Shown here piece after piece: positions 1-64,000 of a stretch of DNA of 64,000 bases. The notes under the pieces are model-generated. The model saw only the letters and a program-made list of their open reading frames with translations, had not been told where the DNA came from and searched no databases. Source of the DNA: Paludisphaera rhizosphaerae (GTDB taxonomy: Bacteria; Planctomycetota; Planctomycetia; Isosphaerales; Isosphaeraceae); contig NZ_JAALCR010000023.1 of the NCBI RefSeq assembly GCF_011065895.1, positions 1 through 64,000 of the forward strand. The letters are read 5' to 3'. The translations under genes and the position numbers were made by a program. How positions within the stretch are numbered: position 1 is the stretch's first letter; each line of letters begins with the position of its first letter.

Positions 1-234
1 TTCGACCAAGGCCTGCTCGATCACGTTCGCCGGCTGCCACTCCTCGACCCACTCCCGGAGCCGAGCTTCCAACTCCGCCGGATCCTCCTGCGGCAACACG
101 ACGGGCGCTTTCGACCGCATCCCATGCTTCAACGCGTTCATCCGCGCCTTCGCCTTGCCGGCCTCGGTTTTGGGGCCGGTCGACTTCTGAGCGTTCTCAC
201 GATTGGCGCGGATTTGAGCCTCGGTAGCGGGCAT
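1..234 (-). CDS. Partial conserved hypothetical protein with 'NALKHG' motif (C-terminus outside window)
   Basis: An open minus-strand frame starts with ATG at 234 and runs off the left edge of the window, so only the first 78 residues are visible. The protein begins MPATEAQIRANRENAQKSTG and continues with PKTEAGKAKARMNALKHGM. This N-terminal pattern (ANRxNAQKSTGPxTxxGKxxxxxNALKHG) is one I recognise from many short uncharacterised proteins of planctomycetes and other soil bacteria. Its function is unknown; the lysine- and arginine-rich start hints at nucleic-acid binding, but that is inference. It is divergent from the cyclophilin gene, with about 275 bases between them. Confidence 0.75.
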   Translation of the reverse strand, partial: MPATEAQIRANRENAQKSTGPKTEAGKAKARMNALKHGMRSKAPVVLPQEDPAELEARLREWVEEWQPANVIEQALVE

Positions 235-509
235 GGGAGGAGTCTCCTCGATCGTTTCGGTGGGAATGTCACCTGAAAGGGACGATCGCCGCGACGAGGG
301 GGACGATTCCGAATATCGAGACTTTCACGCCCCATGCCGTCCGATGAATCCGGATGTGCGGATGGAACCACCGTGCGACTCGTGGAGCGGCTCGCTCGAC
401 AGGGGGCTTTGGGCCGTGATAGCTTGTCGGGATCGAGTTCCCAGCGCCCGGACGCGAAAAACCTCGGCGGCCCGGGCGATTTGACGACCCGCATTACGGA
501 GACGGCCAC

Positions 510-1097
510 GTGAACGCGACCGGACGCACCCTCTCATTGATCCTCGGCCTTTCCCTGGCCTTCGGCTTGTCGGCCGCTCGCGCCGCCGACAAGTTCCCCC
601 GCGTCGAGCTGGACACCTCCGCGGGCAAGATCGTCCTGGAGCTCAACGCCGACAAGGCCCCGATCAGCGTCGAGAACTTCTTGAAGTACGTCGATGAGGG
701 CTTCTACGCCAACACGACCTTCCATCGGGTCATCCCCGGCTTCATGGTCCAGGGGGGCGCGATCGACGATAAGATGAACGAGAAGCGCGACCCCTCCCAG
801 GGCGTCCACCCGTCGATCAAGAACGAATCGAGCAACGGTCTTTCGAACGCCCGCGGGACCGTGGCCATGGCGCGGACGAACAACCCGGATTCGGCCACCT
901 GCCAGTTCTTCATCAACCACGCCGACAACCCCCGCCTCGACACCTACGGCGGCGGCTACGCGGTCTTCGGCAAGGTGGTTGAGGGGATGGACGTCGTCGA
1001 CGCCATCGCCAAAACTCCGACCACCTCCAAGGGCGGATACGACGACGTTCCGGTCAAGCCGGTGTACATCAAGGCGGTCAAGCGCGTGAACCCGTGA
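510..1097 (+). CDS. Peptidylprolyl isomerase, cyclophilin type, exported
   Basis: Cyclophilin-type prolyl cis-trans isomerase of 195 residues that assists folding of secreted proteins. Residues 1-26 form a signal peptide (hydrophobic LSLILGLSLAFGL, cleavage after ARA). The catalytic core shows FHRVIPGFMVQGG at 71-83, with the conserved F-H-R and F-M-x-Q residues, and later CQFFIN. Length is normal for a bacterial periplasmic cyclophilin plus leader. The start is a GTG at 510, chosen because CGGAGAC lies about seven bases upstream and the signal peptide begins there. It stands alone, followed by the ferredoxin gene after about 140 bases. Confidence 0.93.
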   Translation: MNATGRTLSLILGLSLAFGLSAARAADKFPRVELDTSAGKIVLELNADKAPISVENFLKYVDEGFYANTTFHRVIPGFMVQGGAIDDKMNEKRDPSQGVHPSIKNESSNGLSNARGTVAMARTNNPDSATCQFFINHADNPRLDTYGGGYAVFGKVVEGMDVVDAIAKTPTTSKGGYDDVPVKPVYIKAVKRVNP

Positions 1098-1239
1098 CGC
1101 CGCCATGTCGCCCGGGCTTCCAGCTTCCCTTGACCCCCGGGGACGCCGTCCCATAAGATTGCGAACTTAGAGGGTTGCGACCATGGCGTCGCCGCCCTCG
1201 GTTTACATATAACGTTCGCGCTGCTGGAGGTTCCTGGAA

Positions 1240-1545
1240 ATGGCTCACGTGGTCGCCGAGCCCTGCTTCGATTGCAAGTATACCGATTGCGTGGTGGTCT
1301 GCCCCGTCGACTGCTTCTACGAGGGGGCCCAGATGCTGTACATCCACCCCGACGAATGCATCGATTGCGAGGCCTGCGTCCCCGAGTGCCCCGTCGAGGC
1401 CATCTTCCACGAGGACAACCTGCCGGAAGAGTGGAAGGAATTCACCCCACTCAACGCCGACATGTCCAAGCAGAGCCCGAACATCAACGAGAAGAAGGAC
1501 GCCCTGGAAGCTCCCGACTGCGACACCAGCCGCAAGCGGTCCTGA
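1240..1545 (+). CDS. fdxA: Ferredoxin, 3Fe-4S/4Fe-4S (FdxA type)
   Basis: Small soluble electron carrier of 101 residues. Cysteines at 9, 17, 21 and 50 and at 21, 40, 43 and 46 give the layout of seven-iron ferredoxins: one 3Fe-4S and one 4Fe-4S cluster, with the second motif [12 protein letters not shown]. There are extra cysteines at 12 and 25. The acidic C-terminal tail after residue 60 ([14 protein letters not shown]) is typical of the FdxA branch. CTGGAGG about ten bases before the ATG supports the start. It is monocistronic, convergent with the MFS gene, and separated from it by a hairpin. The redox partner cannot be told from context. Confidence 0.92.
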
Positions 1546-1567
1546 CGCCTCCGACCCTCGTTCCGAC

Positions 1568-2872
1568 TCATGAACGACCCCGAGGACTCCCCTCGGGGTC
1601 GTTCCATGCGCGGACGGCCAGCAGCACGAGCCCCGCCGCCAGGCAGACCAGGGCCGAAGTGGTCATCACCGGGCGCAGTCCCCAGAGGCTCGCCGCGCGG
1701 CCCGTCCAGAGGGCTCCCAGCGGCACCGAGCCGGAGAAGACGACCATCCAGACCCCCATGATTCGCCCTCGGAGCCGGTCCGGGATGGTGAGCTGGATGA
1801 GCGTCTGGGTCGACGAATAGAAGAAAGCCGCCCCGAACCAGGCCCCGAACAGGCACCCGCCGCCGCAGACCAGCCGGGCCAGCTCCGGCCAGTCGGGGGA
1901 CGTCCAGAGCGGATAGAGCGAGGCGGCCAGCAGAAAGAGCGAGAACCAGATCATCCCGAAGGCGATCATCCGCTCCTTGCGGACGCCGTCCCCCATTCTC
2001 GCCACGGTCAGGGCCCCGACGGTCGCCCCGGCCCCGCCGCAAGCCAGCAGGACGCTATAGCCGCCGACGTCGACGCCGATGATCCTCTGGGCGAAGACCG
2101 GCATCATGGCCTCGTACCCCATCCCCACCAGGCCGAAGAACCCCATCAGGGCCAGGTGGAAGGAGACCCTGGGCTCCCCCTTGAGGTAAGCCAGGCCCGC
2201 CAGGACGTCGTTGACCGCCGCGCCCCGGCCGCCGGGAGTCCGCGTCCGCGCGGCTGTCCGGATCGCCAGGACGGAGCCGATCGCCGCGAGGTAGCTGACC
2301 GCGTTCAGGGTGAAGCACCCCGCCGCCCCCAGCGTCGCAAAGCCGATCCCGGCCAGCGCCGGACCGATCACCCGCGTCGCGTTGAACAGGCCCGAGTTCA
2401 AGGCGATGGCGTTCGTCAGGTTCTTCGAACCGACGAGTTCGTAGAGGAAGATCTGGCGGCTGGGCAGTTCAAAAGTCACGCAGATCCGGGCCGTCGCCAG
2501 GATCAGAGCCATCTGCCAGAACGAGATCGCGTCCAGGTGGACGAGCGTCGCCAGCACGACCGCGCAGGCCATCTGGCAGACTTCCATCGCCAGGATCATC
2601 GCTCTTGGGGCGACACGATCCGAAATCGCACCGGCGAAGAGGCCGACGACCAGGCCCGGCATCAGGTTGGCCATCTCCAGCAGCCCCAGCCGGTCGGTCG
2701 AGCCGGTCTGCTCGTTCACCAGCCAGCGCACGGCCGCCGCCTGAAGCCAGGTCCCGATCAGGCTGATCCCCTGGCCCATGAAAAAGAGCCGGTAATTCCG
2801 GATCGAGAGCGACTCGAACATCCCCCGCCGAGGCGTCGAGGGGACCTCGGCGGGCGAGGCCTCGGCCGTCAT
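1568..2872 (-). CDS. MFS transporter, MFS_3/EntS-like exporter
   Basis: Major facilitator protein of 434 residues with about 11-12 hydrophobic segments. The N-terminus (SIRNYRLFFMGQGISLIGTW) is the hallmark of the MFS_3 group, which includes EntS-type siderophore exporters. The RDRLRGRIMGVWM-like segment (PDRLRGRIMGVW) around residue 360 is also typical. The substrate cannot be told. Its ATG overlaps the stop codon of the upstream NCS1-like permease gene by four bases (ATGA), so the two are translationally coupled. The final dozen residues (NDPEGSPRGRS) are encoded by the terminator hairpin. Confidence 0.88.
   Translation of the reverse strand: MTAEASPAEVPSTPRRGMFESLSIRNYRLFFMGQGISLIGTWLQAAAVRWLVNEQTGSTDRLGLLEMANLMPGLVVGLFAGAISDRVAPRAMILAMEVCQMACAVVLATLVHLDAISFWQMALILATARICVTFELPSRQIFLYELVGSKNLTNAIALNSGLFNATRVIGPALAGIGFATLGAAGCFTLNAVSYLAAIGSVLAIRTAARTRTPGGRGAAVNDVLAGLAYLKGEPRVSFHLALMGFFGLVGMGYEAMMPVFAQRIIGVDVGGYSVLLACGGAGATVGALTVARMGDGVRKERMIAFGMIWFSLFLLAASLYPLWTSPDWPELARLVCGGGCLFGAWFGAAFFYSSTQTLIQLTIPDRLRGRIMGVWMVVFSGSVPLGALWTGRAASLWGLRPVMTTSALVCLAAGLVLLAVRAWNDPEGSPRGRS
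1572..1604. terminator. Hairpin between convergent ferredoxin and MFS genes
   Basis: Perfect 14-base inverted repeat (GAACGACCCCGAGG and its complement) with a five-base loop. It lies 27 bases after the ferredoxin stop and inside the last codons of the MFS gene on the other strand, so it could terminate transcription from both sides. No long T-run follows on the plus strand. Confidence 0.6.
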
Positions 2873-4263
2873 GGCTGGGCCTTCGCGGGCGGCGAGAGGA
2901 GTTGGTAGAGCATGACCGACGCAGAGGCGCCCAGGAACGACGCGGGTGGGAATGACGCGGGCCAGGCGTTGCCCACCGTCTGAGCCAAGATCGGCGACAG
3001 CCCGAAGAGCACCCCGACGCCCCAGGCGACGAGCCCAGAGGTCGACCAGCCCGGACGTATTGAGGTGGGCTGTCGGCGGGACTCGGCCACAAGCAGACCC
3101 GCCAGCGGAGCGAAGAAAGCCCCGGAGACCTCGGCGATCGTCTCAATGCGGTGCGCCAGGCCTAACGCTCCGGGGATGAAGAGGATGAGGAACCCGAGTA
3201 ATGCGCTGTCTGGATTGCCGAGCGCCGGCCAGTGACGGCGGAACCGGCTTCGTAAGAGATCCGCCGCGTAAACCGCCGGGGCCAGTGAGGCCAGGCCGAA
3301 CAACAGCAACAGCCCACCGCCGGCCCATGGTCCGAAGGTCTGGCTCGTCAGAGCCGCTCGGATCGAACCGCCCGCGCCGATCGCCGCCAGAATCGAGGCC
3401 GCCAGAAACGCAACCGCCCCCGATCCCAGGAAGCCGACGAGCCCGCCCATCCGCACGTCGCGACGATCCCTGACCGCCCCTCCCCATTCGACGGCCATCA
3501 GGAGTGGAAAAGCTAGCGCGGAGAAGACGTACTGGAACAGATGCAGGTCCAGGAGCGTTCCCCCAGCGGTTCGCCCTCCCCACGGGACTCCTCTCCAGAC
3601 GGCCCAGCCGGCCGCACCGGCGAGCAGAAGCCCCGCGAACGGCCAGTAGATCTTCATCATCGCCACGATCGCGCCCGTCAGGTTGACCCCGACGGCCGAG
3701 ACGATGATGAACGTCCAGAACGCCAGCGCGGTCAGGACGAGCGGTCCTTCCGGCCTCGCCGCCACTGGTTCCAGCAATCCCCAGGCGACGAGGCCGTCGA
3801 GGGTCATCCGCACCGAGTACCCGATCGCGACCGATCCCCAGACGGCCGCGAACAGGCCGTAAAGCACTCCGGCGAGCCATTCGGCGCCGTCGGCTCCCAA
3901 AGCTCCGGCCGCGACGACCGGGAGCCGCTTCCGCTCGCGAAGGCCGAGGCCGGCGAGGGGGCGGTAAATCAGCGCGTAGCCGATCAGAAGAGTGATGCAG
4001 GCCGTTGTCCAGCGAACCAGGATCGTACTCGACGCTCCGGCCTGGCCGAAGCCGTCCAGCAGGGGGAACCAGACGACGACGCCCAGGAAGGCCGGGGCGA
4101 GGGTGGTCGCCCAGCCGTGGGGCTTCGGCGTCGGCGCGTCGAGCAGCTCGCGGACGACGGGGGGGAGTTCGCGCGGGGAGGCTTCGGTTGATGTTGGAGA
4201 GGTCACGGTCGTCGTCGGTCCGGGGCCTTGAGTCGTCGCGGCGGAAAGGACATAGTCTACCAT
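2869..4263 (-). CDS. NCS1-like (purine/cytosine permease-related) membrane protein
   Basis: Membrane protein of 464 residues with roughly 12 hydrophobic segments after a 45-residue soluble N-terminus rich in Thr, Ser and Pro. The segment RDRRDVRMGGLVG matches, in position and wording, RDANDVKMGGLIG in the permease encoded at 5540-6907. The two are therefore diverged paralogues of the NCS1/cytosine-permease type. Start chosen at 4263 (MVDYVLSAATT), because the frame upstream runs antisense through the divergent VIT1 gene. It is the first gene of a two-gene operon with the MFS exporter. It is more diverged than its paralogue, so a transport role is inferred and the substrate is unknown. Confidence 0.72.
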   Translation of the reverse strand: MVDYVLSAATTQGPGPTTTVTSPTSTEASPRELPPVVRELLDAPTPKPHGWATTLAPAFLGVVVWFPLLDGFGQAGASSTILVRWTTACITLLIGYALIYRPLAGLGLRERKRLPVVAAGALGADGAEWLAGVLYGLFAAVWGSVAIGYSVRMTLDGLVAWGLLEPVAARPEGPLVLTALAFWTFIIVSAVGVNLTGAIVAMMKIYWPFAGLLLAGAAGWAVWRGVPWGGRTAGGTLLDLHLFQYVFSALAFPLLMAVEWGGAVRDRRDVRMGGLVGFLGSGAVAFLAASILAAIGAGGSIRAALTSQTFGPWAGGGLLLLFGLASLAPAVYAADLLRSRFRRHWPALGNPDSALLGFLILFIPGALGLAHRIETIAEVSGAFFAPLAGLLVAESRRQPTSIRPGWSTSGLVAWGVGVLFGLSPILAQTVGNAWPASFPPASFLGASASVMLYQLLSPPAKAQP

Positions 4264-4290
4264 GACCGCCGTCCCGGTCGGAGGAGCCCG

Positions 4291-5433
4291 ATGAGAAGGG
4301 AGCGCAGCCTGGCGTCGCGAATCCTCGTTTACGCCTGGGCCGCGCCGACGACGCTGGTCGGCCTCCTCGCCGGCGCCCTGACCCTGGCGACGGGCGGCCG
4401 AGGGCGCGTCCGCCAGGGAGTGCTCGAATTCCACGGCGGATTTTCCACCTGGCTCGCGACGAAGCTCGGCTTCGGCGCCATGACGCTGGGCCACGTCATC
4501 ATCGGCTACGACGCCTGGTGGCTCGACGAGTTGCGCCCCCACGAACAGGTCCACGTCCGGCAGGTCGAGCGCTGGGGGGGAGCGTTCATCCCGGCTTATT
4601 TCGCCGCCAGCCTGATCGCCTGGTCGAAGGGTGGGCATTACTACTACGACAACTGGTTCGAGGTCGACGCTCGAACCCGGAGCGCCCCGCAGATGGACGG
4701 CTTTGACCCCGAGCGTGCGGACGACGATCGGTCTTCCGGCAACGACCGGACCCACGCCGAGGAGCACTTCCTCGCCGGGGACGCCGTGCGCGACGTGGTC
4801 ATCGGCATGGCCGACGGCCTGACGGTCCCCTTCGCACTGGCGGCCGGCTTGACGGGGGCCGTGCAGGGGAACGGCCTGATCGTGACGGCGGGGCTCGCCG
4901 AGGTCGCCGCCGGCTCGATCGCGATGGGCCTGGGAGGATACCTGGCCGCCCGGGGAGAGGCCGACTACTACGACCGCGAACGTCGCCGCGAGGTGAGCGA
5001 GGTGGTCAACTTCCCCCAGCTGGAGGAGGCGGAGACGATCGCGATCTTTGAGGAATACGGCCTGAACCCCTATCAGATCGAGCCGATCCTCGACGCGTTT
5101 CGCGACCGTCCCGAAGCCTGGGTCGACTTCATGATGCGGTTCGAACTGGGGTTGGAGCGGCCGGCCTCCAACCGGGCGCTGGTCAGCGCGGCGACGATCG
5201 GGGGCTCGTACATCGTCGGCGGGTTGATCCCGCTGGGCCCTTACATGCTGATGCAGTCGACGTACGGGGCGCTGGCGGTCTCGGTTGTCGTGACCTTGCT
5301 GGCGCTTTTGATTTTCGGATACGTCAAGGGGCGGATCACCGGCCTGAGGCCGTTCCGGGGGGCGTTGGAGACCGCGACGATCGGCGGGCTGGCGGCCCTG
5401 GCGGCATTCCTGATCGCCCGGAGTTTCTCCTGA
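4291..5433 (+). CDS. VIT1/CCC1-family metal transporter fused to N-terminal HEXXH membrane domain
   Basis: 380 residues in two parts. Residues about 10-125 form a small membrane domain with a hydrophobic stretch (APTTLVGLLAGALTLA), an HEQVH motif at 84-88 and the ending YYYDNWFEVDAR. From about 153 on, the sequence matches VIT1/CCC1 iron-manganese transporters: HFLAGDAVRDVVIGMADGLT, then GLAEVAAGSIAMGLGGYLAA, a charged cytosolic loop with EEAETIAIFEEYG, and two or three C-terminal helices. The start at 4291 has GGAGGA six bases upstream. It is divergent from the NCS1-like gene with 27 bases between. In my knowledge these halves normally occur as separate proteins. Metal export or storage is inferred from the C-terminal family. 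Confidence 0.85.
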   Translation: MRRERSLASRILVYAWAAPTTLVGLLAGALTLATGGRGRVRQGVLEFHGGFSTWLATKLGFGAMTLGHVIIGYDAWWLDELRPHEQVHVRQVERWGGAFIPAYFAASLIAWSKGGHYYYDNWFEVDARTRSAPQMDGFDPERADDDRSSGNDRTHAEEHFLAGDAVRDVVIGMADGLTVPFALAAGLTGAVQGNGLIVTAGLAEVAAGSIAMGLGGYLAARGEADYYDRERRREVSEVVNFPQLEEAETIAIFEEYGLNPYQIEPILDAFRDRPEAWVDFMMRFELGLERPASNRALVSAATIGGSYIVGGLIPLGPYMLMQSTYGALAVSVVVTLLALLIFGYVKGRITGLRPFRGALETATIGGLAALAAFLIARSFS

Positions 5434-5539
5434 GCCTGGGGGTTTGGGTAGTCCCTTGACAGCGCCTTCCGGGCGGCTTCTACTGCACCGTCGTCGCCAC
5501 CGTCCCGCCTCCCCACGTCCAGACGATTCGAAGGCCGTC

Positions 5540-6907
5540 ATGAGCACAGAAACCATCCCGACGTCGAGCCCGCTCCCCGACTACATCGCCAGCGCGACGC
5601 CCAATCCGCCGGCGAACCGGGCGCCCTGGTATTCGAACACCGCGCCGACGTTCGCGGGGATCTTCCTCTGGTTCGTCTTCTGGAATTCGATGTCGGGCAA
5701 CGGCCTGAGCGTCGGCGGCCTGTTGGCGAGCCTGGGCGGCGTGGTCGTCGGCGCCCTGATCTGCCACTTCCTCTTCTACCTGGCGCCCGGCCTGCTCGGC
5801 ATGAAGACGGGCCTGCCTCTTTATGTGGTGGGAACGTCGACCTTCGGCGCGATCGGCGGGCTGATCATGCCGGGCTTCCTGATGGGAGCGCTCCAGTTCG
5901 GCTGGCTGGGGGTTAACGCCTACGGCTCGGCCGACGCCTTGATGCAGGGCTTCGGCGGCGACAAGAACATGTTCTACGCCCTGGCGGTGGTCTGGACGGT
6001 CGTCGCGGCGTTCGTCGGACTGAAAGGCATTCAGTACGTCGCCAAGGTCGCGACGTTTCTGCCGATCATCCCGCTGGTCGTCCTGATCGTCGGCCTGGCC
6101 TACTTCGGGGCGTCGGCGTTCAGCTACAAGCCCGGCGTGGTCGTCGAGGGGAGCAGCGGCGGGATGGCGGCCCTCTTCGGCATGATCGGCGCGATCGTCG
6201 GCTTCTTCGGCACGGCCGGCGCGGCGGGCGTCGACTTCGGCACCAACAGCCGAGACGCCAACGACGTCAAGATGGGCGGCCTGATCGGCGTGGTGGTCGC
6301 CATCATCCTGACGGCCGGGATCTCGCTCCTGGTCGTCGCCGGCGCCCGCGCCACCGGCGCGATCCCGGAGACCGAGAACCTGATGACCGCGGCCCTGAAC
6401 GTGAAGCTCACGGGCGGCCTGTACAAGGCGATCATGATCGGCCTGACGCTGGCCTCGTTCCCGGGCGCCTGCTTCTCGTCGTTCATCGCGGCGAACAGCT
6501 TCAAGACGGTCATGCCGAAGGTGAACCCGCTGGTCTCGGTCGGGATCGGCACCGTGGTCAGCATTATCCTGGCTGTGACGGGGCTGGCCGCGAACTTGCC
6601 GAGCGTCTTCGGCATCATCGGCGCCTCGTTCGGCCCAATCTGCGGCGCCATGACGGCCGACTACATCTTGAACGGCTATCGCTGGAGCGGCCCCCGCGCC
6701 GGCTTCAACCCGGCCGGCTGGGTGGCCTGGGCGGTTGGCTTCTTCGTCGGCGTCATGCCCAACCTGCACGCCGTCGCCCCGGCGATCCCGGCCGTCCCCG
6801 CCGCGCCGGTGGCCGCCTACATCGTCGGCTTCATCCTCTACTACGTCCTCTACACGGCCGGCCTCAAGACGCCCGTGCTGGACATGCCTCAGCGGATCGA
6901 CGTCTGA
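5540..6907 (+). CDS. Purine-cytosine permease-like transporter (NCS1 family)
   Basis: 455-residue inner-membrane transporter with about 12 hydrophobic helices. The N-terminal segment (NRAPWYSNTAPTFAGIFLWF) and the sequence GLPLYVVGTSTFGAIGG in helix 3 resemble NCS1 nucleobase permeases such as CodB. RDANDVKMGGLIG lies in the middle. Start chosen at 5540 (MSTETIPTSS), because the 32 in-frame residues upstream look non-coding (LLLHRRRHRPASP). It lies 106 bases after the VIT1 fusion on the same strand. The ligand is not predictable; nucleobases, hydantoins or other small heterocycles are transported by family members. Confidence 0.82.
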   Translation: MSTETIPTSSPLPDYIASATPNPPANRAPWYSNTAPTFAGIFLWFVFWNSMSGNGLSVGGLLASLGGVVVGALICHFLFYLAPGLLGMKTGLPLYVVGTSTFGAIGGLIMPGFLMGALQFGWLGVNAYGSADALMQGFGGDKNMFYALAVVWTVVAAFVGLKGIQYVAKVATFLPIIPLVVLIVGLAYFGASAFSYKPGVVVEGSSGGMAALFGMIGAIVGFFGTAGAAGVDFGTNSRDANDVKMGGLIGVVVAIILTAGISLLVVAGARATGAIPETENLMTAALNVKLTGGLYKAIMIGLTLASFPGACFSSFIAANSFKTVMPKVNPLVSVGIGTVVSIILAVTGLAANLPSVFGIIGASFGPICGAMTADYILNGYRWSGPRAGFNPAGWVAWAVGFFVGVMPNLHAVAPAIPAVPAAPVAAYIVGFILYYVLYTAGLKTPVLDMPQRIDV

Positions 6908-6933
6908 GCGTCGTCCGACGAGCCGACCCAAAC

Positions 6934-6969
6934 GCAAGGGGCCGGGGGGAAGACCCTCGGCCCTTTCGC
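6934..6969. terminator. GC-rich hairpin downstream of permease gene
   Basis: Imperfect inverted repeat built from AAGGGGCCGGGGG and CCCTCGGCCCCTTT with a short loop. It lies 27 bases after the permease stop and just before the end of the convergent export-protein gene, so it is placed to stop both transcripts. Confidence 0.5.
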
Positions 6970-6979
6970 ATGCGCTCGA

Positions 6980-7723
6980 TCAACGCCCCAGCAGCGTGGC
7001 GATCATGCTGGGCGGCCGCGTGCCCGGGACGACGATGCGGTCGCCGGGGAAGAGCTGGTAGTTGGTGAGGGTCTCGCCGCGCTCCTTGATGCCGCACCAG
7101 TCGATCTGGAGGACCTGCTCGGGGCCGCCGTTGGGGTGAGGGCGTGAGAGATACGCCTTCTCCGGCAGGCTGTTCGACTTGAGGCCGGCCTTGAGGATCG
7201 CGTCGAGGACCGTCTCGTTCCCCTTGAGTGGGAAGGCGCCCTCAGAGGCGACGGTCCCCATCACGTAGTAATACTTGCTCTGCGAGTTGCTGATCCGGGC
7301 CGAGACGCGGTAGGGCTCGGTCGGCTTCTGGCCCCGGCTGAGGGCTTCCAGCATGAGCTGCTCGGCGACCTTCGCCTCGATCTGTTCGAGCGTCAGGCCG
7401 GCGACGTAGACGTCGCCGTAAAGGCCCAGGTCGATCACGCCGTCAGGCTGGACGGTGAACGAGCCGATGGTCCAGTCGGAGAGGCTCGGTTTGACCGTCA
7501 CGTCGAGTTCGTCGGGGGGCTCGACGACGTAACGGGGCATCGACGTCTTTTCCAGCTCGCGGGGCTGGTCAGGGTCGATTACGCCGCGAATGGGGACGCG
7601 GTCGGCCTCTTTCCGGGACTTCAGCGACGAGCAGCCGGGCTGCGCGGCCAGCAAGGCTGCGGTCGTCCCGACGACGATCGTCGCCCGTCCGAGGCTGGGG
7701 GCCTTCGGCGTCCGTGCGTCCAT
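6980..7723 (-). CDS. Polysaccharide export outer-membrane protein, Wza-like
   Basis: 247-residue protein of the polysaccharide biosynthesis/export family, which forms outer-membrane channels for capsule or exopolysaccharide. A hydrophobic leader (ATIVVGTTAALLAAQPGC) ends at Cys31, a possible but imperfect lipobox. Then come the Poly_export domain (YVVEPPDELDVTVKP, FTVQPDGVIDLGLYGDVYVA) and an SLBB-like region (YYVMGTVASEGAFPLKG). It ends LFPGDRIVVPGTR. The start at 7723 has AGAGGTGA seven bases upstream and drops 13 residues from the longest frame. There is no co-polymerase gene beside it in this window; the neighbours are a divergent phosphodiesterase/ACP pair. Confidence 0.85.
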   Translation of the reverse strand: MDARTPKAPSLGRATIVVGTTAALLAAQPGCSSLKSRKEADRVPIRGVIDPDQPRELEKTSMPRYVVEPPDELDVTVKPSLSDWTIGSFTVQPDGVIDLGLYGDVYVAGLTLEQIEAKVAEQLMLEALSRGQKPTEPYRVSARISNSQSKYYYVMGTVASEGAFPLKGNETVLDAILKAGLKSNSLPEKAYLSRPHPNGGPEQVLQIDWCGIKERGETLTNYQLFPGDRIVVPGTRPPSMIATLLGR

Positions 7724-8005
7724 GTGCCAGTCACCTCTGAGGAAGGCCGAAGGCGATTCCATCCGTGTTGCGTCAGCGCAGGTCGCGTCTCAGGAGGGCG
7801 GCCCAGCGTCGCTGAAAGTCGGGATCGGCCAGGAGCGGCGAGGGCCTCGAAGGAAACTCGGCGTTGACGAAAGAATCCCGGAAGGCTAGTGTCCGACCGC
7901 CTCGAATTCGGATTTCGGCCCGTCGAATCGGCAAGGACGGCGACTTCGGCGGATCCCCTGGGATCGGGCCGGCCGGAACCGCGAGGCAAGCCGAGGCGTC
8001 TGCCC

Positions 8006-9547
8006 ATGCCATCGACTCCATCGCGCGTGCTCTTCGTGGGACTCGACGGGGGCACGCGCGCCGCGCTCGACCCGATCCTCGACCGCGGCTGGATGCCCAA
8101 CCTCGCCGCTCTCTGGCGTCGCTCCGCCGTCGGCGGCCTGCGATCGACCGATCCAATGGTGACGCCCGTCGCCTGGACGTCGTTCTCCACCGGCTGCACG
8201 CCTCTGACGCACGGCGTTCACGACTTCAACTATCTGGACCACTCCGACGGCACGATCCGCGAGCACGACGCGGCGACCGTCCGCCGGTCGACGATCTGGG
8301 AAGTTCTTGCGAATCAGGGACGCTCGATCGTCAGCCTGGGCCTGCCGCTGACCTACCCCGCCCCGAAGATCCGAGGGATCCTGGTCGGAGGCGCCGATTC
8401 CCCGGATCGCGACGAGGCCTTCGCCCAGTGTCCGGAGTTCGACGGGCTGCTGCGGGACGAGGTCCCCGACTACACGCACAAGCTCGTCTGGAAGCGTCGC
8501 CCGCGCACGGCCGAGGAGGCGATGGAACAGGCCCGCCGCTGCTCGGCGATCTTCGCCGCCCAGGCCGAGGCCGCCTACCGCGCCGATGCTCGCGTGGACT
8601 GGACGGCCATGATGGTCCACTACCACAACCTGGACAGCCTCCAGCATCGCATGTGGCCCTACTTCGACGTGGATGACACGGGCGTCCGCGAGGCCGGCTT
8701 CACTGAGTCCGTCGAGCAATCGCTCCGGGCGCTCGACGCCTCCATCGGCCGGCTGCTGGACCTGGCCGCGGATCGCGACGCGGCGGTAGTCGTCGTCTCC
8801 GACCACGGCTTCGGGCCCTGCCGGCAACTGGTGAACGTCAACGGAATGCTCCGCGCCGCGGGCCTTCAGCGCACGCGGGTTTATGGGACGCGCTTCCGCT
8901 ACCGGGCGATCCGTCTGCTGGAGCGGTTCCGCCGCTGGCGGGCGCTTCGCGAGCCGGGCGGGAAGGCGCCGACGAAGATCCGGCCGATCGACGGCCAGAT
9001 CTCGTGCGACTGGTCCCGGACGGTCGCCTTCGCCCCCTTCGGCCAGCTTTGCGGCAACATCTTCCTGAACCGCGAGGCCGTCTCGGGCGCCGCCGCCGAT
9101 CGCGCGCTGGACGAGATCGTGACGATGATGGCCGACGCCCGCGATCCCGAGACCGGCGACCGGCTCTTCGCCGACGTTTACGCCACGGCCGAGCGCTTCG
9201 GCGTCGACCCAGCCGACGAGGGTATGCCCGACGTTTTCGCCCTCTCGGCCGACGGCTACCAGGCCCAGGCCAAGTGGTCCGAGCGCTATCGCAACACGAT
9301 CATGATGCCCGACCCCGGCCTGCCGGCCACGCACTACGTCCAGGGCGTATTGGCGATCGACGCCCCCGGCGTCCGCCCGGGCCACTCGCTCGAGGCCGAG
9401 CTGCACGATCTCGCGCCGACGGCCCTGACGCTGCTGGGCCTCGACGTCCCCTCGTTCATGGAGGGCCGGGTGCTGCAAGAGGCGTTCGACGAGCCCCTGT
9501 CGTCGGCCCGCCGGCCCGCTCTCGCCGCGATCATTGAAGGTGCCTGA
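8006..9547 (+). CDS. Type I phosphodiesterase/nucleotide pyrophosphatase family protein (alkaline phosphatase superfamily)
   Basis: 513-residue metal-dependent phospho- or sulpho-ester hydrolase or transferase. It has the superfamily's two-metal layout: LFVGLDGGT at the start with a metal-binding Asp, the PVAWTSFSTG nucleophile loop, then HYHNLDSLQHRMW and VVVSDHGFGP with paired Asp/His ligands. The start at 8006 (MPSTPSRVLFVGLDGG) is preferred over an in-frame ATG at 7889, because homology begins there and the extra 39 residues look random. The next gene, an acyl carrier protein, follows after 52 bases. Pairing with an ACP suggests action on a lipid or carrier-linked phosphodiester; this is inference. 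Confidence 0.82.
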   Translation: MPSTPSRVLFVGLDGGTRAALDPILDRGWMPNLAALWRRSAVGGLRSTDPMVTPVAWTSFSTGCTPLTHGVHDFNYLDHSDGTIREHDAATVRRSTIWEVLANQGRSIVSLGLPLTYPAPKIRGILVGGADSPDRDEAFAQCPEFDGLLRDEVPDYTHKLVWKRRPRTAEEAMEQARRCSAIFAAQAEAAYRADARVDWTAMMVHYHNLDSLQHRMWPYFDVDDTGVREAGFTESVEQSLRALDASIGRLLDLAADRDAAVVVVSDHGFGPCRQLVNVNGMLRAAGLQRTRVYGTRFRYRAIRLLERFRRWRALREPGGKAPTKIRPIDGQISCDWSRTVAFAPFGQLCGNIFLNREAVSGAAADRALDEIVTMMADARDPETGDRLFADVYATAERFGVDPADEGMPDVFALSADGYQAQAKWSERYRNTIMMPDPGLPATHYVQGVLAIDAPGVRPGHSLEAELHDLAPTALTLLGLDVPSFMEGRVLQEAFDEPLSSARRPALAAIIEGA

Positions 9548-9599
9548 AGGGATTCACGACCACTCCGTCCTCGTTCTCCCGACTCAACAAGAGGTTGAC

Positions 9600-9851
9600 A
9601 TGGAAGATATCCAGAAAGACGTCCACACGTTCATCCTGACCGAGTTCCTGCCAGGCGAGGATCCGTCCGAGCTGACCGAATCGACCCCGCTCATCACCGG
9701 CGGCATCCTCGACTCGATCACGACGCTCAAGCTGGTCGTCTATCTGGAAGAGCGGTTCGGCATCACCGTCGAAGCCCACGAAGCGGGCGTCGAGCACCTG
9801 GACTCGATCAAGCAGATCGCCGATCTCGTCGCTGAGAAGAAGGCGGCCTGA
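9600..9851 (+). CDS. Acyl carrier protein
   Basis: 83-residue four-helix carrier protein. Ser39 in the motif GGILDSITTLKLV is the predicted phosphopantetheine attachment site; the motif reads DSI rather than the DSL of fatty-acid ACPs. The rest (YLEERFGITVEAHEAG, then FLPGEDPSELTESTPL) fits stand-alone carriers of secondary-metabolite type. AGAGG five bases upstream of the ATG fixes the start. It is in a likely operon with the phosphodiesterase and faces a convergent GH3-type ligase. The DSI motif and context suggest a dedicated carrier, not the housekeeping AcpP. Confidence 0.92.
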   Translation: MEDIQKDVHTFILTEFLPGEDPSELTESTPLITGGILDSITTLKLVVYLEERFGITVEAHEAGVEHLDSIKQIADLVAEKKAA

Positions 9852-9877
9852 CGAGCCCGGTCCGATCGGTCCATAGC

Positions 9878-10033
9878 GGCCTTCCCCCCTCGCGGGGGCA
9901 GGTGGCCCGAAGGGCCGGATGAGGGGGGATCGGCTTCGCGTTCAGAGCGACCGCCGGATGCTTATCCGACGCCGGTCGTCCCCCTCATCTGATCGCTTCG
10001 CGATCTGTCTTCCCCCGCGAGGGGGGAAGACCG
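9878..10033. repeat. REP-like palindromic intergenic element, copy 1
   Basis: About 156 bases with mirrored ends: CGGCCTTCCCCCC at the left and GGGGGGAAGACCG at the right. Inner hairpins are GGCCC-GAA-GGGCC, GATCGC-TTC-GCGATC and CCCCC...GGGGG, and ATGAGGGG pairs with CCCCTCAT. A second copy lies at 40636-40793 with the same order of motifs. It sits in the convergent gap between the ACP and GH3 genes, where it could also terminate both transcripts. Confidence 0.8.
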
Positions 10034-10042
10034 TTCACGGCT

Positions 10043-11641
10043 TCAAACGGGTATCACGCCCGCCGGAACCTCCTCGACGACCATCCCCGCCCCCCGCAGA
10101 TACTCCACCAGGTCCCGCGTCAGCGCGCCGCCCGCGTCCATTCGTGGGACCTTGTGCTGCCCGCCGAGCTTTCCACGCGACCGCATCCAGCCCTCAAAGG
10201 CTCCCGGCCGGGCCGCGATCAGAGCGGGCGTCGGGAAGCCCGAGCCTGGCCCGCGATGGGACCGGTAGTCGTCGTTTCGCCGCAGCAGGGCCGCGTCGAG
10301 CCGTTCCCGGAACGTCGCTGCGTCGTCAGGGAAGTTTTCAAACTCGATCACATATTGATGGAATCCCAGGGCGTCGCCGAACACCGGGCCGACGTGCCAC
10401 TCGCGGACGCTCGCCCGTTCTGCATCAGCCGCCTCGGCGATCGCGGCCTCGACCTCCTCGTAGATCAGATGCTCGCCGAAGGCCGACAGGGTGTACTTCG
10501 TCCGGCCAGTGAAGCGGAGCAGGGGAGGGTCGAGCGACTCGAAGCGGACGGTGTCGCCGATCACGTGTCCCCACATCCCGGCGCACGTCGATACGACGAT
10601 CACATAGTCGACGCCCGTCTGGACGTTTCCCAGCCAGTGCCGCGTTTTCGGCTGCTCCCCTTCCTGGTACTCGGCGACGGGGATGAACTCATAGAAGATC
10701 CCGTGATCGACGAGCAACCGGAGCAGGCCTGATTCCGGGTCGCCGAAGGCGATGAAGCCCTCGGAGCAGGGATACGTCTCCTGGAGCCGGACGGCGTCCG
10801 AGCCGACCACGTCGCGGAACCTCGCCTCGTAGGGGGCGAACTTCACGCCGCCGTGGACGACCAACTCGAGGCGCGGCCAGACCTCGGCGATGGTCGACTC
10901 GCCGGTGATTTCGAGCACGCGACGGAAGAGCATCAACAGCCAACTGGGGACGCCGCTGACGAGCGTGATCCGCTCGCGAATGCTCCGCGAGGCGAGCCGC
11001 TCCAGCTTCTGGTCCCAGTCCGATTCCAGGGCCAGGTCGAGGGGCGGGAACGTGTAGGGCCGAAGCGCCTCGGCCAGCTCGATCGCCGCGACGCCGCTGA
11101 GGTCCCCCTGCCGGACGCCCGGAGCGGGCTCTTCCAACTGGGTCGTCCCGCCGAGAAAGAAGATCCGGCCCTCGAAGAGTCGCGACCCCGGCCGCGCCGC
11201 CATGTGCGCGGCGGTGACGGTCTGAGCGGCCTTGCGATTCGAGCGGACCATCTCGTGCGAGACGGGGATGTACTTGGTCGCTCCCTGAGTCGTGCCGCTG
11301 GTCAGGGCGAGGTAAGGGATGCGTCCGGGCCAGGCGAGGTTGTCAAAGACGGGATAACGGGCGCGAAGATAGTCGGCCCACATCTCCTCGTAGGTCCGGA
11401 TCGGAACGCGTCGTTGGAAGCCCTCGACCGACCTGACTCCGCCCAGGCCGTGGTCGCGGCCGAAGCGGGTCTCGCGGGCGAAGGCGGAGAGCCGCCGGAT
11501 CGTCCGCTCCTGTTCGCGGATCGGGTCGATCGCGGCCAGCCTGTGCATGCGGGCCCGGGCATGCACCTGGAACGCCCGGTTGACGAGCCTGCGGGCTGGG
11601 ACCGATCCGGTGAGGGCGGTGAGAGAGGCTGTCGCGTTCAT
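10043..11641 (-). CDS. GH3 family acyl-acid adenylating ligase
   Basis: 532-residue protein of the GH3 superfamily, whose plant members adenylate carboxylic acids and join them to amino acids. The ATP-binding motif LTSGTTQGATKYIPVS lies near residue 110. The middle motif is YPCSEGFIAFGD and the third is GHVIGDTVRFES; all are conserved in order. The C-terminal domain includes LSAFGEHLIYEEVEAAI. Its ATG overlaps the stop of the methyltransferase gene (ATGA), so it is translationally coupled as the third gene of a hydrolase-methyltransferase-GH3 operon. It is convergent with an ACP gene, which suggests that acids could be activated for loading or amidation. The substrate is unknown. Confidence 0.88.
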   Translation of the reverse strand: MNATASLTALTGSVPARRLVNRAFQVHARARMHRLAAIDPIREQERTIRRLSAFARETRFGRDHGLGGVRSVEGFQRRVPIRTYEEMWADYLRARYPVFDNLAWPGRIPYLALTSGTTQGATKYIPVSHEMVRSNRKAAQTVTAAHMAARPGSRLFEGRIFFLGGTTQLEEPAPGVRQGDLSGVAAIELAEALRPYTFPPLDLALESDWDQKLERLASRSIRERITLVSGVPSWLLMLFRRVLEITGESTIAEVWPRLELVVHGGVKFAPYEARFRDVVGSDAVRLQETYPCSEGFIAFGDPESGLLRLLVDHGIFYEFIPVAEYQEGEQPKTRHWLGNVQTGVDYVIVVSTCAGMWGHVIGDTVRFESLDPPLLRFTGRTKYTLSAFGEHLIYEEVEAAIAEAADAERASVREWHVGPVFGDALGFHQYVIEFENFPDDAATFRERLDAALLRRNDDYRSHRGPGSGFPTPALIAARPGAFEGWMRSRGKLGGQHKVPRMDAGGALTRDLVEYLRGAGMVVEEVPAGVIPV

Positions 11642-12225
11642 AAGGCCTCGACGGGGGGCCGAACGCCCCGGCAGATGTAGACGCCGGCCGGTGGAAAGTT
11701 CCGGGGCTCGAAATGGAACTGGACGTCCTCAAACAGCCTGCGATAGAGGCCGCGATACACCCAGGGCATCTCGGTGATCTGGTTGAACGTGCCCTCGGGC
11801 TTGAGAACCTGGCCGACCACCCGGATCAACTCCCGCTGAACGTCCTTCGGCAGCGAGGGGGTCGGCAGGCCGGAGACGACATGGTCGACGCGGTCGATCC
11901 CTCGGTCGTGCAGCATGCCCGCCAGGTCGCGGGCGTCGCCCTCGATCAGTTCCAGGTTGGGCAGGCCGCCGAATCGGTCGCGGAGCATCCTGGCGAAGTC
12001 GGGGTCGCGCTCGACGACCAGGACTCGATCGACGGGGCTGGATCTCTCGGCGAGGACGCGGGTGATCGGGCCGGTGCCCGCGCCCAGCTCGACGATCACG
12101 TTGGGGATGCTCCAGTCGATGTTGGAGACGGTCGCCTGAGCGAGCCATCGGCTGCTGGGCGCGAGGCTGGCGATGGCTGTCCCGTGTCGGAGGAACTTGC
12201 CCAGGAACAGGATGAAATCGCTCAT
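11638..12225 (-). CDS. Class I SAM-dependent methyltransferase, phospholipid N-methyltransferase-like
   Basis: 195-residue Rossmann-fold methyltransferase. The SAM-binding motif I is VELGAGTGPITRVL at about 44-57, followed by VLVVERDPDFARML and the acidic motif IEGDARDL. The motif VSGLPTPSLPKDVQ and the N-terminal FLGKFLRHGTAIASLAPSSR resemble rhizobial PmtA-type phospholipid N-methyltransferases and rRNA-dimethylase-like lipid methyltransferases. It lies three bases after the hydrolase gene and overlaps the GH3 start by four bases, so the three are one operon. Lipid head-group methylation is possible but unproven. Confidence 0.84.
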   Translation of the reverse strand: MSDFILFLGKFLRHGTAIASLAPSSRWLAQATVSNIDWSIPNVIVELGAGTGPITRVLAERSSPVDRVLVVERDPDFARMLRDRFGGLPNLELIEGDARDLAGMLHDRGIDRVDHVVSGLPTPSLPKDVQRELIRVVGQVLKPEGTFNQITEMPWVYRGLYRRLFEDVQFHFEPRNFPPAGVYICRGVRPPVEAL

Positions 12226-12228
12226 GGA

Positions 12229-13098
12229 TCAGGAGGGGGAGCGGAGAAGGGGGACGGCCTCGCGGGCGGCCAGGAACCGATTGGCGTCGAGCGGGCGCGG
12301 GATCGGGCCCAGTCGATCGTTGAGGAAGCGGACGATCATCTGATTGATGATTCGAGATTTCTCGATCTGGGGGGCGTGCCCGCAGTCGGCCACGACGGCC
12401 TGGCGGACGCTGGGGATTCGCTTCGCGGCGAGGATCGAACCGGGGACGTCCGAGAGGACCTGATCGTCGGCCCCCCAGACGACGAGCGTCGGATTGACGA
12501 CTCTGGGGAGCAGGTCCGCGACCGAGTGGCCGACCGTCCCCCGGAGCGTCTTCAAGACCCCTTTCTTCCAGCGCCGGTTCTGGAACTTTCGCTCGTAGGC
12601 CGCGATGAGTCGGTCGTCGGCGAACCGGGGCTTGTGGAAGACCGAGCCCACAAGGCTGTCGTAGCGGCTGCGGCGGACGCCGTCGATCATCGGCATGTTC
12701 TCGTCGCCGTGAAATCCGGAGGGGCAGAGCAGGACCATCCGGCCGACCTTCGAAGGGTTCGCGACCGCGTACGTCAGGGCGACCTGGCAGCCCAGGCTCG
12801 ACGCGACGAGGTGGTAAGGAGCGTTGACTCGCGCCCCTTCCAGGAAAGCCGCCAGCCGGCCGGCGAGATAGTCGACGGTCACCTCGTTGCCGGCTTCGAT
12901 CCAGTGATGGAGGTCGTCGGAGTCGTAAGTGAGGATCTCGGGAGTCCTCACGTCGAACCGTCGCGAAAGCTGTCGCTTGTTGGCGAACCAGCTTTCAGCC
13001 TGCTCGGCCAGACCGTTGACCATCACCAGGGGCGTGCGAGACCCGCTCCGGAGGTTCGGGCGGGGGAGGTCGATCCATTTGAGCACGCGGGGGGGCAT
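12229..13098 (-). CDS. Alpha/beta hydrolase
   Basis: 289-residue alpha/beta-hydrolase fold protein. The nucleophile elbow is ASSLG around Ser101, the acid is in VVWGADDQVLSD and the histidine in VADCGHAPQIEK. An oxyanion segment LVMVNGLAEQAESW lies at the N-terminus. The start at 13098 (MPPRVLKWIDLP) has AAGGAG about 12 bases upstream; an ATG at 13125 is possible, and the longest frame (to 13191) looks too long. First gene of the hydrolase-methyltransferase-GH3 operon, divergent from the TIGR01777 oxidoreductase. It could be a thioesterase or esterase acting on the GH3/ACP product (inference). Confidence 0.85.
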   Translation of the reverse strand: MPPRVLKWIDLPRPNLRSGSRTPLVMVNGLAEQAESWFANKRQLSRRFDVRTPEILTYDSDDLHHWIEAGNEVTVDYLAGRLAAFLEGARVNAPYHLVASSLGCQVALTYAVANPSKVGRMVLLCPSGFHGDENMPMIDGVRRSRYDSLVGSVFHKPRFADDRLIAAYERKFQNRRWKKGVLKTLRGTVGHSVADLLPRVVNPTLVVWGADDQVLSDVPGSILAAKRIPSVRQAVVADCGHAPQIEKSRIINQMIVRFLNDRLGPIPRPLDANRFLAAREAVPLLRSPS

Positions 13099-13328
13099 GG
13101 TGGTTGGGGACTCCTTCGGGACCATCGGCCGCCATGCGACGAACCTATCACGAACTCCCATGCCGGGCCAGCGCATGCGGCGCGGGTTCACGACGAATTC
13201 GCGGAGCCCACACGAGTCTGAAACGGCTCTTTCGTCGTTCCCCCTTCTTGACGTTCCCGTGGGCGGCTCGGGAGGATGAGGTCAAGCCACATCGGTTGGT
13301 CCTCGTCTCGTCGGCCTGAGATCCTTTC

Positions 13329-14315
13329 ATGCGCGTCTTCATCACGGGCGGATCCGGGCTCATCGGGAGGAGGCTCGCCCGGCGAGTGCTGGAGAAAGGC
13401 GGGACGCCCGTCGTCTTGTCTCGTCACACCGACGCCCTCCGCCGCGATCGCTCGATGAGGGACTTCGAGTTCGTCCAGGGGGATCCCACCACGCTCGGCC
13501 GTTGGCGGGAGGCCGTTGACGGCTGCGACGCCGTCGTGAACCTCGTCGGCCACAGCGTCTTCGGCGAGCGCTGGAGCGGAGAGGTCAAACGGAAGATCCG
13601 CGACAGCCGAGTCTATTCGACCGACAACGTCGTTACGGCGATCTCGGCGGCGAAGAAGCGGCCGAGCGTCCTGGTTCAGGCGTCGGCTATCGGCTACTAC
13701 GGGCCGAAGGATGACGAAGTGTTGGAGGAGTCGGCACCGTCGGGGACCGATTTCCTGGCCGTCGTCTGCCGCGAGTGGGAGGACGCCTCGGCGGGCGTCG
13801 ACGCCCTGGGCGTGCGCCGGGCGGTCGTGCGGATCGGCGTGGTTCTGGCTCCCGGTGAAGGGGCGTTGAAGACCATGACGCCGCTCTTCAAGCTCGGCCC
13901 GGGCGTCCCTGTCGGCGGCGACGGCCCTTTCAGCCCGGCGCGGGGACTTCAGTGGATGAGCTGGATCCACGTCGACGACGTCGTCGGGATCCTCGAAATG
14001 GCCCTCAGCAACTCGAACGCCGTCGGTCCGATCAACGGGGTCGCCCCCAACCCCGTCCGGAACGCCGACTTTTCCCGGGCGCTCTCGAACGTCCTCTGGA
14101 AACCGTACGCCCCCTGGCGGGTCTTCCTCCCGATCGGCCCGCCGAACGCCCTGCTCCGCCTGGTGCTCGGAGAGGTCGCCAGCGTCGTCACGAAAGGCCA
14201 GCGCGTGATCCCGCGCCGGGCTGCGGAATTGGGGTACGCCTTCCAATTTCCCGAATTGGCCGAGGCTCTCGAGGACGTATTTCTCCCGTCCGGGTCCGCG
14301 TCGATCGCCCATTGA
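13329..14315 (+). CDS. TIGR01777 family NAD(P)-dependent epimerase/oxidoreductase
   Basis: 328-residue short-chain-dehydrogenase-fold protein. The N-terminal dinucleotide motif is VFITGGSGLIGRRLARR. The family-specific motifs are NLVGHSVFGERW, KRKIRDSRVYST, QASAIGYYG and WMSWIHVDDVVGIL. It ends with PRRAAELGYAFQFPELAEAL, also typical of the YfcH/SulA-like TIGR01777 group. The physiological substrate of this family is not known. It is monocistronic, divergent from the hydrolase operon and convergent with the kinase gene, with only 11 bases between stops. Confidence 0.93.
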   Translation: MRVFITGGSGLIGRRLARRVLEKGGTPVVLSRHTDALRRDRSMRDFEFVQGDPTTLGRWREAVDGCDAVVNLVGHSVFGERWSGEVKRKIRDSRVYSTDNVVTAISAAKKRPSVLVQASAIGYYGPKDDEVLEESAPSGTDFLAVVCREWEDASAGVDALGVRRAVVRIGVVLAPGEGALKTMTPLFKLGPGVPVGGDGPFSPARGLQWMSWIHVDDVVGILEMALSNSNAVGPINGVAPNPVRNADFSRALSNVLWKPYAPWRVFLPIGPPNALLRLVLGEVASVVTKGQRVIPRRAAELGYAFQFPELAEALEDVFLPSGSASIAH

Positions 14316-14326
14316 ACCCAAGGGAA

Positions 14327-15643
14327 TTACTTCAGCAGATAACCCGCCGCGACTCCAGCGGCGAAGGTCCCGGCGAAAGCAGCCAGGATCACCGAGAGCA
14401 GCAGGGCTGGGCGTTCGGCGGCCGTGGAGGCCAGGGGAGCGAACCATTGCGGGTAGCGGACGGCCGGCGCTGGCGGGGGAACCGTCGAGACGGCGACGAC
14501 GGCCGGGGGGGGCGTGGGCTCGGGGAGAGAGTCGTCGGGGGGGAGCGAAGGCGACGGCGGCGACGGGGGGGGAGCGGGCGTCGGCTTGCGAGTTTTTGGG
14601 CGGATCAACGCCTGGAGGGCCTCGGAGGCTTCGGTCGCGTTCTCGAAGCGGTCCTGAGGCTTCAACGCCAGGAGTTTGTCCAGCACGCGCTGGGCGTTGG
14701 AGGGGAAGTCCGGCAGGTACTCGGTGATGGGAATGTGCGGGTTGCTGATCCGGCGTCCCAGGCGGTCGATCGGCGAGGCGCCAGGGAAGGCGTGTTTGCC
14801 GGTCATCAGGTGGTACATGGAGCAGCCGAGGCTGAACAGGTCGCTGCGGCCGTCGACGTCTTTCCCCAGCGCCTGCTCGGGGGACATGTAGTCGACCGTC
14901 CCCACGGCGATGCCGTCAGCCGTGGCGAACGTCGCCCCGTCGTCGGCCTCCATCAGGACGCCCAGGCCGAGGTCGAGGATCTTTACCTTGCGGTCGTCCC
15001 CCACCAGGATGTTCGACGGTTTGATGTCGCGGTGGACCATCCCCTGGGAGTGGGCGTGGGCCAGCCCCAGCGCGGCCTGCGACGCGTAGTCGATCATCTC
15101 CGCGGCGGGGACCGGCCCGCGACGGAGGCGGTCGCCCAGGCTCTCGCCGTTGACGTACTCCATGACGATGTAGAGGACGCGGTTGGCGCGGTCGGCGTCG
15201 TAGGCGCGGACGACGTTGGGGTGGTCGAGCCGGCCCACCAGCTTCATCTCGCGCTGAAAGCGAGCCACGACGCGGTCGTTGGAGGCGATTTCCGGAGCGA
15301 TGATCTTGAGGGCGACCACCCGGTCCATCATTTGATGGTGGGCCTTGTAGACCCTCCCCATCGAGCCGGCCCCGATCCGGTCGAGGATCACGTATCGGCC
15401 GACGACCATCCCGTAAGGCTTGTTGGCCAAAAGCCTTTTGGCCTGATAGGGGGTGATGAATCGGTCTCGGATCAGGCGTTCGGCCAGTTTCACGGGGGCG
15501 GAGGGGTATTCGCCGGTGGCGACCCGGCCGCAGACGTCCTCGAACTGGCGGTCGGAGAGGATCCCCGAGGATTGGAGGACCGGCAGGAGATCGGCCGGCG
15601 TTCGGCCGTCGGACCTCGGGATTTCGGGGCTCGCCATCGCCAT
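14327..15643 (-). CDS. Serine/threonine protein kinase, single C-terminal transmembrane helix
   Basis: 438-residue Hanks-type kinase. Residues about 10-85 form the small N-terminal domain common in planctomycete kinases (SGILSDRQFEDVCGRVATGE, LIRDRFITPYQAKRLLANK). The kinase domain follows: glycine loop IGAGSMGRVYKA, VALKII, catalytic HRDIKPSN near 200 and KILDLGLG. The Mg-binding motif thus reads DLG instead of DFG, a common variant. A proline-rich linker (about 355-405) leads to a C-terminal membrane helix (LLLSVILAAFAGTFAAGVAA). The start at 15643 has GGGGGAG six bases upstream. Adjacent genes do not reveal a substrate. Confidence 0.9.
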   Translation of the reverse strand: MAMASPEIPRSDGRTPADLLPVLQSSGILSDRQFEDVCGRVATGEYPSAPVKLAERLIRDRFITPYQAKRLLANKPYGMVVGRYVILDRIGAGSMGRVYKAHHQMMDRVVALKIIAPEIASNDRVVARFQREMKLVGRLDHPNVVRAYDADRANRVLYIVMEYVNGESLGDRLRRGPVPAAEMIDYASQAALGLAHAHSQGMVHRDIKPSNILVGDDRKVKILDLGLGVLMEADDGATFATADGIAVGTVDYMSPEQALGKDVDGRSDLFSLGCSMYHLMTGKHAFPGASPIDRLGRRISNPHIPITEYLPDFPSNAQRVLDKLLALKPQDRFENATEASEALQALIRPKTRKPTPAPPPSPPSPSLPPDDSLPEPTPPPAVVAVSTVPPPAPAVRYPQWFAPLASTAAERPALLLSVILAAFAGTFAAGVAAGYLLK

Positions 15644-15954
15644 ACGCACTCCCCCGGCCTCGCCGTCCCGCCGCGTCGTCCCTACGGTCCTGCTCGGGTT
15701 CGGACGCATGATCGCACCTGATTAGGGTATCAAAAGTTCAGAGCGCCCTCAATCTTCGTTCGCCTGCCCGGGTTGCGACGCTTCGCCTCTGACGAAGCGT
15801 CGACGGAGGGCGTCCCACCCTGGACGCTCGTTCCCGCAGGGGCTACCATCGAGGCTCACCGCGCGCGTTCGCTGCTCGACGGCGCAACCTCTCCCGAGCC
15901 TAATCTAAGACGTTTCTGGGCAGACGTCCTGTCAAGACGGAAGGAATTTCGGTT
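15644..15954. other. Intergenic region between divergent kinase and HAD genes, with hairpin
   Basis: 311 bases without a supportable gene. It holds a perfect 10-base stem at 15776-15802 (CGACGCTTCG, loop CCTCTGA). Promoters for both divergent genes should lie here, but I could not assign clear -35/-10 boxes. Confidence 0.5.
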
Positions 15955-16854
15955 ATGTCGGCGCCGAGCGACCCCCAGCAGGCCTTGCGAGACTTCCCCC
16001 GGCGCCACGATTTCTTCATCGGGATCGACAGCGACGGCTGCGCGTTCGACACGATGGAGGTGAAGCATAAAGAGTGCTTCATCCCCAACATCATCGACGC
16101 TTACGACCTGGCGGCGATCTCCAAGTACGTCCGCGAGGCGGCCGAATTCGTCAACCTGTACTCGCACTGGCGGGGCATCAACCGCTTCCCGGCGCTCACC
16201 ATGGCCTTCGACCTGGTGATGAACCGGCCCGAGGTCGTCGCCCGGCGGTTCAAGATGCCGGCGCTCGAAGGCGTCCGAGCCTGGATCCAGCGCGAGACGA
16301 AGCTCTCCAACCCCACCCTCAAAGCCGAGGTCGCCAAGACCAACGACGCCGACCTGACTCTGGCCCTGAAGTGGAGCGAGGCCGTCAACAAGACGGTCAC
16401 CCAGATCGTCCACGACGTTCCGCCGTTCCCCTACGTCCGCGAGTCGCTGGAGTGCCTCCAGGACAAGGCCGACGTCATGGTCGTTTCCGCCACGCCGGGC
16501 GAGGCGCTCGAGCGTGAGTGGGAAGAGAACGGGATCAAGCCCTACGTCGGCCTGATCGCCGGCCAGGAGCTGGGGAGCAAGAAGGAACACCTGGCGCTGG
16601 CGGCCGTCGGCAAGTACGACTTGAACAAGATCCTGATGATCGGCGACGCCCCCGGCGACATGAAGGCCGCCTTCGATAACAACGTCCTCTTCTACCCGAT
16701 CGATCCGGTTTACGAGGACCAGTCGTGGCAGCGGTTTTTCGAGGAAGCTCTCCCCAAGTTCCTCAACGGCGACTACGCCGGCGCTTACATGGACGCCCAG
16801 GTCGCCCGTTTCCAGACCCTCCTGCCGACCACGCCGCCGTGGAAGACGGTCTGA
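15955..16854 (+). CDS. HAD family hydrolase
   Basis: 299-residue haloacid-dehalogenase-fold protein. The catalytic loop is GIDSDGCAFDTM with Asp25 and Asp27. The second motif is in VMVVSATPGEA, a lysine lies in GSKKEHL and the final metal-binding loop is MIGDAPGDMKAA. The cap between residues 35 and 170 is long and helical, giving a larger protein than phosphoglycolate phosphatases. AAGGAA about nine bases before the ATG supports the start. The substrate, probably a phosphorylated small molecule, cannot be told. Confidence 0.88.
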   Translation: MSAPSDPQQALRDFPRRHDFFIGIDSDGCAFDTMEVKHKECFIPNIIDAYDLAAISKYVREAAEFVNLYSHWRGINRFPALTMAFDLVMNRPEVVARRFKMPALEGVRAWIQRETKLSNPTLKAEVAKTNDADLTLALKWSEAVNKTVTQIVHDVPPFPYVRESLECLQDKADVMVVSATPGEALEREWEENGIKPYVGLIAGQELGSKKEHLALAAVGKYDLNKILMIGDAPGDMKAAFDNNVLFYPIDPVYEDQSWQRFFEEALPKFLNGDYAGAYMDAQVARFQTLLPTTPPWKTV

Positions 16855-16948
16855 GTTCACTGCGGCGAGAGAGCGGCGACCGCTCGGATTGCGCCTGGCG
16901 AAGGAGGCCGCTTCTGGTGCAACCCGATCGGTCGGCGCTCTCGATCGC

Positions 16949-18055
16949 TTACCGAGGCCGAGGCGCGGCCTTCCGCAGGTCGTCGTAGCTCATGCCCGTG
17001 AAGAAGCTCTGAACCCAGGAACTCATGGCGCCGGGAGCGTTCGCGACGGCCGCCATGAATCCGCCCGGCGGATTGACCTCGTCGCGAAGTTGCAAGAGTT
17101 GGCGATAAAGGACGTTGAAGACCTCACGCTGGCGGGGAGTCGAGGCCACGCCGAAGCGAAGGTTGAACGCATTCATGAAGCTCAGCAGATCGCCGAGGGT
17201 GGCGTCCGGACGCTTGCCGACGCCGGACACGAAGGACTCGATATTGGGGGCCTTGAGCATCGCGATCAGGCCGTGTAGAGCTTTCAGGTAACGGTCCGCC
17301 TGTTTGAGTTCGATGCTGTTCGGGGGCAAGATCCCCAAAGCCGTGTCCTCGGTCTTGTAGAGGGCTTCCAGGAGTTCGCGAACGGTCGCGGGGTCCGGGG
17401 CGTCGTCCTTCTCGACCTGATCGAGGATTTTCTGATCGAGCGATCGGATGGCCTCGAAGTGGGCGGTGAATTCGGGCCTGAGCAAGGGAGCGGGCCGATC
17501 CCCCGTGGCGAGTTGATGGAGACCGACCGTGATCGCGGCGGCGTTGTAGCGGAACGGAATCTCGCGGATGACGTCGGCTCCGATCCTGACCTGCGCCGCG
17601 CGAAGCGCTTTGGCGTAGACCCTGGGGTCGTTGATCTCCTCGAGGGCGACGTTCAACGCGTCGCCTTGAGTGACGTCGCGCGGTTCGGGATTGTCCCGCA
17701 GCCGTTTGCGGATCTGATCAAGTTGCAGATTGGTGTTCTCGCGTCGTCGTTGCATTCGACGGAGATACGCCTGGTTCGCCTGCCTCTGCGATTCGTGGAC
17801 GTATTCATTCCACCGTATGACCGTATCCGTGTTGATCGAATCCGCGATAGCGCTTTGCTTGTTGTAGAAGCCCGCCCCCTGGGCGAACGCCCCGAGACCT
17901 CTCGCTTGATCCCCCGCCGCAGTGGCGCCGCCCCAGCCTCCCCATCCCCAATTGCCGAACCCGCCGGGAAAACCCCACTGCGCCCGGGCCGAAACCCCTA
18001 GCATGGACCATAGGACGCAGCAAAGGCCGAACGTCAATCCAGGTCGCTTGAGCAT
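16949..18055 (-). CDS. Secreted hypothetical protein
   Basis: 368 residues that I do not recognise. Residues 1-26 form a signal peptide (LTFGLCCVLWSMLGVSARAQ). A Gly/Trp/Phe-rich stretch follows (WGFPGGFGNWGWGGWGG), then a long helical, charged domain with QRRRENTNLQLDQIRKRLR and a C-terminal region ending with SSWVQSFFTGMSYDDLRKAA. GGAG five bases before the ATG at 18055 decides the start. It is monocistronic and convergent with the HAD gene. Secretion is clear; the function is unknown. Confidence 0.72.
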   Translation of the reverse strand: MLKRPGLTFGLCCVLWSMLGVSARAQWGFPGGFGNWGWGGWGGATAAGDQARGLGAFAQGAGFYNKQSAIADSINTDTVIRWNEYVHESQRQANQAYLRRMQRRRENTNLQLDQIRKRLRDNPEPRDVTQGDALNVALEEINDPRVYAKALRAAQVRIGADVIREIPFRYNAAAITVGLHQLATGDRPAPLLRPEFTAHFEAIRSLDQKILDQVEKDDAPDPATVRELLEALYKTEDTALGILPPNSIELKQADRYLKALHGLIAMLKAPNIESFVSGVGKRPDATLGDLLSFMNAFNLRFGVASTPRQREVFNVLYRQLLQLRDEVNPPGGFMAAVANAPGAMSSWVQSFFTGMSYDDLRKAAPRPR

Positions 18056-18403
18056 GTCGTCTCCAGGCTTCACGGTTTAAATCGTGATCAAATGAATGAT
18101 GCGTGAGTTCGGCGCGACGCCGGGCGTCGTGCGATTTGAAACGCTCCGCGGAACCCGAGCGAAACCTTGATCGCTTCCTCCAGCCGGGCGATCGAGTCAC
18201 GCGAGCAGGCCTCCAGGGATTCTCCTCCATTCGTACGAAATCCCAAGAAGCATGTCCGGAAATGAATGAGAATCTCCCCGGGCCGGACGATTCGGCGTGA
18301 TCGCCTTGCGAGATTCCTCGGCCTGATCGACGTCTTCGAGATTCAACATGCCAGACCTCGACGGCGCTTGCGAAAAGACGGGCCGTTTCGACTGGAGTTG
18401 CGA
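18056..18403. other. Intergenic region, no recognisable gene
   Basis: 348 bases between a minus-strand secreted-protein gene and a plus-strand frameshifted gene. I see no RNA gene or convincing promoter boxes. The stretch TCACGGTTTAAATCGTGA near 18064-18081 is a short AT-rich palindrome that could be an operator or part of the promoter of the secreted protein. Confidence 0.4.
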
Positions 18404-18944
18404 ATGGCGGCGGTTTCTCAGGCGTCCCTGGACTTGACGGCGACCCGACTCGACAGGCTGGAGGCGGCGAATCGGGGGCTGAGGCGACGGGGCTCGGCGA
18501 CGACGGCGGCGCTCGTGAGTCTGGCAGACGCGGCGTTCCTGGTCGGGGCCGCGCAAGACAACGACGGTGCCTTTCGCGAGGTCTCGGCCGAATCGATGAC
18601 GATCCGGGATAAGGACGGCAAGCCGCGGATGCAGATCACCACGGGCGAGGTCGGCGTCGAGTCCCATAGCCTTCCGGACCCGAAGGGGACCGAGCGTATC
18701 CGGATCGCTCTCAAGGAAGTTTATGAGCAACCACCAGGAGGGCAACGTCCGCGTGGCGTCCGAGACGTCGAGCGACGGCCAGGGCTTTCTGCGGTTCCTC
18801 GACAAGGGAGGCGAGCGGCGAGTCACCGTCGGCACCTTCCCCGACGGCACCGCGGGACAGGTCGTCCGCGACAAGGACGGAAAGGTCTGGATCATCAACT
18901 CAACCAACGCCGATGGCTCCGTCGTCCTGGAAGCCGACAAGTAA
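18404..18944 (+). pseudogene. Frameshifted hypothetical protein with RDKDGK repeats
   Basis: Two adjoining frames look like one gene broken by a single-base indel near 18719-18735. The first part starts at 18404 with GGAG six bases upstream. It has a membrane segment (TTAALVSLADAAFLVGAA) and continues to SAESMTIRDKDGKPRMQITT and IRIALKEV. The second frame, readable from 18723 to the stop at 18944, continues in the same style: GNVRVASETSSDGQGFLRF, GGERRVTVGTFPDG and VRDKDGKVWI. Both halves carry the D-K-D-G-K beta-repeat pattern of a family of uncharacterised bacterial proteins. It could be a real pseudogene, a sequencing error, or programmed frameshifting; the first two are more likely. Confidence 0.62.
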
Positions 18945-18955
18945 ATCAGGATCGG

Positions 18956-19765
18956 TTATTCGTCGTCCTCGAGCCCCAACGCGCGGAGCCTGGCCGCCAG
19001 ACGATCCGCGCGTTGCCTTTCCGCTTCGGCACGCTCCTCGGCCGATTGTGCGCGGCGCGAGGCCTCCAGGGCGCGACGGGCCTCGTCGTTGGCGCGACGG
19101 GCTTCCTCGTCGGCGCGATGGGATTCCTCGTTGGCGCGGCGGGCCTCGGCGTCGGCGCGGTGGTGGAGTTCACGGTAGGTCTCGAAGACGCGGCCGTCGG
19201 GGCGGTGGATGACCAGGGCTTCTTTGCGGCGGGGGGCCTCGAAGGTCACGCCGAGGCGGGGGCTCCGCCAGCCGTCCATCCGGGGAATGGATTGCAGGCC
19301 GGCTTCGTTGCGGCGCCAGCCGAAGAGGTCGCCGGTCTTGGGCTTGTAGTAGTAATACTCCTCGACGCCATGCTCGTCGTAAAACTGAAGCTTGCGCTCC
19401 ATCTGTTTTTTCGTGTTCTTCGGCGAGTGGATCTCGAAGACGACGTTCGGCGGGGAGCCTTCCCACCACTGCTTGTAGGAGTGCCGGTCGGCCTTGGGGC
19501 GGTTGAAGGCGACCATGACGTCCGGGGCCATGCACTGCTTCGGATCCCCCTCGACGGCGTACCAGAGCATGTCGCCGGCGATGAAAACGTTGGGGTCGTC
19601 TTCGAAGAGACTTTCGAGTCCTTCCTTGATCGTCACCATCCAGTTGAACTGCGTGGAATTGTCGGCCATCGGTTTGCCGTCGCTGTCAGGGTACCTCGGG
19701 TCGTAGGGATCGAGGAACGGCGGGTCCATCAGGACCAGCGGCGGCGTGGACTTGGCAATGCTCAC
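18956..19765 (-). CDS. Uma2 family endonuclease-like protein with coiled-coil tail
   Basis: 269 residues. The N-terminal 185 match the Uma2 (DUF820) group of PD-(D/E)XK nuclease-fold proteins: CMAPDVMVAFNRPKA, then VVFEIHSPKNTKKQME and YDEHGVEEYYYY. From about 195 to 262 lies an alanine/arginine/glutamate-rich coiled coil made of degenerate RRANEE/RRADEE repeats. A paralogue lies at 60318-61220 with the same architecture. The family is expanded in planctomycetes and cyanobacteria and its job is unknown. The start at 19765 follows from the common N-terminus. Divergent from the sigma factor gene. Confidence 0.88.
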   Translation of the reverse strand: MSIAKSTPPLVLMDPPFLDPYDPRYPDSDGKPMADNSTQFNWMVTIKEGLESLFEDDPNVFIAGDMLWYAVEGDPKQCMAPDVMVAFNRPKADRHSYKQWWEGSPPNVVFEIHSPKNTKKQMERKLQFYDEHGVEEYYYYKPKTGDLFGWRRNEAGLQSIPRMDGWRSPRLGVTFEAPRRKEALVIHRPDGRVFETYRELHHRADAEARRANEESHRADEEARRANDEARRALEASRRAQSAEERAEAERQRADRLAARLRALGLEDDE

Positions 19766-19787
19766 GGCCGGGCCTCCGAGCGTCGCT

Positions 19788-19819
19788 TGGGTTCAGGCGT
19801 TCACTCAAGGGATAGCACA
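19788..19819 (-). promoter_or_regulatory. Conserved block upstream of Uma2 gene, copy 1
   Basis: 32 bases that match 27 of 32 with 61245-61276, the same location relative to the other Uma2 gene. Read on the coding strand it starts TGTGCTAT, then TTGA-TGAACGCCTGAACC. TGTGCTAT could be an extended -10 element about 50 bases before the ATG; this is inference. Confidence 0.5.
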
Positions 19820-20156
19820 ATTCAGACGGGGACGCCACGCGGATTCGGCGCGGTCGCCGCCGTTGCTGGGCCTTCCGCGCCCTTGCAATGCGCTGATCAT
19901 GGCCGCAGCCCCCACGAATCGGGGCACCCGAGCGGTCGGTCGGCGTTGGCCGGGGCTAGACGACAGCCACCGAGAAGTCCCGCCGAAAGCGTCTGCTCCT
20001 GGTGAAAGCCGAGATAAAACCGATGTTTCGGGATACTTTGTTAAATGTTTCGAAGTGACGGCGATGAAGAGCCGTGATAATCTCCACGAAATTGTGGACG
20101 ATCCGAACCCGCCCGTAGTTATCTCTTCAGGCTTGATAACGATGGGTGATCCGGGC
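19820..20156. other. Intergenic region upstream of sigma factor gene
   Basis: 337 bases with no supportable gene. The segment near 20030-20090 is AT-richer than its surroundings (TACTTTGTTAAATGTTTCGA) and is the likely place for the sigma-gene promoter, though I cannot assign boxes with confidence. Confidence 0.35.
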
Positions 20157-20792
20157 ATGAACAACAACTCGGCGACCGATTCGCGCCTTTTATGTCGGAT
20201 CAAGGAGGGGGACGAGGGGGCCCTGGTTGAGCTTTTCGCCAGGCACCGGGACCGCCTCAAGAGGATGGTGCGCCTTCGGCTCGACCGGCGGCTTCAGGGA
20301 CGCGTCGATCCGTCGGATGTGATCCAGGAGGCGCACCTGGAAGTGCTCCGGCGCGCCGGGGAATACGTTCGCGACCCCGCGATGCCCGCGTTCCTCTGGC
20401 TCCGCTTCCTCACGGGCGAGAGGCTTCTGCACGTCCACCGCCGGCATCTTGGGACCCAGATGCGGGACGTCGGGCAGGAGGTGTCGCTTCATCGAGGACC
20501 TATCCCGCAGGCCACCTCGGTGTCGCTGGCGGCGTTACTCCTCGGGAAGCTGACCTCCCCCACGCAGGCCGCTCAGCGAGCCGAGATGCAACTCCGTCTG
20601 CAAGCCATTCTCAATGAGATGGACCCGATCGATCGCGAGGTCTTGACGCTCCGTCACTTCGAGGAACTCAGCAACTCCGAGACGGCGCGGGTTCTCGGTC
20701 TGGAGAAGACCGCGGCGAGCAACCGCTACATTCGAGCTTTGAAACGTCTCAGGGACGTCATGGCCACCATGCCAGGGTTTTTCGAGCCCTGA
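20157..20792 (+). CDS. ECF-type RNA polymerase sigma factor (planctomycete type)
   Basis: 211-residue sigma-70 family protein. Region 2 includes LVELFARHRDRLKRMVRLRL and DPSDVIQEAHLEVLRR. Region 4 includes MDPIDREVLTLRHFEELSN and the helix-turn-helix SETARVLGLEKTAASNRY. I chose the ATG at 20157, since GGTGA lies seven bases upstream; an in-frame ATG at 20142 is the main alternative. The next gene, a large Ser/Thr kinase with WD40 repeats, starts 71 bases later. Such sigma-kinase pairs are known from planctomycete ECF groups, and the kinase may control the sigma factor. Confidence 0.9.
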   Translation: MNNNSATDSRLLCRIKEGDEGALVELFARHRDRLKRMVRLRLDRRLQGRVDPSDVIQEAHLEVLRRAGEYVRDPAMPAFLWLRFLTGERLLHVHRRHLGTQMRDVGQEVSLHRGPIPQATSVSLAALLLGKLTSPTQAAQRAEMQLRLQAILNEMDPIDREVLTLRHFEELSNSETARVLGLEKTAASNRYIRALKRLRDVMATMPGFFEP

Positions 20793-20863
20793 ACCGAACG
20801 ACGGATCGAAACGGAAACCTACTTCGTGGAGCGTCCCGCTTCCCCCTTTTTCAGGACCAGGTC

Positions 20864-23800
20864 ATGTCCACGGGCGATTCCTCGCGAGATCGCGATCCGC
20901 TCGACCGCATGGCGGAGGAATTCGTCGCGCGGCACCGACGGGGCGAGCGGCCGGCGCTGACGGAGTACGTCGACCGTCATCCCGACCTGGCCGAGCAGAT
21001 CCGCGACCTGTTCCCGGCGCTCGTCATGATGGAGCAGCTCAAGCCGGGACACCTTGATTCGACGGGAGGATTCGGGGAGGGAGGCAGCGCCCAGGACTCC
21101 CCCAAGCTCGATCGGCTGGGCGAGTTCCGCATCCTGGGCGAGGTCGGCCGGGGCGGCATGGGGGTGGTCTATGAGGCGATCCAGGAGTCGCTCGGCCGCT
21201 ACGTCGCGCTCAAGGTGCTCCCCATGCACGTGCGAATCGACGAGGTCCAGATGGAGCGATTCCAGCTCGAGGCGCGGTCGGCGGCCCGGCTGCACCACAC
21301 CCATATCGTTCCGGTCTACGGCATCGGCCAGTGCGACGGCGTCCACTACTACGCCATGCAATTCATCCACGGCTGCGGCCTGGACGCGGTGATCAACGAT
21401 CTCCGGCGGCTCCTCCCCGCCGCTCCCGCGGCCAAGCCGGTTTCGGCCGACGCCCCGACCGTCGGCGACACGGACCGGTCTCGCGCCGCGGCTCGATCGC
21501 TCCTGACGGGCCGGAACGTGGATGGGGACGTCTCGGCGGACTTTCGCGTCGATGCGGCCCGCGACGGCCGATCGACCTCGACGAGAGGAAAGGACGGCTC
21601 GGCCCTCTCAGGCCAGACCGAGCCGGGCTACCACCGCCGGGTGGCGCGGATCGGAATGCAGGTGGCCGAGGCGCTGGCGCACGCCCACGGGCAAGGGATC
21701 TTGCACCGCGACATCAAGCCGTCGAACCTCCTGCTCGACGCCGAGGGGGAGATTTGGGTGACCGACTTCGGACTGGCCAAGGTCGAGGGGAGCGACGGCC
21801 TGACTCGCACCGGCGATATCGTGGGGACGCTCCGGTACATGGCCCCCGAGCGGTTCGAGGGTTGGTCCGACCCGCGGAGCGACGTCTACGGCCTGGGGAT
21901 GACGCTCTACGAACTCCTGACCCTCCGCCCCGCGCACCAGGCGGCGACTCGCGCCCGGCTGATCGAGAAGGTGTTGCACGAACCCGCGCCTCCCCCGCGG
22001 AAAGCCGATCCGACCATCCCGCGCGACCTGGAGACGATCGTCCTGAAGGCGATTGCCAAGGAACCCGCCGAGCGGTATCCGACGGCCCAGTCGCTCGCCG
22101 ACGACCTGGAGAACTTTCTGATCGGCAAGCCGATCCAGGCGCGGCGGGTGGGGAGTCTGGAACGGGTCTGGCGGTGGTGCAAGCGGAACCCGGCGGCGGC
22201 GGGGATGATCGGCGTCAGCGGGATCGCCCTGCTGACCCTCGTCGGCCTTGGGGTCGCCCTCGCCTACCAATCGCGGCTTCAGGCCGCCTACGCCGCGAAG
22301 GACGAGGCTTTCGCCCGGGAGCGAACCTTCCTCTATGAAAACCGCGTACTCTTCGCCGACCGCGAGCTGAACGACAATACTCCCCACCGCGCCGAACAGA
22401 TGCTCGACGAGTGCCCCCCCGAACGACGGGACTGGGAATGGAACTATCTCAAACGGCAGTGCCATGCCGAACTCATGATCATCCAGGCGCATCAAACCCG
22501 GATTGAGGCGCTCGCGATCAGTCCGGATGGGCGTTGGATCGCCAGCGGGGCGAATCCGGACAAAAGACTTCGAGTCTGGAACGCAGAGACGGGTCGCGAG
22601 CATTGGACGCTCCCCGCACACCTTCACGACATCTTTTCCGTGGCTTTCAGTCCAGATAGTTCACGGATCGCCTCGACGGGCGGAAAGCTGACTCTGATCG
22701 ATCGCGTGCAGGTTCACGAAGTCGCGACGGGGCGAAACGTCCTGAGTATTCCTCTGGAGACGGGAGGCGCGTCATCGGTTGCGTTCAGCCCGGACGGCCT
22801 AAGGATCGCCGTGGCCAGCGGCGCCATCAGTCAGCCGCGGTGGGTCAAAATATGCGACGCTCAGAAGGGAGACGTGCTCCTCTCGATTTCGACGGGATCC
22901 CAGGGAGTGATGTCTCCCTGCTTCAGCCCTGATGGGACCAGCCTCGCGGCGGTCGTCGGGTCGATTGATGAATCGTCCGCCAGTTGGCCGAACAACGAAG
23001 CGCGTATCTGGGACTCGAAGACCGGCGAATTGAGATTCGCTATTCGTGGGCATACGAAACCGTTGATGATTGTGAAGTTCAGCCCCGATGGTCGGCTGAT
23101 CGCGACCGCGGGGTACGACTCGACAGTGCGGATCCACGATGCGTCCGACGGCCGCGAGCGGCTCGTGTTCCGCGGCCATCGGGGCTGCGTGAACGTGGTG
23201 GCGTTCAGCCCCGAAAGCGGACGGATCGCCTCGACCAGCGACGACGGCTCCGCCAAGGTCTGGAATCCCGCGACGGGCGACGAGGAGATCACCCTGCGCG
23301 GCCATCGAGGGGGGTTCTTCGGAGTCGTGTTTAGTCCGGACGGGCGCCGACTCTTCACGTCCGGTTACGACGGAACGGTCCGAGTCTGGGATGCGACGCG
23401 AAGCCCCGAGGCGCGAACCATCTCCGCATCGCGGGATATTGTGGCCAGCCTGGCCTTCAGTCCTGATGGTCGCCGGCTGGTCACCGCGGGAGGAGACCGG
23501 ACCTTGCGGCACTGGGATGTGCCGTCCGGCCGTCTCCTCGCCGTCTGGGAAGGCCATCGAGAACCGGTTAACGCCGTGGCCTTCAGCCCGGACGGAACGC
23601 GGGTCGCCTCGGCGGCGGGCGACTGGCAGAAGACGAACCAACTCGGAGAGTTGAACATCTGGGACGCCGCGACGGGGGAAATCGTCCACTCGCTCCGAGC
23701 GCATCAGGCGCTCGTCTGGAGCGTCGCGTTCAGCCCCGATGGACGGCGGCTTGTCTCCGGCGGCGGCGAGAAGTTCACCCCCGGCCAGGAGGTTATCGTT

Positions 23801-24352
23801 TGGGATGTGGCCTCGGGAGAGCGCGTTCGTTCGTTCTCCGATCTTCCCAACGGAGTTCTTTCCGCCGTGTACAGCCCCGACGGCCGGAAGATCGCGGCCT
23901 GCACGGGGCCTATGGTCAAGATCTGGGACGCCGGAACGGGAGGGAATCCCGTCACGTTCGAGGGGCACGCCGACGATGCGCTCGCCGTGGCCTTCAGTCC
24001 CGACGGCCGAAGATTGTTCGAGCTGTCGGACTCGCCGATCGTGCGGATCTGGGACCTCTCCACCGGGCGGCAGTTGGAACCTCTGGTGTCGGATAAATTC
24101 ATGACTCGAGCGCTGGTCTTCAGCCCGGACGGCCGGCGCTTCGCCTCGGGAGGAACCGAACAGGCGGTCAAGGTCTGGGACGCCTCTACGGGTCAACAGC
24201 TCATCGCTCTCCGGGGGCATCGTGACGAGATCCGGGCCGTGGCCTTCAGTCCCGACGGCCGATTGATCGCATCCGGGGACAACAACGGGATCGTCAAGAT
24301 CTGGGACGGATCGTCCTGGGACGAATCGTCGATGGAACGAGCCGGCCGATGA
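20864..24352 (+). CDS. Serine/threonine protein kinase with WD40 repeat domain
   Basis: 1162 residues. The N-terminus ([20 protein letters not shown]) is the short helical domain usual before such kinases. The kinase domain has [11 protein letters not shown] near 95, [15 protein letters not shown] near 281 and DFGLAK. A poorly conserved insert lies between the N-lobe and the catalytic loop (about 190-255). A transmembrane helix lies at about 444-467. After a linker, 14 units ending in W-D-like signatures (from LRVWNAETG to VKIWDGSSW) span about 540-1160, enough for two seven-bladed propellers. It is placed with the propellers outside the cytoplasm. Context: directly after an ECF sigma gene. 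Confidence 0.93.
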
Positions 24353-24418
24353 TCGGCCTACCGCGTGGGCTTTCGATCGGATCAGCGTCGCTGACATCGG
24401 AGAGGAAAGGGGGAAGTG

Positions 24419-24646
24419 ATGACACTGACGGGCTCGCAAAAACTGGCCTGCGGTCTGTTCCTCTTTTCGGCCGCAGCGCTGATCACGTCGGCCCGCGTCT
24501 CCTGTTCCCCGGGCAACCTCGGCTCGATCTCGGTCAAGGGTTCCAACTCATTCCGAGACAAGTCGAAGATTGCGAACCCGAGTCGACCGGTCAAGCCGCC
24601 GGCCGTCCCCGCCAAATCGTCGAAGTTCGCCCGAAGGGCTCGCTGA
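24419..24646 (+). CDS. Small secreted or lipoprotein-like hypothetical protein
   Basis: 75 residues with a hydrophobic leader ([16 protein letters not shown]) followed by SARVSC and a basic, serine- and proline-rich tail ([18 protein letters not shown]). A strong AAAGGGGGAAG lies just before the ATG at 24419, better than most ribosome sites in the window. It is 66 bases after the kinase gene and 50 before the DUF1559 gene, all on one strand. I do not recognise a family. It may be a small surface protein working with the pseudopilin. Confidence 0.6.
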
Positions 24647-24696
24647 GTGGGAATGAACGTGACTCGTCGAAACCGATGATTCTGGAGGGCCGTGTC

Positions 24697-25764
24697 ATGT
24701 CGAAGCCGTCGCAACGCGGGTCGATCGGTCGCGGTTTCACACTGATCGAGCTGCTGGTGGTCATCTCGATCATCGCGCTCTTGATCGCGCTTTTGCTCCC
24801 AGCCGTCCACGCCGCGCGCGAGGCGGCGCGTCGAATTCAGTGCGCGAACAACCTCAAGCAGATCGCCCTGGCGGCGCAGAATTACATCGACGCCAACAGG
24901 GCCCTGCCGATGGGGATGACGTTCCAGGTGAACGCCCACAACCCTTCAGGCACGGCGTTCGGCGTGATCCTGAGCTCCCATAGTGTTTTCAATTCCATGT
25001 TGCCGTTCATGGAACAACAACCCTTGTTCAACATGATCAACTTCAGTGTGAACATCGGGAACGCTCACAACTTCACCGTCGGCGGCGTCGGGGTCGGCAC
25101 GCTCTGGTGCCCCAGCGATCCCCAGGTCGGCGAGCCCCGAACACTCCCCGACGGCTGGTTGTTGGATCCCGGCGCGACGACGATGAGGTACACCAGCTAC
25201 GCGGGCAACACCGGGACCTGGATGTACTGGTACCAGCAGCAAATGCCCCCGCAAGACGGGGTGATGAACGGGTTGTTTCATATCCGCAGCGCTGTGACGC
25301 TGGCCGCGATCACGGACGGAACGAGCAACACCTTCGCCTTCAGCGAGCGAGCCCATTCCATGCTCGACGACGACTCGGCGCTAGGCTGGCACTGGTGGAC
25401 CTCGGGCAACTATGGAGACACGCTGTTCTGCACTCTCTATCCGCTGAACCCGTTCCGCAAGCTGGACGGCCTGGCCGCCGACCAGAACGCCAACAACACG
25501 GGCGACGATCGGCAGGCGCCCTACATCATCAGCGCTTCAAGCCTGCACCCCGGCGGCGCGAACTTCGCCTTCATGGACGGCTCGGTACGCTTCATCAAGG
25601 ATTCCATCAACTCCTGGCCACAGAACTCAGCGACTGGTCTACCCCAAGGTTTGACCTTCGACCCGGCTGGTCCGTACAAGGAAACGGGCGTGGTTCGCAG
25701 GGGCATCTATCAGGCCCTCTCGACCCGAAACGGCGGCGAGGTGATCGACGCATCCAGTTATTGA
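24697..25764 (+). CDS. DUF1559 domain-containing pseudopilin-like protein
   Basis: 355 residues. The N-terminus [20 protein letters not shown] is a textbook type IV prepilin cleavage and methylation signal (cleavage after Gly, Glu at +5) followed by the membrane helix. [20 protein letters not shown] comes next, then the DUF1559 domain with [11 protein letters not shown] and the C-terminal [19 protein letters not shown]. Such proteins are massively expanded in planctomycetes, with no proven function. The ATG at 24697 with GGAGGG eight bases upstream is the start; the longer frame is not coding. Confidence 0.95.
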
Positions 25765-25913
25765 GCGGTGTGATTCCCCTGTGAAGTGGCGGCGATCGGG
25801 ACGCCATCGGCTCGACAGGATTGCGCCTGCTCGATCGCCGGGTTCATCAGGTTCACCATGATGAATGTGGCCAGTAGAACGGCCGAGCCGGACTTCAACT
25901 TGGTGAGGAGCAT
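25758..25913 (-). CDS. Small membrane peptide, possibly the tail of a decayed extended ECF sigma gene
   Basis: 51 residues starting [20 protein letters not shown], one hydrophobic helix and a polar tail. AGGAGGT stands nine bases before the ATG at 25913, which argues for translation. In the same frame upstream (to 25970) the sequence reads AQATLAGHTAGGLKS. The whole resembles the GVLKMMSIRQAATTVAASLA segment at the membrane helix of the sigma factor at 29169-30554. It is therefore either a small independent gene or a remnant of such a sigma factor. It overlaps the end of the DUF1559 gene by seven bases. Confidence 0.42.
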
Positions 25914-26141
25914 CGACTTGAGACCTCCTGCCGTATGACCTGCGAGGGTCGCCTGGGCGCAGGTTTTCATTAAAGGGGTGTCAGAATTCGGGCGGCGAAG
26001 CCATGAGGCTCCGCGGGGGCTCGGCCGCGGCGGGGCCTTGTCGGCGGGGCGTCGTCGTGTTGCAATCGGGGGGAGCGCTTGTCGACGGTCGGGGTTGGGA
26101 TCTCCGAGGGTCGTCGGCGCTGGAAGAGGATCGAACGCGCC

Positions 26142-27440
26142 ATGCCTCCCCGCAACGTCGTCGTGGCCCAGTCCGGCGGGCCGACCTGCGTCATCAACAA
26201 CTCGCTCCGGGGCATCGTCGAGACCTGCCGTCGGCATCCCGAGGCGTTCAACAAGGTCTACGGCGGCCGGTTCGGCATCGAGGGGGTGCTCAAGGAGGAG
26301 TTGCTCGACCTCTCCGCCAGCCCGGCGGAAGAGATCTCGCTGCTGCGGACGTCGCCGGCCGCGGGGAGCATCGGCACCTGCCGGTACAAGCTGAAGAAGG
26401 GGCAAGACGAGGACTTCGCCCGCGTCGTCGAGGTGCTCAAGGCCCACGACGTCGGCACCTTCTTCTACATCGGCGGCAACGACTCGCAGGACACGGCGCA
26501 CAAGATCAGTGTTTTGGCCAACGACGCCGGCCTGGACCTCGTCGCCGTGGGAGTTCCCAAGACGATCGACAACGATCTCGGCGACGCCGGGTTCACGCTG
26601 CTGGACCACTCGCCGGGCTACGGCTCGATTGCCCGTTACTACGCCCATTACGTCAGCCAGGCCAACGAGGAGAACGCCGGCTCCTGCCCGGCCGACCCCG
26701 TGCTGGTCATCCAGGCGATGGGCCGGAAGATCGGCTACATCCCGGCCGCGGCGCGGCTCGCCGACCCTGAGCGCAAGCTGCCGATCCAGATCTACCTGAC
26801 CGAGTCCGGCCTGACTCTGGAACAGCTCGGCGAGAACGTGATCCGTCAGCTTGAATCGGACGGGCGCTGCATCGTCGTGGTGAGCGAGGGCTTCGACGTC
26901 GGCGAGGTGGGCTCGGTCCGGGACAATTTCGGCCACGTCCAGTTCAGCTCCAGCCAGACGACGGTGGCGCAGGTTGTGGTCAACTACCTGAACACCCTGA
27001 AGTTCCCCGTGCCGGGCAAGGCGCGCGGCCAGGTGCCGGGGACCGACCAGCGGAACTCGATCGCCTACGCCAGCTCGGTCGACCTCGACGAGGCGTACGG
27101 GGTCGGCTGCCACGCCGTCGAGATCGCCATCAAGGAGGGGAACGGCTGGATGGCCACCATCCTCCGCGACCGCTCCGGCAAGGCCTACAACGTCCACTTC
27201 GACAAGGCGCCGCTGGAGAAGGTCGCCAACTCCGAGCGGTTCTTCCCCAAAGAGTGGATCGCCCCCAACCGGATCGACGTGACGGACGAATTCCTCGACT
27301 ACGCCCGTCCCCTGATCGGCGAGGACTGGGTGAGCGTGCCGACCGTCGGCGGTCTGCCGCGGTTCGCCCGGCTCGCTCAGGTCTACGCCCCCAAGAAGCT
27401 CGCCGAATACGTGCCGCAGACTTACCGCAACAAGAAGTGA
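26142..27440 (+). CDS. 6-phosphofructokinase, probably pyrophosphate-dependent
   Basis: 432-residue PFK-family enzyme, converting fructose 6-phosphate to the 1,6-bisphosphate. VVVAQSGGPTCVINNSLRG starts the fold. YIGGNDSQDTA (110-120) and PKTIDNDL (139-146) hold the phosphoryl-donor and catalytic residues. In E. coli numbering, position 104 is Asp and 124 is Lys, the pair known from PPi-dependent enzymes (ATP enzymes have Gly, Gly). Position 103, usually Asp, is Asn. MGRKIGYIPAAARL is the sugar-phosphate motif. The start at 26142 fits the fold; AGAGGA lies about 12 bases upstream. Gnd follows after 92 bases. Confidence 0.9.
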   Translation: MPPRNVVVAQSGGPTCVINNSLRGIVETCRRHPEAFNKVYGGRFGIEGVLKEELLDLSASPAEEISLLRTSPAAGSIGTCRYKLKKGQDEDFARVVEVLKAHDVGTFFYIGGNDSQDTAHKISVLANDAGLDLVAVGVPKTIDNDLGDAGFTLLDHSPGYGSIARYYAHYVSQANEENAGSCPADPVLVIQAMGRKIGYIPAAARLADPERKLPIQIYLTESGLTLEQLGENVIRQLESDGRCIVVVSEGFDVGEVGSVRDNFGHVQFSSSQTTVAQVVVNYLNTLKFPVPGKARGQVPGTDQRNSIAYASSVDLDEAYGVGCHAVEIAIKEGNGWMATILRDRSGKAYNVHFDKAPLEKVANSERFFPKEWIAPNRIDVTDEFLDYARPLIGEDWVSVPTVGGLPRFARLAQVYAPKKLAEYVPQTYRNKK

Positions 27441-27532
27441 CCCCGGGGCGTCCGGGGCCGAGCGAGCCGCATCCGCTCGCGCATCGAACCTGATCCGACC
27501 TGACCGCCTAGCACACTGGGAAACGTAAGCAC

Positions 27533-28999
27533 ATGGCCGCCATTCAACCGACCGCCGACATCGGGCTCGTGGGCCTCGCCGTGATGGGCGAGAACCTGGT
27601 GCTGAACATGGCCAACCACGGGTACACGGTGGCCGTCTTCAATCGGACGACCTCCAAGGTCGACGATTTCATGGCCGACCGGGCCAAGGGCAAGACGATC
27701 ATCGGCACGCACTCGGTCGAGGAACTCGTCGCCAACCTCAAGCGGCCGCGCAAGATCATGATCATGGTCAAGGCCGGCAACCCGGTCGACCAGGTCATCG
27801 ACGAACTCGTCCCGCTGCTCGAGAAGGGCGACGTCCTGATCGACGGCGGCAACTCCCACTACCCGGACTCGACCCGGCGCACCCGGGCCCTGAAGGAGAA
27901 GGGGATCCTGTTCGTCGGCACCGGCGTTTCCGGCGGCGAGGAAGGCGCGCTCAAGGGCCCGTCCATCATGCCGGGCGGCAACCCGGACGCCTGGCCTTTG
28001 GTGAAGCCCATCTTCCAGGCGATCGCCGCCAAGGCCCCGGACGGCACGCCTTGCTGCGACTGGGTCGGCCCCGAGGGCGCTGGGCACTACGTCAAGATGG
28101 TGCACAACGGCATCGAGTACGGCGACATGCAGCTCATCTGCGAAGCCTACTTCACGATGCGCAAGCTCCTGGGGATGGAGCCCGCCGCCCTGCACGACGT
28201 GTTCGACCGCTGGAACAAGGGGCCGCTCGACAGCTACCTGATCGAGATCACCCGCGACATCCTCGCCCACAAGGACGCCGAGACCGGCAAGCCGATGGTC
28301 GACATGATCCTCGACACGGCCGGCCAGAAGGGGACCGGCAAGTGGACGGTGATCAACGCTTGCGACACTGGCGTGCCGCTGACGCTCATCGCCGAGGCCG
28401 TCTTCGCCCGAGCCCTCTCCGCTCAGAAGGATGAGAGGGTCGCGGCGTCGAAGATCCTGAAGGTCCACCCGACGTCGTTCAACGGCAACCGCCAGACGAT
28501 GGTCGACGACATCGAGCAGGCCCTCTACGCCAGCAAGATCATCTCGTACGCCCAGGGTTTCGCCCTGATGCGAGCGATGGCCAAGGAATCGGGCTGGGAG
28601 ATCAACAACGGGGCCGTCGCCATGATGTGGCGGGGCGGCTGCATCATCCGGAGCGCCTTCCTCGGCCGAATCAAGGAAGCCTTCGACCGCGACCCGAACC
28701 TGTCGAACCTCTTGATCGACCCGTTCTTCACCCAGGAGGTGAGCCGGGCCGAGGAAGGCTGGCGGCGGGTCTGCGCCTCGGCGATCATGCACGGCGTGCC
28801 GGCGCCCGCGATGACCTCGGCCCTGTCGTACTTCGACGGCTACCGCTCCGCCGACCTCCCCGCCAACCTGCTCCAGGCCCAGCGCGACTTCTTCGGCGCC
28901 CACACCTACGAGCGGACCGACAAGCCCCGCGGCCAGTTCTTCCACACCAACTGGACGGGTCACGGCGGCACGACCGCCTCGACGACGTACAACGCCTGA
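27533..28999 (+). CDS. gnd: 6-phosphogluconate dehydrogenase, decarboxylating
   Basis: 488-residue enzyme of the pentose phosphate pathway that oxidises 6-phosphogluconate to ribulose 5-phosphate and CO2 with NADP. The N-terminal Rossmann motif is [20 protein letters not shown], then NRTTSKVD. The substrate site has [19 protein letters not shown] and [20 protein letters not shown], with the catalytic Lys and Asn. KGTGKWT and the C-terminal GHGGTT are also conserved. Length is normal for the long form. It follows the phosphofructokinase on the same strand, a reasonable sugar-phosphate pair. Confidence 0.97.
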
Positions 29000-29107
29000 T
29001 CTTGATGTCGTAACTCCCCGCCGACTCTACCCGGGGGCTGCGCCGAGTCGGGCGTCATGGCCACGCGAGCGTGACCATGAGTTCAATGACGATCTGGCAA
29101 CGATCCC

Positions 29108-29149
29108 AAGCCGGTCCAAGGCCACATAAGAGTGGCCTTGGACCGGCTT
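29108..29149. terminator. Strong hairpin between convergent gnd and sigma-factor genes
   Basis: Perfect 18-base inverted repeat (AAGCCGGTCCAAGGCCAC and its complement) with a six-base loop ATAAGA, followed by GGTTT. It lies 108 bases after gnd and 19 bases before the stop of the convergent gene. A bidirectional terminator is the simplest reading. Confidence 0.75.
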
Positions 29150-29168
29150 GGTTTGAGGCGTTCTCGAC

Positions 29169-30554
29169 TCACGATTCCGGCGCGAGGACCGCGCGGATCA
29201 TCCAGTTCCCTTTCTCGAAGGGCTCGGGCTTCTCGCCCGGAAGGCCGACGACGGATCGGTCCGACTTCTTGTCGTCGTGGCTGACGTAGACTCCCTTCGT
29301 CGGTCCTGGGTCGAAGTCGACGCCGAGGTAGAAGGTCTTCGGCAGCTTCGTGGGTGAGACGTCGAGCGTGACCCACTTGGCGTCGCCGCGTTCGAACTTC
29401 TCGTAGCGGAAGGGGAACTCGGCGAGCTTCTGAAACTTGTCGTCGCAGAGGAAGACGATGAAGTCCTCGCGCGGAGGGCGGGGCGTCCCGTAGCGCGCGC
29501 CGTGGACCTTAACCTTGACGAGGGTGGAGGCGTCGTTGGGCGCCTCGAATCGGACGGCGTGGCCCGAGCCGCCGATGCTCCGACGGCCCGCGTCCTTGCC
29601 GTCGTCCAGGGCGAGTTCCTTCGTCTCTGCCTTCTTCGGGGGTTGCGGGGCCGTCGTTCGCGGCGGCTTCGGCGCGTCCTGGGCCACGCCGTGGGCCCAG
29701 AGGCCGCCGGCGGCGAGGATGCCGAAGGCCAGGGAAGCGGCGACGGTCGTCGCGGCCTGTCGGATGGACATCATTTTGAGGACTCCTAACGCAAGGGGGC
29801 CGGCCGCCGTCGCCTGGGCGATCGCGACGGACCGAGGGCTTTGAGCGAACGCGAGCGAAGCCCGGATCGTCCCCTGGACCCATGAGGAAGGCGGTGCGGC
29901 CGAAGCCTCACGGGCGAGGGCCGCCAGCACGAGCGACGGGGCCAGGCCGCGGCGGAGCAACCGCTCGCGAAGGCGGGCCCGGCCGCGGTGCAGCCGGGTC
30001 TCCACCGTCCTCGCGGCGCATCGCAATCGCCGAGACGCCTGCTCGCAGGTCAGCCCTTCGAGGTGGCAGAGGATCAGCGCGGAGCGGTAACGCTCAGGGA
30101 GTCGATCCAGCTCCTGATGGATGCCGTCGCGAGCCTCCGTGCGTTCGGCGTGGGATGCAGCGTCGGGCGACGAAGCGTCCGCGCCATCGTTCCAGGCGAC
30201 CTCGCGGCGCCGCGCCGTCTCCCTGCGCAACCTCAAAGCCGTGCGACGGGCCACGCGATAGAGCCAACCGGCCGCCGACTCGCGACTCCGGATCGCCCCG
30301 GCGCGACGAGCCAGGATCAGGAAGACCGCCTGGGCGGCGTCCTGTGCGTCGTGTTCGTCGCCGAGGATGCGGCGGCAGACGCCCAGGACCATCGGCCCGT
30401 GGCGGGCGACCAGGACGCGGAACGCGGCCTCGGCCTCCTCATCGCGAGCCGTCGCGAATCGATCGAGCAGTCGGCCGTCGCCGTCGTCGCCGAGCGACCC
30501 CCTCTCGAAGAGGACCTCCAGCGCCGCACCTGTCGAATCCATCGTTCGCGTCAT
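29169..30554 (-). CDS. ECF sigma factor with transmembrane helix and fused C-terminal domain
   Basis: 461 residues. Sigma region 2 lies at about 45-112 (LVARHGPMVLGVCRRILGD, AQDAAQAVFLILARRA) and region 4 at about 145-200 (LPERYRSALILCHLEGLT, then RCAARTVETRLHRGRARLRE). A transmembrane helix follows at about 266-290 (AATTVAASLAFGILAAGGLW) and then a proline-rich linker. The C-terminal beta-rich domain at about 325-461 (HAVRFEAPNDASTLVKVKVH, KTFYLGVDFDP, GNWMIRAVL) would lie outside the cytoplasm. The start at 30554 has GAGAGGGTG seven bases upstream. No anti-sigma gene is adjacent. The domain is a likely sensor, by inference. Confidence 0.88.
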   Translation of the reverse strand: MTRTMDSTGAALEVLFERGSLGDDGDGRLLDRFATARDEEAEAAFRVLVARHGPMVLGVCRRILGDEHDAQDAAQAVFLILARRAGAIRSRESAAGWLYRVARRTALRLRRETARRREVAWNDGADASSPDAASHAERTEARDGIHQELDRLPERYRSALILCHLEGLTCEQASRRLRCAARTVETRLHRGRARLRERLLRRGLAPSLVLAALAREASAAPPSSWVQGTIRASLAFAQSPRSVAIAQATAAGPLALGVLKMMSIRQAATTVAASLAFGILAAGGLWAHGVAQDAPKPPRTTAPQPPKKAETKELALDDGKDAGRRSIGGSGHAVRFEAPNDASTLVKVKVHGARYGTPRPPREDFIVFLCDDKFQKLAEFPFRYEKFERGDAKWVTLDVSPTKLPKTFYLGVDFDPGPTKGVYVSHDDKKSDRSVVGLPGEKPEPFEKGNWMIRAVLAPES

Positions 30555-30917
30555 CCGTTACACCCTCTCCAGGACGATCCGAGCTTCACCTCTGCCAGTG
30601 CGGTCTGGTCCGTGCACTCACGTCAGGAAAGTCCGTGATTCCACGCGAATTCCGAAGATTCCTCGAGCGAACTGGAAAAAAGGTCGATCTGCGGATAGAA
30701 TCTAGAAGTGCGCTTGAATCACACCCCCATGCTGCAAGTCGTTGTTCCCGAAGTAGATACCGTCGACGCCCAGGGCTCGGCGGGGATTCCTGCGATGCCG
30801 ACTGATAACGACCGTCGGACGTTCGTCGAAGAAAACGACTAGGTGGAACCCCGGGTCTCCGGCGCGTGTCTACGCGTAGCGAGAACCCACTGGATTGAAC
30901 CATAGGTTGTTGGATTT
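30555..30917. other. Intergenic region between divergent sigma-factor and kinase genes
   Basis: 363 bases with no gene I can support. Short reading frames here lack coding character. The AT-richer part around 30660-30720 (GATAGAATCTAGAAG) may hold promoter elements of the divergent pair. Confidence 0.35.
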
Positions 30918-32375
30918 ATGAAATTAGGTCCCTCCGCGGTGACCTCTGCGCCGGTCATGGACGACCGCATCCGAGCCGCTGCGGCCGTCGCTGACGTCGC
31001 CGTCGGGGCAGTCGCGCCTTCGCCCTCGAACGCTTCTGGAGTCGATCTGGAAGCCACCCGCCTCCACGTTCCTCGGGACGGCGTCCGTCCCCGTCCCCGG
31101 CCGAAGACGGTCCCGGAGCCGGCCGCGGGGCCGGAATGGACAGAGAGCCTGATCGGTCGCAAGATCGCCCAGTATCGCATCATCGAGGACCTTGGACGGG
31201 GCTCGATGGCCCGCGTGTTCAAGGCCTGGCACCTGGGCCTGGAACGCACCTGCGCCCTCAAGATCATCGACCCGCATCTGGTCGCCCGTCGGCCGATGCT
31301 TCGCGACCAGTTCTGGACCGAGGCCCGGTCGGCGGCCAATCTCGTTCACCCTCAGGTCGTCACGATCCATAACCTCGGCTCGGACGCCGGCCTCCACTTC
31401 ATCGAGATGGAGTACGTGCCGGGGAGCGTCAGCCTTCGCGACTCGCTCGTGAAGGAGGGCCCGTTCGAGGCCCAGCGGGCGGCAAGGCTCGTCTGGCAGG
31501 TGGTCTCGGCGCTCGGCGCGGCCCACCAGGCGGGGATGGTCCATCGCGACGTCAAGCCGGCCAACGTCCTGCTGACGGCCGACGGCCAGGCCAAGCTGGC
31601 CGACTTCGGGTTGGCCCAGACCCGGGCGAAGCTCTCCGGAGCCAATCAGCCGCTCGCGGGGACGCCGACCTTCATGGCGCCGGAGCTTTTCGGCGGCACC
31701 CCGGCGAGCCCCCAGTCGGACATCTACGCCGTCGGCGTGATGTTCTACTACCTGCTGACCGGCCGCCTGCCGTTCACCTCCGACCGGATCGCGAATCTGA
31801 TCAACCTGCATCAGAGCGAGCCCGTGCCGGATATGAAGGCGATCCTGCCGGGCGTCCATCCGGGGCTGGTCGAACTCGTTGAACGCTGCCTGTCCAAGGC
31901 GCCGGCCGACCGGTTCGCCACGGCCGAACAACTCGGCGACGCGATTCAGGTCCTGATCCACCAGCTTCGCGACACCGAGGGGATCGTCCGCGAGAGCCTG
32001 CAGGGCGTGGACGCCTTCATCCAGGGGACGCGCGACACCTTCCGGATCGTGCTCCCACAGCCCGGCGACCGCCTCCAGGAGGTCATGGTCGAGGTGAACG
32101 AGGGCGAAGAGGGGAAGGACGAGCGTTACCTCTCCGTCTTCTCCGTCTGCGGCCCGGCCGACCCGAACTACTACGGCTACGCCCTGGCCCTCAACAGCAG
32201 CCTGACCTACGGCAGCCTCTCGATCCGCTACGTGCTGGGCTCGCCGATGCTCGTCATGTCGCGGACCTTCGTCCGGGACCGGATGCGGGTGAGCGAGCTT
32301 CGCGACGCGATCCTGGAGATCGCCCACAACTCCGACAAGATCGAGGCCAAGATGACGCGGCTGGACCTCTACTGA
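30918..32375 (+). CDS. Serine/threonine protein kinase with C-terminal YbjN-like domain
   Basis: 485 residues. A variable Pro/Arg-rich N-terminus (1-70) precedes a Hanks-type kinase domain: GRGSMARVFKAWH near 93, CALKIIDPHL, HRDVKPANVLL near 209, DFGLAQ, GTPTFMAPELF and SDIYAVGVMFYYLL. The C-terminal part (about 358-485; FIQGTRDTFRIVLPQPGD, then YALALNSSLTYGSLSIRY) has the look of the YbjN/type III chaperone-like fold. No membrane helix, so it is cytosolic. The start at 30918 is the longest plausible one; an ATG at 30957 is possible. It lies 55 bases before the small membrane-protein gene. Confidence 0.9.
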   Translation: MKLGPSAVTSAPVMDDRIRAAAAVADVAVGAVAPSPSNASGVDLEATRLHVPRDGVRPRPRPKTVPEPAAGPEWTESLIGRKIAQYRIIEDLGRGSMARVFKAWHLGLERTCALKIIDPHLVARRPMLRDQFWTEARSAANLVHPQVVTIHNLGSDAGLHFIEMEYVPGSVSLRDSLVKEGPFEAQRAARLVWQVVSALGAAHQAGMVHRDVKPANVLLTADGQAKLADFGLAQTRAKLSGANQPLAGTPTFMAPELFGGTPASPQSDIYAVGVMFYYLLTGRLPFTSDRIANLINLHQSEPVPDMKAILPGVHPGLVELVERCLSKAPADRFATAEQLGDAIQVLIHQLRDTEGIVRESLQGVDAFIQGTRDTFRIVLPQPGDRLQEVMVEVNEGEEGKDERYLSVFSVCGPADPNYYGYALALNSSLTYGSLSIRYVLGSPMLVMSRTFVRDRMRVSELRDAILEIAHNSDKIEAKMTRLDLY

Positions 32376-32430
32376 GGTCCACTCGCGACGGGATGGGCCG
32401 AGCCGATCGCACCAGGGAGCCTGCATCTTC

Positions 32431-32904
32431 ATGGGAGCCGCGACCCAGCTTCAATCCGCCTGCCAGGGGTTGGCCGTCGGGGTCTCCCTGATCTCGCTCT
32501 TCCTGGGGCTACGGCAGTGGTACGAGTATCGGGCGCGGGGCGACCTCTCGGGAACCGATGAGGCGTTCTACAACCGCCAGAACGTGCGACGCTGGCTGGG
32601 CGTTACCGGTCTGGCGATCATCGCGCTGGTGATGTTCGCCGGATCGTGGGTGCATCCGAGGGTCGCCGGCAAGGGGAACGTCGCCTTCGTCGTCGTCTGG
32701 CTCGCCGTCCTGAGCCTGATCGTCCTGACCCTGCTCGTGGCCCTCTGGGATTGGGTCGCCACCTGGCAATACGCCCGAGCCCAGCGCCGGGCGATGCTCC
32801 GCGACCACGTCGACGAGCTGCGAGGCCACCTGCGAACCGTCGCCGAGGCTGCTCGCCGCGAGCGGGAGGCGTCCTCCGATAAATCCCCGCCGGCCGACGG
32901 CTGA
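32431..32904 (+). CDS. Hypothetical membrane protein, three predicted helices
   Basis: 157 residues. Hydrophobic segments lie at about 12-28 (GLAVGVSLISLFLGL), 55-73 (LGVTGLAIIALVMFAGSW) and 84-108 (VAFVVVWLAVLSLIVLTLLV). A basic, helical cytosolic tail (QYARAQRRAMLRDHVDELRG) follows. It lies 55 bases after the kinase gene on the same strand, so probably in its transcript and perhaps a partner or substrate. I do not recognise a named family. Confidence 0.75.
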   Translation: MGAATQLQSACQGLAVGVSLISLFLGLRQWYEYRARGDLSGTDEAFYNRQNVRRWLGVTGLAIIALVMFAGSWVHPRVAGKGNVAFVVVWLAVLSLIVLTLLVALWDWVATWQYARAQRRAMLRDHVDELRGHLRTVAEAARREREASSDKSPPADG

Positions 32905-32932
32905 CGCGGTTCATCTCCTGGTCCCCGCCAGA

Positions 32933-33046
32933 GGGGTAGGGGCCGCAGTGCGGACCCATCTAGAAGGCCAGGTCTCGCGATGCCGAACTGTGGCCGGGAA
33001 TACGTGCCGTGTGGAGTAACCAGGTCCGCACAGGGGACCCTACCCG
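32933..33046. repeat. Imperfect inverted repeat, REP-like
   Basis: GGGGTAGGGGCCGCAGTGCGGACC (24 bases, 32933-32956) faces an imperfect complement at 33023-33046 (GGTCCGCACAGGGGACCC, then TACCCG). The ends GGGTAGGG and TGCGGACC pair well and the middle has mismatches. It lies between a plus-strand and a minus-strand stop codon and could also serve as terminator. Confidence 0.55.
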
Positions 33047-33061
33047 GCTAGGAGCATCCAA

Positions 33062-33568
33062 TTACTGGGGAGCTCGCGGTGCCTCTTGCACGTAGCTCGC
33101 ATCGCGTCGGAATAAGGCACTGCCGTCATTTTCATTCAATTCAAGTACGAAGTTTTTGTGCCGGATAAAGAAGCCCGGGAAGTTCACCGCCTCGAACGAA
33201 ACGCCCGCTCCATCCAGGCCGAGCGATTTCACGAAGGTGGCATCCTGGGCGAATTGGGCAGTGTTGTCTCCTCGTTCCAAAACTATCTTGGAGTTCTTGT
33301 GGCGGAGGAAAAAGCCTGGAAAGTTTACTGATTCAAACGAAACGGAGTCGCCTCCGCGATTGGCGAGCCCTCCTTGAACGATCCTGAACGTCGCATCCTT
33401 GGCATCAAGTGGCGAATTGATTTGCGAGATCCGGCCCACGGCGTTTTGATGACGGATGAAGAAGCCAGATTCGTTTCTTGCCTCGAAGGATACGGTTTGG
33501 GCATGGCAGGTCATGCCGGAGAAGCCGATGATTGCCAAGGTGAAGGCAGAAAGTGACATGATCCGCAT
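33062..33568 (-). CDS. Secreted AbfB-like (arabinofuranosidase B, beta-trefoil) domain protein
   Basis: 168 residues: signal peptide (LSAFTLAIIGFSGMTCHA) followed by three homologous repeats of about 45 residues. Each has VSFEAxNxxGFFxRHxN (first VSFEARNESGFFIRHQN, then VSFESVNFPGFFLRHKN and VSFEAVNFPGFFIRHKN) and a later DATF or DASY. This is the AbfB carbohydrate-binding beta-trefoil, usually appended to glycoside hydrolases, here alone. Start at 33568 because GGAGAGA lies eight bases upstream and the longer frame has no leader. It probably binds arabinose-type or other glycans outside the cell. Confidence 0.86.
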   Translation of the reverse strand: MRIMSLSAFTLAIIGFSGMTCHAQTVSFEARNESGFFIRHQNAVGRISQINSPLDAKDATFRIVQGGLANRGGDSVSFESVNFPGFFLRHKNSKIVLERGDNTAQFAQDATFVKSLGLDGAGVSFEAVNFPGFFIRHKNFVLELNENDGSALFRRDASYVQEAPRAPQ

Positions 33569-33970
33569 CGCAAGTCTCTCCATAACGGCTTTGTCAGATG
33601 CCGCGCCTCTCCGGGGGAACTGAGACCACGCTGTGAGAGCCAAGTTATTCACGGCCAGAGGCTAAGTCAATTAAAAAGTTGAAAAAATAGGTTTCAGATC
33701 TGTTTTATTGCGTAAAATCGGTGTTAATCCTGTTTATTTGAGGGGCCAAAGGGGTCTGAGGGGCCAAAGGGGTCACTCTTAATCTCACCGGCGAGATGGA
33801 GGGGCCAAAGGGAGGGCCCAAAGGGGTCACTCTTAATCTCACCGGCGAGATGGGTAAGTTCGGGTGTTTTCGTCCCGTCTGATTTCTCGAAATCGCTTCG
33901 CCATCTTCCCCAGCAAGGCCCGTGGAAGGTCGTGACGCCGATACGACACGATAAGACCGACGTTGGACGC
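33569..33970. other. AT-richer intergenic region with short direct repeats
   Basis: 402 bases without a gene. The left half (33655-33740) is unusually AT-rich for this genome (AAAAAGTTGAAAAAATAGG). The right half holds the GGGGCCAAAGGGGTCACTC repeats, listed separately. The base composition and repeats mark it as an accessory junction next to a toxin-antitoxin pair. Confidence 0.6.
33740..33853. repeat. Direct repeats, 40-base unit with partial copies
   Basis: A 40-base unit beginning GGGGCCAAAGGGGTCACTCT and ending CTCACCGGCGAGATGG occurs at 33760-33799 and, with one transposed base, at 33814-33853. A shorter GGGGCCAAAGGGGTC copy precedes it at 33742-33756, and GGGGCCAAAGGG sits between the two. 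Each unit contains the near-palindrome CTCACCGGCGAG. Confidence 0.85.
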
Positions 33971-34315
33971 CTATCGTCCAAACACGTCGAAGTGCGTCCC
34001 GGTGCGGTGGAAGATCGCTTCCGAGTTGATGATTTCGTAGATGAGAACCCAATCGCCTTCGACGTGGCAATCGCGGCATCCTTTCCACTCGCCGCGCAAC
34101 GGGTGATCCACGCGGGAACGTTCGAGGGGCTGGCACCCGACGATCGTCCTCATGACGGCTTGAAGTTTGGCGACGTCCCACCCTCGGTTCGCCAACACCT
34201 TCATGTCGCGCTTGAACTGACTGGTGAAGACCGGCGTTAAAGGCGGGGGCGGTTCGGGAGGGGTCGAGGATGTTGGTTCGGGGCCGCGTCGCTCGCCCTT
34301 TCGCTTCCTGGACAC
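33971..34315 (-). CDS. Type II toxin, YafQ family mRNA interferase
   Basis: 114 residues. The C-terminal 85 match YafQ: VFTSQFKRDMKVLANRGWD, HPLRGEWKGCRDCHVEGDW, LIYEII and HRTGTHFDVF, with the His, Asp and Phe positions used by E. coli YafQ in mRNA cleavage. The first 27 residues (basic, then STPPEPPPPLTP) are an unusual proline-rich extension. The start is GTG at 34315, three bases after the antitoxin stop, so the extension could instead be an overlong start. Cleaves translated mRNA at the ribosome, by family. Confidence 0.85.
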   Translation of the reverse strand: MSRKRKGERRGPEPTSSTPPEPPPPLTPVFTSQFKRDMKVLANRGWDVAKLQAVMRTIVGCQPLERSRVDHPLRGEWKGCRDCHVEGDWVLIYEIINSEAIFHRTGTHFDVFGR

Positions 34316-34318
34316 GAT

Positions 34319-34636
34319 TCAGATCCCCAGGTCGGCGAACGCTTCGTCGAGGTCGGCATAGCGTGTGAGGTTCTTGCCGGCCCTCGCATCCCGGATGGTC
34401 TGTTTGGTCAGGTCATTGAATTCGGGTTCGTCGGGGAGCGGTTTGGCTTCCCCTTCGGGGACGCGAGCCCTGGCCTTGATCTGAACCATCCTCACCAGTT
34501 GGTCGGCGAACGTCTCGCGCTTGCGGATGGCCCTGGGACGCATCGCGGCGATCGACGCCACCGCCTCGGCGGGAAGCTGGTCGAGGATCGAATCCAGCAG
34601 GACGTCCAGGGATGGAATGTCGGATGCGGTCGCCAT
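34319..34636 (-). CDS. Antitoxin of YafQ-type pair
   Basis: 105 residues upstream of the YafQ-like toxin and three bases from it. The C-terminal region (EFNDLTKQTIRDARAGKNLT, then RYADLDEAFADLGI) has the acidic, partly disordered look of a toxin-binding tail; the LDEAFADLGI ending is usual in planctomycete antitoxins. The N-terminal half is helical, with a conserved RKRETFADQLVRMVQIKA basic segment. Start at 34636 (MATASDIPSL), with GAGGGGAT about 12 bases upstream; an ATG at 34678 is possible. Toxin-antitoxin operons of this kind usually repress themselves. Confidence 0.78.
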   Translation of the reverse strand: MATASDIPSLDVLLDSILDQLPAEAVASIAAMRPRAIRKRETFADQLVRMVQIKARARVPEGEAKPLPDEPEFNDLTKQTIRDARAGKNLTRYADLDEAFADLGI

Positions 34637-34784
34637 GCCGGAATCATATCCCCTCGAACCCACCGCGTCACGCGGCATCTTGACCCAAGACGCTTGACGT
34701 CGTCCTCGGGGAGCCTTCCCCTTCTGGACTCACGCAGATCATGGGTGCCTTCGGAACAGTTTCCGGCCCTCCGGGGAGCGACTC

Positions 34785-36143
34785 TCAGACCAGTCCGCCG
34801 GCCAGTTCCGGGATCACCAGGCCGGTCGAGCCGATGGCGATCGGCCGTCCTGTGCGGTCCTGGAACGAGGTTTCCGGATCGATGCCGAGGCGGTCGTATA
34901 GAGTCGCGATGATGTCCTGTGGCCGGACCGGGCGATCGGCCGGGGCCCCTCCGCGGGGGTCGGACGAGCCGATGGTCCGGCCCGCCGCGAGGCCGCCGCC
35001 GGCGACCAGCACGCTCATGCAGCGGCCGTTGTGGTCGCGGCCCGGGATCGGGTCCTGCGGCAGGCCGGTGTTGAGCCGAGGGGAGCGGCCGAACTCGCCC
35101 ATGACGAGGACGATCGTCGACTCCAGCAACCCCCGCTGGCTGAGGTCCTCGATGAGTGTGGCGACGGCGGCGTCGAGCACCGGCAAGACGTTGTGCATCC
35201 CCTTCTCAATGCTGGAGTGCCAGTCCCAGCCGCCGAACGTGAGCGTCACGAAACGCACGCCGGCCTCCACCAGCCTCCGCGCCAGTAGCGCACTCTGGCC
35301 CCAGGTGTGGCGGCCGTAACGCGCCCGCAGGACTTCGGGCTCCTGGCCCAGGTCGAAGGCGGCGCGGGCCTCGGGACCGCTGAGCATCCCCAGCGCGGCT
35401 TCCTGGAAGCGATCGAGGTCGCCGGACGCCGCCGCCTTGTCGATCCTGGCGCGGGCGGCGTCGAACCGCGAGAGCAACTGGTGTCGGCAGTCGAGCCGGC
35501 TGACGTCCACGCCCGCGGGAAGGTCCAGGCTGGTCGCGTGATAGGCCGGGTTGTTGGGGTCGCCATCGGCGTTGAACGGGTCGAAGGTACGCCCAAGGTA
35601 TGCCGCGCCGTGGTAGCCGATCGGCAACCCCACGGTGTGGGTGTTCGGCAGGCCGACGTAGGGAGGAATCCCCGGCCGCTTGACCCCCTTCAACCGCGTC
35701 AGGATCGACGCGAACGACGGGTTCACCGGCGTCTGATTCACTCCGTTGGGACCGGAGTAGCCGGTCAACATCCAGTGAGCGGCCGTGAAGTGGTCGTCGT
35801 TGTCGTGGTGGACCGAGCGGAGCAGGGCGACCTTGTCCAGGATCGCCGCGTGGCGGGGGAGCAGCTCCGAGACTCGCACGCCCGGAACAGCCGAGGCGAT
35901 CGAGCCGATCGGACCGCGCACCTCGGCGGTGGCGTCGGGCTTGGGGTCGTACGTCTCATGTTGTGGAGGACCGCCGTCGAGCCAGACGAGGATGACCGAA
36001 GGGTCGTCGGCCCCCCGTTTCGCGACGGCCCCAGCCGCCTGGGCTCGCAGGAGGTCGGCCAGGCAAAGGCCGGACGCCCCCAGAACCCCCGCCCGCAGGA
36101 CCGATCGCCGCGTCACGCCGCTCGCCATCGAGTTGCTCAACAT
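34785..36143 (-). CDS. DUF1501 domain-containing protein (sulfatase-like, exported)
   Basis: 452 residues. The N-terminus GVTRRSVLRAGVLGASGLCL has the twin-arginine signal of exported planctomycete proteins. The DUF1501 core shows VILVWLDGGPPQHETYDPKP, then LLRSVHHDNDDHFTAAHWM and later VLVMGEFGRSPRLN and GRDHNGRCMSVL, with the metal-ligand pattern of the alkaline phosphatase superfamily. The start at 36143 has GGAGGC eight to nine bases upstream. In planctomycetes these genes usually sit beside DUF1549/DUF1553 cytochrome-type partners; none is in this window, so it stands alone. Confidence 0.93.
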   Translation of the reverse strand: MLSNSMASGVTRRSVLRAGVLGASGLCLADLLRAQAAGAVAKRGADDPSVILVWLDGGPPQHETYDPKPDATAEVRGPIGSIASAVPGVRVSELLPRHAAILDKVALLRSVHHDNDDHFTAAHWMLTGYSGPNGVNQTPVNPSFASILTRLKGVKRPGIPPYVGLPNTHTVGLPIGYHGAAYLGRTFDPFNADGDPNNPAYHATSLDLPAGVDVSRLDCRHQLLSRFDAARARIDKAAASGDLDRFQEAALGMLSGPEARAAFDLGQEPEVLRARYGRHTWGQSALLARRLVEAGVRFVTLTFGGWDWHSSIEKGMHNVLPVLDAAVATLIEDLSQRGLLESTIVLVMGEFGRSPRLNTGLPQDPIPGRDHNGRCMSVLVAGGGLAAGRTIGSSDPRGGAPADRPVRPQDIIATLYDRLGIDPETSFQDRTGRPIAIGSTGLVIPELAGGLV

Positions 36144-36496
36144 GGGTGGTGCCTCCGCCAGGAGTTTAACAATACTCCAACACGATGCAATGCTCCACCT
36201 TGACGAGACTGCGGATCGCGACGATCTTGCGGGGTGAGCGTCGCCTGGGGGCAACAAAGGACGGTGAAGGCGACAATCGGGAAAACCGATGAAAGGGGAT
36301 GCGGAGTATTCGTTGACGCGATGATGAAGAACTCGTACAGTTCATATGACTGAATCCAGGATGGAGCAATCGCCCGGCTGGCGAGGTGTCGACGGCTGCT
36401 GAAACGTCGCGACGCGGTCTTCGGGTCCACTCTTCTTGCTCGATCCCGTCTGCCTGAGATCCTTCGACCGACCCTGTCCCGGGGAGAACCCGCGCC
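36144..36496. other. Intergenic region between divergent DUF1501 and S55 protease genes
   Basis: 353 bases with no gene I can support. AT-rich patches (GAAGAACTCGTACAGTTCAT near 36327) may hold promoters. The sequence GAACTCGTACAGTTC contains a short inverted repeat. Confidence 0.35.
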
Positions 36497-38374
36497 ATGC
36501 GTTCGATGACGGTCCGGCGAGTCGGAGTGCTGCTGTTGGGGATTGTTTGGCTGACGGCGTCGTTCGCGACGTCCCGAGCCGACGAGCCCGACGCGCGCAT
36601 GTACTGGGACGTGAAGGACCTCAAACCCGGGATGAAGGGTATAGGTCGGACCGTGATGGTCGGCACGAAGCTGGAGGAGTTCGGCGCTGAGGTTCTGGGC
36701 GTGATGCGCGACGTCAGCCCGGGCCGCGACATGATCCTCTGCCGCCTGACCGGCTGCAACCTGGAGCATGCCGGGATCATCCAGGGGATGAGCGGCAGCC
36801 CGATCTACATCGACGGCAAGCTCGTCGGCGCGGTGGCCTTCGCCTGGGAGTTCGCCAAGGACCCCATCGCCGGCGTGACCCCCTTCCAGCAGATGGTGCA
36901 GTACGTCCGCGCCAGCGATCGCCGGATGGCGGCGGAGGCCCTCGACAAGGCCGTGCCGGCTCCGATTCATGCGTCGGTCTCGTATCAGATCGAGACCCCG
37001 GACGCCGACCCGTCCCGTCTGGAGATGCCGCTGCGGGTCTCCGGCGGTGGGGCGGGGATGATCCCGATCGCCACCCCGCTGGCCGCCTCGGGGTTCAGCC
37101 CTCGGGCGCTTTCGATGCTCGATTCGAGCCTGCGACCGCTGGGAATGGCCCCGATGTCCGGCGGCCGCGCGGCCGACGAGGTGGTGAAGTGCGAGGGGGA
37201 CAAGCCGTTCCAGCCGGGTTCTCCCCTGAGCATCGCGATGGTCATGGGGGACTTCGACCTCTCGGGCATCGGCACGGTGACGCACGTTGAGGGGGACCGG
37301 GTCTACGGCTTCGGCCATCCGATGTTCAGCCTGGGCAACTGCGCGTTCCCGATGATGACGGGCTACATCCACACGGTTTACCCTCGCGCCAGCGTGAGCA
37401 TGAAGATGGGCTCGCCGCTGAAGGTGGTGGGCGTGGTCGACGCCGACGTCAGCACGGGGGTCGCCGGCCGGATCGGCGCCAAGCCCGACATGCTGCCGAT
37501 GTCCGTGCGGGTGAAGACGGGCAAGTACGCCGACGCTCGCACGTATCGAGTCCAGATGGTTCGCGAGCCGTCGCTCGTCTCCTCGTTCGTCACGGCGGTC
37601 CTCACCAGCGCGATCGACACCGAGGGGAACCTGCCCGACGAGTTGACCGCCCACTTCCGGGCCGACGTCAAGATCCAGGGGCGCGAGACGGTCACCCTCC
37701 GCGACACCTTCAGCGGCCCTCGCTACACGGGATCGATGGGAGCGTCGGCCCTCTTCGGTCCGCTCGGATCGATCGTGAACATCCTGGTCCGCAACCCGAT
37801 GGCTCCCGTCCGAATCGAGTCCATCGACTGCGACGTGGAGATCGAGGACGGCCGGAGGGTCGCATCGATCGAGACGGTCCGGCTTCAGTCGAACAACGTC
37901 GAGCCTGGCGGCACGCTGCGGGCCTACGTCACCCTCAAGCCCTACAAGGGCGAACGCCAGGTGGTCGAGGCCGCCGTGAAGATCCCCGACGACTTCCCGG
38001 AGGGGAATCATGAAGCTCTGGTCTGCGACCTGGTCAACAGCGCCCGGCGACGGTTCAAGAACGACCCGGTGCTGAACGAGCCTCGCGACCTGGACGGCAT
38101 CCTCGCGTCGCTCAAAATGCAGACCCAGCCCAAGCGGACGGAAGTCTATCTCCACGTCCAGACGCCCGATAAGGGCCTGGCCGTCAACGGCGCCGCGCTT
38201 CCCAACCTGCCGGCCAGCGCCCGAGCCGTGTTCAGCTCCAAGCGGCAGGCCCCGGCCCAGGCGATCCGCTCCGACCTGATCCAGGCGGCGGCGACCCCCT
38301 GGGTCGTCGAGGGGAGCCAGACGCTCCAGTTCACCGTGGCCAAGGACGCTGGGCTCTCGTTATCGTTGAAGTGA
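36497..38374 (+). CDS. SpoIVB peptidase S55 domain protein, exported
   Basis: 625 residues. A signal peptide (VGVLLLGIVWLTASFATSRA) precedes an S55 serine peptidase domain: AGIIQGMSGSPIYIDGKLVG with Ser99/Ser101 in the GMSGSP motif, where the nucleophile of SpoIVB-type proteases lies. VAFAWEFAKDPIAGVTPFQQ and VYGFGHPMFSLG are typical too. No PDZ domain is visible, unlike SpoIVB itself. The C-terminal third looks beta-rich. GGGGAG ten bases upstream supports the ATG. It lies 42 bases before the propeller-protein gene. The organism is not a sporeformer, so the substrate is unknown. Confidence 0.9.
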   Translation: MRSMTVRRVGVLLLGIVWLTASFATSRADEPDARMYWDVKDLKPGMKGIGRTVMVGTKLEEFGAEVLGVMRDVSPGRDMILCRLTGCNLEHAGIIQGMSGSPIYIDGKLVGAVAFAWEFAKDPIAGVTPFQQMVQYVRASDRRMAAEALDKAVPAPIHASVSYQIETPDADPSRLEMPLRVSGGGAGMIPIATPLAASGFSPRALSMLDSSLRPLGMAPMSGGRAADEVVKCEGDKPFQPGSPLSIAMVMGDFDLSGIGTVTHVEGDRVYGFGHPMFSLGNCAFPMMTGYIHTVYPRASVSMKMGSPLKVVGVVDADVSTGVAGRIGAKPDMLPMSVRVKTGKYADARTYRVQMVREPSLVSSFVTAVLTSAIDTEGNLPDELTAHFRADVKIQGRETVTLRDTFSGPRYTGSMGASALFGPLGSIVNILVRNPMAPVRIESIDCDVEIEDGRRVASIETVRLQSNNVEPGGTLRAYVTLKPYKGERQVVEAAVKIPDDFPEGNHEALVCDLVNSARRRFKNDPVLNEPRDLDGILASLKMQTQPKRTEVYLHVQTPDKGLAVNGAALPNLPASARAVFSSKRQAPAQAIRSDLIQAAATPWVVEGSQTLQFTVAKDAGLSLSLK

Positions 38375-38416
38375 CCGGGCTGGACGCCCGGACTTCAACG
38401 AGCGACGAGGGTCGAC

Positions 38417-40582
38417 ATGACGGAACTCCTTGAGAGGCGGCGGCGTCGGACGATCTCCAGGCTCATCACGATCGCGACGTTCGCGGCGACCTTCGCCGCG
38501 GCCGGCGCGATCGAGCTTTTCGCCAAGCTGGAAACCTGGCGGCAGGAGTCGGCCTCGGCTTTCGCCAAGCACCATCGTGAGGGCGTCGTCGTCTCCGACC
38601 AGGGCCGCGTCCGCCTTGGCCGATCGCTCGTGCCAACTGCGGCCCTCGCCGCCGATCGCGTCTGGGACCTCGCCCGCGCCAGCGACGGCTCGATCTACGC
38701 CGCCACGGGCGACTCGGGCCAGGTCTTCCGGCTCGACCCCAAGGTCTCGCCTCCGGCCTGGAAGATGGTCCTGGACGACGCCGACGGCCAGGCGCTCAGC
38801 CTGACGACGATCGGCGACAGGGTCTTCGTCGGCACCGGCCCCTCAGGCAAGGTCGTCGACCTGACCGACCCGGCGCATCCCTCGTCGCGGCCTGATCCGA
38901 GCGTCCTTTACATCTGGGACCTCGCCGCCGATCCGAAGGGGAATCTGTACGCGGCCACCGGCCCGAATGGGCAACTCTGGAAGCGGAACCCCGAGGGGGC
39001 GTGGTCGCTCGCCTACGACGCCAAGCCGGCTCACCTGCTCTCCGTCGCGGTCGGACCCGACGGCTCGGTCTTCGCGGGAAGCGACGGCGAGGGGCTGATC
39101 TTCCGCATCGCCCCTGACGGCAAGGCGACGGTCCTCTACGACGCGCCTCAGTCCGAGATCCGAACGCTGCTCGTCGCTCCGGACGGTACGCTTTACGCCG
39201 GCACCGCCGCTGAAGGGGCCGGGGGCAAGACAAGCGGGCTTAACCTTTTCTCGATGCAGGACTCGACCGCCGGGGGGAGCCAGACGCCGGGCGGACCGTT
39301 GAGGGCCGTCGCCCTGGCGCAGACTCCGCCCGTCGACGCCGTCGCGGGAAAGCCGAAAGAGGCCCCTGCCGGAGGCTCGGCCGCGCCCAAGCCGGCACTG
39401 CCGGGAGAGAACGCTGTCTACCGGATCGACCGGGAGGGGGTCGTCCGCGAGGTCTTCCGCGCCAAGGCCCTGATCTTCGCTTTGGCTCGCATCGAAGACC
39501 GTCTGCTCGTCGGAACGGGGCCGGAAGGAGTCCTCTACGAAGTCCGCGAGGGGGAATCGGAGAATACGCCTCTTGCCAAGCTCGACAACGGACAGATCCT
39601 CTCGCTGCTCGCCGACGGCGGCGACCTCCTGATCGGTGCAGGGGACCCCGGCGCAGTGGTCAAGCTCTCCGCGAGCGTCGTCGATCACGGGGAACTGGTC
39701 TCGGACATCTTCGACGCCAAGCTCCCCAGCCGGTTCGGCGCCCTGGGGTGGCAGGGAGAGACCCCCGAGGGGACCTCCATCGCCCTGCAGGTTCGGACGG
39801 GGAACGTCGGCGAGCCCGACGGCACCTGGTCCCCCTGGTCCCCCGAGCAGACCGACCCCAGCAAGGCCCAGGCTCAGGCTCCGGTCGGCCGGTTCGTCCA
39901 GTATCGGGCCAGGCTCGCAACCAAGGATCCCAAGAAGTCGCCCGAGCTTCGCTCGGTCTCGGTCGCCTACCGTTCGACCAACCTCCACCCGGAAATCAAC
40001 AAACTGGACATCCCCGACGTCTCCTCGGCCGACGGCGCGGCGAAGCAGGCGAAGCTGAACGTGCGGTGGGAGGTGACCGACCCGAACGACGACGACCTCA
40101 ACTACCTCGTGCAGGTCCGCAAGGAGGGTTGGCCGACCTGGATCAACCTGACCGACTCGCCGATCACCGAGAAGTCGTACTCGTGGGATACGACCGCGTT
40201 CCCTTCGGGGCGGTATCGCGTGAAGCTCATCGCCGGCGACCGTCCCTCGAACAGCCCCGAGGACGCCCTGACTCGGGAACGCGAAAGCGCCTCGTTCCTC
40301 GTCGACCACGACGCCCCGAAGGTCTCGATCTCCACCGATGGCCGCAAGGCGGTTGTGAGTCTCTCCGACGACCTGACCCGGCTGGTGAAGGCCGAGTACG
40401 CCGTCGACGGCGGCGCGTGGTCCTCAGCCTTCCCCGAGGATGGCCTGTTCGACGGGACCGCCGAGAAGGCCGCACTGACGTTCCCGGATCTCAAGCCGGG
40501 CGTCCATCTGCTCATGATCCGCGCGACCGACGCCGCCGGCAACGTCGGCGCCGGCGACGCCCTATTGACCGTGAAGGATTGA
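38417..40582 (+). CDS. Beta-propeller protein with C-terminal FN3-like domains, membrane-anchored
   Basis: 721 residues. An N-terminal membrane helix (ISRLITIATFAATFAAAGAI) follows a basic start. Residues about 60-420 have repeats of the type SIYAATGDSGQVFRLDP, NLYAATGPNGQLWKRNP and SVFAGSDGEGLIFRIAP, a six- or seven-bladed propeller. An Ala/Pro-rich insert lies around 285-325. The C-terminal 220 residues have FN3-like segments (YLVQVRKEGWPTWINLTDSP, then GRYRVKLIAGDRPSN) and a DHDAPKVSIS domain. GAGGG six bases before the ATG. Probably co-transcribed with the S55 protease and perhaps its partner; the function is unknown. Confidence 0.78.
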   Translation: MTELLERRRRRTISRLITIATFAATFAAAGAIELFAKLETWRQESASAFAKHHREGVVVSDQGRVRLGRSLVPTAALAADRVWDLARASDGSIYAATGDSGQVFRLDPKVSPPAWKMVLDDADGQALSLTTIGDRVFVGTGPSGKVVDLTDPAHPSSRPDPSVLYIWDLAADPKGNLYAATGPNGQLWKRNPEGAWSLAYDAKPAHLLSVAVGPDGSVFAGSDGEGLIFRIAPDGKATVLYDAPQSEIRTLLVAPDGTLYAGTAAEGAGGKTSGLNLFSMQDSTAGGSQTPGGPLRAVALAQTPPVDAVAGKPKEAPAGGSAAPKPALPGENAVYRIDREGVVREVFRAKALIFALARIEDRLLVGTGPEGVLYEVREGESENTPLAKLDNGQILSLLADGGDLLIGAGDPGAVVKLSASVVDHGELVSDIFDAKLPSRFGALGWQGETPEGTSIALQVRTGNVGEPDGTWSPWSPEQTDPSKAQAQAPVGRFVQYRARLATKDPKKSPELRSVSVAYRSTNLHPEINKLDIPDVSSADGAAKQAKLNVRWEVTDPNDDDLNYLVQVRKEGWPTWINLTDSPITEKSYSWDTTAFPSGRYRVKLIAGDRPSNSPEDALTRERESASFLVDHDAPKVSISTDGRKAVVSLSDDLTRLVKAEYAVDGGAWSSAFPEDGLFDGTAEKAALTFPDLKPGVHLLMIRATDAAGNVGAGDALLTVKD

Positions 40583-40635
40583 AGACGTGACTTGCGTTTT
40601 GGCTGACCGTCTTGAATCGCGGAGGCTCGCCACAA

Positions 40636-40793
40636 CGGCCTTCCCCCCTGGAGGGGGAAGGTGGCCCGAAGGGCCGGATGAGGGGGACGACCGCTGTCGC
40701 ATGTGGAACAACCATCGGTTACGTGTCCGACGGGGGTCGTCCCCCTCATCTGACCGCTGCGCGGTCTGTCTTCCCCCTCCAGGGGGGAAGACG
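40636..40793. repeat. REP-like palindromic intergenic element, copy 2
   Basis: About 158 bases homologous to 9878-10033: left end CGGCCTTCCCCCCTGGAGGG, inner GGCCC-GAA-GGGCC, ATGAGGGGG pairing with CCCCCTCAT, stem GACCGC-TGC-GCGGTC and CCCCCTCCAGGGGG, right end GGGGGGAAGACG. It directly precedes the DUF1559-like gene and lies in the open frame upstream of its start. Confidence 0.8.
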
Positions 40794-40820
40794 TCGCTCA
40801 TCGAGGCCCCAACAAGGCAC

Positions 40821-41747
40821 GTGACCATTGGCGTCGCGCGTCGACCCCGCCGGGGCGTTTCGCTGGCCGACGTCGTCGTCGTCCTCTTCCTGGTCGGGGT
40901 CGTGTTCCTGTTCATCATCATGGGGATGACGCGCGCCCGCGAATCCGCCCGGCTGACGATCTGCCAGCGCAACCTGGCCCAGATCGGCCAGGCGCTGACC
41001 TATTACGACGGCGCCTTTCGCGGTCTGCCCACAGTGTCCTTACCCGTCGCTGCGAATGAGCCGATGGATAAGGCCCCGCCAGGACCGTTGAAGACGATGC
41101 TCGCCGCTCTGGGCGTCGCCGACTTCATCGGCATCAACGTCGAAATGAAGAACCTGCCGGAACTTCATGCGCCGACGCCGGAGGGGAGCGTCCCCGTCGC
41201 GGGGTTCTTCTGTCCCAACGACGTCGAGGCCCTGGCCAGGCGTTTCTCGTCGCCGGTCAGCTATCGAGCGTCCGTCGGTTCCGACCTGGGCGGGACGGAC
41301 GGCGCGTTCGCTGTGGGTCGCGGCGCGACCTTGAAGGAGGTTGAGCGCCGGGACGGCCTGAGCTTCACCGCCGCGTTCGCGGAACGCCTCCTCGGCGACG
41401 GAGGCCGCGAACGCTCGCGACAGAACTACGTCGTCGTCGATCATGTCGGTTCTGGCGAGAGTGCCAGCGGGGCGGCTGGCTCCTGGCGAGGCGACGCGGG
41501 ATCGACCTGGATCCCCGCCGATTTCCGATACACGCTCTATACCCACGCCCAGCGTCCCTGGGCCAACGTTTCTCAGGTCGCGACCGACGGCCGCACCTCG
41601 GACATGTCGGCTTCCAGCTCTCACGTCGCCGGGCTGAACCTGCTGATGCTGGACGGCTCGGCTCGCGTCGTCACGCCTTCGATCGCCCCCGAGGTCTGGC
41701 GAGCTTACGGCTCGATCGGCCCCGAACCCACTGCACCAGAGAATTGA
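40821..41747 (+). CDS. DUF1559-like pseudopilin protein with variant signal
   Basis: 308 residues from a GTG at 40821. The N-terminal RRGVSLADVVVVLFLVGVVF is a prepilin-like signal in which the usual F(T/S)LIE is replaced by VSLAD (Val at +1, Asp at +5). The membrane helix is followed by ARESARLTICQRNLAQIGQA, as in DUF1559 proteins, and the C-terminal AGLNLLMLDGSARVVTP matches the family's DGSVR motif. The upstream open frame to 40587 is made by the REP-like element, so I exclude it. Start uncertain: only AAGGC lies nearby. Three bases before the HAD gene, so one transcript. Confidence 0.75.
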   Translation: MTIGVARRPRRGVSLADVVVVLFLVGVVFLFIIMGMTRARESARLTICQRNLAQIGQALTYYDGAFRGLPTVSLPVAANEPMDKAPPGPLKTMLAALGVADFIGINVEMKNLPELHAPTPEGSVPVAGFFCPNDVEALARRFSSPVSYRASVGSDLGGTDGAFAVGRGATLKEVERRDGLSFTAAFAERLLGDGGRERSRQNYVVVDHVGSGESASGAAGSWRGDAGSTWIPADFRYTLYTHAQRPWANVSQVATDGRTSDMSASSSHVAGLNLLMLDGSARVVTPSIAPEVWRAYGSIGPEPTAPEN

Positions 41748-41750
41748 ACC

Positions 41751-42392
41751 ATGCGCCTGCCGATTGTGATGTTCGACTTTGGCAACGTCCTGGGGTTTTT
41801 CGACTACGGCCTGATCTACGCGAGATTCGGCGCTCGGCTGGGTCTCTCGGCCTCGGCGTTTCACGAGCTGGTGGAATCGAAGGGGATGAGTGCGCTCCTG
41901 GCCGAGTTCGAGGCCGGGGATCTCACGCCCGAGGACTTCGCCGCCAAGGTTCAGCGTGAGGTGGGGCTTGACCTCTCTTATGAGGACTTCGTCTCGGACT
42001 GGCAGGACATCTTCGAACTGAACGAGCCCATCGCCCGGCTGGTCGTCGAGTTGAAGGCGAAGGGTTACACGCTCCTGCTGGGGTCGAACACGAACGCGAT
42101 CCATGCGGCGTTTTACCGTCGGCGGTTCCGCGAGACGCTCGACCACTTCGACCACTTCGTGCTCTCGCACGAGGTCCGCGCCATGAAGCCGTCGCGAGCG
42201 TTTTTCGACGCCTGCACGGCGGTCGTCGGGGTTCCGGCGGCCTCGTGCGTCTTCATCGACGACGTCGCGGAGAACATCGAGGGCGCCCGCGCGGCAGGGC
42301 TGCAGGGCGTCGTTTACAAGGATCCCGCGGGCCTGAAGCGGGACCTTCAAGCCCTCGGCGTGGAGACGTCGTCCGACAGCCCCTCGAACTGA
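41751..42392 (+). CDS. HAD-IA family phosphatase
   Basis: 213 residues. Catalytic Asp9 lies in VMFDFGNVLGFF; the second Asp of the usual DxD is replaced by Gly (DFGN), as in YihX-type sugar phosphatases. Motif II is LLLGSNTNAIH, motif III MKPSRAFFDAC and motif IV CVFIDDVAENIEGARAAGL. A small helical cap lies at about 20-80. Length is typical for the YihX/epoxide-hydrolase-like branch. It starts three bases after the DUF1559-like gene, so co-expression is likely, though no functional link is evident. Confidence 0.9.
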   Translation: MRLPIVMFDFGNVLGFFDYGLIYARFGARLGLSASAFHELVESKGMSALLAEFEAGDLTPEDFAAKVQREVGLDLSYEDFVSDWQDIFELNEPIARLVVELKAKGYTLLLGSNTNAIHAAFYRRRFRETLDHFDHFVLSHEVRAMKPSRAFFDACTAVVGVPAASCVFIDDVAENIEGARAAGLQGVVYKDPAGLKRDLQALGVETSSDSPSN

Positions 42393-43093
42393 AATCAACT
42401 CTCTTAACAACAACGCGGCGCGGGTGCGGGATCGGCTCGACCCCCTCGCCCCGCGTGTCTTGCAAGCGCCGATCGACCCTTCTCCGCGCCACGACCGATG
42501 AAGGTCCGACCCCCCCGCCTCATCCGCCCCTTCCGGATTTTGACATCCCCGTTCGGTGCGGCAGACTCTCGTATGAGTCGCCATTCCAACAGTGGCGCCG
42601 GCCCCGATCCGTCTGAATCCACCCCTCCGATTCCACATCCCGCCGAAGAATTTCAGATTGGGGCTTGACGAAGGGAATCCTTACAGCCATCATTGACTGC
42701 GTGCATGGAGCCAATCATTATATCGTGCTGTGCCGCATCTGCATTCTCGGTGCCGTTCGGCGCGAGGGCGGGTGGGCCGGCGAGGGATCGAGGGCGCGGC
42801 TGAGGTCCCAAGCGGGCCGGGCCGGGCTTTGAAACAAACGGAGTTCGTCCTGCTGCGATGCGGGGCGGCTCCTGCGGAATGAGTCGACGTCGAGTGCGGG
42901 AGCGGGCGGCCTCGCGAGGGGCGGACGCGACGCGCTTCGCGGCCGGCGGGGGTGAAGGGCGTCGCGCCTTGCGCCGGGCCCGTGCGTGCGAATGAATCAC
43001 CTTGATGAGAGGGGAGGACGGGTCAGGGTCGTCGCAACGGAACGCGGCGGAAACCCGAGACCAGTCCTCAACGCAAACCGGGGGAGTCTGTCG
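42393..43093. other. Long intergenic leader of giant surface-protein gene
   Basis: 701 bases without a supportable gene on either strand; reading frames here are by-products of high GC. It contains a promoter-like site (listed separately) in an AT-rich patch near 42690-42725. No RNA structure or riboswitch was recognised. Confidence 0.5.
42693..42721 (+). promoter_or_regulatory. Sigma-70-like promoter candidate before giant surface-protein gene
   Basis: TTGACT, 17-base spacer, CATTAT. It is the best match to -35/-10 consensus in the 700 bases before the giant gene and lies in an AT-rich island. It would give a leader of about 365 bases before the ATG at 43094. Prediction from sequence only. 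Confidence 0.35.
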
Positions 43094-46000
43094 ATGGGGA
43101 GCTTCAACGCGGGTGGAAATGACCAGGGGCCCGATCGGCGTCGCGTCAAGAGGCAGGTGAAGCGGCAGGGCTCCCCCCGGCTCGAATGGCTGGAGGGGCG
43201 CGTCCTGCTGGCGACCAACGCCCTCCAGGGCGGCAACCCGGTCTGGACGGCGACGTCGACGAACATCGCCGACGTCTCGCACGGGCCGATGGCGCAGCTG
43301 GGCGGCCAGTTGATCGGGCTGTACCTGAAGCAGCAGTCGGGGATCAACAACACGCAGACGCTGCAGGATGCGTATCCCGCCCTGCAGATCAGCAACGGCT
43401 CGGTGCTCGTCGGCCTGACGACGTGGGGGAACCTCAACTCGTTCCGCACGACGTTGACCAACCTCGGAATGAAGGTCACCGCGTCGAGCACGACCTACGG
43501 CATGGTCAACGGCTGGGTGCCGATCAACCAGCTCTACTCGATCGCCCAGCTCCCCGGGCTGGTCAGCGGCCGACCGATCTACACGCCGCACACCTCGGCC
43601 TATCAGGGCGCGGCCCACAACCAGGCGTTGGAAGGACTTCAGGCCGACGTCGCCGCGACCAAGTACAACGTCACGGGCTCCGGCGTGACGGTCGGCGTCC
43701 TCAGCGACAGCTTCAACGCGCTGGGCGGATACGCCGCCGACGTGACCTCGGGCGACCTGCCGGCCAACGTCACCATTCTGCAGGACTACAGCGGCGGTGC
43801 GGACGAAGGCCGCGCCATGTCGCAGAACATCTATGACATCGCGCCGGGCGCCGGACTCCAGTTCGCGACCGCCTTCATCGACGATCTGAGCTTCGCCAAC
43901 AACATCAAGGCATTGGCGGCGGCCGGGTCGGACATCATCGTCGACGACATCGGCTACGCCAACGAGCCGTTCTTCCAGGACGGCATCATCTCCCAGGCGG
44001 TCAACACCGTCGTCGGCCAGGGGGTCCCGTACTTCTCCGCGGCTGGCAACTCGCAGGACAGCGGCTACCTGTCGACGTTCCGGGGCGTCACCACGACGAT
44101 CACCGGCGTCAACAACGGGAACGCCGGCCGCTACATGAATTTCAACGGCGGCAGCGGCAACGTCGTCACGCAGCTGCCGATGACCACGACAGTGGCCGGC
44201 GCCTCGTTCATCTTCCAGTTCGACCAGCCGTTCGCCACCCAGCAGCCGGTGGGGACGGGCAACACGGTCACCTCGAACGTTCAGGTGTTCATCCTGGACG
44301 CCAACGGCACCGTGGTGGCCAGCGGCAACAACGACACGACGGCCACCCAAGAGCCCTACCAGTTCGTCACGATCCCGAACGCCGGCACCTACACGGTGGT
44401 CATCCAGGTCGTCAGCGGCGCCGACCCGGGCCACGTGCAAATGGTGGAGTGGGGTTCGGGCGTCACCTTCTCGCAGTCGTTCGGCTCGGCCGGCGGGACG
44501 TACTATCCGACCTCGTTCGGCCACTCCACGGCGGTGAACACGATCGGCGTCGGTGCGACCCCCTGGTGGGCGCCTTCGCCCTTCCTGAACCAGCAGCCGC
44601 TCGCCAGCGAGCCGTTCAGCTCGTTCGGGCCTTCGATCTACGTTCGCGACAGCAACGGCAAGCTGCTGAGCAAGGCTGTGATTCCGCAGAACCCGTTGGT
44701 CACCGCCCCGGACGGCGGCAACACGACGTTCTTCGGTTCCGTCATCCAGACCAACAACCCGCCGTTCCCGGGCCAGCCGGCGACGACGACGAACCTCTCG
44801 CAGAACCTGCCGAGCTTCTTCGGCACGTCGTCGGCCGCGCCCAACGCGGCGGCGGTCGCGGCACTGATGATGTCTCGCGTCTCCGGCCTGACGGTCGCCC
44901 AGGTCAAGGCCGGTCTGGTCGCCTCGGCCTCCGGGATGAACGGGGCAGGGACCGGCAACTGGAACGCTCAGGCCGGCTACGGTCTGATCAACGCCGTTTC
45001 GGCGATCTCGGCGGTCGACGTGCTGACGGTCTCCAGCACCACGCCGGCGAACGTCGTCGCGACCACCGTTCCCAGCTACATCGACGTGACGTTCAGCAAG
45101 TCGGTGCAGGCCTCCACGCTGAGCGCGGGTGACCTCAAGTTCGTCGGCCTGCCGGCGGGGGTCACGGTCACGGTGGGGACGCCGATCCCCGTCGATGATC
45201 CGAAGAACCCGACCGTCGTCCGGTTCCCCATCACCATCTCCCGCAACCCCGCGGTGGCGGCGACGGCCAACGGAACCTACCAGTACGTCGTCACGGGCAA
45301 CGTGATTTCCACGGACGGCTCCAAGCTCCAGCAGAGCGGCGTGATTGCGTTCCGGCTGCAGGACACGACGGCCCCGCAGATCGCCTCGACCTCGACGCTC
45401 GGCCGTCAGGTCTCGGTCACGTTCACCAAGCCGATGGACGCGACCACGATCACCAAGAACACGATCCTCGTCGCCCGTCAGAACGGGACCGGGACGTGGT
45501 CGGTGGTCCCCTCGCAGGATCCCCGCGTCACGCTGACGTACAACGCCTCCACCAAGACGGCGACGCTCGACTTCTCGGCGATGCCGCAGACGTCGCTCCC
45601 GTCCGACCGCTACGCGATCATCGTCATCAGCGGGGCCAACGGCGTCCTCGACGTGGTCGGCAACCAGCTCGACGGCAACTTCTCGGGCGCCTTCCCATCC
45701 GGCGACGGCGTGGCCGGCGGCAACTTCCTTCAGGACCTGGGGACTCTCCTCGTCCAGGCTCCGGTCATCACCTCGTTCAGCCTCTCCTCGTCGTCGACGA
45801 ACGACACGGGGATCCCGAGCGATTCCAACACGCGGCAGACGAAGCCGACGTTCATCGGCCAGGTCTACGCCAGCTTCCCGAACACGGTCTCGAATCTCAA
45901 CTACTACGTTCAGTTCAACTCGCTGACCGGCGGAACCTTCAACCTGACCGTCGGCTCCGGGGGCCGGGGCTTCTCCGGCGGCTACAACGTCACCGGGACC

Positions 46001-49000
46001 ACCGACGCCAACGGCGCCTTCACCTTCACGGCGCCGACCGCGCTGCCCGAAGGCTTCCAGCGGGCTCGCGTCCTGGTCGTCGGCCAGTCCGACACTCCGC
46101 CGCTGCCGGGATACGGCGCGACGCTCGATCGCGCCTTCCGTATCGACCTGACCTCGCCCACCATCACGGGCGTCGCTCAGCAAGACCAGTCGGCCTTCCC
46201 GGCCGGGACCAACGTGTCCACGCTCCCGGGGCTGTCGCTCTACGTTCAGGACGCCTCGATGCAGGCCGCCAGCTACCTGGCGACGCCGAGCAACGTGGTC
46301 TTCCCGGCGCTCGATCCCTCGACGGCCGTCAATCTGAGCAACTTCCAGCTCCAGGTCGTAACCGCCGACGGCACGACCCTGGACGTCTCCAACTACATCA
46401 CCAACGCCGTCTACGTCCCGCGGACGCCCACCTACGATGCGTCGGGCAACTACATCGCGACCTATCAGGGCCGCATCGACCTGACCTTCGCGCCGGGGCT
46501 CCCCGCCGGCACCTATCGGCTCCGGGCCTTCAGCAAGGGGACGACCGACGGCGTCTCTCACACCGGGCTGCTTGACGCGGCCGGCAACGCCCTGCTGAAC
46601 GGCGGCTCCAGCGCTCCCAACTTCTCGTTCGCCTTCCGGCTCCAGAGCAGCGCCGCGTTCATCACCAACATGGTGATGACCGACTCGGCCAATCAGTTCA
46701 CCTACAACACGGTCGGCGGGCCCGGCTCCTACTACGATCTGGGGGCCGCGACCAGCACGACCGACGCCCGAGCCCTGGCCCCGCCCAAGGCCTGGATGTT
46801 CGACTTCTCCAACGCGCTGCCGCTCTACGATTCGTCCGGCAACAAGATCGACTACTCGACCAAGATCGAGCTGGTCCGCTCGGCCGACTCGGCCTTCTCG
46901 GCCCCGGACGGCAACTTCGGCGATCTCGGTCAGGACGGCAAGGGAGACAGCGGCACCGGTTTCACCAAGGTCACCGGCACTCAGGTCGCGCTCTACTGGC
47001 AGAACCCCACGACCGGCGTCTGGACCCTGGCCAACGCCAGCCATCCCCAGGGCACTCGCCTGGTGATGGTCGACTCCGCCGGCCTGAGCGTCGCCGACTA
47101 CTACCGCGTCTACATGCCCAACCAGGTCGACTCGGCCGGCACCGACACGCGGTTCTACGACGTCTACGGCAACCAGGTCGACGGTGAATTCCTGGGGAAC
47201 CCCACCAGCACCATTAGCACGCAGTTCCGGGGCTACTCGTCGGATCCCAGCCTGATCTACCCGGGCGATCGCAACGTCTACAACTACGAGACCCTGCTCA
47301 CGTCGGGCTACGCCTCGCCCGCTCCTGTCAGCCGGATGACCGGCGACGGCGTGGCCGGCGGCGCCTTCATGACGGGCTTCGTGGTCGCGGCCACCGATCA
47401 CATCCTCTACACCCGGCCCGATTACCGCGAGGATCCGTTCGACTCGTCCACCGAGCCCGACGGCAGCCTGGCCCGGCCGTACTCGGCGCTCGCCGCCGAG
47501 GGCGACCCGACGAGCTCGCCGCAGAACCCGACCCACGATCCCAACGGCGGCCTCAACGACGGGTCCAACTTCCTCTCGGGATTCAATCCCAACTACGACC
47601 GCAACGGCAACAGCCGGTTCGATCGCTCGGCCCTTTATGCGGCCTCGCAGCTCGCCTATTCCGGTCCTGTCGTGATCGTCGCGGTCCCGGGGACCCCGCA
47701 GCGGAATCCAACCACCGGCGTCGTGACCCAGGAGCCCTTCGTCCTCCAGGCGCCGTCCGGGTCGAATACGTGGAACGACGCCAGCGCGTCGATCCCCTTC
47801 GACACGACCCTGGTTTTCACGCCGGGGACGACGTTGAAGTCGCTGAACGCCTCACTGTTCGTGCAGAACCAGGGGGCGGCTCTCCAGGTTCAGGGGAACT
47901 CGGTCAACCGCGTGAACTTCACGTCGTACAACGACGCGTCGGTCGGCGGGGCCACCAACGGCAACCCCAACACGACTCCTCGGGCCGGCGACTGGGGCGG
48001 CATCGTCTATCGCAGCTACAACCAGTCGGCCGGGACCAGGTCGACCGACGTCAGCTTCCCGGTCGACGGCGTCCTGCTCGGAGCCCCCGCAACCTCGACC
48101 GGCGCGGCTCAGCCGGCGATCGCCGGGGCCGACGAGCTGATGTCGCGGATCAACTTCGCCAACATCCTGTACGGCGGCGGCGCCGTTCCGCGAACCTCCG
48201 GCACCACTTACAGCGCCGTGACGCTGTACAACAGCCGGCCGTCGGTGATGAACACGAACATCGCCTTCACCGGCGGTTCGGGAAGCACCCAGGCCGCCAT
48301 CGGCGCCGACCTGGACTCGTTCCTTGACGACGACGTCGCTCGGGGCCCGCTGATCCGCCGCGCGACGGTCGCGAGCAACAGCCTCAACGGCATCTGGATG
48401 ATGGCCCAGGGGAACGGCTTCATCGAGGCGACCGACGCGACTCGGCTGTCCGACACCAACTTCAGCGCGACGCCGGCGCACTACGCCCTCTTCCAGCCGC
48501 TGCCGTTGATCGTGCTGGCTCAGCTGATCGTCGGTCAGCAGTACGAGGTGAACTCCGGCGGCAGCACGAAGTTCGTCAACAACCGGCTCTACGTCGACTC
48601 CGGCTCGATGCTCCGCATGGGCGAGAACACCTCGCTGAGCGTCATCAACTCCCAGGCCAGCCTGAACGTCGGCTCGCGTGACTACATCACCAAGTTCGAC
48701 GCCGACAACGACTATAGCCCTGAGAGCAGCAATTTCAAGGCGGAGAGCGCCAGCGATCCCCAGGTGCTGTTCACCTCGATCTACGACAACAACGCCACGA
48801 CCTCCCTCGTCACCACCCCGATCAACGTCACCGGGAACACCACCCCGGTGACGCTTAAGCCTGCGATGTGGGGCGGCGTCGGCATCCAGAGCGGCGCCCA
48901 GGCAGTTATCAACGCGGCGACGTTCCAGTACGGCGGTGGTTCGATCAACACGGCCGACGTCACCATGCCGACCCAGTCGGTCCTGGCGTTCATCACCAAC

Positions 49001-52000
49001 CAGACCTTCTTCGACGTCTTCGCCGGTTTCGGCGATCTCGGTACCCGGGTCTACGTTACCAACAATAACTTCTACAACAACTTCGACGCGGCGATGCAGA
49101 TCGAGCCCGACGGCCTCCTGGCCGGCGATACGCTCCGTCCGCTCCAGTCCGGCCACCCGTTCCTCCGCGGCAACGTCATGAAGGGGAACGGCATCGACGG
49201 CCTGGCGGTTCTGGCCGCTCGAGGCTATCTCCAGAACGCCAGCTCGAATTACGCGGTGATCGGGCCGAAGGAAGCGAACCTGCAACCCTTCTCGTCGGGC
49301 AACCAGACTGTCGACGCCCTCTGGGATTTGACCGACATCACCTACGTCCTCCGCGGGACGATCGTCCTCGACGGCCGCCAGCGGCCGCAGCCTGACACCA
49401 CGTTCACCACGCCTCCGGGCCCGAACGTCTCGCTCACGATCCAAGCCGCCCTTCCCGGCACGCTGTTGGCCGACGGCACCACCGTCCCCAGCCCTGGCGC
49501 CTCGGTGGTGGTCAAACTGCTCAGCGAGAACAACACCCAGGGGGCCGGGACGATCGACGTGAACGGTTCGACGGGAGCGCCCGCCTCTTTGCAGGCCGGT
49601 GCGGGCTTCATCGCCGGCGTCGACGATGCGACCGATCCCAATTCCAGCCCACTCGTCGACCCGGGCGTTTGGAGCCAGATCCGGATCCTCGGCGTCCCCG
49701 GCAACCAGAGCACCGGTCAGCAGCGCGTGCCCGTCATTATCACGTCGTTGCGTGACACAACGGTCGGTACGACGGCCCGCGGCGTGGTCAACAACCAGAT
49801 CCTCAACAGCTATCCCGTCGGCCCGACGACGAAGTTCGCCGGCCAGAGCCTCTCGGTCCCGCAGCCCGGCGACGGCGGCTACATCTACATCGGGGCGAAC
49901 TCCGAGACGAGCTACGACCTCAACGACCCTCGTCAGGGAAGCCTGATCGACAACGCCGACATCCGCTACATGACGCGGATCGAGATCCAGGGCGGCGGCA
50001 TCATCGACGGCGTCCCGACCAACCCCGCCCCGAGCGTGGGTCAGTACTGGCAAATGAAGTCGGGCTACTTTTTCAATCAGCTGACAGGCACCTACGATCC
50101 CGTCTACCAGTTAAACGCCAGGATGGCCGTGCGGATCTCCGACTCCCACCTCGATTCGTTCCAGGACGCTGGCGTCTACGTTCACCCGATCCCGGCTAAC
50201 GCGATCGTGAACGGCGTCCGCGGCAGCTTCCGCGGCCAGGGCGTGACGCTGTACATGTACAACAACACGGTCTCCAACACGCCGATCGGCGTGGCGGTCT
50301 ACTCGGAGACGGGAGACAACACGACCGGCCAGTCGCCGATGATGCTGGTGTTGGTGAACAACACCTTCTACAACAACTCGCTCTTCGGCGTGCATACCGT
50401 CGCCCCGGCCTACAACGGCCAAAACTCGAACTCACACGTCTACTCGCTGTTGATGAACAACATCTTCAGTAACATCAGCGGAACGGGCGTGCAGTTCGAC
50501 GGTATGCAGTGGAACAGCCAACTTCAGTACAACCTGTTCTACAACAACGGCGCGAACGTCGTCTCGAACAGCGCCAGCGGCGGCTTCGCCGGCAACATCG
50601 GGGCGAAGTACGGCAATCCCTTGTTCGTCGACGCCGCCAACCGGAACTTCGCGCTCCAGGCCGGGTCCGCGGCGATCGATTCGGGTCGCAGCGAAATCGG
50701 CCAGAACGCGGCCGGCAACGCCATCTACCCGACGGTGACGCAGACCACCACCGGCCTGATTTACGGGCCCCGAACCAATCCCGGCTTGCTGACCGGGGCG
50801 CAGCAGGCGGGTGCCTCGGGCATCACCGGCGGCAACTCGTTCATCACCGACCCGCGGCAGATCGTCACGCTCCCCGGTTCGGGCCTGTTCAGCTTCAACG
50901 ACCTGTGGGTGCCGTCGCTGACTCTCCCCGCCGGCGCCGACCCCGGCCCGTCTTACGCGAGCGGCGGGTTCTTCTACGTGCCGGTCTCGAAGGCGTCGTT
51001 GGGCCGTCGCGACCTCGCGGGCTACATCCGTAACGACGATCCGGGCGTCACCAACACCGGCACGGGCGCCAACCCGTTCACCGACATCGGCGCCTATGAG
51101 TACATCAACCTGAACGCCCCGACGGTCACGGCCGTCACGGCGATCTACGCCGGCGCCGGCGGCGTCTACACGACGAAGAACTTCTACTCGGTCGGCGGCG
51201 TCTCCGGCTCGAACCAGACGCCCGCCTACGTCCAGTTCAACTTCAACAGCCCGATCGACCTGACGAGCGTCAACGCCAACTCGGTGAAGCTCCAGGCCCT
51301 GGGCGTGACCGGCAACAACGTCGCCGGCTCGTTCATCAGCCTCGCCGGTCTGATCACCGCGGGGAACGCCTCCAACGGCTACTACATCCGCGTCTCGCTG
51401 GGGGCGGCTGGCATCTCGCTGAAGAGCGACGCCTACCGGTTCGTCCTCTTCGGCGACGGGTCGAGCATCGTCACCAACACCGAGGGCGTCGCCCTCGACG
51501 GTGAGAACCTCACCAACAACAACAACCCCGCGACGGGCGTGCAGAAGGCCCTCCCCTCGGGCAACGGCCAGCCGGGCGGGAACTTCTACACCAACTTCAT
51601 CATCAACACGGTCGCCTCGTCGATCGTGTCGGGGAGCTTCGGCCTCTCGTCGGCGACGGACAGCAACGTGGTCGGCGACTCGGTCACGAACTTCACCAAG
51701 CCGTCGTTCGTCGGCCAGATCGCCAACGCGAACACGGCTCTGGTGCCCCTCAACGGCCAGACGGTCATCCTGGACGTCGGCGTCGTCGCTCTCGACGGCA
51801 ACGGCAACACGACGACCTACTGGGATCCGACCTCGGCTCCGTCGAACCTCGCCGGGTTCATCCGGCAGAACGCCGGCTCCGCGCTGACCAACGCCACCGG
51901 GGCCTTCACGGTCACGGTCGGGACGAACGGGGCGTCGATCCCCTACTTCCCGTCGACCGCGGGCCTGCTCTCCTCGCCGTACAACGTCGGTTCGAGCGGC

Positions 52001-54118
52001 AATCTGATCCCGATCCCGGGGACCGTCGGCGGCTACTACGTCGCCCGCGTCCGGGTGGTGGATCAGAGCGGCAACGTCTCGAACAACACGCTCCCCGCCG
52101 CGAAGACCAACTTCGTGGTGGACGACGCGACCCCGAGCAACGGCGGGACGCCGCTGAACGTCGCGATCACCAACCCGACCAACGGTGCGGTGGTCTCCAG
52201 CCCCTCGTCGAGCTACACGTTCGAGTTCTACACGAGCAAGAACCTCGACCTGACCCACCTGACGACCTCGCAGATCCAGCTCGTTCGGGCTGGGGCCAAC
52301 GGGTCGTTCACCGGCGGGACGACCATCACCATCGATCCGACGAGCATCTCGGTCACCTATCTCGACTCCGCGGCCGCGGGCGGCGGCGGTGGCAAGGGGA
52401 GCGAGAAGATCACGTTCCGGGCTTCCACGAGCCTGAGCAACGGCCTCTACCAGCTGACGCTTCTGGGAACCGGCTCCAACGGGATCCGCGACATCGCCGG
52501 AAACCTGCCGGCGAACGGAGACGTCGTCTCGACCTTCGCGGTCTACAGCCCGTCGACCGCCCACCTGGTCTACGTCGGAGCCGCTTACGCGACCGACACG
52601 ACGGCCACTCTGGGATCGCGGGCCAATCCCTACGACACCATCTCCGCAGCGGTGACCGCCGCGGCCTTCGGCGACCGCGTCGCCGTTCTGCCGGGCGTCT
52701 ACGCTGAGACGGTGACGATGCGGAACCAGATCAGCGTCGTCTCCGCCGGCGTCGCCAGCACGGATTCGTCTCTGATCGCGGGCAACCCGCTCACGACCAT
52801 CATCCGGCCGGCCGCCGCCGCCAACTCGACCAGCGTGATCGCCTCCGGGCTCACGGCCTTCGTCGACCCGACCACGGGCGTCGCTCTCCAGACGGAGCTC
52901 GGCGGGTTCTCGATCGCTTCCTCGCTGCTCGGCGACCCGGCCCTCGGGTCGCAGAACAGCAGCTCGGTGGGCCTGCTGGTCACCGACTCCTCGCTGCTCG
53001 TCGACCGGAACTACTTCATCAACTCCGGAGTCGGCGTCGTGGTGAACACGACGACGTCGACCAACACGCCGACGATCGTCAACAACGGCATCATCGGCAA
53101 CGTCACCGGTCTGTATCTGAAGGACTCCGGCACCACCGCCTCCACGAACGTCATCAACAACACGTTCGCCTACAACACCTACGGCCTGTGGGCGGTGAAC
53201 TCCACCGCCACCGGCACCAACCAGGGGTATGTGGCCAACAACATCTTCTGGCAGAACCACGATCAGACCGTCAACCGCGGCGGCTACGGCGTCTACTCGG
53301 CCACGCCCAACCACCTCGTCCTCAACAACAACCTGTTCTCGGGCAACGGCAAGAGCGACTCGCTGGCCTGGTGGGCGGGCGTCAACGTCGGCAACGGCTT
53401 CGACGTCGCCAAGCTCGGCCCGAACGCGAGCGACGCTCAGGCCAACCTCGGGAACTTCACTGGCTGGCCGGCGTTTGTCTCGCCGATCGACCCCCGCCCC
53501 GGTTCGGACGGCCCGGCGCAGTTCTACTTGACGGCCAACTTCGGCCTCCAGTCGACCTCGGCGGCGATCAACAACGCCCTGGCCTCGATCGCGACGACGA
53601 CCGACTTCCTGGGCAACCCCCAGAACGTCAACCCGACCAGCCGCGGCTTCAAGCTCCCCGGCTACGGACCTCGCGACGTCGGCGCCTTCGAGTTCGTCCC
53701 CAGCGGGTCTTCCTCGACCAGCACCACGACGACCACGACGACCACGTCGAGCTCCAAGTCGTCCCAGACGGCCATGGACAAGGTCGCCGCCGCCGACGCG
53801 ACCACGGTCGTCGATCCGGCCGCGACCGCGACCTCGACGACGGTCGCCGCAACCACCACCACGTCGAACGTCGTCACCACGACTCCGACCGTCACGGTTT
53901 CGACCACGTCCACGCCCGCACCGGCCGCCTCGCCGACGAGCGTGACCGTTGACAAGAAGACGGCCGCTCGCAATGCGGCCGCCGCCCGCGCCGCAGCGGC
54001 CGCCGCCGCCCGCGCCGCTCGCCTGGCGGCCCTGGCCGCCCGGAACGCCGCCAAGACCTCGACCGTCACCACGACGGCCGCCGTCAAGCGGACGCCTCCG
54101 CGGTTCGCCTCCCGCTGA
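43094..54118 (+). CDS. Giant surface protein: subtilase-like domain, Ig-like domains, beta-helices
   Basis: 3674 residues. The N-terminus has SPRLEWLEGRVLLATNALQG, an LEPRxLL-like motif typical of large planctomycete surface proteins. Residues about 183-635 form an S8/S53-like protease domain: GSGVTVGVLSDSFNALGG, DEGRAM, IAPGAGLQF, FSAAGNSQDS and FFGTSSAAPNAAAVAALMM. Several Ig-like/SD-repeat domains follow (VTFSKSVQASTLSAGDLKF, VTFTKPMDATTITKNTILVA). Beta-helix regions end with NPFTDIGAYEY (near 2680) and GPRDVGAFEF. A second helix begins GSRANPYDTISAAVTAAAFG. A Thr/Ser-rich stretch and an Ala/Lys/Arg tail close it. Start at 43094 with GGGGGAGT seven bases upstream. Probably a secreted adhesin or wall protein. 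Confidence 0.9.
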   Translation: MGSFNAGGNDQGPDRRRVKRQVKRQGSPRLEWLEGRVLLATNALQGGNPVWTATSTNIADVSHGPMAQLGGQLIGLYLKQQSGINNTQTLQDAYPALQISNGSVLVGLTTWGNLNSFRTTLTNLGMKVTASSTTYGMVNGWVPINQLYSIAQLPGLVSGRPIYTPHTSAYQGAAHNQALEGLQADVAATKYNVTGSGVTVGVLSDSFNALGGYAADVTSGDLPANVTILQDYSGGADEGRAMSQNIYDIAPGAGLQFATAFIDDLSFANNIKALAAAGSDIIVDDIGYANEPFFQDGIISQAVNTVVGQGVPYFSAAGNSQDSGYLSTFRGVTTTITGVNNGNAGRYMNFNGGSGNVVTQLPMTTTVAGASFIFQFDQPFATQQPVGTGNTVTSNVQVFILDANGTVVASGNNDTTATQEPYQFVTIPNAGTYTVVIQVVSGADPGHVQMVEWGSGVTFSQSFGSAGGTYYPTSFGHSTAVNTIGVGATPWWAPSPFLNQQPLASEPFSSFGPSIYVRDSNGKLLSKAVIPQNPLVTAPDGGNTTFFGSVIQTNNPPFPGQPATTTNLSQNLPSFFGTSSAAPNAAAVAALMMSRVSGLTVAQVKAGLVASASGMNGAGTGNWNAQAGYGLINAVSAISAVDVLTVSSTTPANVVATTVPSYIDVTFSKSVQASTLSAGDLKFVGLPAGVTVTVGTPIPVDDPKNPTVVRFPITISRNPAVAATANGTYQYVVTGNVISTDGSKLQQSGVIAFRLQDTTAPQIASTSTLGRQVSVTFTKPMDATTITKNTILVARQNGTGTWSVVPSQDPRVTLTYNASTKTATLDFSAMPQTSLPSDRYAIIVISGANGVLDVVGNQLDGNFSGAFPSGDGVAGGNFLQDLGTLLVQAPVITSFSLSSSSTNDTGIPSDSNTRQTKPTFIGQVYASFPNTVSNLNYYVQFNSLTGGTFNLTVGSGGRGFSGGYNVTGTTDANGAFTFTAPTALPEGFQRARVLVVGQSDTPPLPGYGATLDRAFRIDLTSPTITGVAQQDQSAFPAGTNVSTLPGLSLYVQDASMQAASYLATPSNVVFPALDPSTAVNLSNFQLQVVTADGTTLDVSNYITNAVYVPRTPTYDASGNYIATYQGRIDLTFAPGLPAGTYRLRAFSKGTTDGVSHTGLLDAAGNALLNGGSSAPNFSFAFRLQSSAAFITNMVMTDSANQFTYNTVGGPGSYYDLGAATSTTDARALAPPKAWMFDFSNALPLYDSSGNKIDYSTKIELVRSADSAFSAPDGNFGDLGQDGKGDSGTGFTKVTGTQVALYWQNPTTGVWTLANASHPQGTRLVMVDSAGLSVADYYRVYMPNQVDSAGTDTRFYDVYGNQVDGEFLGNPTSTISTQFRGYSSDPSLIYPGDRNVYNYETLLTSGYASPAPVSRMTGDGVAGGAFMTGFVVAATDHILYTRPDYREDPFDSSTEPDGSLARPYSALAAEGDPTSSPQNPTHDPNGGLNDGSNFLSGFNPNYDRNGNSRFDRSALYAASQLAYSGPVVIVAVPGTPQRNPTTGVVTQEPFVLQAPSGSNTWNDASASIPFDTTLVFTPGTTLKSLNASLFVQNQGAALQVQGNSVNRVNFTSYNDASVGGATNGNPNTTPRAGDWGGIVYRSYNQSAGTRSTDVSFPVDGVLLGAPATSTGAAQPAIAGADELMSRINFANILYGGGAVPRTSGTTYSAVTLYNSRPSVMNTNIAFTGGSGSTQAAIGADLDSFLDDDVARGPLIRRATVASNSLNGIWMMAQGNGFIEATDATRLSDTNFSATPAHYALFQPLPLIVLAQLIVGQQYEVNSGGSTKFVNNRLYVDSGSMLRMGENTSLSVINSQASLNVGSRDYITKFDADNDYSPESSNFKAESASDPQVLFTSIYDNNATTSLVTTPINVTGNTTPVTLKPAMWGGVGIQSGAQAVINAATFQYGGGSINTADVTMPTQSVLAFITNQTFFDVFAGFGDLGTRVYVTNNNFYNNFDAAMQIEPDGLLAGDTLRPLQSGHPFLRGNVMKGNGIDGLAVLAARGYLQNASSNYAVIGPKEANLQPFSSGNQTVDALWDLTDITYVLRGTIVLDGRQRPQPDTTFTTPPGPNVSLTIQAALPGTLLADGTTVPSPGASVVVKLLSENNTQGAGTIDVNGSTGAPASLQAGAGFIAGVDDATDPNSSPLVDPGVWSQIRILGVPGNQSTGQQRVPVIITSLRDTTVGTTARGVVNNQILNSYPVGPTTKFAGQSLSVPQPGDGGYIYIGANSETSYDLNDPRQGSLIDNADIRYMTRIEIQGGGIIDGVPTNPAPSVGQYWQMKSGYFFNQLTGTYDPVYQLNARMAVRISDSHLDSFQDAGVYVHPIPANAIVNGVRGSFRGQGVTLYMYNNTVSNTPIGVAVYSETGDNTTGQSPMMLVLVNNTFYNNSLFGVHTVAPAYNGQNSNSHVYSLLMNNIFSNISGTGVQFDGMQWNSQLQYNLFYNNGANVVSNSASGGFAGNIGAKYGNPLFVDAANRNFALQAGSAAIDSGRSEIGQNAAGNAIYPTVTQTTTGLIYGPRTNPGLLTGAQQAGASGITGGNSFITDPRQIVTLPGSGLFSFNDLWVPSLTLPAGADPGPSYASGGFFYVPVSKASLGRRDLAGYIRNDDPGVTNTGTGANPFTDIGAYEYINLNAPTVTAVTAIYAGAGGVYTTKNFYSVGGVSGSNQTPAYVQFNFNSPIDLTSVNANSVKLQALGVTGNNVAGSFISLAGLITAGNASNGYYIRVSLGAAGISLKSDAYRFVLFGDGSSIVTNTEGVALDGENLTNNNNPATGVQKALPSGNGQPGGNFYTNFIINTVASSIVSGSFGLSSATDSNVVGDSVTNFTKPSFVGQIANANTALVPLNGQTVILDVGVVALDGNGNTTTYWDPTSAPSNLAGFIRQNAGSALTNATGAFTVTVGTNGASIPYFPSTAGLLSSPYNVGSSGNLIPIPGTVGGYYVARVRVVDQSGNVSNNTLPAAKTNFVVDDATPSNGGTPLNVAITNPTNGAVVSSPSSSYTFEFYTSKNLDLTHLTTSQIQLVRAGANGSFTGGTTITIDPTSISVTYLDSAAAGGGGGKGSEKITFRASTSLSNGLYQLTLLGTGSNGIRDIAGNLPANGDVVSTFAVYSPSTAHLVYVGAAYATDTTATLGSRANPYDTISAAVTAAAFGDRVAVLPGVYAETVTMRNQISVVSAGVASTDSSLIAGNPLTTIIRPAAAANSTSVIASGLTAFVDPTTGVALQTELGGFSIASSLLGDPALGSQNSSSVGLLVTDSSLLVDRNYFINSGVGVVVNTTTSTNTPTIVNNGIIGNVTGLYLKDSGTTASTNVINNTFAYNTYGLWAVNSTATGTNQGYVANNIFWQNHDQTVNRGGYGVYSATPNHLVLNNNLFSGNGKSDSLAWWAGVNVGNGFDVAKLGPNASDAQANLGNFTGWPAFVSPIDPRPGSDGPAQFYLTANFGLQSTSAAINNALASIATTTDFLGNPQNVNPTSRGFKLPGYGPRDVGAFEFVPSGSSSTSTTTTTTTTSSSKSSQTAMDKVAAADATTVVDPAATATSTTVAATTTTSNVVTTTPTVTVSTTSTPAPAASPTSVTVDKKTAARNAAAARAAAAAAARAARLAALAARNAAKTSTVTTTAAVKRTPPRFASR

Positions 54119-54145
54119 CCTCCGGCCGCATCGCGGCCTCCACGA

Positions 54146-54185
54146 AACGAAGCGAGCCGGGCGGAAACGCCCGGCTCGCTTCGTT
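54146..54185. terminator. Hairpin 1 after giant surface-protein gene
   Basis: Perfect 18-base stem (AACGAAGCGAGCCGGGCG) with GAAA loop, ending TTCGTT, 27 bases after the stop. Near-identical to the hairpin at 54312-54351. Confidence 0.75.
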
Positions 54186-54311
54186 CTAGAGCACCAACCG
54201 TTCGCGTCGCCCGGCTCGTTGGGGCGGCCCTCGTGGGGGCCCGATCAGCGTAAACATCCCACGACGATGGGGCCGAGGGCGGCCGGGCGGCTATCCCATT
54301 CACCTCCAGGA

Positions 54312-54351
54312 AACGAAGCGAGCCGGGCGGATGCGCCCGGCTCGCTTTGTT
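54312..54351. terminator. Hairpin 2, before the convergent PilC-like gene end
   Basis: The same 18-base stem with a GATG loop and a single G-T wobble (TTTGTT). It lies 20 bases past the stop of the minus-strand gene at 54371. Placed to terminate that transcript, with hairpin 1 for the plus strand. Confidence 0.72.
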
Positions 54352-54370
54352 CGAGAGGATCGAGAGGAAC

Positions 54371-55666
54371 TCAGCCGCCGGCCAGCGAGGAGATCATCTG
54401 GATGTAAGGCAGGAACACCGCCAGGATGATGAACAGGACGAATCCGCCGAGCATCAGGATCATGAGCGGCTGGATCAGGTGGCCCAGGTTTTTCACCATG
54501 TAGCTCGCCTGTTCCTCGTAGTCGTCGGCGACATGGCCGAGGCTCTCGGGTATTTTCCCCGTCTCCTCGCCGGACTCCAGTACGGCGATGACGTCCGGGC
54601 CGAACCACCGGCTGCGCGACAGGGCGACGCTCAGGTCACGGCCCTCCATGATGGGCTTCTTCGCCGCCGCAACTTCCTTCCGGATCGGCGTCATGGCGAG
54701 GGCCTGAGCCGTGAGATCCATGGCGCTGCCGACATCGACGCCGGCGTCCAGCAAGCTGGCCAGCGTTCGGGCGAACCGGCTCACGTCCAGCTTCCGGAAG
54801 ATCGACCCGATCACCGGGATCCGCAGCACGATCGGATCCAGAACGGCTTTTCCAGCGGACGTTCGATACCACCGGAGGAGGGCCAGGGGGACGCCGACGA
54901 GGAGCACGGGCAGCAGCCACCAGCCGATTCTTTGGACGAACCCGCTGAACGCCATCAGGGCCTGGCTCGCGAAGGGAAGCGACCCCTTCTTGCTGATGTC
55001 CGCCAGCATCGAGGCGAACATCGGCAGGAGGTAGATCGAGAGCAGCATGGCGATCGTCGAGGCCAGGAACAGGACGATGATCGGGTAGATCATCGCGGAA
55101 CGCGCCTGGCGGATCAGGCGTTGGCGATATTCGTAGGATTCGCCGAGCATCTTGAGCGTTTCGGGAACGGCGCCTCGAGCTTCGGCCACCTTGATCATGC
55201 TCTGAAAGGCTGGACCGAAGACGTCTTGCTCGCGTTTGGTCGCGTCTTCCAGAGTCGCCCCGGCCTGGATGCGGGTGCGCATCCGCTCGATGACCGGGCC
55301 CAGCCCCGTGCGTTGGAACTGGCGGTGGAGGCTGGAGAGAGCGCGATCGTAGTCGACGCCGGCGTTGAGGTACGACCCGAACTGGCGGCAGAACTGCGCG
55401 AGCTGCCCCGAGCTGACGCGGCCGAACACGATGCGTTCGTACCACTTCGGCCCAGGCTCGGCGACCTCCAGAACGGGCGGGCCGTCGGACGACTTGCGAC
55501 GGCGCTTGGGCATGTCCGAGGACGAGCCCGGCGTCGGCCGAAACACCGAGTCGCCGGCCCCCGCGCGAGGAGGATCGCGCGGGGGGGCGTCGTCTGGGTT
55601 GGACCCCGGCTTCGGTCGGGGGCGCCTCGGGGGAGTCGGCTGCGGGTCTTCGGGGTCGAGACTCAT
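54371..55666 (-). CDS. Type II secretion/type IV pilus inner-membrane protein, GspF/PilC family
   Basis: 431 residues. A proline-rich, basic N-terminus (1-65) precedes two T2SSF domains: first LAQFCRQFGSYLNAGVDYDR with the repeat-like GPAFQSMIKVAEARGAVPET, then SRFARTLASLLDAGVDVGSA with GPDVIAVLESGEETGKIPES. Three membrane segments: YPIIVLFLASTIAMLLSIYL, WWLLPVLLVGVPLALL and LMILMLGGFVLFIILAVFLP. It is the platform protein that works with an assembly ATPase. It follows the glycine cleavage genes on the same strand; no pilus ATPase is in the window, though pseudopilins are. Confidence 0.92.
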   Translation of the reverse strand: MSLDPEDPQPTPPRRPRPKPGSNPDDAPPRDPPRAGAGDSVFRPTPGSSSDMPKRRRKSSDGPPVLEVAEPGPKWYERIVFGRVSSGQLAQFCRQFGSYLNAGVDYDRALSSLHRQFQRTGLGPVIERMRTRIQAGATLEDATKREQDVFGPAFQSMIKVAEARGAVPETLKMLGESYEYRQRLIRQARSAMIYPIIVLFLASTIAMLLSIYLLPMFASMLADISKKGSLPFASQALMAFSGFVQRIGWWLLPVLLVGVPLALLRWYRTSAGKAVLDPIVLRIPVIGSIFRKLDVSRFARTLASLLDAGVDVGSAMDLTAQALAMTPIRKEVAAAKKPIMEGRDLSVALSRSRWFGPDVIAVLESGEETGKIPESLGHVADDYEEQASYMVKNLGHLIQPLMILMLGGFVLFIILAVFLPYIQMISSLAGG

Positions 55667-55711
55667 GGGAGGGCTCCGGGTTCCGAGGCTAGAGCCGGGC
55701 CCGGCGTCTGG

Positions 55712-57172
55712 TCAGGGAGTCCAGCGCAAGACGGGCGTCTTGGCGGCCTTGACCTCGTCGAGCCGGCTGACGGGGGTCGTGAACGGGGCGTCGTGGAGCG
55801 ACTCGGAGTCTTCCGCGGCGATCGCGAGCAACGCGGCGGCGAACGCCTCCAGCGTGTCGCGGCTCTCGGTCTCCGTCGGCTCGATCATCAGAGCCTCAGA
55901 GACGATGAGCGGGAAGTAGACCGTCGGCGCGTGGAAGTTGTAATCGATGAGCCGCTTGCCGACGTCCATCGCTCGGATTCCGCGTTCCTTGGCCAGCGAC
56001 CGGCAGGACGCGACGAACTCGTGCATGCAGCGCGAGCCGCAGGGGACGGGATAGACGTCCTTCACGAGGCTCAACAGGTAGTTCGCGTTGAGCACCGCAT
56101 GCTGGGCGATCCGCTTGAGGCCGTCCGGCCCCTGGCTGCGAATGTAGCAGTAAGCCCGGAAGAGGACGCCCGTGTTGCCGAAGAACGCACGGACGCGGCC
56201 GATCGACTTCGGCCGGTCGTCGTCCAGGAAGTACGTCCCGTCCTCGCGACGGCCGACGATCGGCGCCGGGAGGTACGGAGCGAGCTTGGCCCGGACCGCG
56301 ATCGGGCCCGCGCCGGGGCCGCCGCCGCCGTGGGGGCCGGAGAATGTCTTGTGGGGGTTGTAGTGCATCAGGTCGGCGCCCATGTCGCCCGGCCGGACCA
56401 CGCCGAGGATCGCGTTCATGTTGGCGCCGTCGAGATACAGCAACGCCCCACGCTCGTGCAGCAGCCTGGCGATCTCGCCGATCTGGGGGTCGAACAGGCC
56501 GACCGTGTTAGGGTTGGTGATCATGAACACGGCGACGTCGTCATTGAGCTTGGACTTGAAGTCGTCCAGGTCCACGAGCCCGCGCGAGTCGCTCTTGACG
56601 GTGACGGTCTCGAACCCGGCCAGATGCGCCGAGGCCGGATTGGTGCCGTGGGCGCTGTCTGGGATGAGGACCTGTGTCCGCCGCCGACCCGGCTCCTGAT
56701 CGCGGAAGTAGGCCGCGGCGACGAGCAGCGCGGCCAGTTCGCCCTGAGCCCCTGCGGCCGGCTGAAGGCTGACGGCGTCCAGGCCGGCGATTTCGGCCAG
56801 GTCTTGCTGGAGTCCGTAAAGGATCGCCAGCAGTCCCTGGAGGGTGGAATCGTCCTGGTAGGGGTGCAGGGCCCCAAGGCCGGGGAGGCGGGCGAGCCGC
56901 TCGTTCCGCTTGGGGTTGTACTTCATCGTGCACGAGCCGAGCGGATAGAAGTTCGCGTCGATCGACATGTTGAGCGCCGAGAGATTCGTGTAATGGCGCA
57001 CGACGTCGAGTTCGCTCAGCTCGGGGAGCGGTGGTGGGGCGTCCTGGAGGTGGCTCGCGGGGATCAGCGAGTCGAGCGCGACCTCAGGGACGTCGCAAGG
57101 CGGGAGGATCGCCGTTGAGCGTCCCGGGCGGCTTTTCTCGAAGAGCAGGGGCTGCAAATCAAGTTTGTACAT
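55712..57172 (-). CDS. gcvPB: Glycine dehydrogenase (decarboxylating) subunit 2
   Basis: 486-residue C-terminal half of the split P-protein, which decarboxylates glycine using pyridoxal phosphate and hands the aminomethyl group to lipoylated GcvH. NFYPLGSCTMKYNPKRNE near the start and NPHKTFSGPHGGGGPG around 270, with the cofactor lysine, identify it. AHGTNPASAHLAGF and LDGANMNAILG are also conserved. Last of the gcvT-gcvH-gcvPA-gcvPB series, 48 bases after gcvPA. The split form is typical of many bacteria, including planctomycetes. Confidence 0.97.
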   Translation of the reverse strand: MYKLDLQPLLFEKSRPGRSTAILPPCDVPEVALDSLIPASHLQDAPPPLPELSELDVVRHYTNLSALNMSIDANFYPLGSCTMKYNPKRNERLARLPGLGALHPYQDDSTLQGLLAILYGLQQDLAEIAGLDAVSLQPAAGAQGELAALLVAAAYFRDQEPGRRRTQVLIPDSAHGTNPASAHLAGFETVTVKSDSRGLVDLDDFKSKLNDDVAVFMITNPNTVGLFDPQIGEIARLLHERGALLYLDGANMNAILGVVRPGDMGADLMHYNPHKTFSGPHGGGGPGAGPIAVRAKLAPYLPAPIVGRREDGTYFLDDDRPKSIGRVRAFFGNTGVLFRAYCYIRSQGPDGLKRIAQHAVLNANYLLSLVKDVYPVPCGSRCMHEFVASCRSLAKERGIRAMDVGKRLIDYNFHAPTVYFPLIVSEALMIEPTETESRDTLEAFAAALLAIAAEDSESLHDAPFTTPVSRLDEVKAAKTPVLRWTP

Positions 57173-57220
57173 GGATCGTCGTTGGGATGAAGTTCGGGCG
57201 TGGATCGCTTGCGCCGGGGG

Positions 57221-58570
57221 TCAAACGGAGGCCAGCGCGTCGCGGTAGGCGGCGGCCAGGCCGTCGATTTCCTCGCGGGTGCGCTTCTCGGTGACGGCGA
57301 CGAGGATGTGGCTGGACAGCTCGGGGTACCAGCGGCCCAGGGCGACCCCGCCGTGGAAGCCGGCCTCGCCGACCTTCTTCAGGACGGCCGCCGGGTCCTT
57401 GGGGCACTTGACGACGAATTCCTTGAAGAACGGCCCAGGGAACGCCTGGGGGAGCCCGACCTTCGCGAGCGCCTCGGCGGCGTAGTGGGCTTTGCGGGTG
57501 GACAGCTCGGCCGCCTGACGGAGTCCGCTGGGACCCATCGCGGCGAGGTAAATGCTGGAGCGAAGGGCGAGCAGGCCCTGGTTGGTGCAGATGTTGGACG
57601 TCGCCTTCTCGCGGCGGATGTGCTGCTCGCGGGTCTGAAGCGTGAGGACCCAGCAGCGCTTACCGTTGCGGTCGGTCGTCTGGCCGACGACTCGGCCGGG
57701 GAGCTTGCGGAGGAACTCCTGCTTGCAGGCGAGCATCCCGAGATACGGGCCGCCGAACGACATGTAGTTCCCCAGCCCCTGACCCTCAGCCACGACCACA
57801 TCCGCGCCGTAGGCGTCGGGCCGCTTCAGGACGCCCAGCGAGATCGGGTCGACGCTGACGACGACGGCGGCGCCCTGCGCGTGGGCGGCCTTGACGAGGG
57901 CCTCGACGTCTTCCAGCCTCCCGAAGAAGTTCGGGTACTGGATCAGCACGGCGGCCGTGTCCGGAGTGATCGCCGCGGCGAACTCCTTCGGGTCGACGCC
58001 GCCGGCCACGGCCGGGACGGTGACGACCTCTGCATCCAGGTGTTCGAGGTAGGTCTGAAGGATGCGCCGGTATTCAGGGTGAACCGAACCGGCGACGACG
58101 ATCCGGCCCGACCGACGGTTCGTGGCCAGGGCCATCAAGATGCCTTCGGTCGCCGCGGATCCGCCGTCGTAGAGGCTGGCGTTGGAGACGTCCATCCCCG
58201 TGAGCTGGGCGACGAGCGTCTGGTACTCGAAAACGGCCTGGAGCGTCCCCTGGCTGGCTTCCGGCTGGTAGGGGGTGTAGGCGGTGTAGAACTCGCCGCG
58301 GGCGGCCAGGTCGTCGACGACGGCCGGGACGAAGTGGTCATAGCTCCCCGCGCCGAGGAAGCAGACGCGCCGGTCAGCCCCCTCGTTCTGGGCGAGGAGG
58401 CCGCCGACCTTGTTGGTCAGCTCGAATTCGGTGAGGGCGGGAGGGATCTGGAGGGGGCGGTCGAGCCGGAATTCCGGCGGGACCATGTCGAAGAGCTGAT
58501 CCAGAGAGTCCAGCCCGACGGCCGCCAGCATCACGCGGACGTCGTCGGGCGTGTTCGCGATATAAGCCAT
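57221..58570 (-). CDS. gcvPA: Glycine dehydrogenase (decarboxylating) subunit 1
   Basis: 449-residue N-terminal half of the split P-protein. MAYIANTPDDVRVMLAAVGL starts it, with FLGAGSYDHFVPAVVDDLA, AYTPYQPEASQGTLQAVFEY and NASLYDGGSAATEGI, all of the family. The ATG at 58570 has GGGAG five bases upstream and fixes the start; the longer frame is antisense noise. It lies 64 bases after gcvH and 48 before gcvPB in the operon. Works as a heterodimer with GcvPB. Confidence 0.97.
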   Translation of the reverse strand: MAYIANTPDDVRVMLAAVGLDSLDQLFDMVPPEFRLDRPLQIPPALTEFELTNKVGGLLAQNEGADRRVCFLGAGSYDHFVPAVVDDLAARGEFYTAYTPYQPEASQGTLQAVFEYQTLVAQLTGMDVSNASLYDGGSAATEGILMALATNRRSGRIVVAGSVHPEYRRILQTYLEHLDAEVVTVPAVAGGVDPKEFAAAITPDTAAVLIQYPNFFGRLEDVEALVKAAHAQGAAVVVSVDPISLGVLKRPDAYGADVVVAEGQGLGNYMSFGGPYLGMLACKQEFLRKLPGRVVGQTTDRNGKRCWVLTLQTREQHIRREKATSNICTNQGLLALRSSIYLAAMGPSGLRQAAELSTRKAHYAAEALAKVGLPQAFPGPFFKEFVVKCPKDPAAVLKKVGEAGFHGGVALGRWYPELSSHILVAVTEKRTREEIDGLAAAYRDALASV

Positions 58571-58634
58571 GTTTCTCCCAGGGTGAGGAACGCGTCGCAG
58601 CCGACTCGCGGACGCCGCGTCTCGATCGATCCGA

Positions 58635-59021
58635 TCAATGCTCGTCTTCGGCGATCTTGGTCTCGTAGGCCGCGTGGTCCAGCAGCTTGCCGGCATCGGC
58701 GGGGTCGTCGACCTTGATCTTCACCAGCCAGCCCTTCGCGTACGGGTCTTCGGAGAGGACCTGGACGTCGTCGACCACGGCCTGGTTGACCTCGACCACC
58801 TCGCCGCTCACCGGCGCGTACAGGTCGTTGACCGACTTGACGCTCTCAACCTCGCCGAAGCTCTTGCCGGCGGTCAGACGGTCGCCCACCTTGGGAAGGT
58901 CGATGGTCAGCAGGTCGGTGAGCTGGTCGACGGCGAACTTCGAGAGGCCGACGACGGCGGTGTCCCCCTCGACGTCGATCCACTCGTGCGTCGGAGCGTA
59001 GCGGAGGTTTTTGGGATCCAT
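58635..59021 (-). CDS. gcvH: Glycine cleavage system H protein
   Basis: 128-residue lipoyl carrier. Lys62 in EVESVKSVNDLYAPVSGEVV is the lipoate attachment site. The N-terminal LRYAPTHEWIDVEGDTAVVG and the C-terminal YAKGWLVKIKV are conserved. Shuttles the aminomethyl group between the P and T proteins. It follows gcvT after 64 bases on the same strand. Confidence 0.97.
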   Translation of the reverse strand: MDPKNLRYAPTHEWIDVEGDTAVVGLSKFAVDQLTDLLTIDLPKVGDRLTAGKSFGEVESVKSVNDLYAPVSGEVVEVNQAVVDDVQVLSEDPYAKGWLVKIKVDDPADAGKLLDHAAYETKIAEDEH

Positions 59022-59085
59022 GAGATCGGGTCCTTGGTCCTGCGTTGGAATGCGAAAGTCGTTGCGGCTGGGTCTGGGAGATGGA

Positions 59086-60189
59086 TCAGACCTTCGGCCG
59101 CTTGTAGAAGGGAAGTGGGACGACCTCGGCCGGCTCAGCCTTGCCCCGGACGTCGACGACGACCTTTGTCCCCGGTTTGGCGAACTCGGGGTCGATCAGG
59201 GCCATCGCCAGGCTCTGCTGGAGCGTCGGCGCGAACGTGCCGGAGGTGACCGTCCCCAGGGTGCGGTCGTCGCTGGTGACCGTCGCCCCCTGGCGGGCGA
59301 TCCGCTTGCCGTCCAGCTTTAGGCCGATCCGCTTCGAGCCGGGGTTCTGCTGCTGCTGTTTGAGCGCCTCCGCCCCGACGAAGTCCCCCTTGTCGAGCTT
59401 CACGGCCCAGCCGACGCCGGCGGCGAAGGGGTCGATCGAGTCCGACAATTCGTGGCCGTACAGGGGCATCGCGGCCTCGAACCGGAGCGTGTCTCGCGCT
59501 CCCAGGCCGATCGGAGCGACGCCGAACGCGGAGCCGGAGTCGAGCAGGGCGAGCCAGACCTTGAGGGCTTCGGGGCCGGGGACGATCAGCTCGAAGCCGT
59601 CCTCGCCGGTGTAGCCCGTGCGGCTGATGAGAGCCTCAACCTCGCCGCTCACCCGGCCCGCCACGACATGGTAGTACTTCAGGCCGTCGAGCGGGACGTT
59701 GACCAGCGGTTGGAGGGTCGCCGCGGCCGAGGGCCCCTGGACGGCGATCATCGCCGTCTCCAGGGTTTTGTCGGCGAGCGTCGCCTTGAAGCCTTCCTGA
59801 TGTTCAGCGAACTGGGCGACGACGCGGTCGCGGTTGGACGCGTTGCAGACGACGTAATATCCCTTGTCCAGACGGTAGACGAGGATGTCGTCGATCAGGC
59901 CGCCGAGGTCGTTGGCCAGCAGGCTGTACTGGATCTTCCCCGGTTCCAGCTTGGCGGCGTCGTTGGTGGCGACCGTGTTGATCCAGGGGAGCGCCTTGGG
60001 GCCGTCGAAGGCCAGTCGGCCCATGTGGCTGACGTCGAACAGGCCGACGCCGTTCCGGACCTTCTGGTGCTCCTCGACGATGCTCGTGTACTGGACGGGC
60101 ATCAACCATCCCGCGAAATCGACCATCCGGCCGCCGTTGGCCTCATGCCAATCGAAAAGGGGAGTTTTCAACGGGGACGAATCGGCCAT
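59086..60189 (-). CDS. gcvT: Aminomethyltransferase (glycine cleavage T protein)
   Basis: 367-residue tetrahydrofolate-dependent enzyme that releases ammonia and makes methylene-THF. Typical segments: LFDWHEANGGRMVDFAGWLM, GLFDVSHMGRLAFDGP, RTGYTGEDGFELIVPG and LGARDTLRFEAAMPLYGHEL. First gene of the gcv operon. The 128 bases upstream to the Uma2 gene are too short for, and show no sign of, a glycine riboswitch. Confidence 0.97.
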   Translation of the reverse strand: MADSSPLKTPLFDWHEANGGRMVDFAGWLMPVQYTSIVEEHQKVRNGVGLFDVSHMGRLAFDGPKALPWINTVATNDAAKLEPGKIQYSLLANDLGGLIDDILVYRLDKGYYVVCNASNRDRVVAQFAEHQEGFKATLADKTLETAMIAVQGPSAAATLQPLVNVPLDGLKYYHVVAGRVSGEVEALISRTGYTGEDGFELIVPGPEALKVWLALLDSGSAFGVAPIGLGARDTLRFEAAMPLYGHELSDSIDPFAAGVGWAVKLDKGDFVGAEALKQQQQNPGSKRIGLKLDGKRIARQGATVTSDDRTLGTVTSGTFAPTLQQSLAMALIDPEFAKPGTKVVVDVRGKAEPAEVVPLPFYKRPKV

Positions 60190-60317
60190 ATCGACGACGC
60201 TCCGGGCGGTCGGTCACGGCGAGAGGTAATCGCAACGGTGAACGTGGATTGTATCCAGACGAACGAAAGACCACAACCGAGCCGGCCGAGACTCGACCCA
60301 GGCGTCCGATGCGGTGT

Positions 60318-61220
60318 TCACTCAGGATCGATCCCCAATTCACGCAGTTTTGCGGCGAGTCGATCGGCCCGCTCGCGTTCAGCGCGAGCCACGGCGTCGG
60401 CTTCTTCGCGGGCCAGGCGTTCGGTCTCGGCTCGTTGGCGTTCGGTCTCGGCTCGTTGGCGTTCGGCGCGCGTAAGATGGTCGGCTTCCTCGCGAAGTCG
60501 GCGTTCGGTTTGGGCTCGCTCGTGTTCGAGATCGGCGCGGCGCTCGGCCTCACGACGACGCCGGCGTTGGATCTTGGCGGCGCGGAGGGCGACTCTGCGG
60601 TCGCGCATGATGTCCTGGACGTGCTGGAACGCCTCGCCGTTGGGGCGGCGAATCACCAAGGCCTCTTTTCCCGGATGGGGCTCGAAAGTCACGCCCAGCC
60701 GCGGACTCGTCCAGCTATCGACCGCCTCGATCGACTCCAGGCCCCCCTCGCCGCGCAGCCAGCCCTGGAAGCGGCCGGTCTCGGGGTCGTAGTAGTAATA
60801 CTCCTCGACCCCCCGTTCGTCGTAGATCTCCTGCTTCTCCCGCATCCGCCTGGCTGTGTTGGACGGGGAGTGGATCTCGAAGACGACCTCCGGCGCGTGC
60901 CCTTCGATCCACTCCTTGTACGAATGCCGGTGCGCCTTGGGGCGGCCAAAGGCGACGAAGACGTCCGGGGCGATGCACTTCTTGGGGTTCGTCTGGTCGA
61001 AGTACCAGAGCAGGTCGCAGGCCACCAGAACGTCGAGTCGGTCCTCGAAGAGTTCCTCGAGGTTCTCGGCGATTGTGACCATCCAGCGATACTGGATCGT
61101 ACTATCGGCCATCGGTTTGCCGTCGCTGTCGGGGAACCTCGGGTCGTAAGCGTCCCAGAACGGCGGGTCGAGCAGAACGATCTCCGGGGCTGGTCGCGGG
61201 TCGGGCTTGGCGGTGCTCAT
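60318..61220 (-). CDS. Uma2 family endonuclease-like protein, paralogue 2
   Basis: 300 residues from an ATG at 61220 (GGAG eight bases upstream); the longest frame continues upstream as noise. The Uma2 core has CIAPDVFVAFGRPKAHRHSY, VVFEIHSPSNTARRM and YDERGVEEYYYYDPETGR. A coiled-coil tail of RAQTERRLREEADHL-type repeats runs from about 205 to 290 and includes a perfect RQRAETERQRAETE repeat. It is a paralogue of the protein encoded at 18956-19765, with the same order of parts. Function unknown; a nuclease fold is inferred by family. Confidence 0.88.
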   Translation of the reverse strand: MSTAKPDPRPAPEIVLLDPPFWDAYDPRFPDSDGKPMADSTIQYRWMVTIAENLEELFEDRLDVLVACDLLWYFDQTNPKKCIAPDVFVAFGRPKAHRHSYKEWIEGHAPEVVFEIHSPSNTARRMREKQEIYDERGVEEYYYYDPETGRFQGWLRGEGGLESIEAVDSWTSPRLGVTFEPHPGKEALVIRRPNGEAFQHVQDIMRDRRVALRAAKIQRRRRREAERRADLEHERAQTERRLREEADHLTRAERQRAETERQRAETERLAREEADAVARAERERADRLAAKLRELGIDPE

Positions 61221-61244
61221 GGCGGAAGCTCCGCGGGCTTTCCT

Positions 61245-61276
61245 TTGGTTCAGGCGTTCAGTCAACCTATAGCACA
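61245..61276 (-). promoter_or_regulatory. Conserved block upstream of Uma2 gene, copy 2
   Basis: Matches 19788-19819 at 27 of 32 positions, again about 25 bases upstream of the ATG. On the coding strand: TGTGCTAT, three variable bases, TTGA, one variable base, TGAACGCCTGAACC. Conservation across the paralogues suggests a promoter or operator. Confidence 0.5.
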
Positions 61277-61336
61277 CGACATGCCGAATGCCCAGGGCGA
61301 TCGTCGGCTGAGTCCGTACGGACGATGCGTCAAGCC

Positions 61337-64000
61337 TCAGCGCTCGGCGAGTTTCTCCCGGATCCGGGCCAGTAGGGCCGCGTCCGGCGGGGCGTAGGGG
61401 CGGAACTTCTCGATCCGGTTGTGTTCCTCGCTGTAGTAGAGGGCCCGGTTGGCGCCGAGCTTGGCGGCGGCCGGGTTGTCGAGCAGGTGGCCGGAGTCGG
61501 TGGGGCTCATCTGGAAGAGGACCCGCATGCCGAACTCGCGGAGCTGCTGCATGGAGACGCAGCGATTGAGGTTGTTCACCGTGTCGCACCAGGCGATCAG
61601 GTGGACGCCGTAGCCGGGGCCTTCGCGGAGAATCAGGTCGATCAGGTCGGCCGGGGTCTCCTGCTCGCGCTCGCCGAAGTGGAAGTCGTCCTCACGTCGG
61701 CGGAGGTCCCGGAAGCGCGGGAGGTCGTGGACGAAGAGGAACAGTTTGGGGCCGTCGTCGGCGTCGGGCTCGCGGCGGCGGTTCAACTCGGCGGCGACTT
61801 CCGTCGTGAACGTGACCGCTTCACGCCAACCGCCGACCTTGACGCCGTGCGGGAGCGCCTCGGCGACCTTGCGGAGGGCGTCGGCGTGCTCGGCGTCCTC
61901 GGGGGTGCCGTCGAGGATCCAGAATCGCGCCCCCTCGCGGACAAGGTCGTCGCCTGCCGGCGCGAACTGCACGGCCAGGCTAACCAGGGCCGAGGCCGTC
62001 ACGCCGAGGGCCCCTTCCTCGTTCTGGCCGACGATCAGCAGGTGATTCGCCCCCTGACGGCGGAAGAGGGCCGCCGTCGGGTCCTTGATGGCCACCGGGT
62101 CGCCGAGCCACGCCTGCGCCGACCGGGGAGAGTCGGGCCAGGAGGGGGCGTCGAGCCGTTCCAGCAGCCTGGGATTGGCGGCGAAATCGGCGCGGGCGTC
62201 GCCCTCGAAGACGATGGCCGTGCGAGCGGTCACCTTCGGGTGGGAGTCGACCAGCTCGCGGATCTTGTCGAGGTAGTCTTCACGACGTTCCTCGCCCAGC
62301 CAGACGACCTGGAAGGCGTGGTTCCCCTCGGGAGCGCCGTTGGCGTCGTTGTAGATCGCCTCGCCGGGACGGGAGAGGGCCTTGGCTGCGGGGTTGCTCT
62401 CCGAGAGGATCAGGTGTGAATCGGTGTCGCTGCACTGGAGGGCGATTCGCACGGCCATCTGGCCGAGCGTGCTCCTCGCCAGCGTGAACGCGCCGCCGAG
62501 GCTCTGCGAGCCGAGGATTACGTGAATGCCGAACGCTCGACCCTGGCGGACGAGGCGGTCGAGCAGGCCGGCGGCCTCCTGCGCCAGTTTGTCTTCATCG
62601 ACGAAGAACTCCTGGAACTCGTCGACCACCAGCAGGATGCGGGGCAGGGGGGGCGCGCCGGGCGTGTTGCGGAAGCCCTGGACGTCCTGGACGCCGGCCG
62701 CCCGGAAGCGATCGGCGCGGATCTTCAACTCGGCGTCGAGACGGGTCAGGACGCTGACGCCGAACTCGCGCTCGCTCTCGATGGCCACGACGCTCGCGTG
62801 GGGGAGATGGTGAGAGGCGTAAACCTTGAACTCGACGCCCTTCTTGAAGTCGATCAGATACAGGTCGATCTCGTCCGGGCTGTATGCGAGCGCCAGGTTG
62901 ACGATCAAGGCGTGCATCAACGTCGATTTGCCCGAGCCCGTTCGACCGGCGATCAGGACGTGTTGAGACGTTCCCTTGCCCAGCATCAGGTGCTGCCGTT
63001 TGGAGGCCGCCGCCTTGCCGAGGGGGACGTCGATGTCCGAGCGACTGTCGCAGGTCCACCAGGAGTCGGCCGCTGGCGCGATGAACTCGAAGGGGACCTC
63101 CACGCGCTTGGCCGCTTTGGCTGCTTCGCCGATGCGCTGGATGAGCCGGGTGGCGGCGTCGCCAGTTGGGGGCGAGTCTGGCGTGAAGGGGTACGATCCT
63201 AGCTCGGGGTCGTCCCAGGCGAGGGCTCCGTCATTCCAGGTGAGTCGCGTGCAATACGGGCGCAGGTCGGCCAGGCGGCAACTGGCGGGGATCTCGCGGC
63301 CCTCGTCGACGGCGACCAGCGTCAGGACGCCGCAAGGGGGGCCGCCGGCGACGATCGAGGCCAGACGCGCTGCGGCCTTTTCATCGAACTTGGTCGGGTA
63401 GTCGACGACGACCAGGACGCGATAAGGCTCGGCGACCTCGCCGGCCACGGCGTTGTATTCCTCGATGGAGGCGTACTCGTTCCGCAGGAACTTCTGGGTG
63501 ACGTGCTCCATGTGGGTTTCGAGGTCGGCGAGCCGCTCCTCGATCTGGCGGGCGTCGGTCCAGACCTGGTTGTTGACGAGCGCCTCGTCGAAGTCGGCCA
63601 GGTGCATGAAGGCGCCGAAGCCTCGGCCCAGACCGATCGGATCGACGATCGTGAATCGGACCATGCCGGGCGGCACGGTGGTCAACAGCCGGAGCATGGC
63701 CGCCTGGATGGCCGTGGAGGCGGCCGCACGACCCTCGGCGGGGGTCTCGATCAGGAGATTCGCCGCTGAGGGGAAGGGCCGGAGCGCGGGGATCCGGAGC
63801 TGGTTGGGGAGCCCTTCCATCAGGTCCGGGTCGGCCGGCAGGCCGCCGGGGAGGCTCGCCAGGTCGACGTTCACGGTGCCGAACCGCAGGGCCGGCGGGA
63901 TGGCGCTGGGGAGATCCGCCTCGTCGGCCGTCGAGTCGTTCCAGTCGATCCCCAGTCCGTCGGCGAAGCGGCCGACCTCATCGATCGCGGCGAAGGCCGA
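61337..64000 (-). CDS. FtsK/SpoIIIE-domain ATPase, EssC-like (N-terminus outside window)
   Basis: 887 residues are visible and the frame stays open to the window edge (the visible start is SAFAAIDEVGRFADG). The Walker A motif is LIAGRTGSGKSTLMHALIVN near 350, Walker B is ILLVVDEFQEFF near 455, followed by LGSQSLGGAFTLARSTLGQM. A second, degenerate ATPase domain (LLIVGQNEEGALGVTASALV) lacks the GKST lysine. Such two-domain proteins resemble EssC-type motors of type VII secretion and some DNA translocases. It ends with the conserved VLFQMSPTDSGHLLDNPAA. Partners, if any, lie outside the window. Confidence 0.88.
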   Translation of the reverse strand, partial: SAFAAIDEVGRFADGLGIDWNDSTADEADLPSAIPPALRFGTVNVDLASLPGGLPADPDLMEGLPNQLRIPALRPFPSAANLLIETPAEGRAAASTAIQAAMLRLLTTVPPGMVRFTIVDPIGLGRGFGAFMHLADFDEALVNNQVWTDARQIEERLADLETHMEHVTQKFLRNEYASIEEYNAVAGEVAEPYRVLVVVDYPTKFDEKAAARLASIVAGGPPCGVLTLVAVDEGREIPASCRLADLRPYCTRLTWNDGALAWDDPELGSYPFTPDSPPTGDAATRLIQRIGEAAKAAKRVEVPFEFIAPAADSWWTCDSRSDIDVPLGKAAASKRQHLMLGKGTSQHVLIAGRTGSGKSTLMHALIVNLALAYSPDEIDLYLIDFKKGVEFKVYASHHLPHASVVAIESEREFGVSVLTRLDAELKIRADRFRAAGVQDVQGFRNTPGAPPLPRILLVVDEFQEFFVDEDKLAQEAAGLLDRLVRQGRAFGIHVILGSQSLGGAFTLARSTLGQMAVRIALQCSDTDSHLILSESNPAAKALSRPGEAIYNDANGAPEGNHAFQVVWLGEERREDYLDKIRELVDSHPKVTARTAIVFEGDARADFAANPRLLERLDAPSWPDSPRSAQAWLGDPVAIKDPTAALFRRQGANHLLIVGQNEEGALGVTASALVSLAVQFAPAGDDLVREGARFWILDGTPEDAEHADALRKVAEALPHGVKVGGWREAVTFTTEVAAELNRRREPDADDGPKLFLFVHDLPRFRDLRRREDDFHFGEREQETPADLIDLILREGPGYGVHLIAWCDTVNNLNRCVSMQQLREFGMRVLFQMSPTDSGHLLDNPAAAKLGANRALYYSEEHNRIEKFRPYAPPDAALLARIREKLAER

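Follow-up and report, generated by a model that had tools for sequence, protein, structure and literature searches.

The two palindromic elements studied here are copies of a folded repeat of about 155 nt that is present in more than 100 copies in the genome of Paludisphaera rhizosphaerae and is very likely a mobile, non-autonomous (MITE-like) element. In the genus, halves of this element lie beside small stand-alone genes of the DUF559 family, and related inverted repeats flank DUF559 genes in several phyla, which suggests an unrecognized kind of mobile element behind a very common bacterial repeat. The window analyzed was the whole stretch of 64,000 nt at the start of contig NZ_JAALCR010000023.1. 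A preliminary description had pointed out two elements with the same order of motifs, an identical left hairpin, and a right stem in which a T-A pair in one copy was replaced by C-G in the other, and this observation was confirmed. Its interpretation, a conserved folded structure of the REP/BIME kind moved by a RAYT transposase, was only partly supported, as the folding, the paired changes, the genome-wide repetition, the BIME-like arrangement of two inverted halves, and the mobility held, whereas involvement of a RAYT was not supported. The parts of the two copies are as follows.

9877..10031 (+), copy 1, core of the palindromic element; full-length match to the model built from 57 of the genome's own copies
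9881..9901 (+), left outer arm of copy 1, pairing with 10009-10029 (inverted repeat 9877-9901/10009-10033, 92%)
9904..9916 (+), left hairpin GGCCC-GAA-GGGCC
9917..9927 (+), inner arm GGATGAGGGGG, pairing with 9980-9989 (perfect 10-nt inverted repeat)
9928..9979 (+), variable central loop of species-specific sequence and length, the place where DUF559 sits in the long form of the element in relatives
9980..9989 (+), inner arm CCCCCTCATC
9991..10005 (+), right hairpin GATCGC-TTC-GCGATC, with stem arms at 9991-9996 and 10000-10005
10009..10029 (+), right outer arm of copy 1
40636..40792 (+), copy 2, core of the palindromic element; match to the same model
40640..40660 (+), left outer arm of copy 2, pairing with 40770-40790 (100%)
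40663..40675 (+), left hairpin of copy 2, GGCCC-GAA-GGGCC, identical to that of copy 1
40677..40686 (+), inner arm of copy 2, pairing with 40741-40750
40752..40766 (+), right hairpin of copy 2, GACCGC-TGC-GCGGTC, with stem arms at 40752-40757 and 40761-40766
40770..40790 (+), right outer arm of copy 2

As single-stranded DNA, copy 1 was predicted to fold at -61.5 kcal/mol (z = -6.7), and none of 200 shuffled sequences folded as well. The pattern GGATGAGGGGG-N40..70-CCCCCTCATC occurred 103 times in the genome (8.05 Mb, 110 contigs), with some places counted on both strands, and 0 times when read backwards. A profile search over 1.18 Mb, a sample chosen around copies and thus not a random sample of the genome, found 175 loci, 121 of them near full length. 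Contigs C6, C10, C14, C22, C40, and C48 of assembly G000 begin or end in a copy of the element, so copies probably break the assembly.

A covariation analysis and a genome-wide search for further copies had been proposed as checks on the paired changes. On 57 aligned copies, 96.0% of pair cells were paired (shuffled, 93.6%; 0/500), 71 cells changed on both sides (shuffled, 33.8; 0/500), and the covariation score was 0.081 against 0.050 (0/500). The number of pairs with a both-sided change was a weaker signal (7 versus 5.2; 27/500). Pairing was kept by changes on both sides in four of five helices, namely in the outer stem, in both hairpins, and in the base of the central arm. The pairs concerned included columns 130/140 of the right hairpin (CG in 40 copies, UA in 17), 132/138 (GC in 48, CG in 4), 29/41 of the left hairpin (GC in 49, CG in 5), and 15/156 and 17/154 of the long outer stem. 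Thus, the pair first noticed is one of several, although 17 copies sharing one paired change need not represent 17 events. The outer stem comes in two main types, TCGC/GCGA and TGGA/TCCA, and the two ends agreed in 38 of the 45 copies that carry only these types (p=1.7e-6). Template switching between arms could produce such agreement as well as selection, and shared descent inflates the counts.

The copies are lineage-specific insertions. All five other genomes of the genus that were searched (G001 to G005) hold at least 65 copies, where at most 75 were scored, with species-specific lengths: 155 nt in the window genome, about 172-179 nt in G001/G002, 174-186 nt in G005, and 175-200 nt in G004. 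Site 1, between a carrier-protein gene and a convergent gene, has no element in G001, G002, G003, and G004, and has a cousin of the CCCTCTCCC/GGGTGAGGG type in G005. Site 2 has no element in all five relatives. There, the open reading frame of the following gene (window 40587-41747) runs through the inserted element in frame, so the element may add residues to a protein or may have shifted its start codon. Further sites differed from G001 in the same way, the cleanest being position 6557 of locus L036 (L numbers denote the loci fetched for this analysis), where G001 has 9 nt in place of 182. No target duplication was recognized by eye at the sites compared with G001, and the exact ends of the element are uncertain by 10-30 nt. 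The sequence just outside the core of copies in relatives (L102-L141) was self-complementary beyond chance (z=-5.3), as if the element extended further or chose palindromes, whereas that of the window genome's copies was not (z=-0.6).

Copies also nest in cousins and carry other insertions. In L040 (5900-6400) and L039 (around 6466), the repeat sits in the loop of a cousin of the CCCTCTCCC/GGGTGAGGG type, and in L040 it is itself interrupted by an ATGGCCACGC repeat. In L047 (8880-9115), L081 (17770-17995), and L080 (1185-1410), a small element with ends CAATACTGTTCGGCACG is inserted in the hairpins of the repeat, with what looks like a 10-bp target duplication (CCGCCAGCGG in L080), and carries a CTTCTCCCC-type cousin inside.

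For a RAYT-driven element, a Y1 transposase gene flanked by the repeat would be expected. The genome has one Y1_Tnp gene, without the element within 1.5 kb; none of the 14 Y1_Tnp loci in the genus was flanked, and G002 has no Y1_Tnp gene but at least 65 elements. When the alignment was read by eye, no unpaired GTAG tag was seen on either half, and GTC occurred beside the arm but not as a consistent unpaired CGTC tag.

The gene that does sit between element halves is DUF559. In L072, halves lie around a DUF559 gene, and halves in the same locus (17000-19060) also enclose a 253-aa ORF, perhaps cargo. In the genus, every strong DUF559 hit had element halves nearby: one on each side in L233, L234, L235, L239, L240, and L236/L241; two halves pointing the same way in L238; two short elements, with the gene between them, in L242; and one visible side in L243/L246, a fragment at a contig end. 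L236/L241 and L243/L246 are broken copies whose matches come in two pieces, and L243 has a stop inside; likewise, the DUF559 gene at the end of a Paludisphaera soli contig (L301) has an internal stop and is a decayed copy. Weak hits in long proteins were not flanked. Non-orthologous DUF559 units aligned over the element and not beyond it (L235/L239, 72% over 608 nt; L239/L301, 72% over 556 nt). The subterminal 30+30 nt of L240, L235, and L239, DUF559 elements of G001 and G004, matched loops of short copies in relatives at 21-22 against a null of 11 (sd 1.8). In contrast, the window genome's own DUF559 elements, tested against relatives' copies, did not share such sequence (L238, 10.7 versus a null of 9.9; L233, 13.2 versus 10.5). 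No near-identical DUF559 units were found at two sites, and several units are inherited at one place (Sphingomonas, Caulobacter, and the window genome versus P. soli), so recent movement of the long form is not shown.

A similar association was obtained beyond the genus. A scan of GTDB genomes gave 80 DUF559 loci from Planctomycetes, Proteobacteria, Chloroflexi, Acidobacteria, Verrucomicrobia, and others. Inverted repeats of score 20 or more flanked 24 of 74 genes against 0 of 444 control windows in the same loci; at 15 or more, the counts were 34/74 against 10/444, so that about half of the loci (40/74) had no clear inverted repeat. Pairs of flanks from different loci also reached 20 in 17/444, because the ends are related to each other. 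In a separate sample, the counts were 9/22 versus 2/126. The motif was on both sides of 15 genes and on one side of 24 more, against 2 of 524 control windows. The 15 DUF559-locus genomes searched by pattern, four of them from loci with low repeat scores, all held repeat halves (8-222 per genome, 0 in the reversed control). Strong DUF559 and the repeat co-occurred among 149 genomes (14/23 versus 7/126, p=3.7e-9), in a test not corrected for phylogeny. Most of the DUF559 units are compact, about 500-700 bp. On plasmids of Sphingomonas parapaucimobilis (L364 and L365), DUF559 genes are inserted inside the suf operon and the transhydrogenase operon.

The DUF559 protein has a predicted PD-(D/E)XK nuclease fold. 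Its predicted structure was confident (pLDDT 86.5), and the best matches by profile and fold were 3hrl and the homing endonuclease I-Bth0305I (3r3p), with Vsr among the weaker fold matches. The putative catalytic residues E26, D55, E66, D68, H72, and D79 were at least 99% conserved in 86 sequences, and dN/dS was 0.07-0.22, indicating purifying selection. A Caulobacter DUF559 protein (VsrA) was reported to cause the SOS response (PMC12907096). Among the papers found to mention DUF559, in a search that left out most subscription papers, none linked the family to repeats. Escherichia coli has one DUF559 gene, ycjD, which is followed by triplex motifs, although the family search used in the genus did not, for reasons we cannot explain, detect its E. 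coli control. Of 5426 E. coli genomes, 3365 have a ycjD match; the three ycjD-less loci inspected carry other genes beside sapF, so no clean empty site was found.

The ends of these elements belong to the GGGAGAGGG..GGGTGAGGG repeats, described as intrastrand triplex motifs (TM/TMECO) by Holder et al. in 2015 (PMC4666352), who named no driver and called the origin of the motif unclear. The unit CCCTC.CCC-loop-GGG.GAGGG-GGGTGAGGG was present at the ends of many DUF559 elements in other phyla and in cousin copies in this genome, while the window copies have the GGATGAGGGGG variant of the inner arm with an extra hairpin inserted in each half. REP, BIME, and REPIN elements, including GTAG- and CGTC-tagged REPs (PMC3733652, PMC3116915), are likewise short intergenic palindromes in inverted pairs with high copy numbers, and CGTC REPs are also reported to lack a dedicated transposase; the element here is about 155 nt, each half is longer than a 20-40-nt REP, no GTAG tag was seen, and DUF559 rather than a RAYT lies beside it. 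As in MITEs, short copies keep both ends and part of the subterminal sequence of a longer, gene-bearing form, which was found in relatives but is not clear in the window genome; the gene of that form encodes a nuclease not known as a transposase. EDxHD/Vsr-type homing endonucleases (I-Bth0305I; HEGs of group II introns, PMC12350094) share the related nuclease fold and are carried by selfish elements, but here there is a single nuclease domain without a separate DNA-binding domain, no intron or intein, and many unrelated insertion sites. RIME/ABC palindromes of Rhizobiales are mentioned in PMC2573895; they are intergenic mosaic palindromes of alphaproteobacteria.

Taken together, the best explanation, held with moderate confidence, is that the window copies are non-autonomous derivatives of a one-gene DUF559 element. 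In this view, the core is two inverted halves, each with a C/G-rich end arm, a small hairpin, and an inner GGATGAGGGGG arm, so that either strand could fold into a branched, cloverleaf-like structure, and the long form carries the DUF559 gene in the central loop. Our data demonstrate the folded palindrome with paired changes, its more than 100 copies and lineage-specific presence, the location of DUF559 beside element halves in the genus and between related inverted repeats in several phyla, and the purifying selection on DUF559 with its conserved putative catalytic residues. In contrast, it is only inferred that DUF559 recognizes the folded ends, cuts or nicks DNA there, and so drives copying or movement through host repair, acting in trans on short copies that lost the gene; triplex formation by the motif would likewise be an inference here. 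That the same ends form a unit with DUF559 is likely, whereas a driving role for DUF559 is about evenly balanced, the main difficulty being that G002 and G005 hold at least 65 copies but no DUF559 gene of the stand-alone type.

These two species also leave room for a MITE-like element moved by some other transposase, with DUF559 only a passenger or accessory gene caught between the ends, useful for example for processing hairpins. The DUF559 gene and the 253-aa ORF that both lie between halves in L072, so that the halves may enclose more than one gene, and the apparent recent immobility of the long form agree with this reading, but it is the less likely one, as DUF559 is the gene found between ends in the genus and in several phyla and the compact units have room for little else. 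Spread without any dedicated enzyme, through replication stalling, template switching, and gene conversion caused by the hairpin/triplex structure itself, is improbable. Related G/C-rich triplex motifs were linked to genome instability (PMC4666352), and paired changes between arms can come from template switching, but insertion at unrelated sites with the sequence kept from end to end and the association with one gene family speak against it.

A REP/BIME element spread by a RAYT is very unlikely given the Y1_Tnp results above, even though the element is palindromic and intergenic, consists of two inverted halves at high copy number, and shows no recognized target duplication. Equally doubtful is a structured RNA, such as a terminator or mRNA-stabilizing hairpin, kept for its function. 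The strong fold, the covariation, and the intergenic position, with copy 1 between convergent genes, would fit, but the element is absent at orthologous sites in relatives, which refutes a fixed RNA gene, its loops are species-specific, no Rfam match was found in the window, and copy 2 lies inside an open reading frame.

Very common bacterial palindromic repeats, known for their triplex structure and their link to genome instability, have had no known origin, as stated in PMC4666352. It remains possible, though slightly less likely than not, that a stand-alone Vsr/EDxHD-type nuclease is the mobility enzyme of an unrecognized class of one-gene mobile elements with palindromic ends, and that the GGGAGAGGG..GGGTGAGGG repeats of bacteria, including the window copies, are its non-autonomous offspring. 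A gene that travels between the ends of these repeats gives a testable source for them and would add a nuclease of the homing/mismatch-repair type to the enzymes that move DNA. It also gives a meaning to DUF559, a widespread family of unknown function.

Follow-up and report, generated by a model that had tools for sequence, protein, structure and literature searches.

A candidate Ser-Glu-Asp protease family of the subtilisin fold, represented at the head of a giant protein of Paludisphaera rhizosphaerae

The window analyzed here, a stretch of 64,000 nucleotides of Paludisphaera rhizosphaerae DNA, carries the gene for a giant putative surface protein, P0001 (43094..54118, plus strand). The question raised by this locus is whether the subtilase-like domain near the start of the protein, where the HGTHVAG motif usual in subtilases is replaced by DEGRAMSQN, can act as a protease. 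Replacement of a catalytic histidine by glutamate is rare, and the sedolisins are its well-studied case in the subtilisin fold. The first-pass annotation had placed a Glu at the His position, with the Asp, Asn and Ser of the active site retained, and had left two outcomes, an active Ser-Glu-Asp enzyme or a structural module.

The P0001 gene is one open frame of 3674 aa that starts with ATG at 43094 and has no internal stop; a GTG at 42986 offers an alternative open start. Cys is absent from the protein, and His and Glu make up 0.5% and 1.0% of it. It begins with a basic N-terminus bearing the stretch LEWLEGRVLLA, which we take to resemble the planctomycete LEPR-XLL signal and which no profile model matched, followed by a propeptide-like domain and the protease domain. 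Further on come a Big_5 bacterial Ig-like region (best stretch 45368..45685; PF13205, E 4.8e-07, above cut-off), weak matches below the Pfam cut-offs to a right-handed beta-helix (48866..49210; PF13229, E 0.00037) and a Big_13 Ig-like domain (51638..51814; PF19077, E 4.7e-05), and a choice-of-anchor Q domain (53531..53695; NF041518, E 2.2e-07), all on the plus strand; the protein ends in a stretch rich in Ser and Thr, followed by a basic, Ala-rich tail. In the own genome (8.05 Mb), both the protease part and a 2767-aa piece of the non-protease remainder found the P0001 gene only. The homolog in Paludisphaera soli (L132 / G430) sits in a 3766-aa open frame, thus the giant form is common to this near relative; many other family members are encoded by frames of ~600-900 aa. 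A 1627-aa open frame on the minus strand (42653-47536) lies opposite the beginning of the gene and most likely just mirrors its coding sequence. About 5 kb upstream of P0001, a frame at 36497-38371 matches a SpoIVB-type S55 peptidase (PF05580, E 2.6e-11).

Scans of the whole protein with Pfam and NCBIfam returned nothing over the protease part. When the protease domain was searched alone, PF00082 matched above its cut-off along profile positions 148-288 of 288 (the second half only), and a mycosin match fell below the cut-off. The fold was predicted with AlphaFold from an alignment of 74 sequences (the P0001 domain and 73 relatives), and the resulting model, which contains the propeptide-like domain and the protease domain (the latter P0001 173-647; 43610..45034, plus strand), has a mean pLDDT of 90.0 and a pTM of 0.89. 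The 50 VIA-align matches listed for it have Z-scores from 33.0 to 31.1, mostly with rmsd 2.0-2.5 over ~250 residues, and include subtilisin BPN' (Z ~32) and 7am3 (Z 32.8, rmsd 2.2, 254 aligned), with no S53 entry recognised among them. By model confidence and by these Z-scores, the domain is predicted to have the subtilisin fold that defines the S8 subtilases. The top Foldseek rows were CspC and CspA of C. difficile, followed by pro-Tk-SP, fervidolysin and pro-subtilisins, and a profile search of solved structures returned S8 entries, which matched best over the second profile half (best 60 of 182). No Glu-bearing relative was recognised among the solved structures in the matches listed, which for the profile search are the best 60 of 182.

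In front of the protease lies a propeptide-like domain (P0001 103-161; 43400..43576, plus strand) with the predicted order beta-alpha-beta-beta-alpha-beta. Unprocessed pro-subtilisin E (3whi) could be aligned from model residue 63 onward over 318 residues (Z 31.1, rmsd 3.5), suggesting that this front domain is most simply a subtilisin-type propeptide. It is connected to the protease by a linker (P0001 166-172; 43589..43609, plus strand) of low model confidence (pLDDT <50 at model residues 127-133), which is likely the processing region.

The active-site residues were compared in 125 distinct relatives. This set was derived from 165 frames that matched either model at E 1e-15, from which 14 were removed as shorter than 330 aa or scoring below 90 bits (the canonical S8 rows L017-L025, together with L029, L076_0, L076_1, L152 and L158); the remaining 151 frames gave 126 distinct sequences, and one near-substring was also removed. 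The base position holds Glu in 111 of these relatives and His in the other 14 (L144, L146, L147, L149 and L157, and the Planctomycetota loci L159-L164, L173, L174 and L176). In an earlier, unsorted set of 113 rows the same column had Glu in 101, a gap in 9, and Ala, Tyr and Asp in one each, the non-Glu rows coming from canonical S8 genes, from incomplete frames or, in L041, from a second protease. In P0001 the residue is Glu238 (43805..43807, plus strand), which opens helix 199-210 of the model as its Glu199. We assign it to the place of His64 of subtilisin because it is aligned with the His of the His-bearing relatives and because the spacing from the base to AP is preserved, at 12 residues in 109 of the 111 Glu forms and in 11 of the 14 His forms. 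The replacement of His by Glu noticed at first pass is thereby confirmed, and so are the two other residues that had been read as conserved, the oxyanion Asn of AAGNS (Asn319; 44048..44050) at the Asn155 place and the nucleophile Ser of GTSSAAP (Ser579; 44828..44830) at the Ser221 place, both on the plus strand and each found in 125/125 rows.

The Asp of LSDSF, which had been taken for the usual acid, turned out to be displaced. Place 32 was assigned by a gapless count from the preceding Gly, and it is occupied in P0001 by Ser204 (43703..43705, plus strand), with the Asp one residue later at the residue-33 place (Asp205; 43706..43708, plus strand). At place 32 all 111 Glu forms have Ser; 12 of the 14 His forms have Asp, and the other two are gapped there in the alignment, in which L157 is also poorly aligned at this place. 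The His form L144 is one residue shorter after its Asp, which MAFFT put opposite Asp205; counted from the Gly, it belongs to place 32. Place 33 is Asp in 107, Asn in 3 and Thr in 1 of the 111 Glu forms. The first protease strand of the model ends at Ser165 (model number). A local bulge may still bring Asp205 to the position of Asp32 in space.

A second pair of acids, Asp284-Asp285 (43943..43948, plus strand), occupies places 124-125, so that Asp285 stands for Ser125. In the predicted secondary structure Asp284 closes strand 242-245 (model numbers) and Asp285 comes next. The first Asp is present in 111/111 and the second in 110/111 Glu forms (Asn in L140), vs Ser in 12, Thr in 1 and Pro in 1 of the His forms. 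Between the oxyanion Asn and the nucleophile Ser lies a long, beta-rich insert (approximately 44108..44485, plus strand, from AlphaFold and alignment distances). The His forms have the same sequence layout with this long segment, the median Asn-to-Ser distance being 242 aa in the Glu forms vs 197 aa in the His forms. In the 74 aligned sequences the Glu, both Asp, the oxyanion Asn and the nucleophile Ser with its GTS context are each constant (74/74). One further position was seen to switch together with the active site, namely place 168, occupied in P0001 by His477 (model 438; 44522..44524, plus strand), with His in 105/111 Glu forms vs Pro in 12/14 His forms. No constant His column was found across the 111 Glu forms, this one being the maximum.

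The scan of named genomes used the Ser motif as its pattern, thus Glu was not selected for directly, but of the at least 516 stretches that it confirmed, the 80 nearest to the query were kept. These best 80 of at least 516 loci come from Planctomycetota, Cyanobacteria, Bacteroidetes, Chloroflexi, Alpha- and Gammaproteobacteria, Latescibacterota and others, and the closest domain relative among the loci listed is that of Paludisphaera soli (72% identity). In Planctomycetota, 25 of 392 genomes match at E 1e-5, the own genome included, 16 of them with a Glu form and 9 via canonical S8 genes. The phylum of the cyanobacterium G421 has 6 matching genomes of 194, counting G421, and that of the gammaproteobacterium G425 has 3 of 299, two with Glu forms (one of them G425) and one with the L144 His form. 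Among mobile elements, IMG/VR contained one contig with a Glu form (L111; 29% identity, Asn at place 33), the phage collection gave none, and the plasmid collection returned three records for the query L040. The Mitsuaria plasmid protein WP_067283605.1 is a Glu form (DEGRAM, LSDSY, VDD) annotated as 'S8 family serine peptidase'. As judged by sequence, the Glu-for-His change and the changes coupled to it define one widespread bacterial family.

Since places 32 and 125 switch along with the base residue, the active site has changed as a set around a conserved nucleophile Ser and oxyanion Asn. The phylogenetic tree was built from 68 rows, including 44 of the 111 Glu rows (20 hand-picked for spread and 24 random), 13 of the 14 His rows (all but L157), 11 canonical S8 rows and no S53 rows, and six columns (places 32, 33, the base and 123-125) were removed. 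The Glu rows fall on one side of a branch with support 100/97 even with the swapped columns removed, the His rows stand beside the Glu clade (92/81, not starred) and the canonical S8 rows are outside (100/99); the branches of two S8 rows are very long, and the composition of several rows is odd. With this topology, one change of the base residue suffices. Random decay of one protease was rejected as an explanation because Glu is fixed over the whole clade. We give about an even chance to a course in which an ancestral His-type lineage with the long Asn155-Ser221 insert replaced Asp32 by Ser, His64 by Glu, Ser125 by Asp and Pro168 by His and changed residue 33 to Asp. On this course, a functional Ser-Glu-Asp enzyme would have arisen by a route unlike that of the sedolisins and would add a third kind of active site to the subtilisin fold.

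The residue at the His64 place invites comparison with the sedolisins (kumamolisin), which likewise have Glu there, and in P0001 a general-base role for this Glu, together with a carboxylate partner, would complete the likeness. According to the passages of Denesyuk et al. (2024; PMC11593635) that concern them, serine-carboxyl peptidases use Glu as the base and an acid four residues later in the same helix. The P0001 family has Met at this Glu+4 position and Asn instead of the oxyanion Asp (74/74 each), its putative acid lies on another structural element, and no Pro-kuma_activ match was found in the P0001 protease domain. True S53 identity is therefore rejected and we consider it hardly credible, since the residues at Glu+4 and at the oxyanion place, both defining, contradict it. 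The spacing from Glu to AP is also 12 in the S53 rows inspected by eye, and a single profile-profile comparison with 7 S53 rows gave a probability of 95.9 (E 2.7e-9), but it set the S53 Glu two residues off Glu238; the S8 profile scored higher (99.7, E 2e-25), although aligned in its second half only, and the nearest relatives in the tree, which has no S53 rows, carry His. The register of Glu against His64 is settled, at the level of alignment, by the His-type relatives and not by the profile-profile runs. The first-pass annotation had suggested a structural comparison with S8 and S53; the predicted fold is that of subtilisin, so far as AlphaFold and VIA-align can tell. By the Met at Glu+4 and the oxyanion Asn, the likeness to sedolisins is purely functional. 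The own genome also encodes L121 (C12:122162-122464), with a Pro-kuma_activ domain and GTSAGAP, which is probably a true S53-type protease.

With a probability of about 0.5, we propose that the P0001 domain works as a serine protease of the subtilisin fold that processes itself, with Glu238 as the base and Asp285 as its most likely partner. Glu238 would take the role of His64 as the general base for Ser579, and Asn319 would provide the oxyanion hole. Glu238 itself would be held and tuned by a carboxylate of the neighboring strand, most likely that of Asp285; Asp205, at the S2 side, would be a second acid. The result would be sedolisin-like Ser-Glu-Asp chemistry on an S8 scaffold, probably at its best at acid pH. 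The protein would be synthesized as a zymogen with a subtilisin-type propeptide and would cleave itself near P0001 166-172, and the protease would stay at the head of the large surface protein, where it may trim P0001 or neighboring extracellular proteins. Of the two outcomes left by the first-pass annotation, the active one is thus favored by the constancy of Ser, Glu, Asn and the two strand Asp, and the Glu-type family is probably a working protease, as the conserved Ser579, Asn319 and GTSxAxP context suggest; the acid assigned at that time does not hold the Asp32 place. The family lacks the acid of S8 as well as that of S53 at the usual place, and the near-invariant Asp pair 124-125 adjoins the base, so that on the simplest reading Asp285 took over as the partner of Glu238, in line with the coupling of Glu in 111 rows to Asp125 in 110. 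In the subtilase structures surveyed by Denesyuk et al. (PMC11593635), residue 125 is Ser in the 33 structures of the Asn group and the 14 of the Ser/Thr group; two exceptions belong to neither group. The carbonyl of this residue is described as contacting the catalytic base.

The evidence also bears on other readings of the site. The protease may be active in the same way with Asp205 as the triad acid, brought toward Glu238 by a local bulge, and Asp285 only shaping the pocket. This is a rather unlikely arrangement, even with Asp at place 33 in nearly all Glu forms and with residue 33 located, in the relevant part of a study of a modelled subtilisin homolog, at subsite S2, where Asp32 and His64 hold the P2 residue (PMC4181652). 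Asp205 is off by one from Asp32 in the gapless count; it gives way to Asn or Thr in 4 of 111 sequences that keep Glu and Ser, a variation that also counts against our proposal. Asp285 is the better candidate and the more constant of the two (110/111).

A pseudoprotease, whose fold has been retained for a structural or binding role and whose Glu and Asp serve for metal or ligand, is rather unlikely too. In its favor, the top Foldseek rows, CspC and CspA, are termed pseudoproteases in published abstracts; the domain stands at the head of a giant surface protein, and its acid cluster could bind metal. Loss of activity normally frees the nucleophile and oxyanion residues to vary. In the P0001 family these residues and the GTS context are invariant over several phyla, which argues against this reading. 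The absence of a Glu-Glu register in the S53 profile comparison is another point against the active Ser-Glu-Asp proposal. Finally, His477 could act as the base, its His being switched together with the active site, yet this is very unlikely: Gln (5) or Arg (1) replaces it in 6 of the 111 Glu forms, all of which keep Glu and Ser, and place 168 is a wall residue of the S1 pocket in subtilisins, away from Ser221. Some role of this His is still conceivable, since it is conserved in most Glu forms.

With the S8 subtilases (subtilisin BPN', pro-subtilisin E; PF00082) the domain shares the predicted fold, the propeptide-like domain, GTSxAxP and the oxyanion Asn; it differs from them in that Glu replaces His64 and Ser replaces Asp32, in its Asp residues at places 33 and 125, and in the long insert between Asn155 and Ser221. 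In 2007 Siezen, Renckens and Boekhorst reportedly homology-modelled a sedolisin-like subset of subtilases with the catalytic Asp on a beta-strand and not on the Glu helix. By this description, the subset would resemble the P0001 family in its Glu base and strand Asp, a part that Asp284-Asp285 may play, and the survey probably flagged this Glu-type subset in silico. The CDD model Peptidases_S53_like (cd05562) presumably covers proteins of the same kind. Because of these two precedents, we regard P0001 as a member of a known but little-studied kind. A literature search outside the subscription journals found no paper naming Peptidases_S53_like or cd05562, and the literature searched yielded no structure or assay of any Glu form; in a narrow search of the same scope we found no mention of the coupled swap, the one-residue Asp shift or the His-type relatives. 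The E-H-S subtilases, such as SprP of Pseudomonas, are likewise a subset with an altered triad, in which, according to the part of the source that describes them, Asp and not His is replaced by Glu (PMC3937732).

Because His-type relatives of the same layout still exist and the partner changes form a near-fixed set, the replacement of the catalytic base could be replayed residue by residue, and the transition from Ser-His-Asp to Ser-Glu-Asp would thus be directly testable by swaps between the two clades. The family also illustrates that the label 'S8 family serine peptidase', as given to the plasmid-encoded relative WP_067283605.1, can hide a different chemistry.
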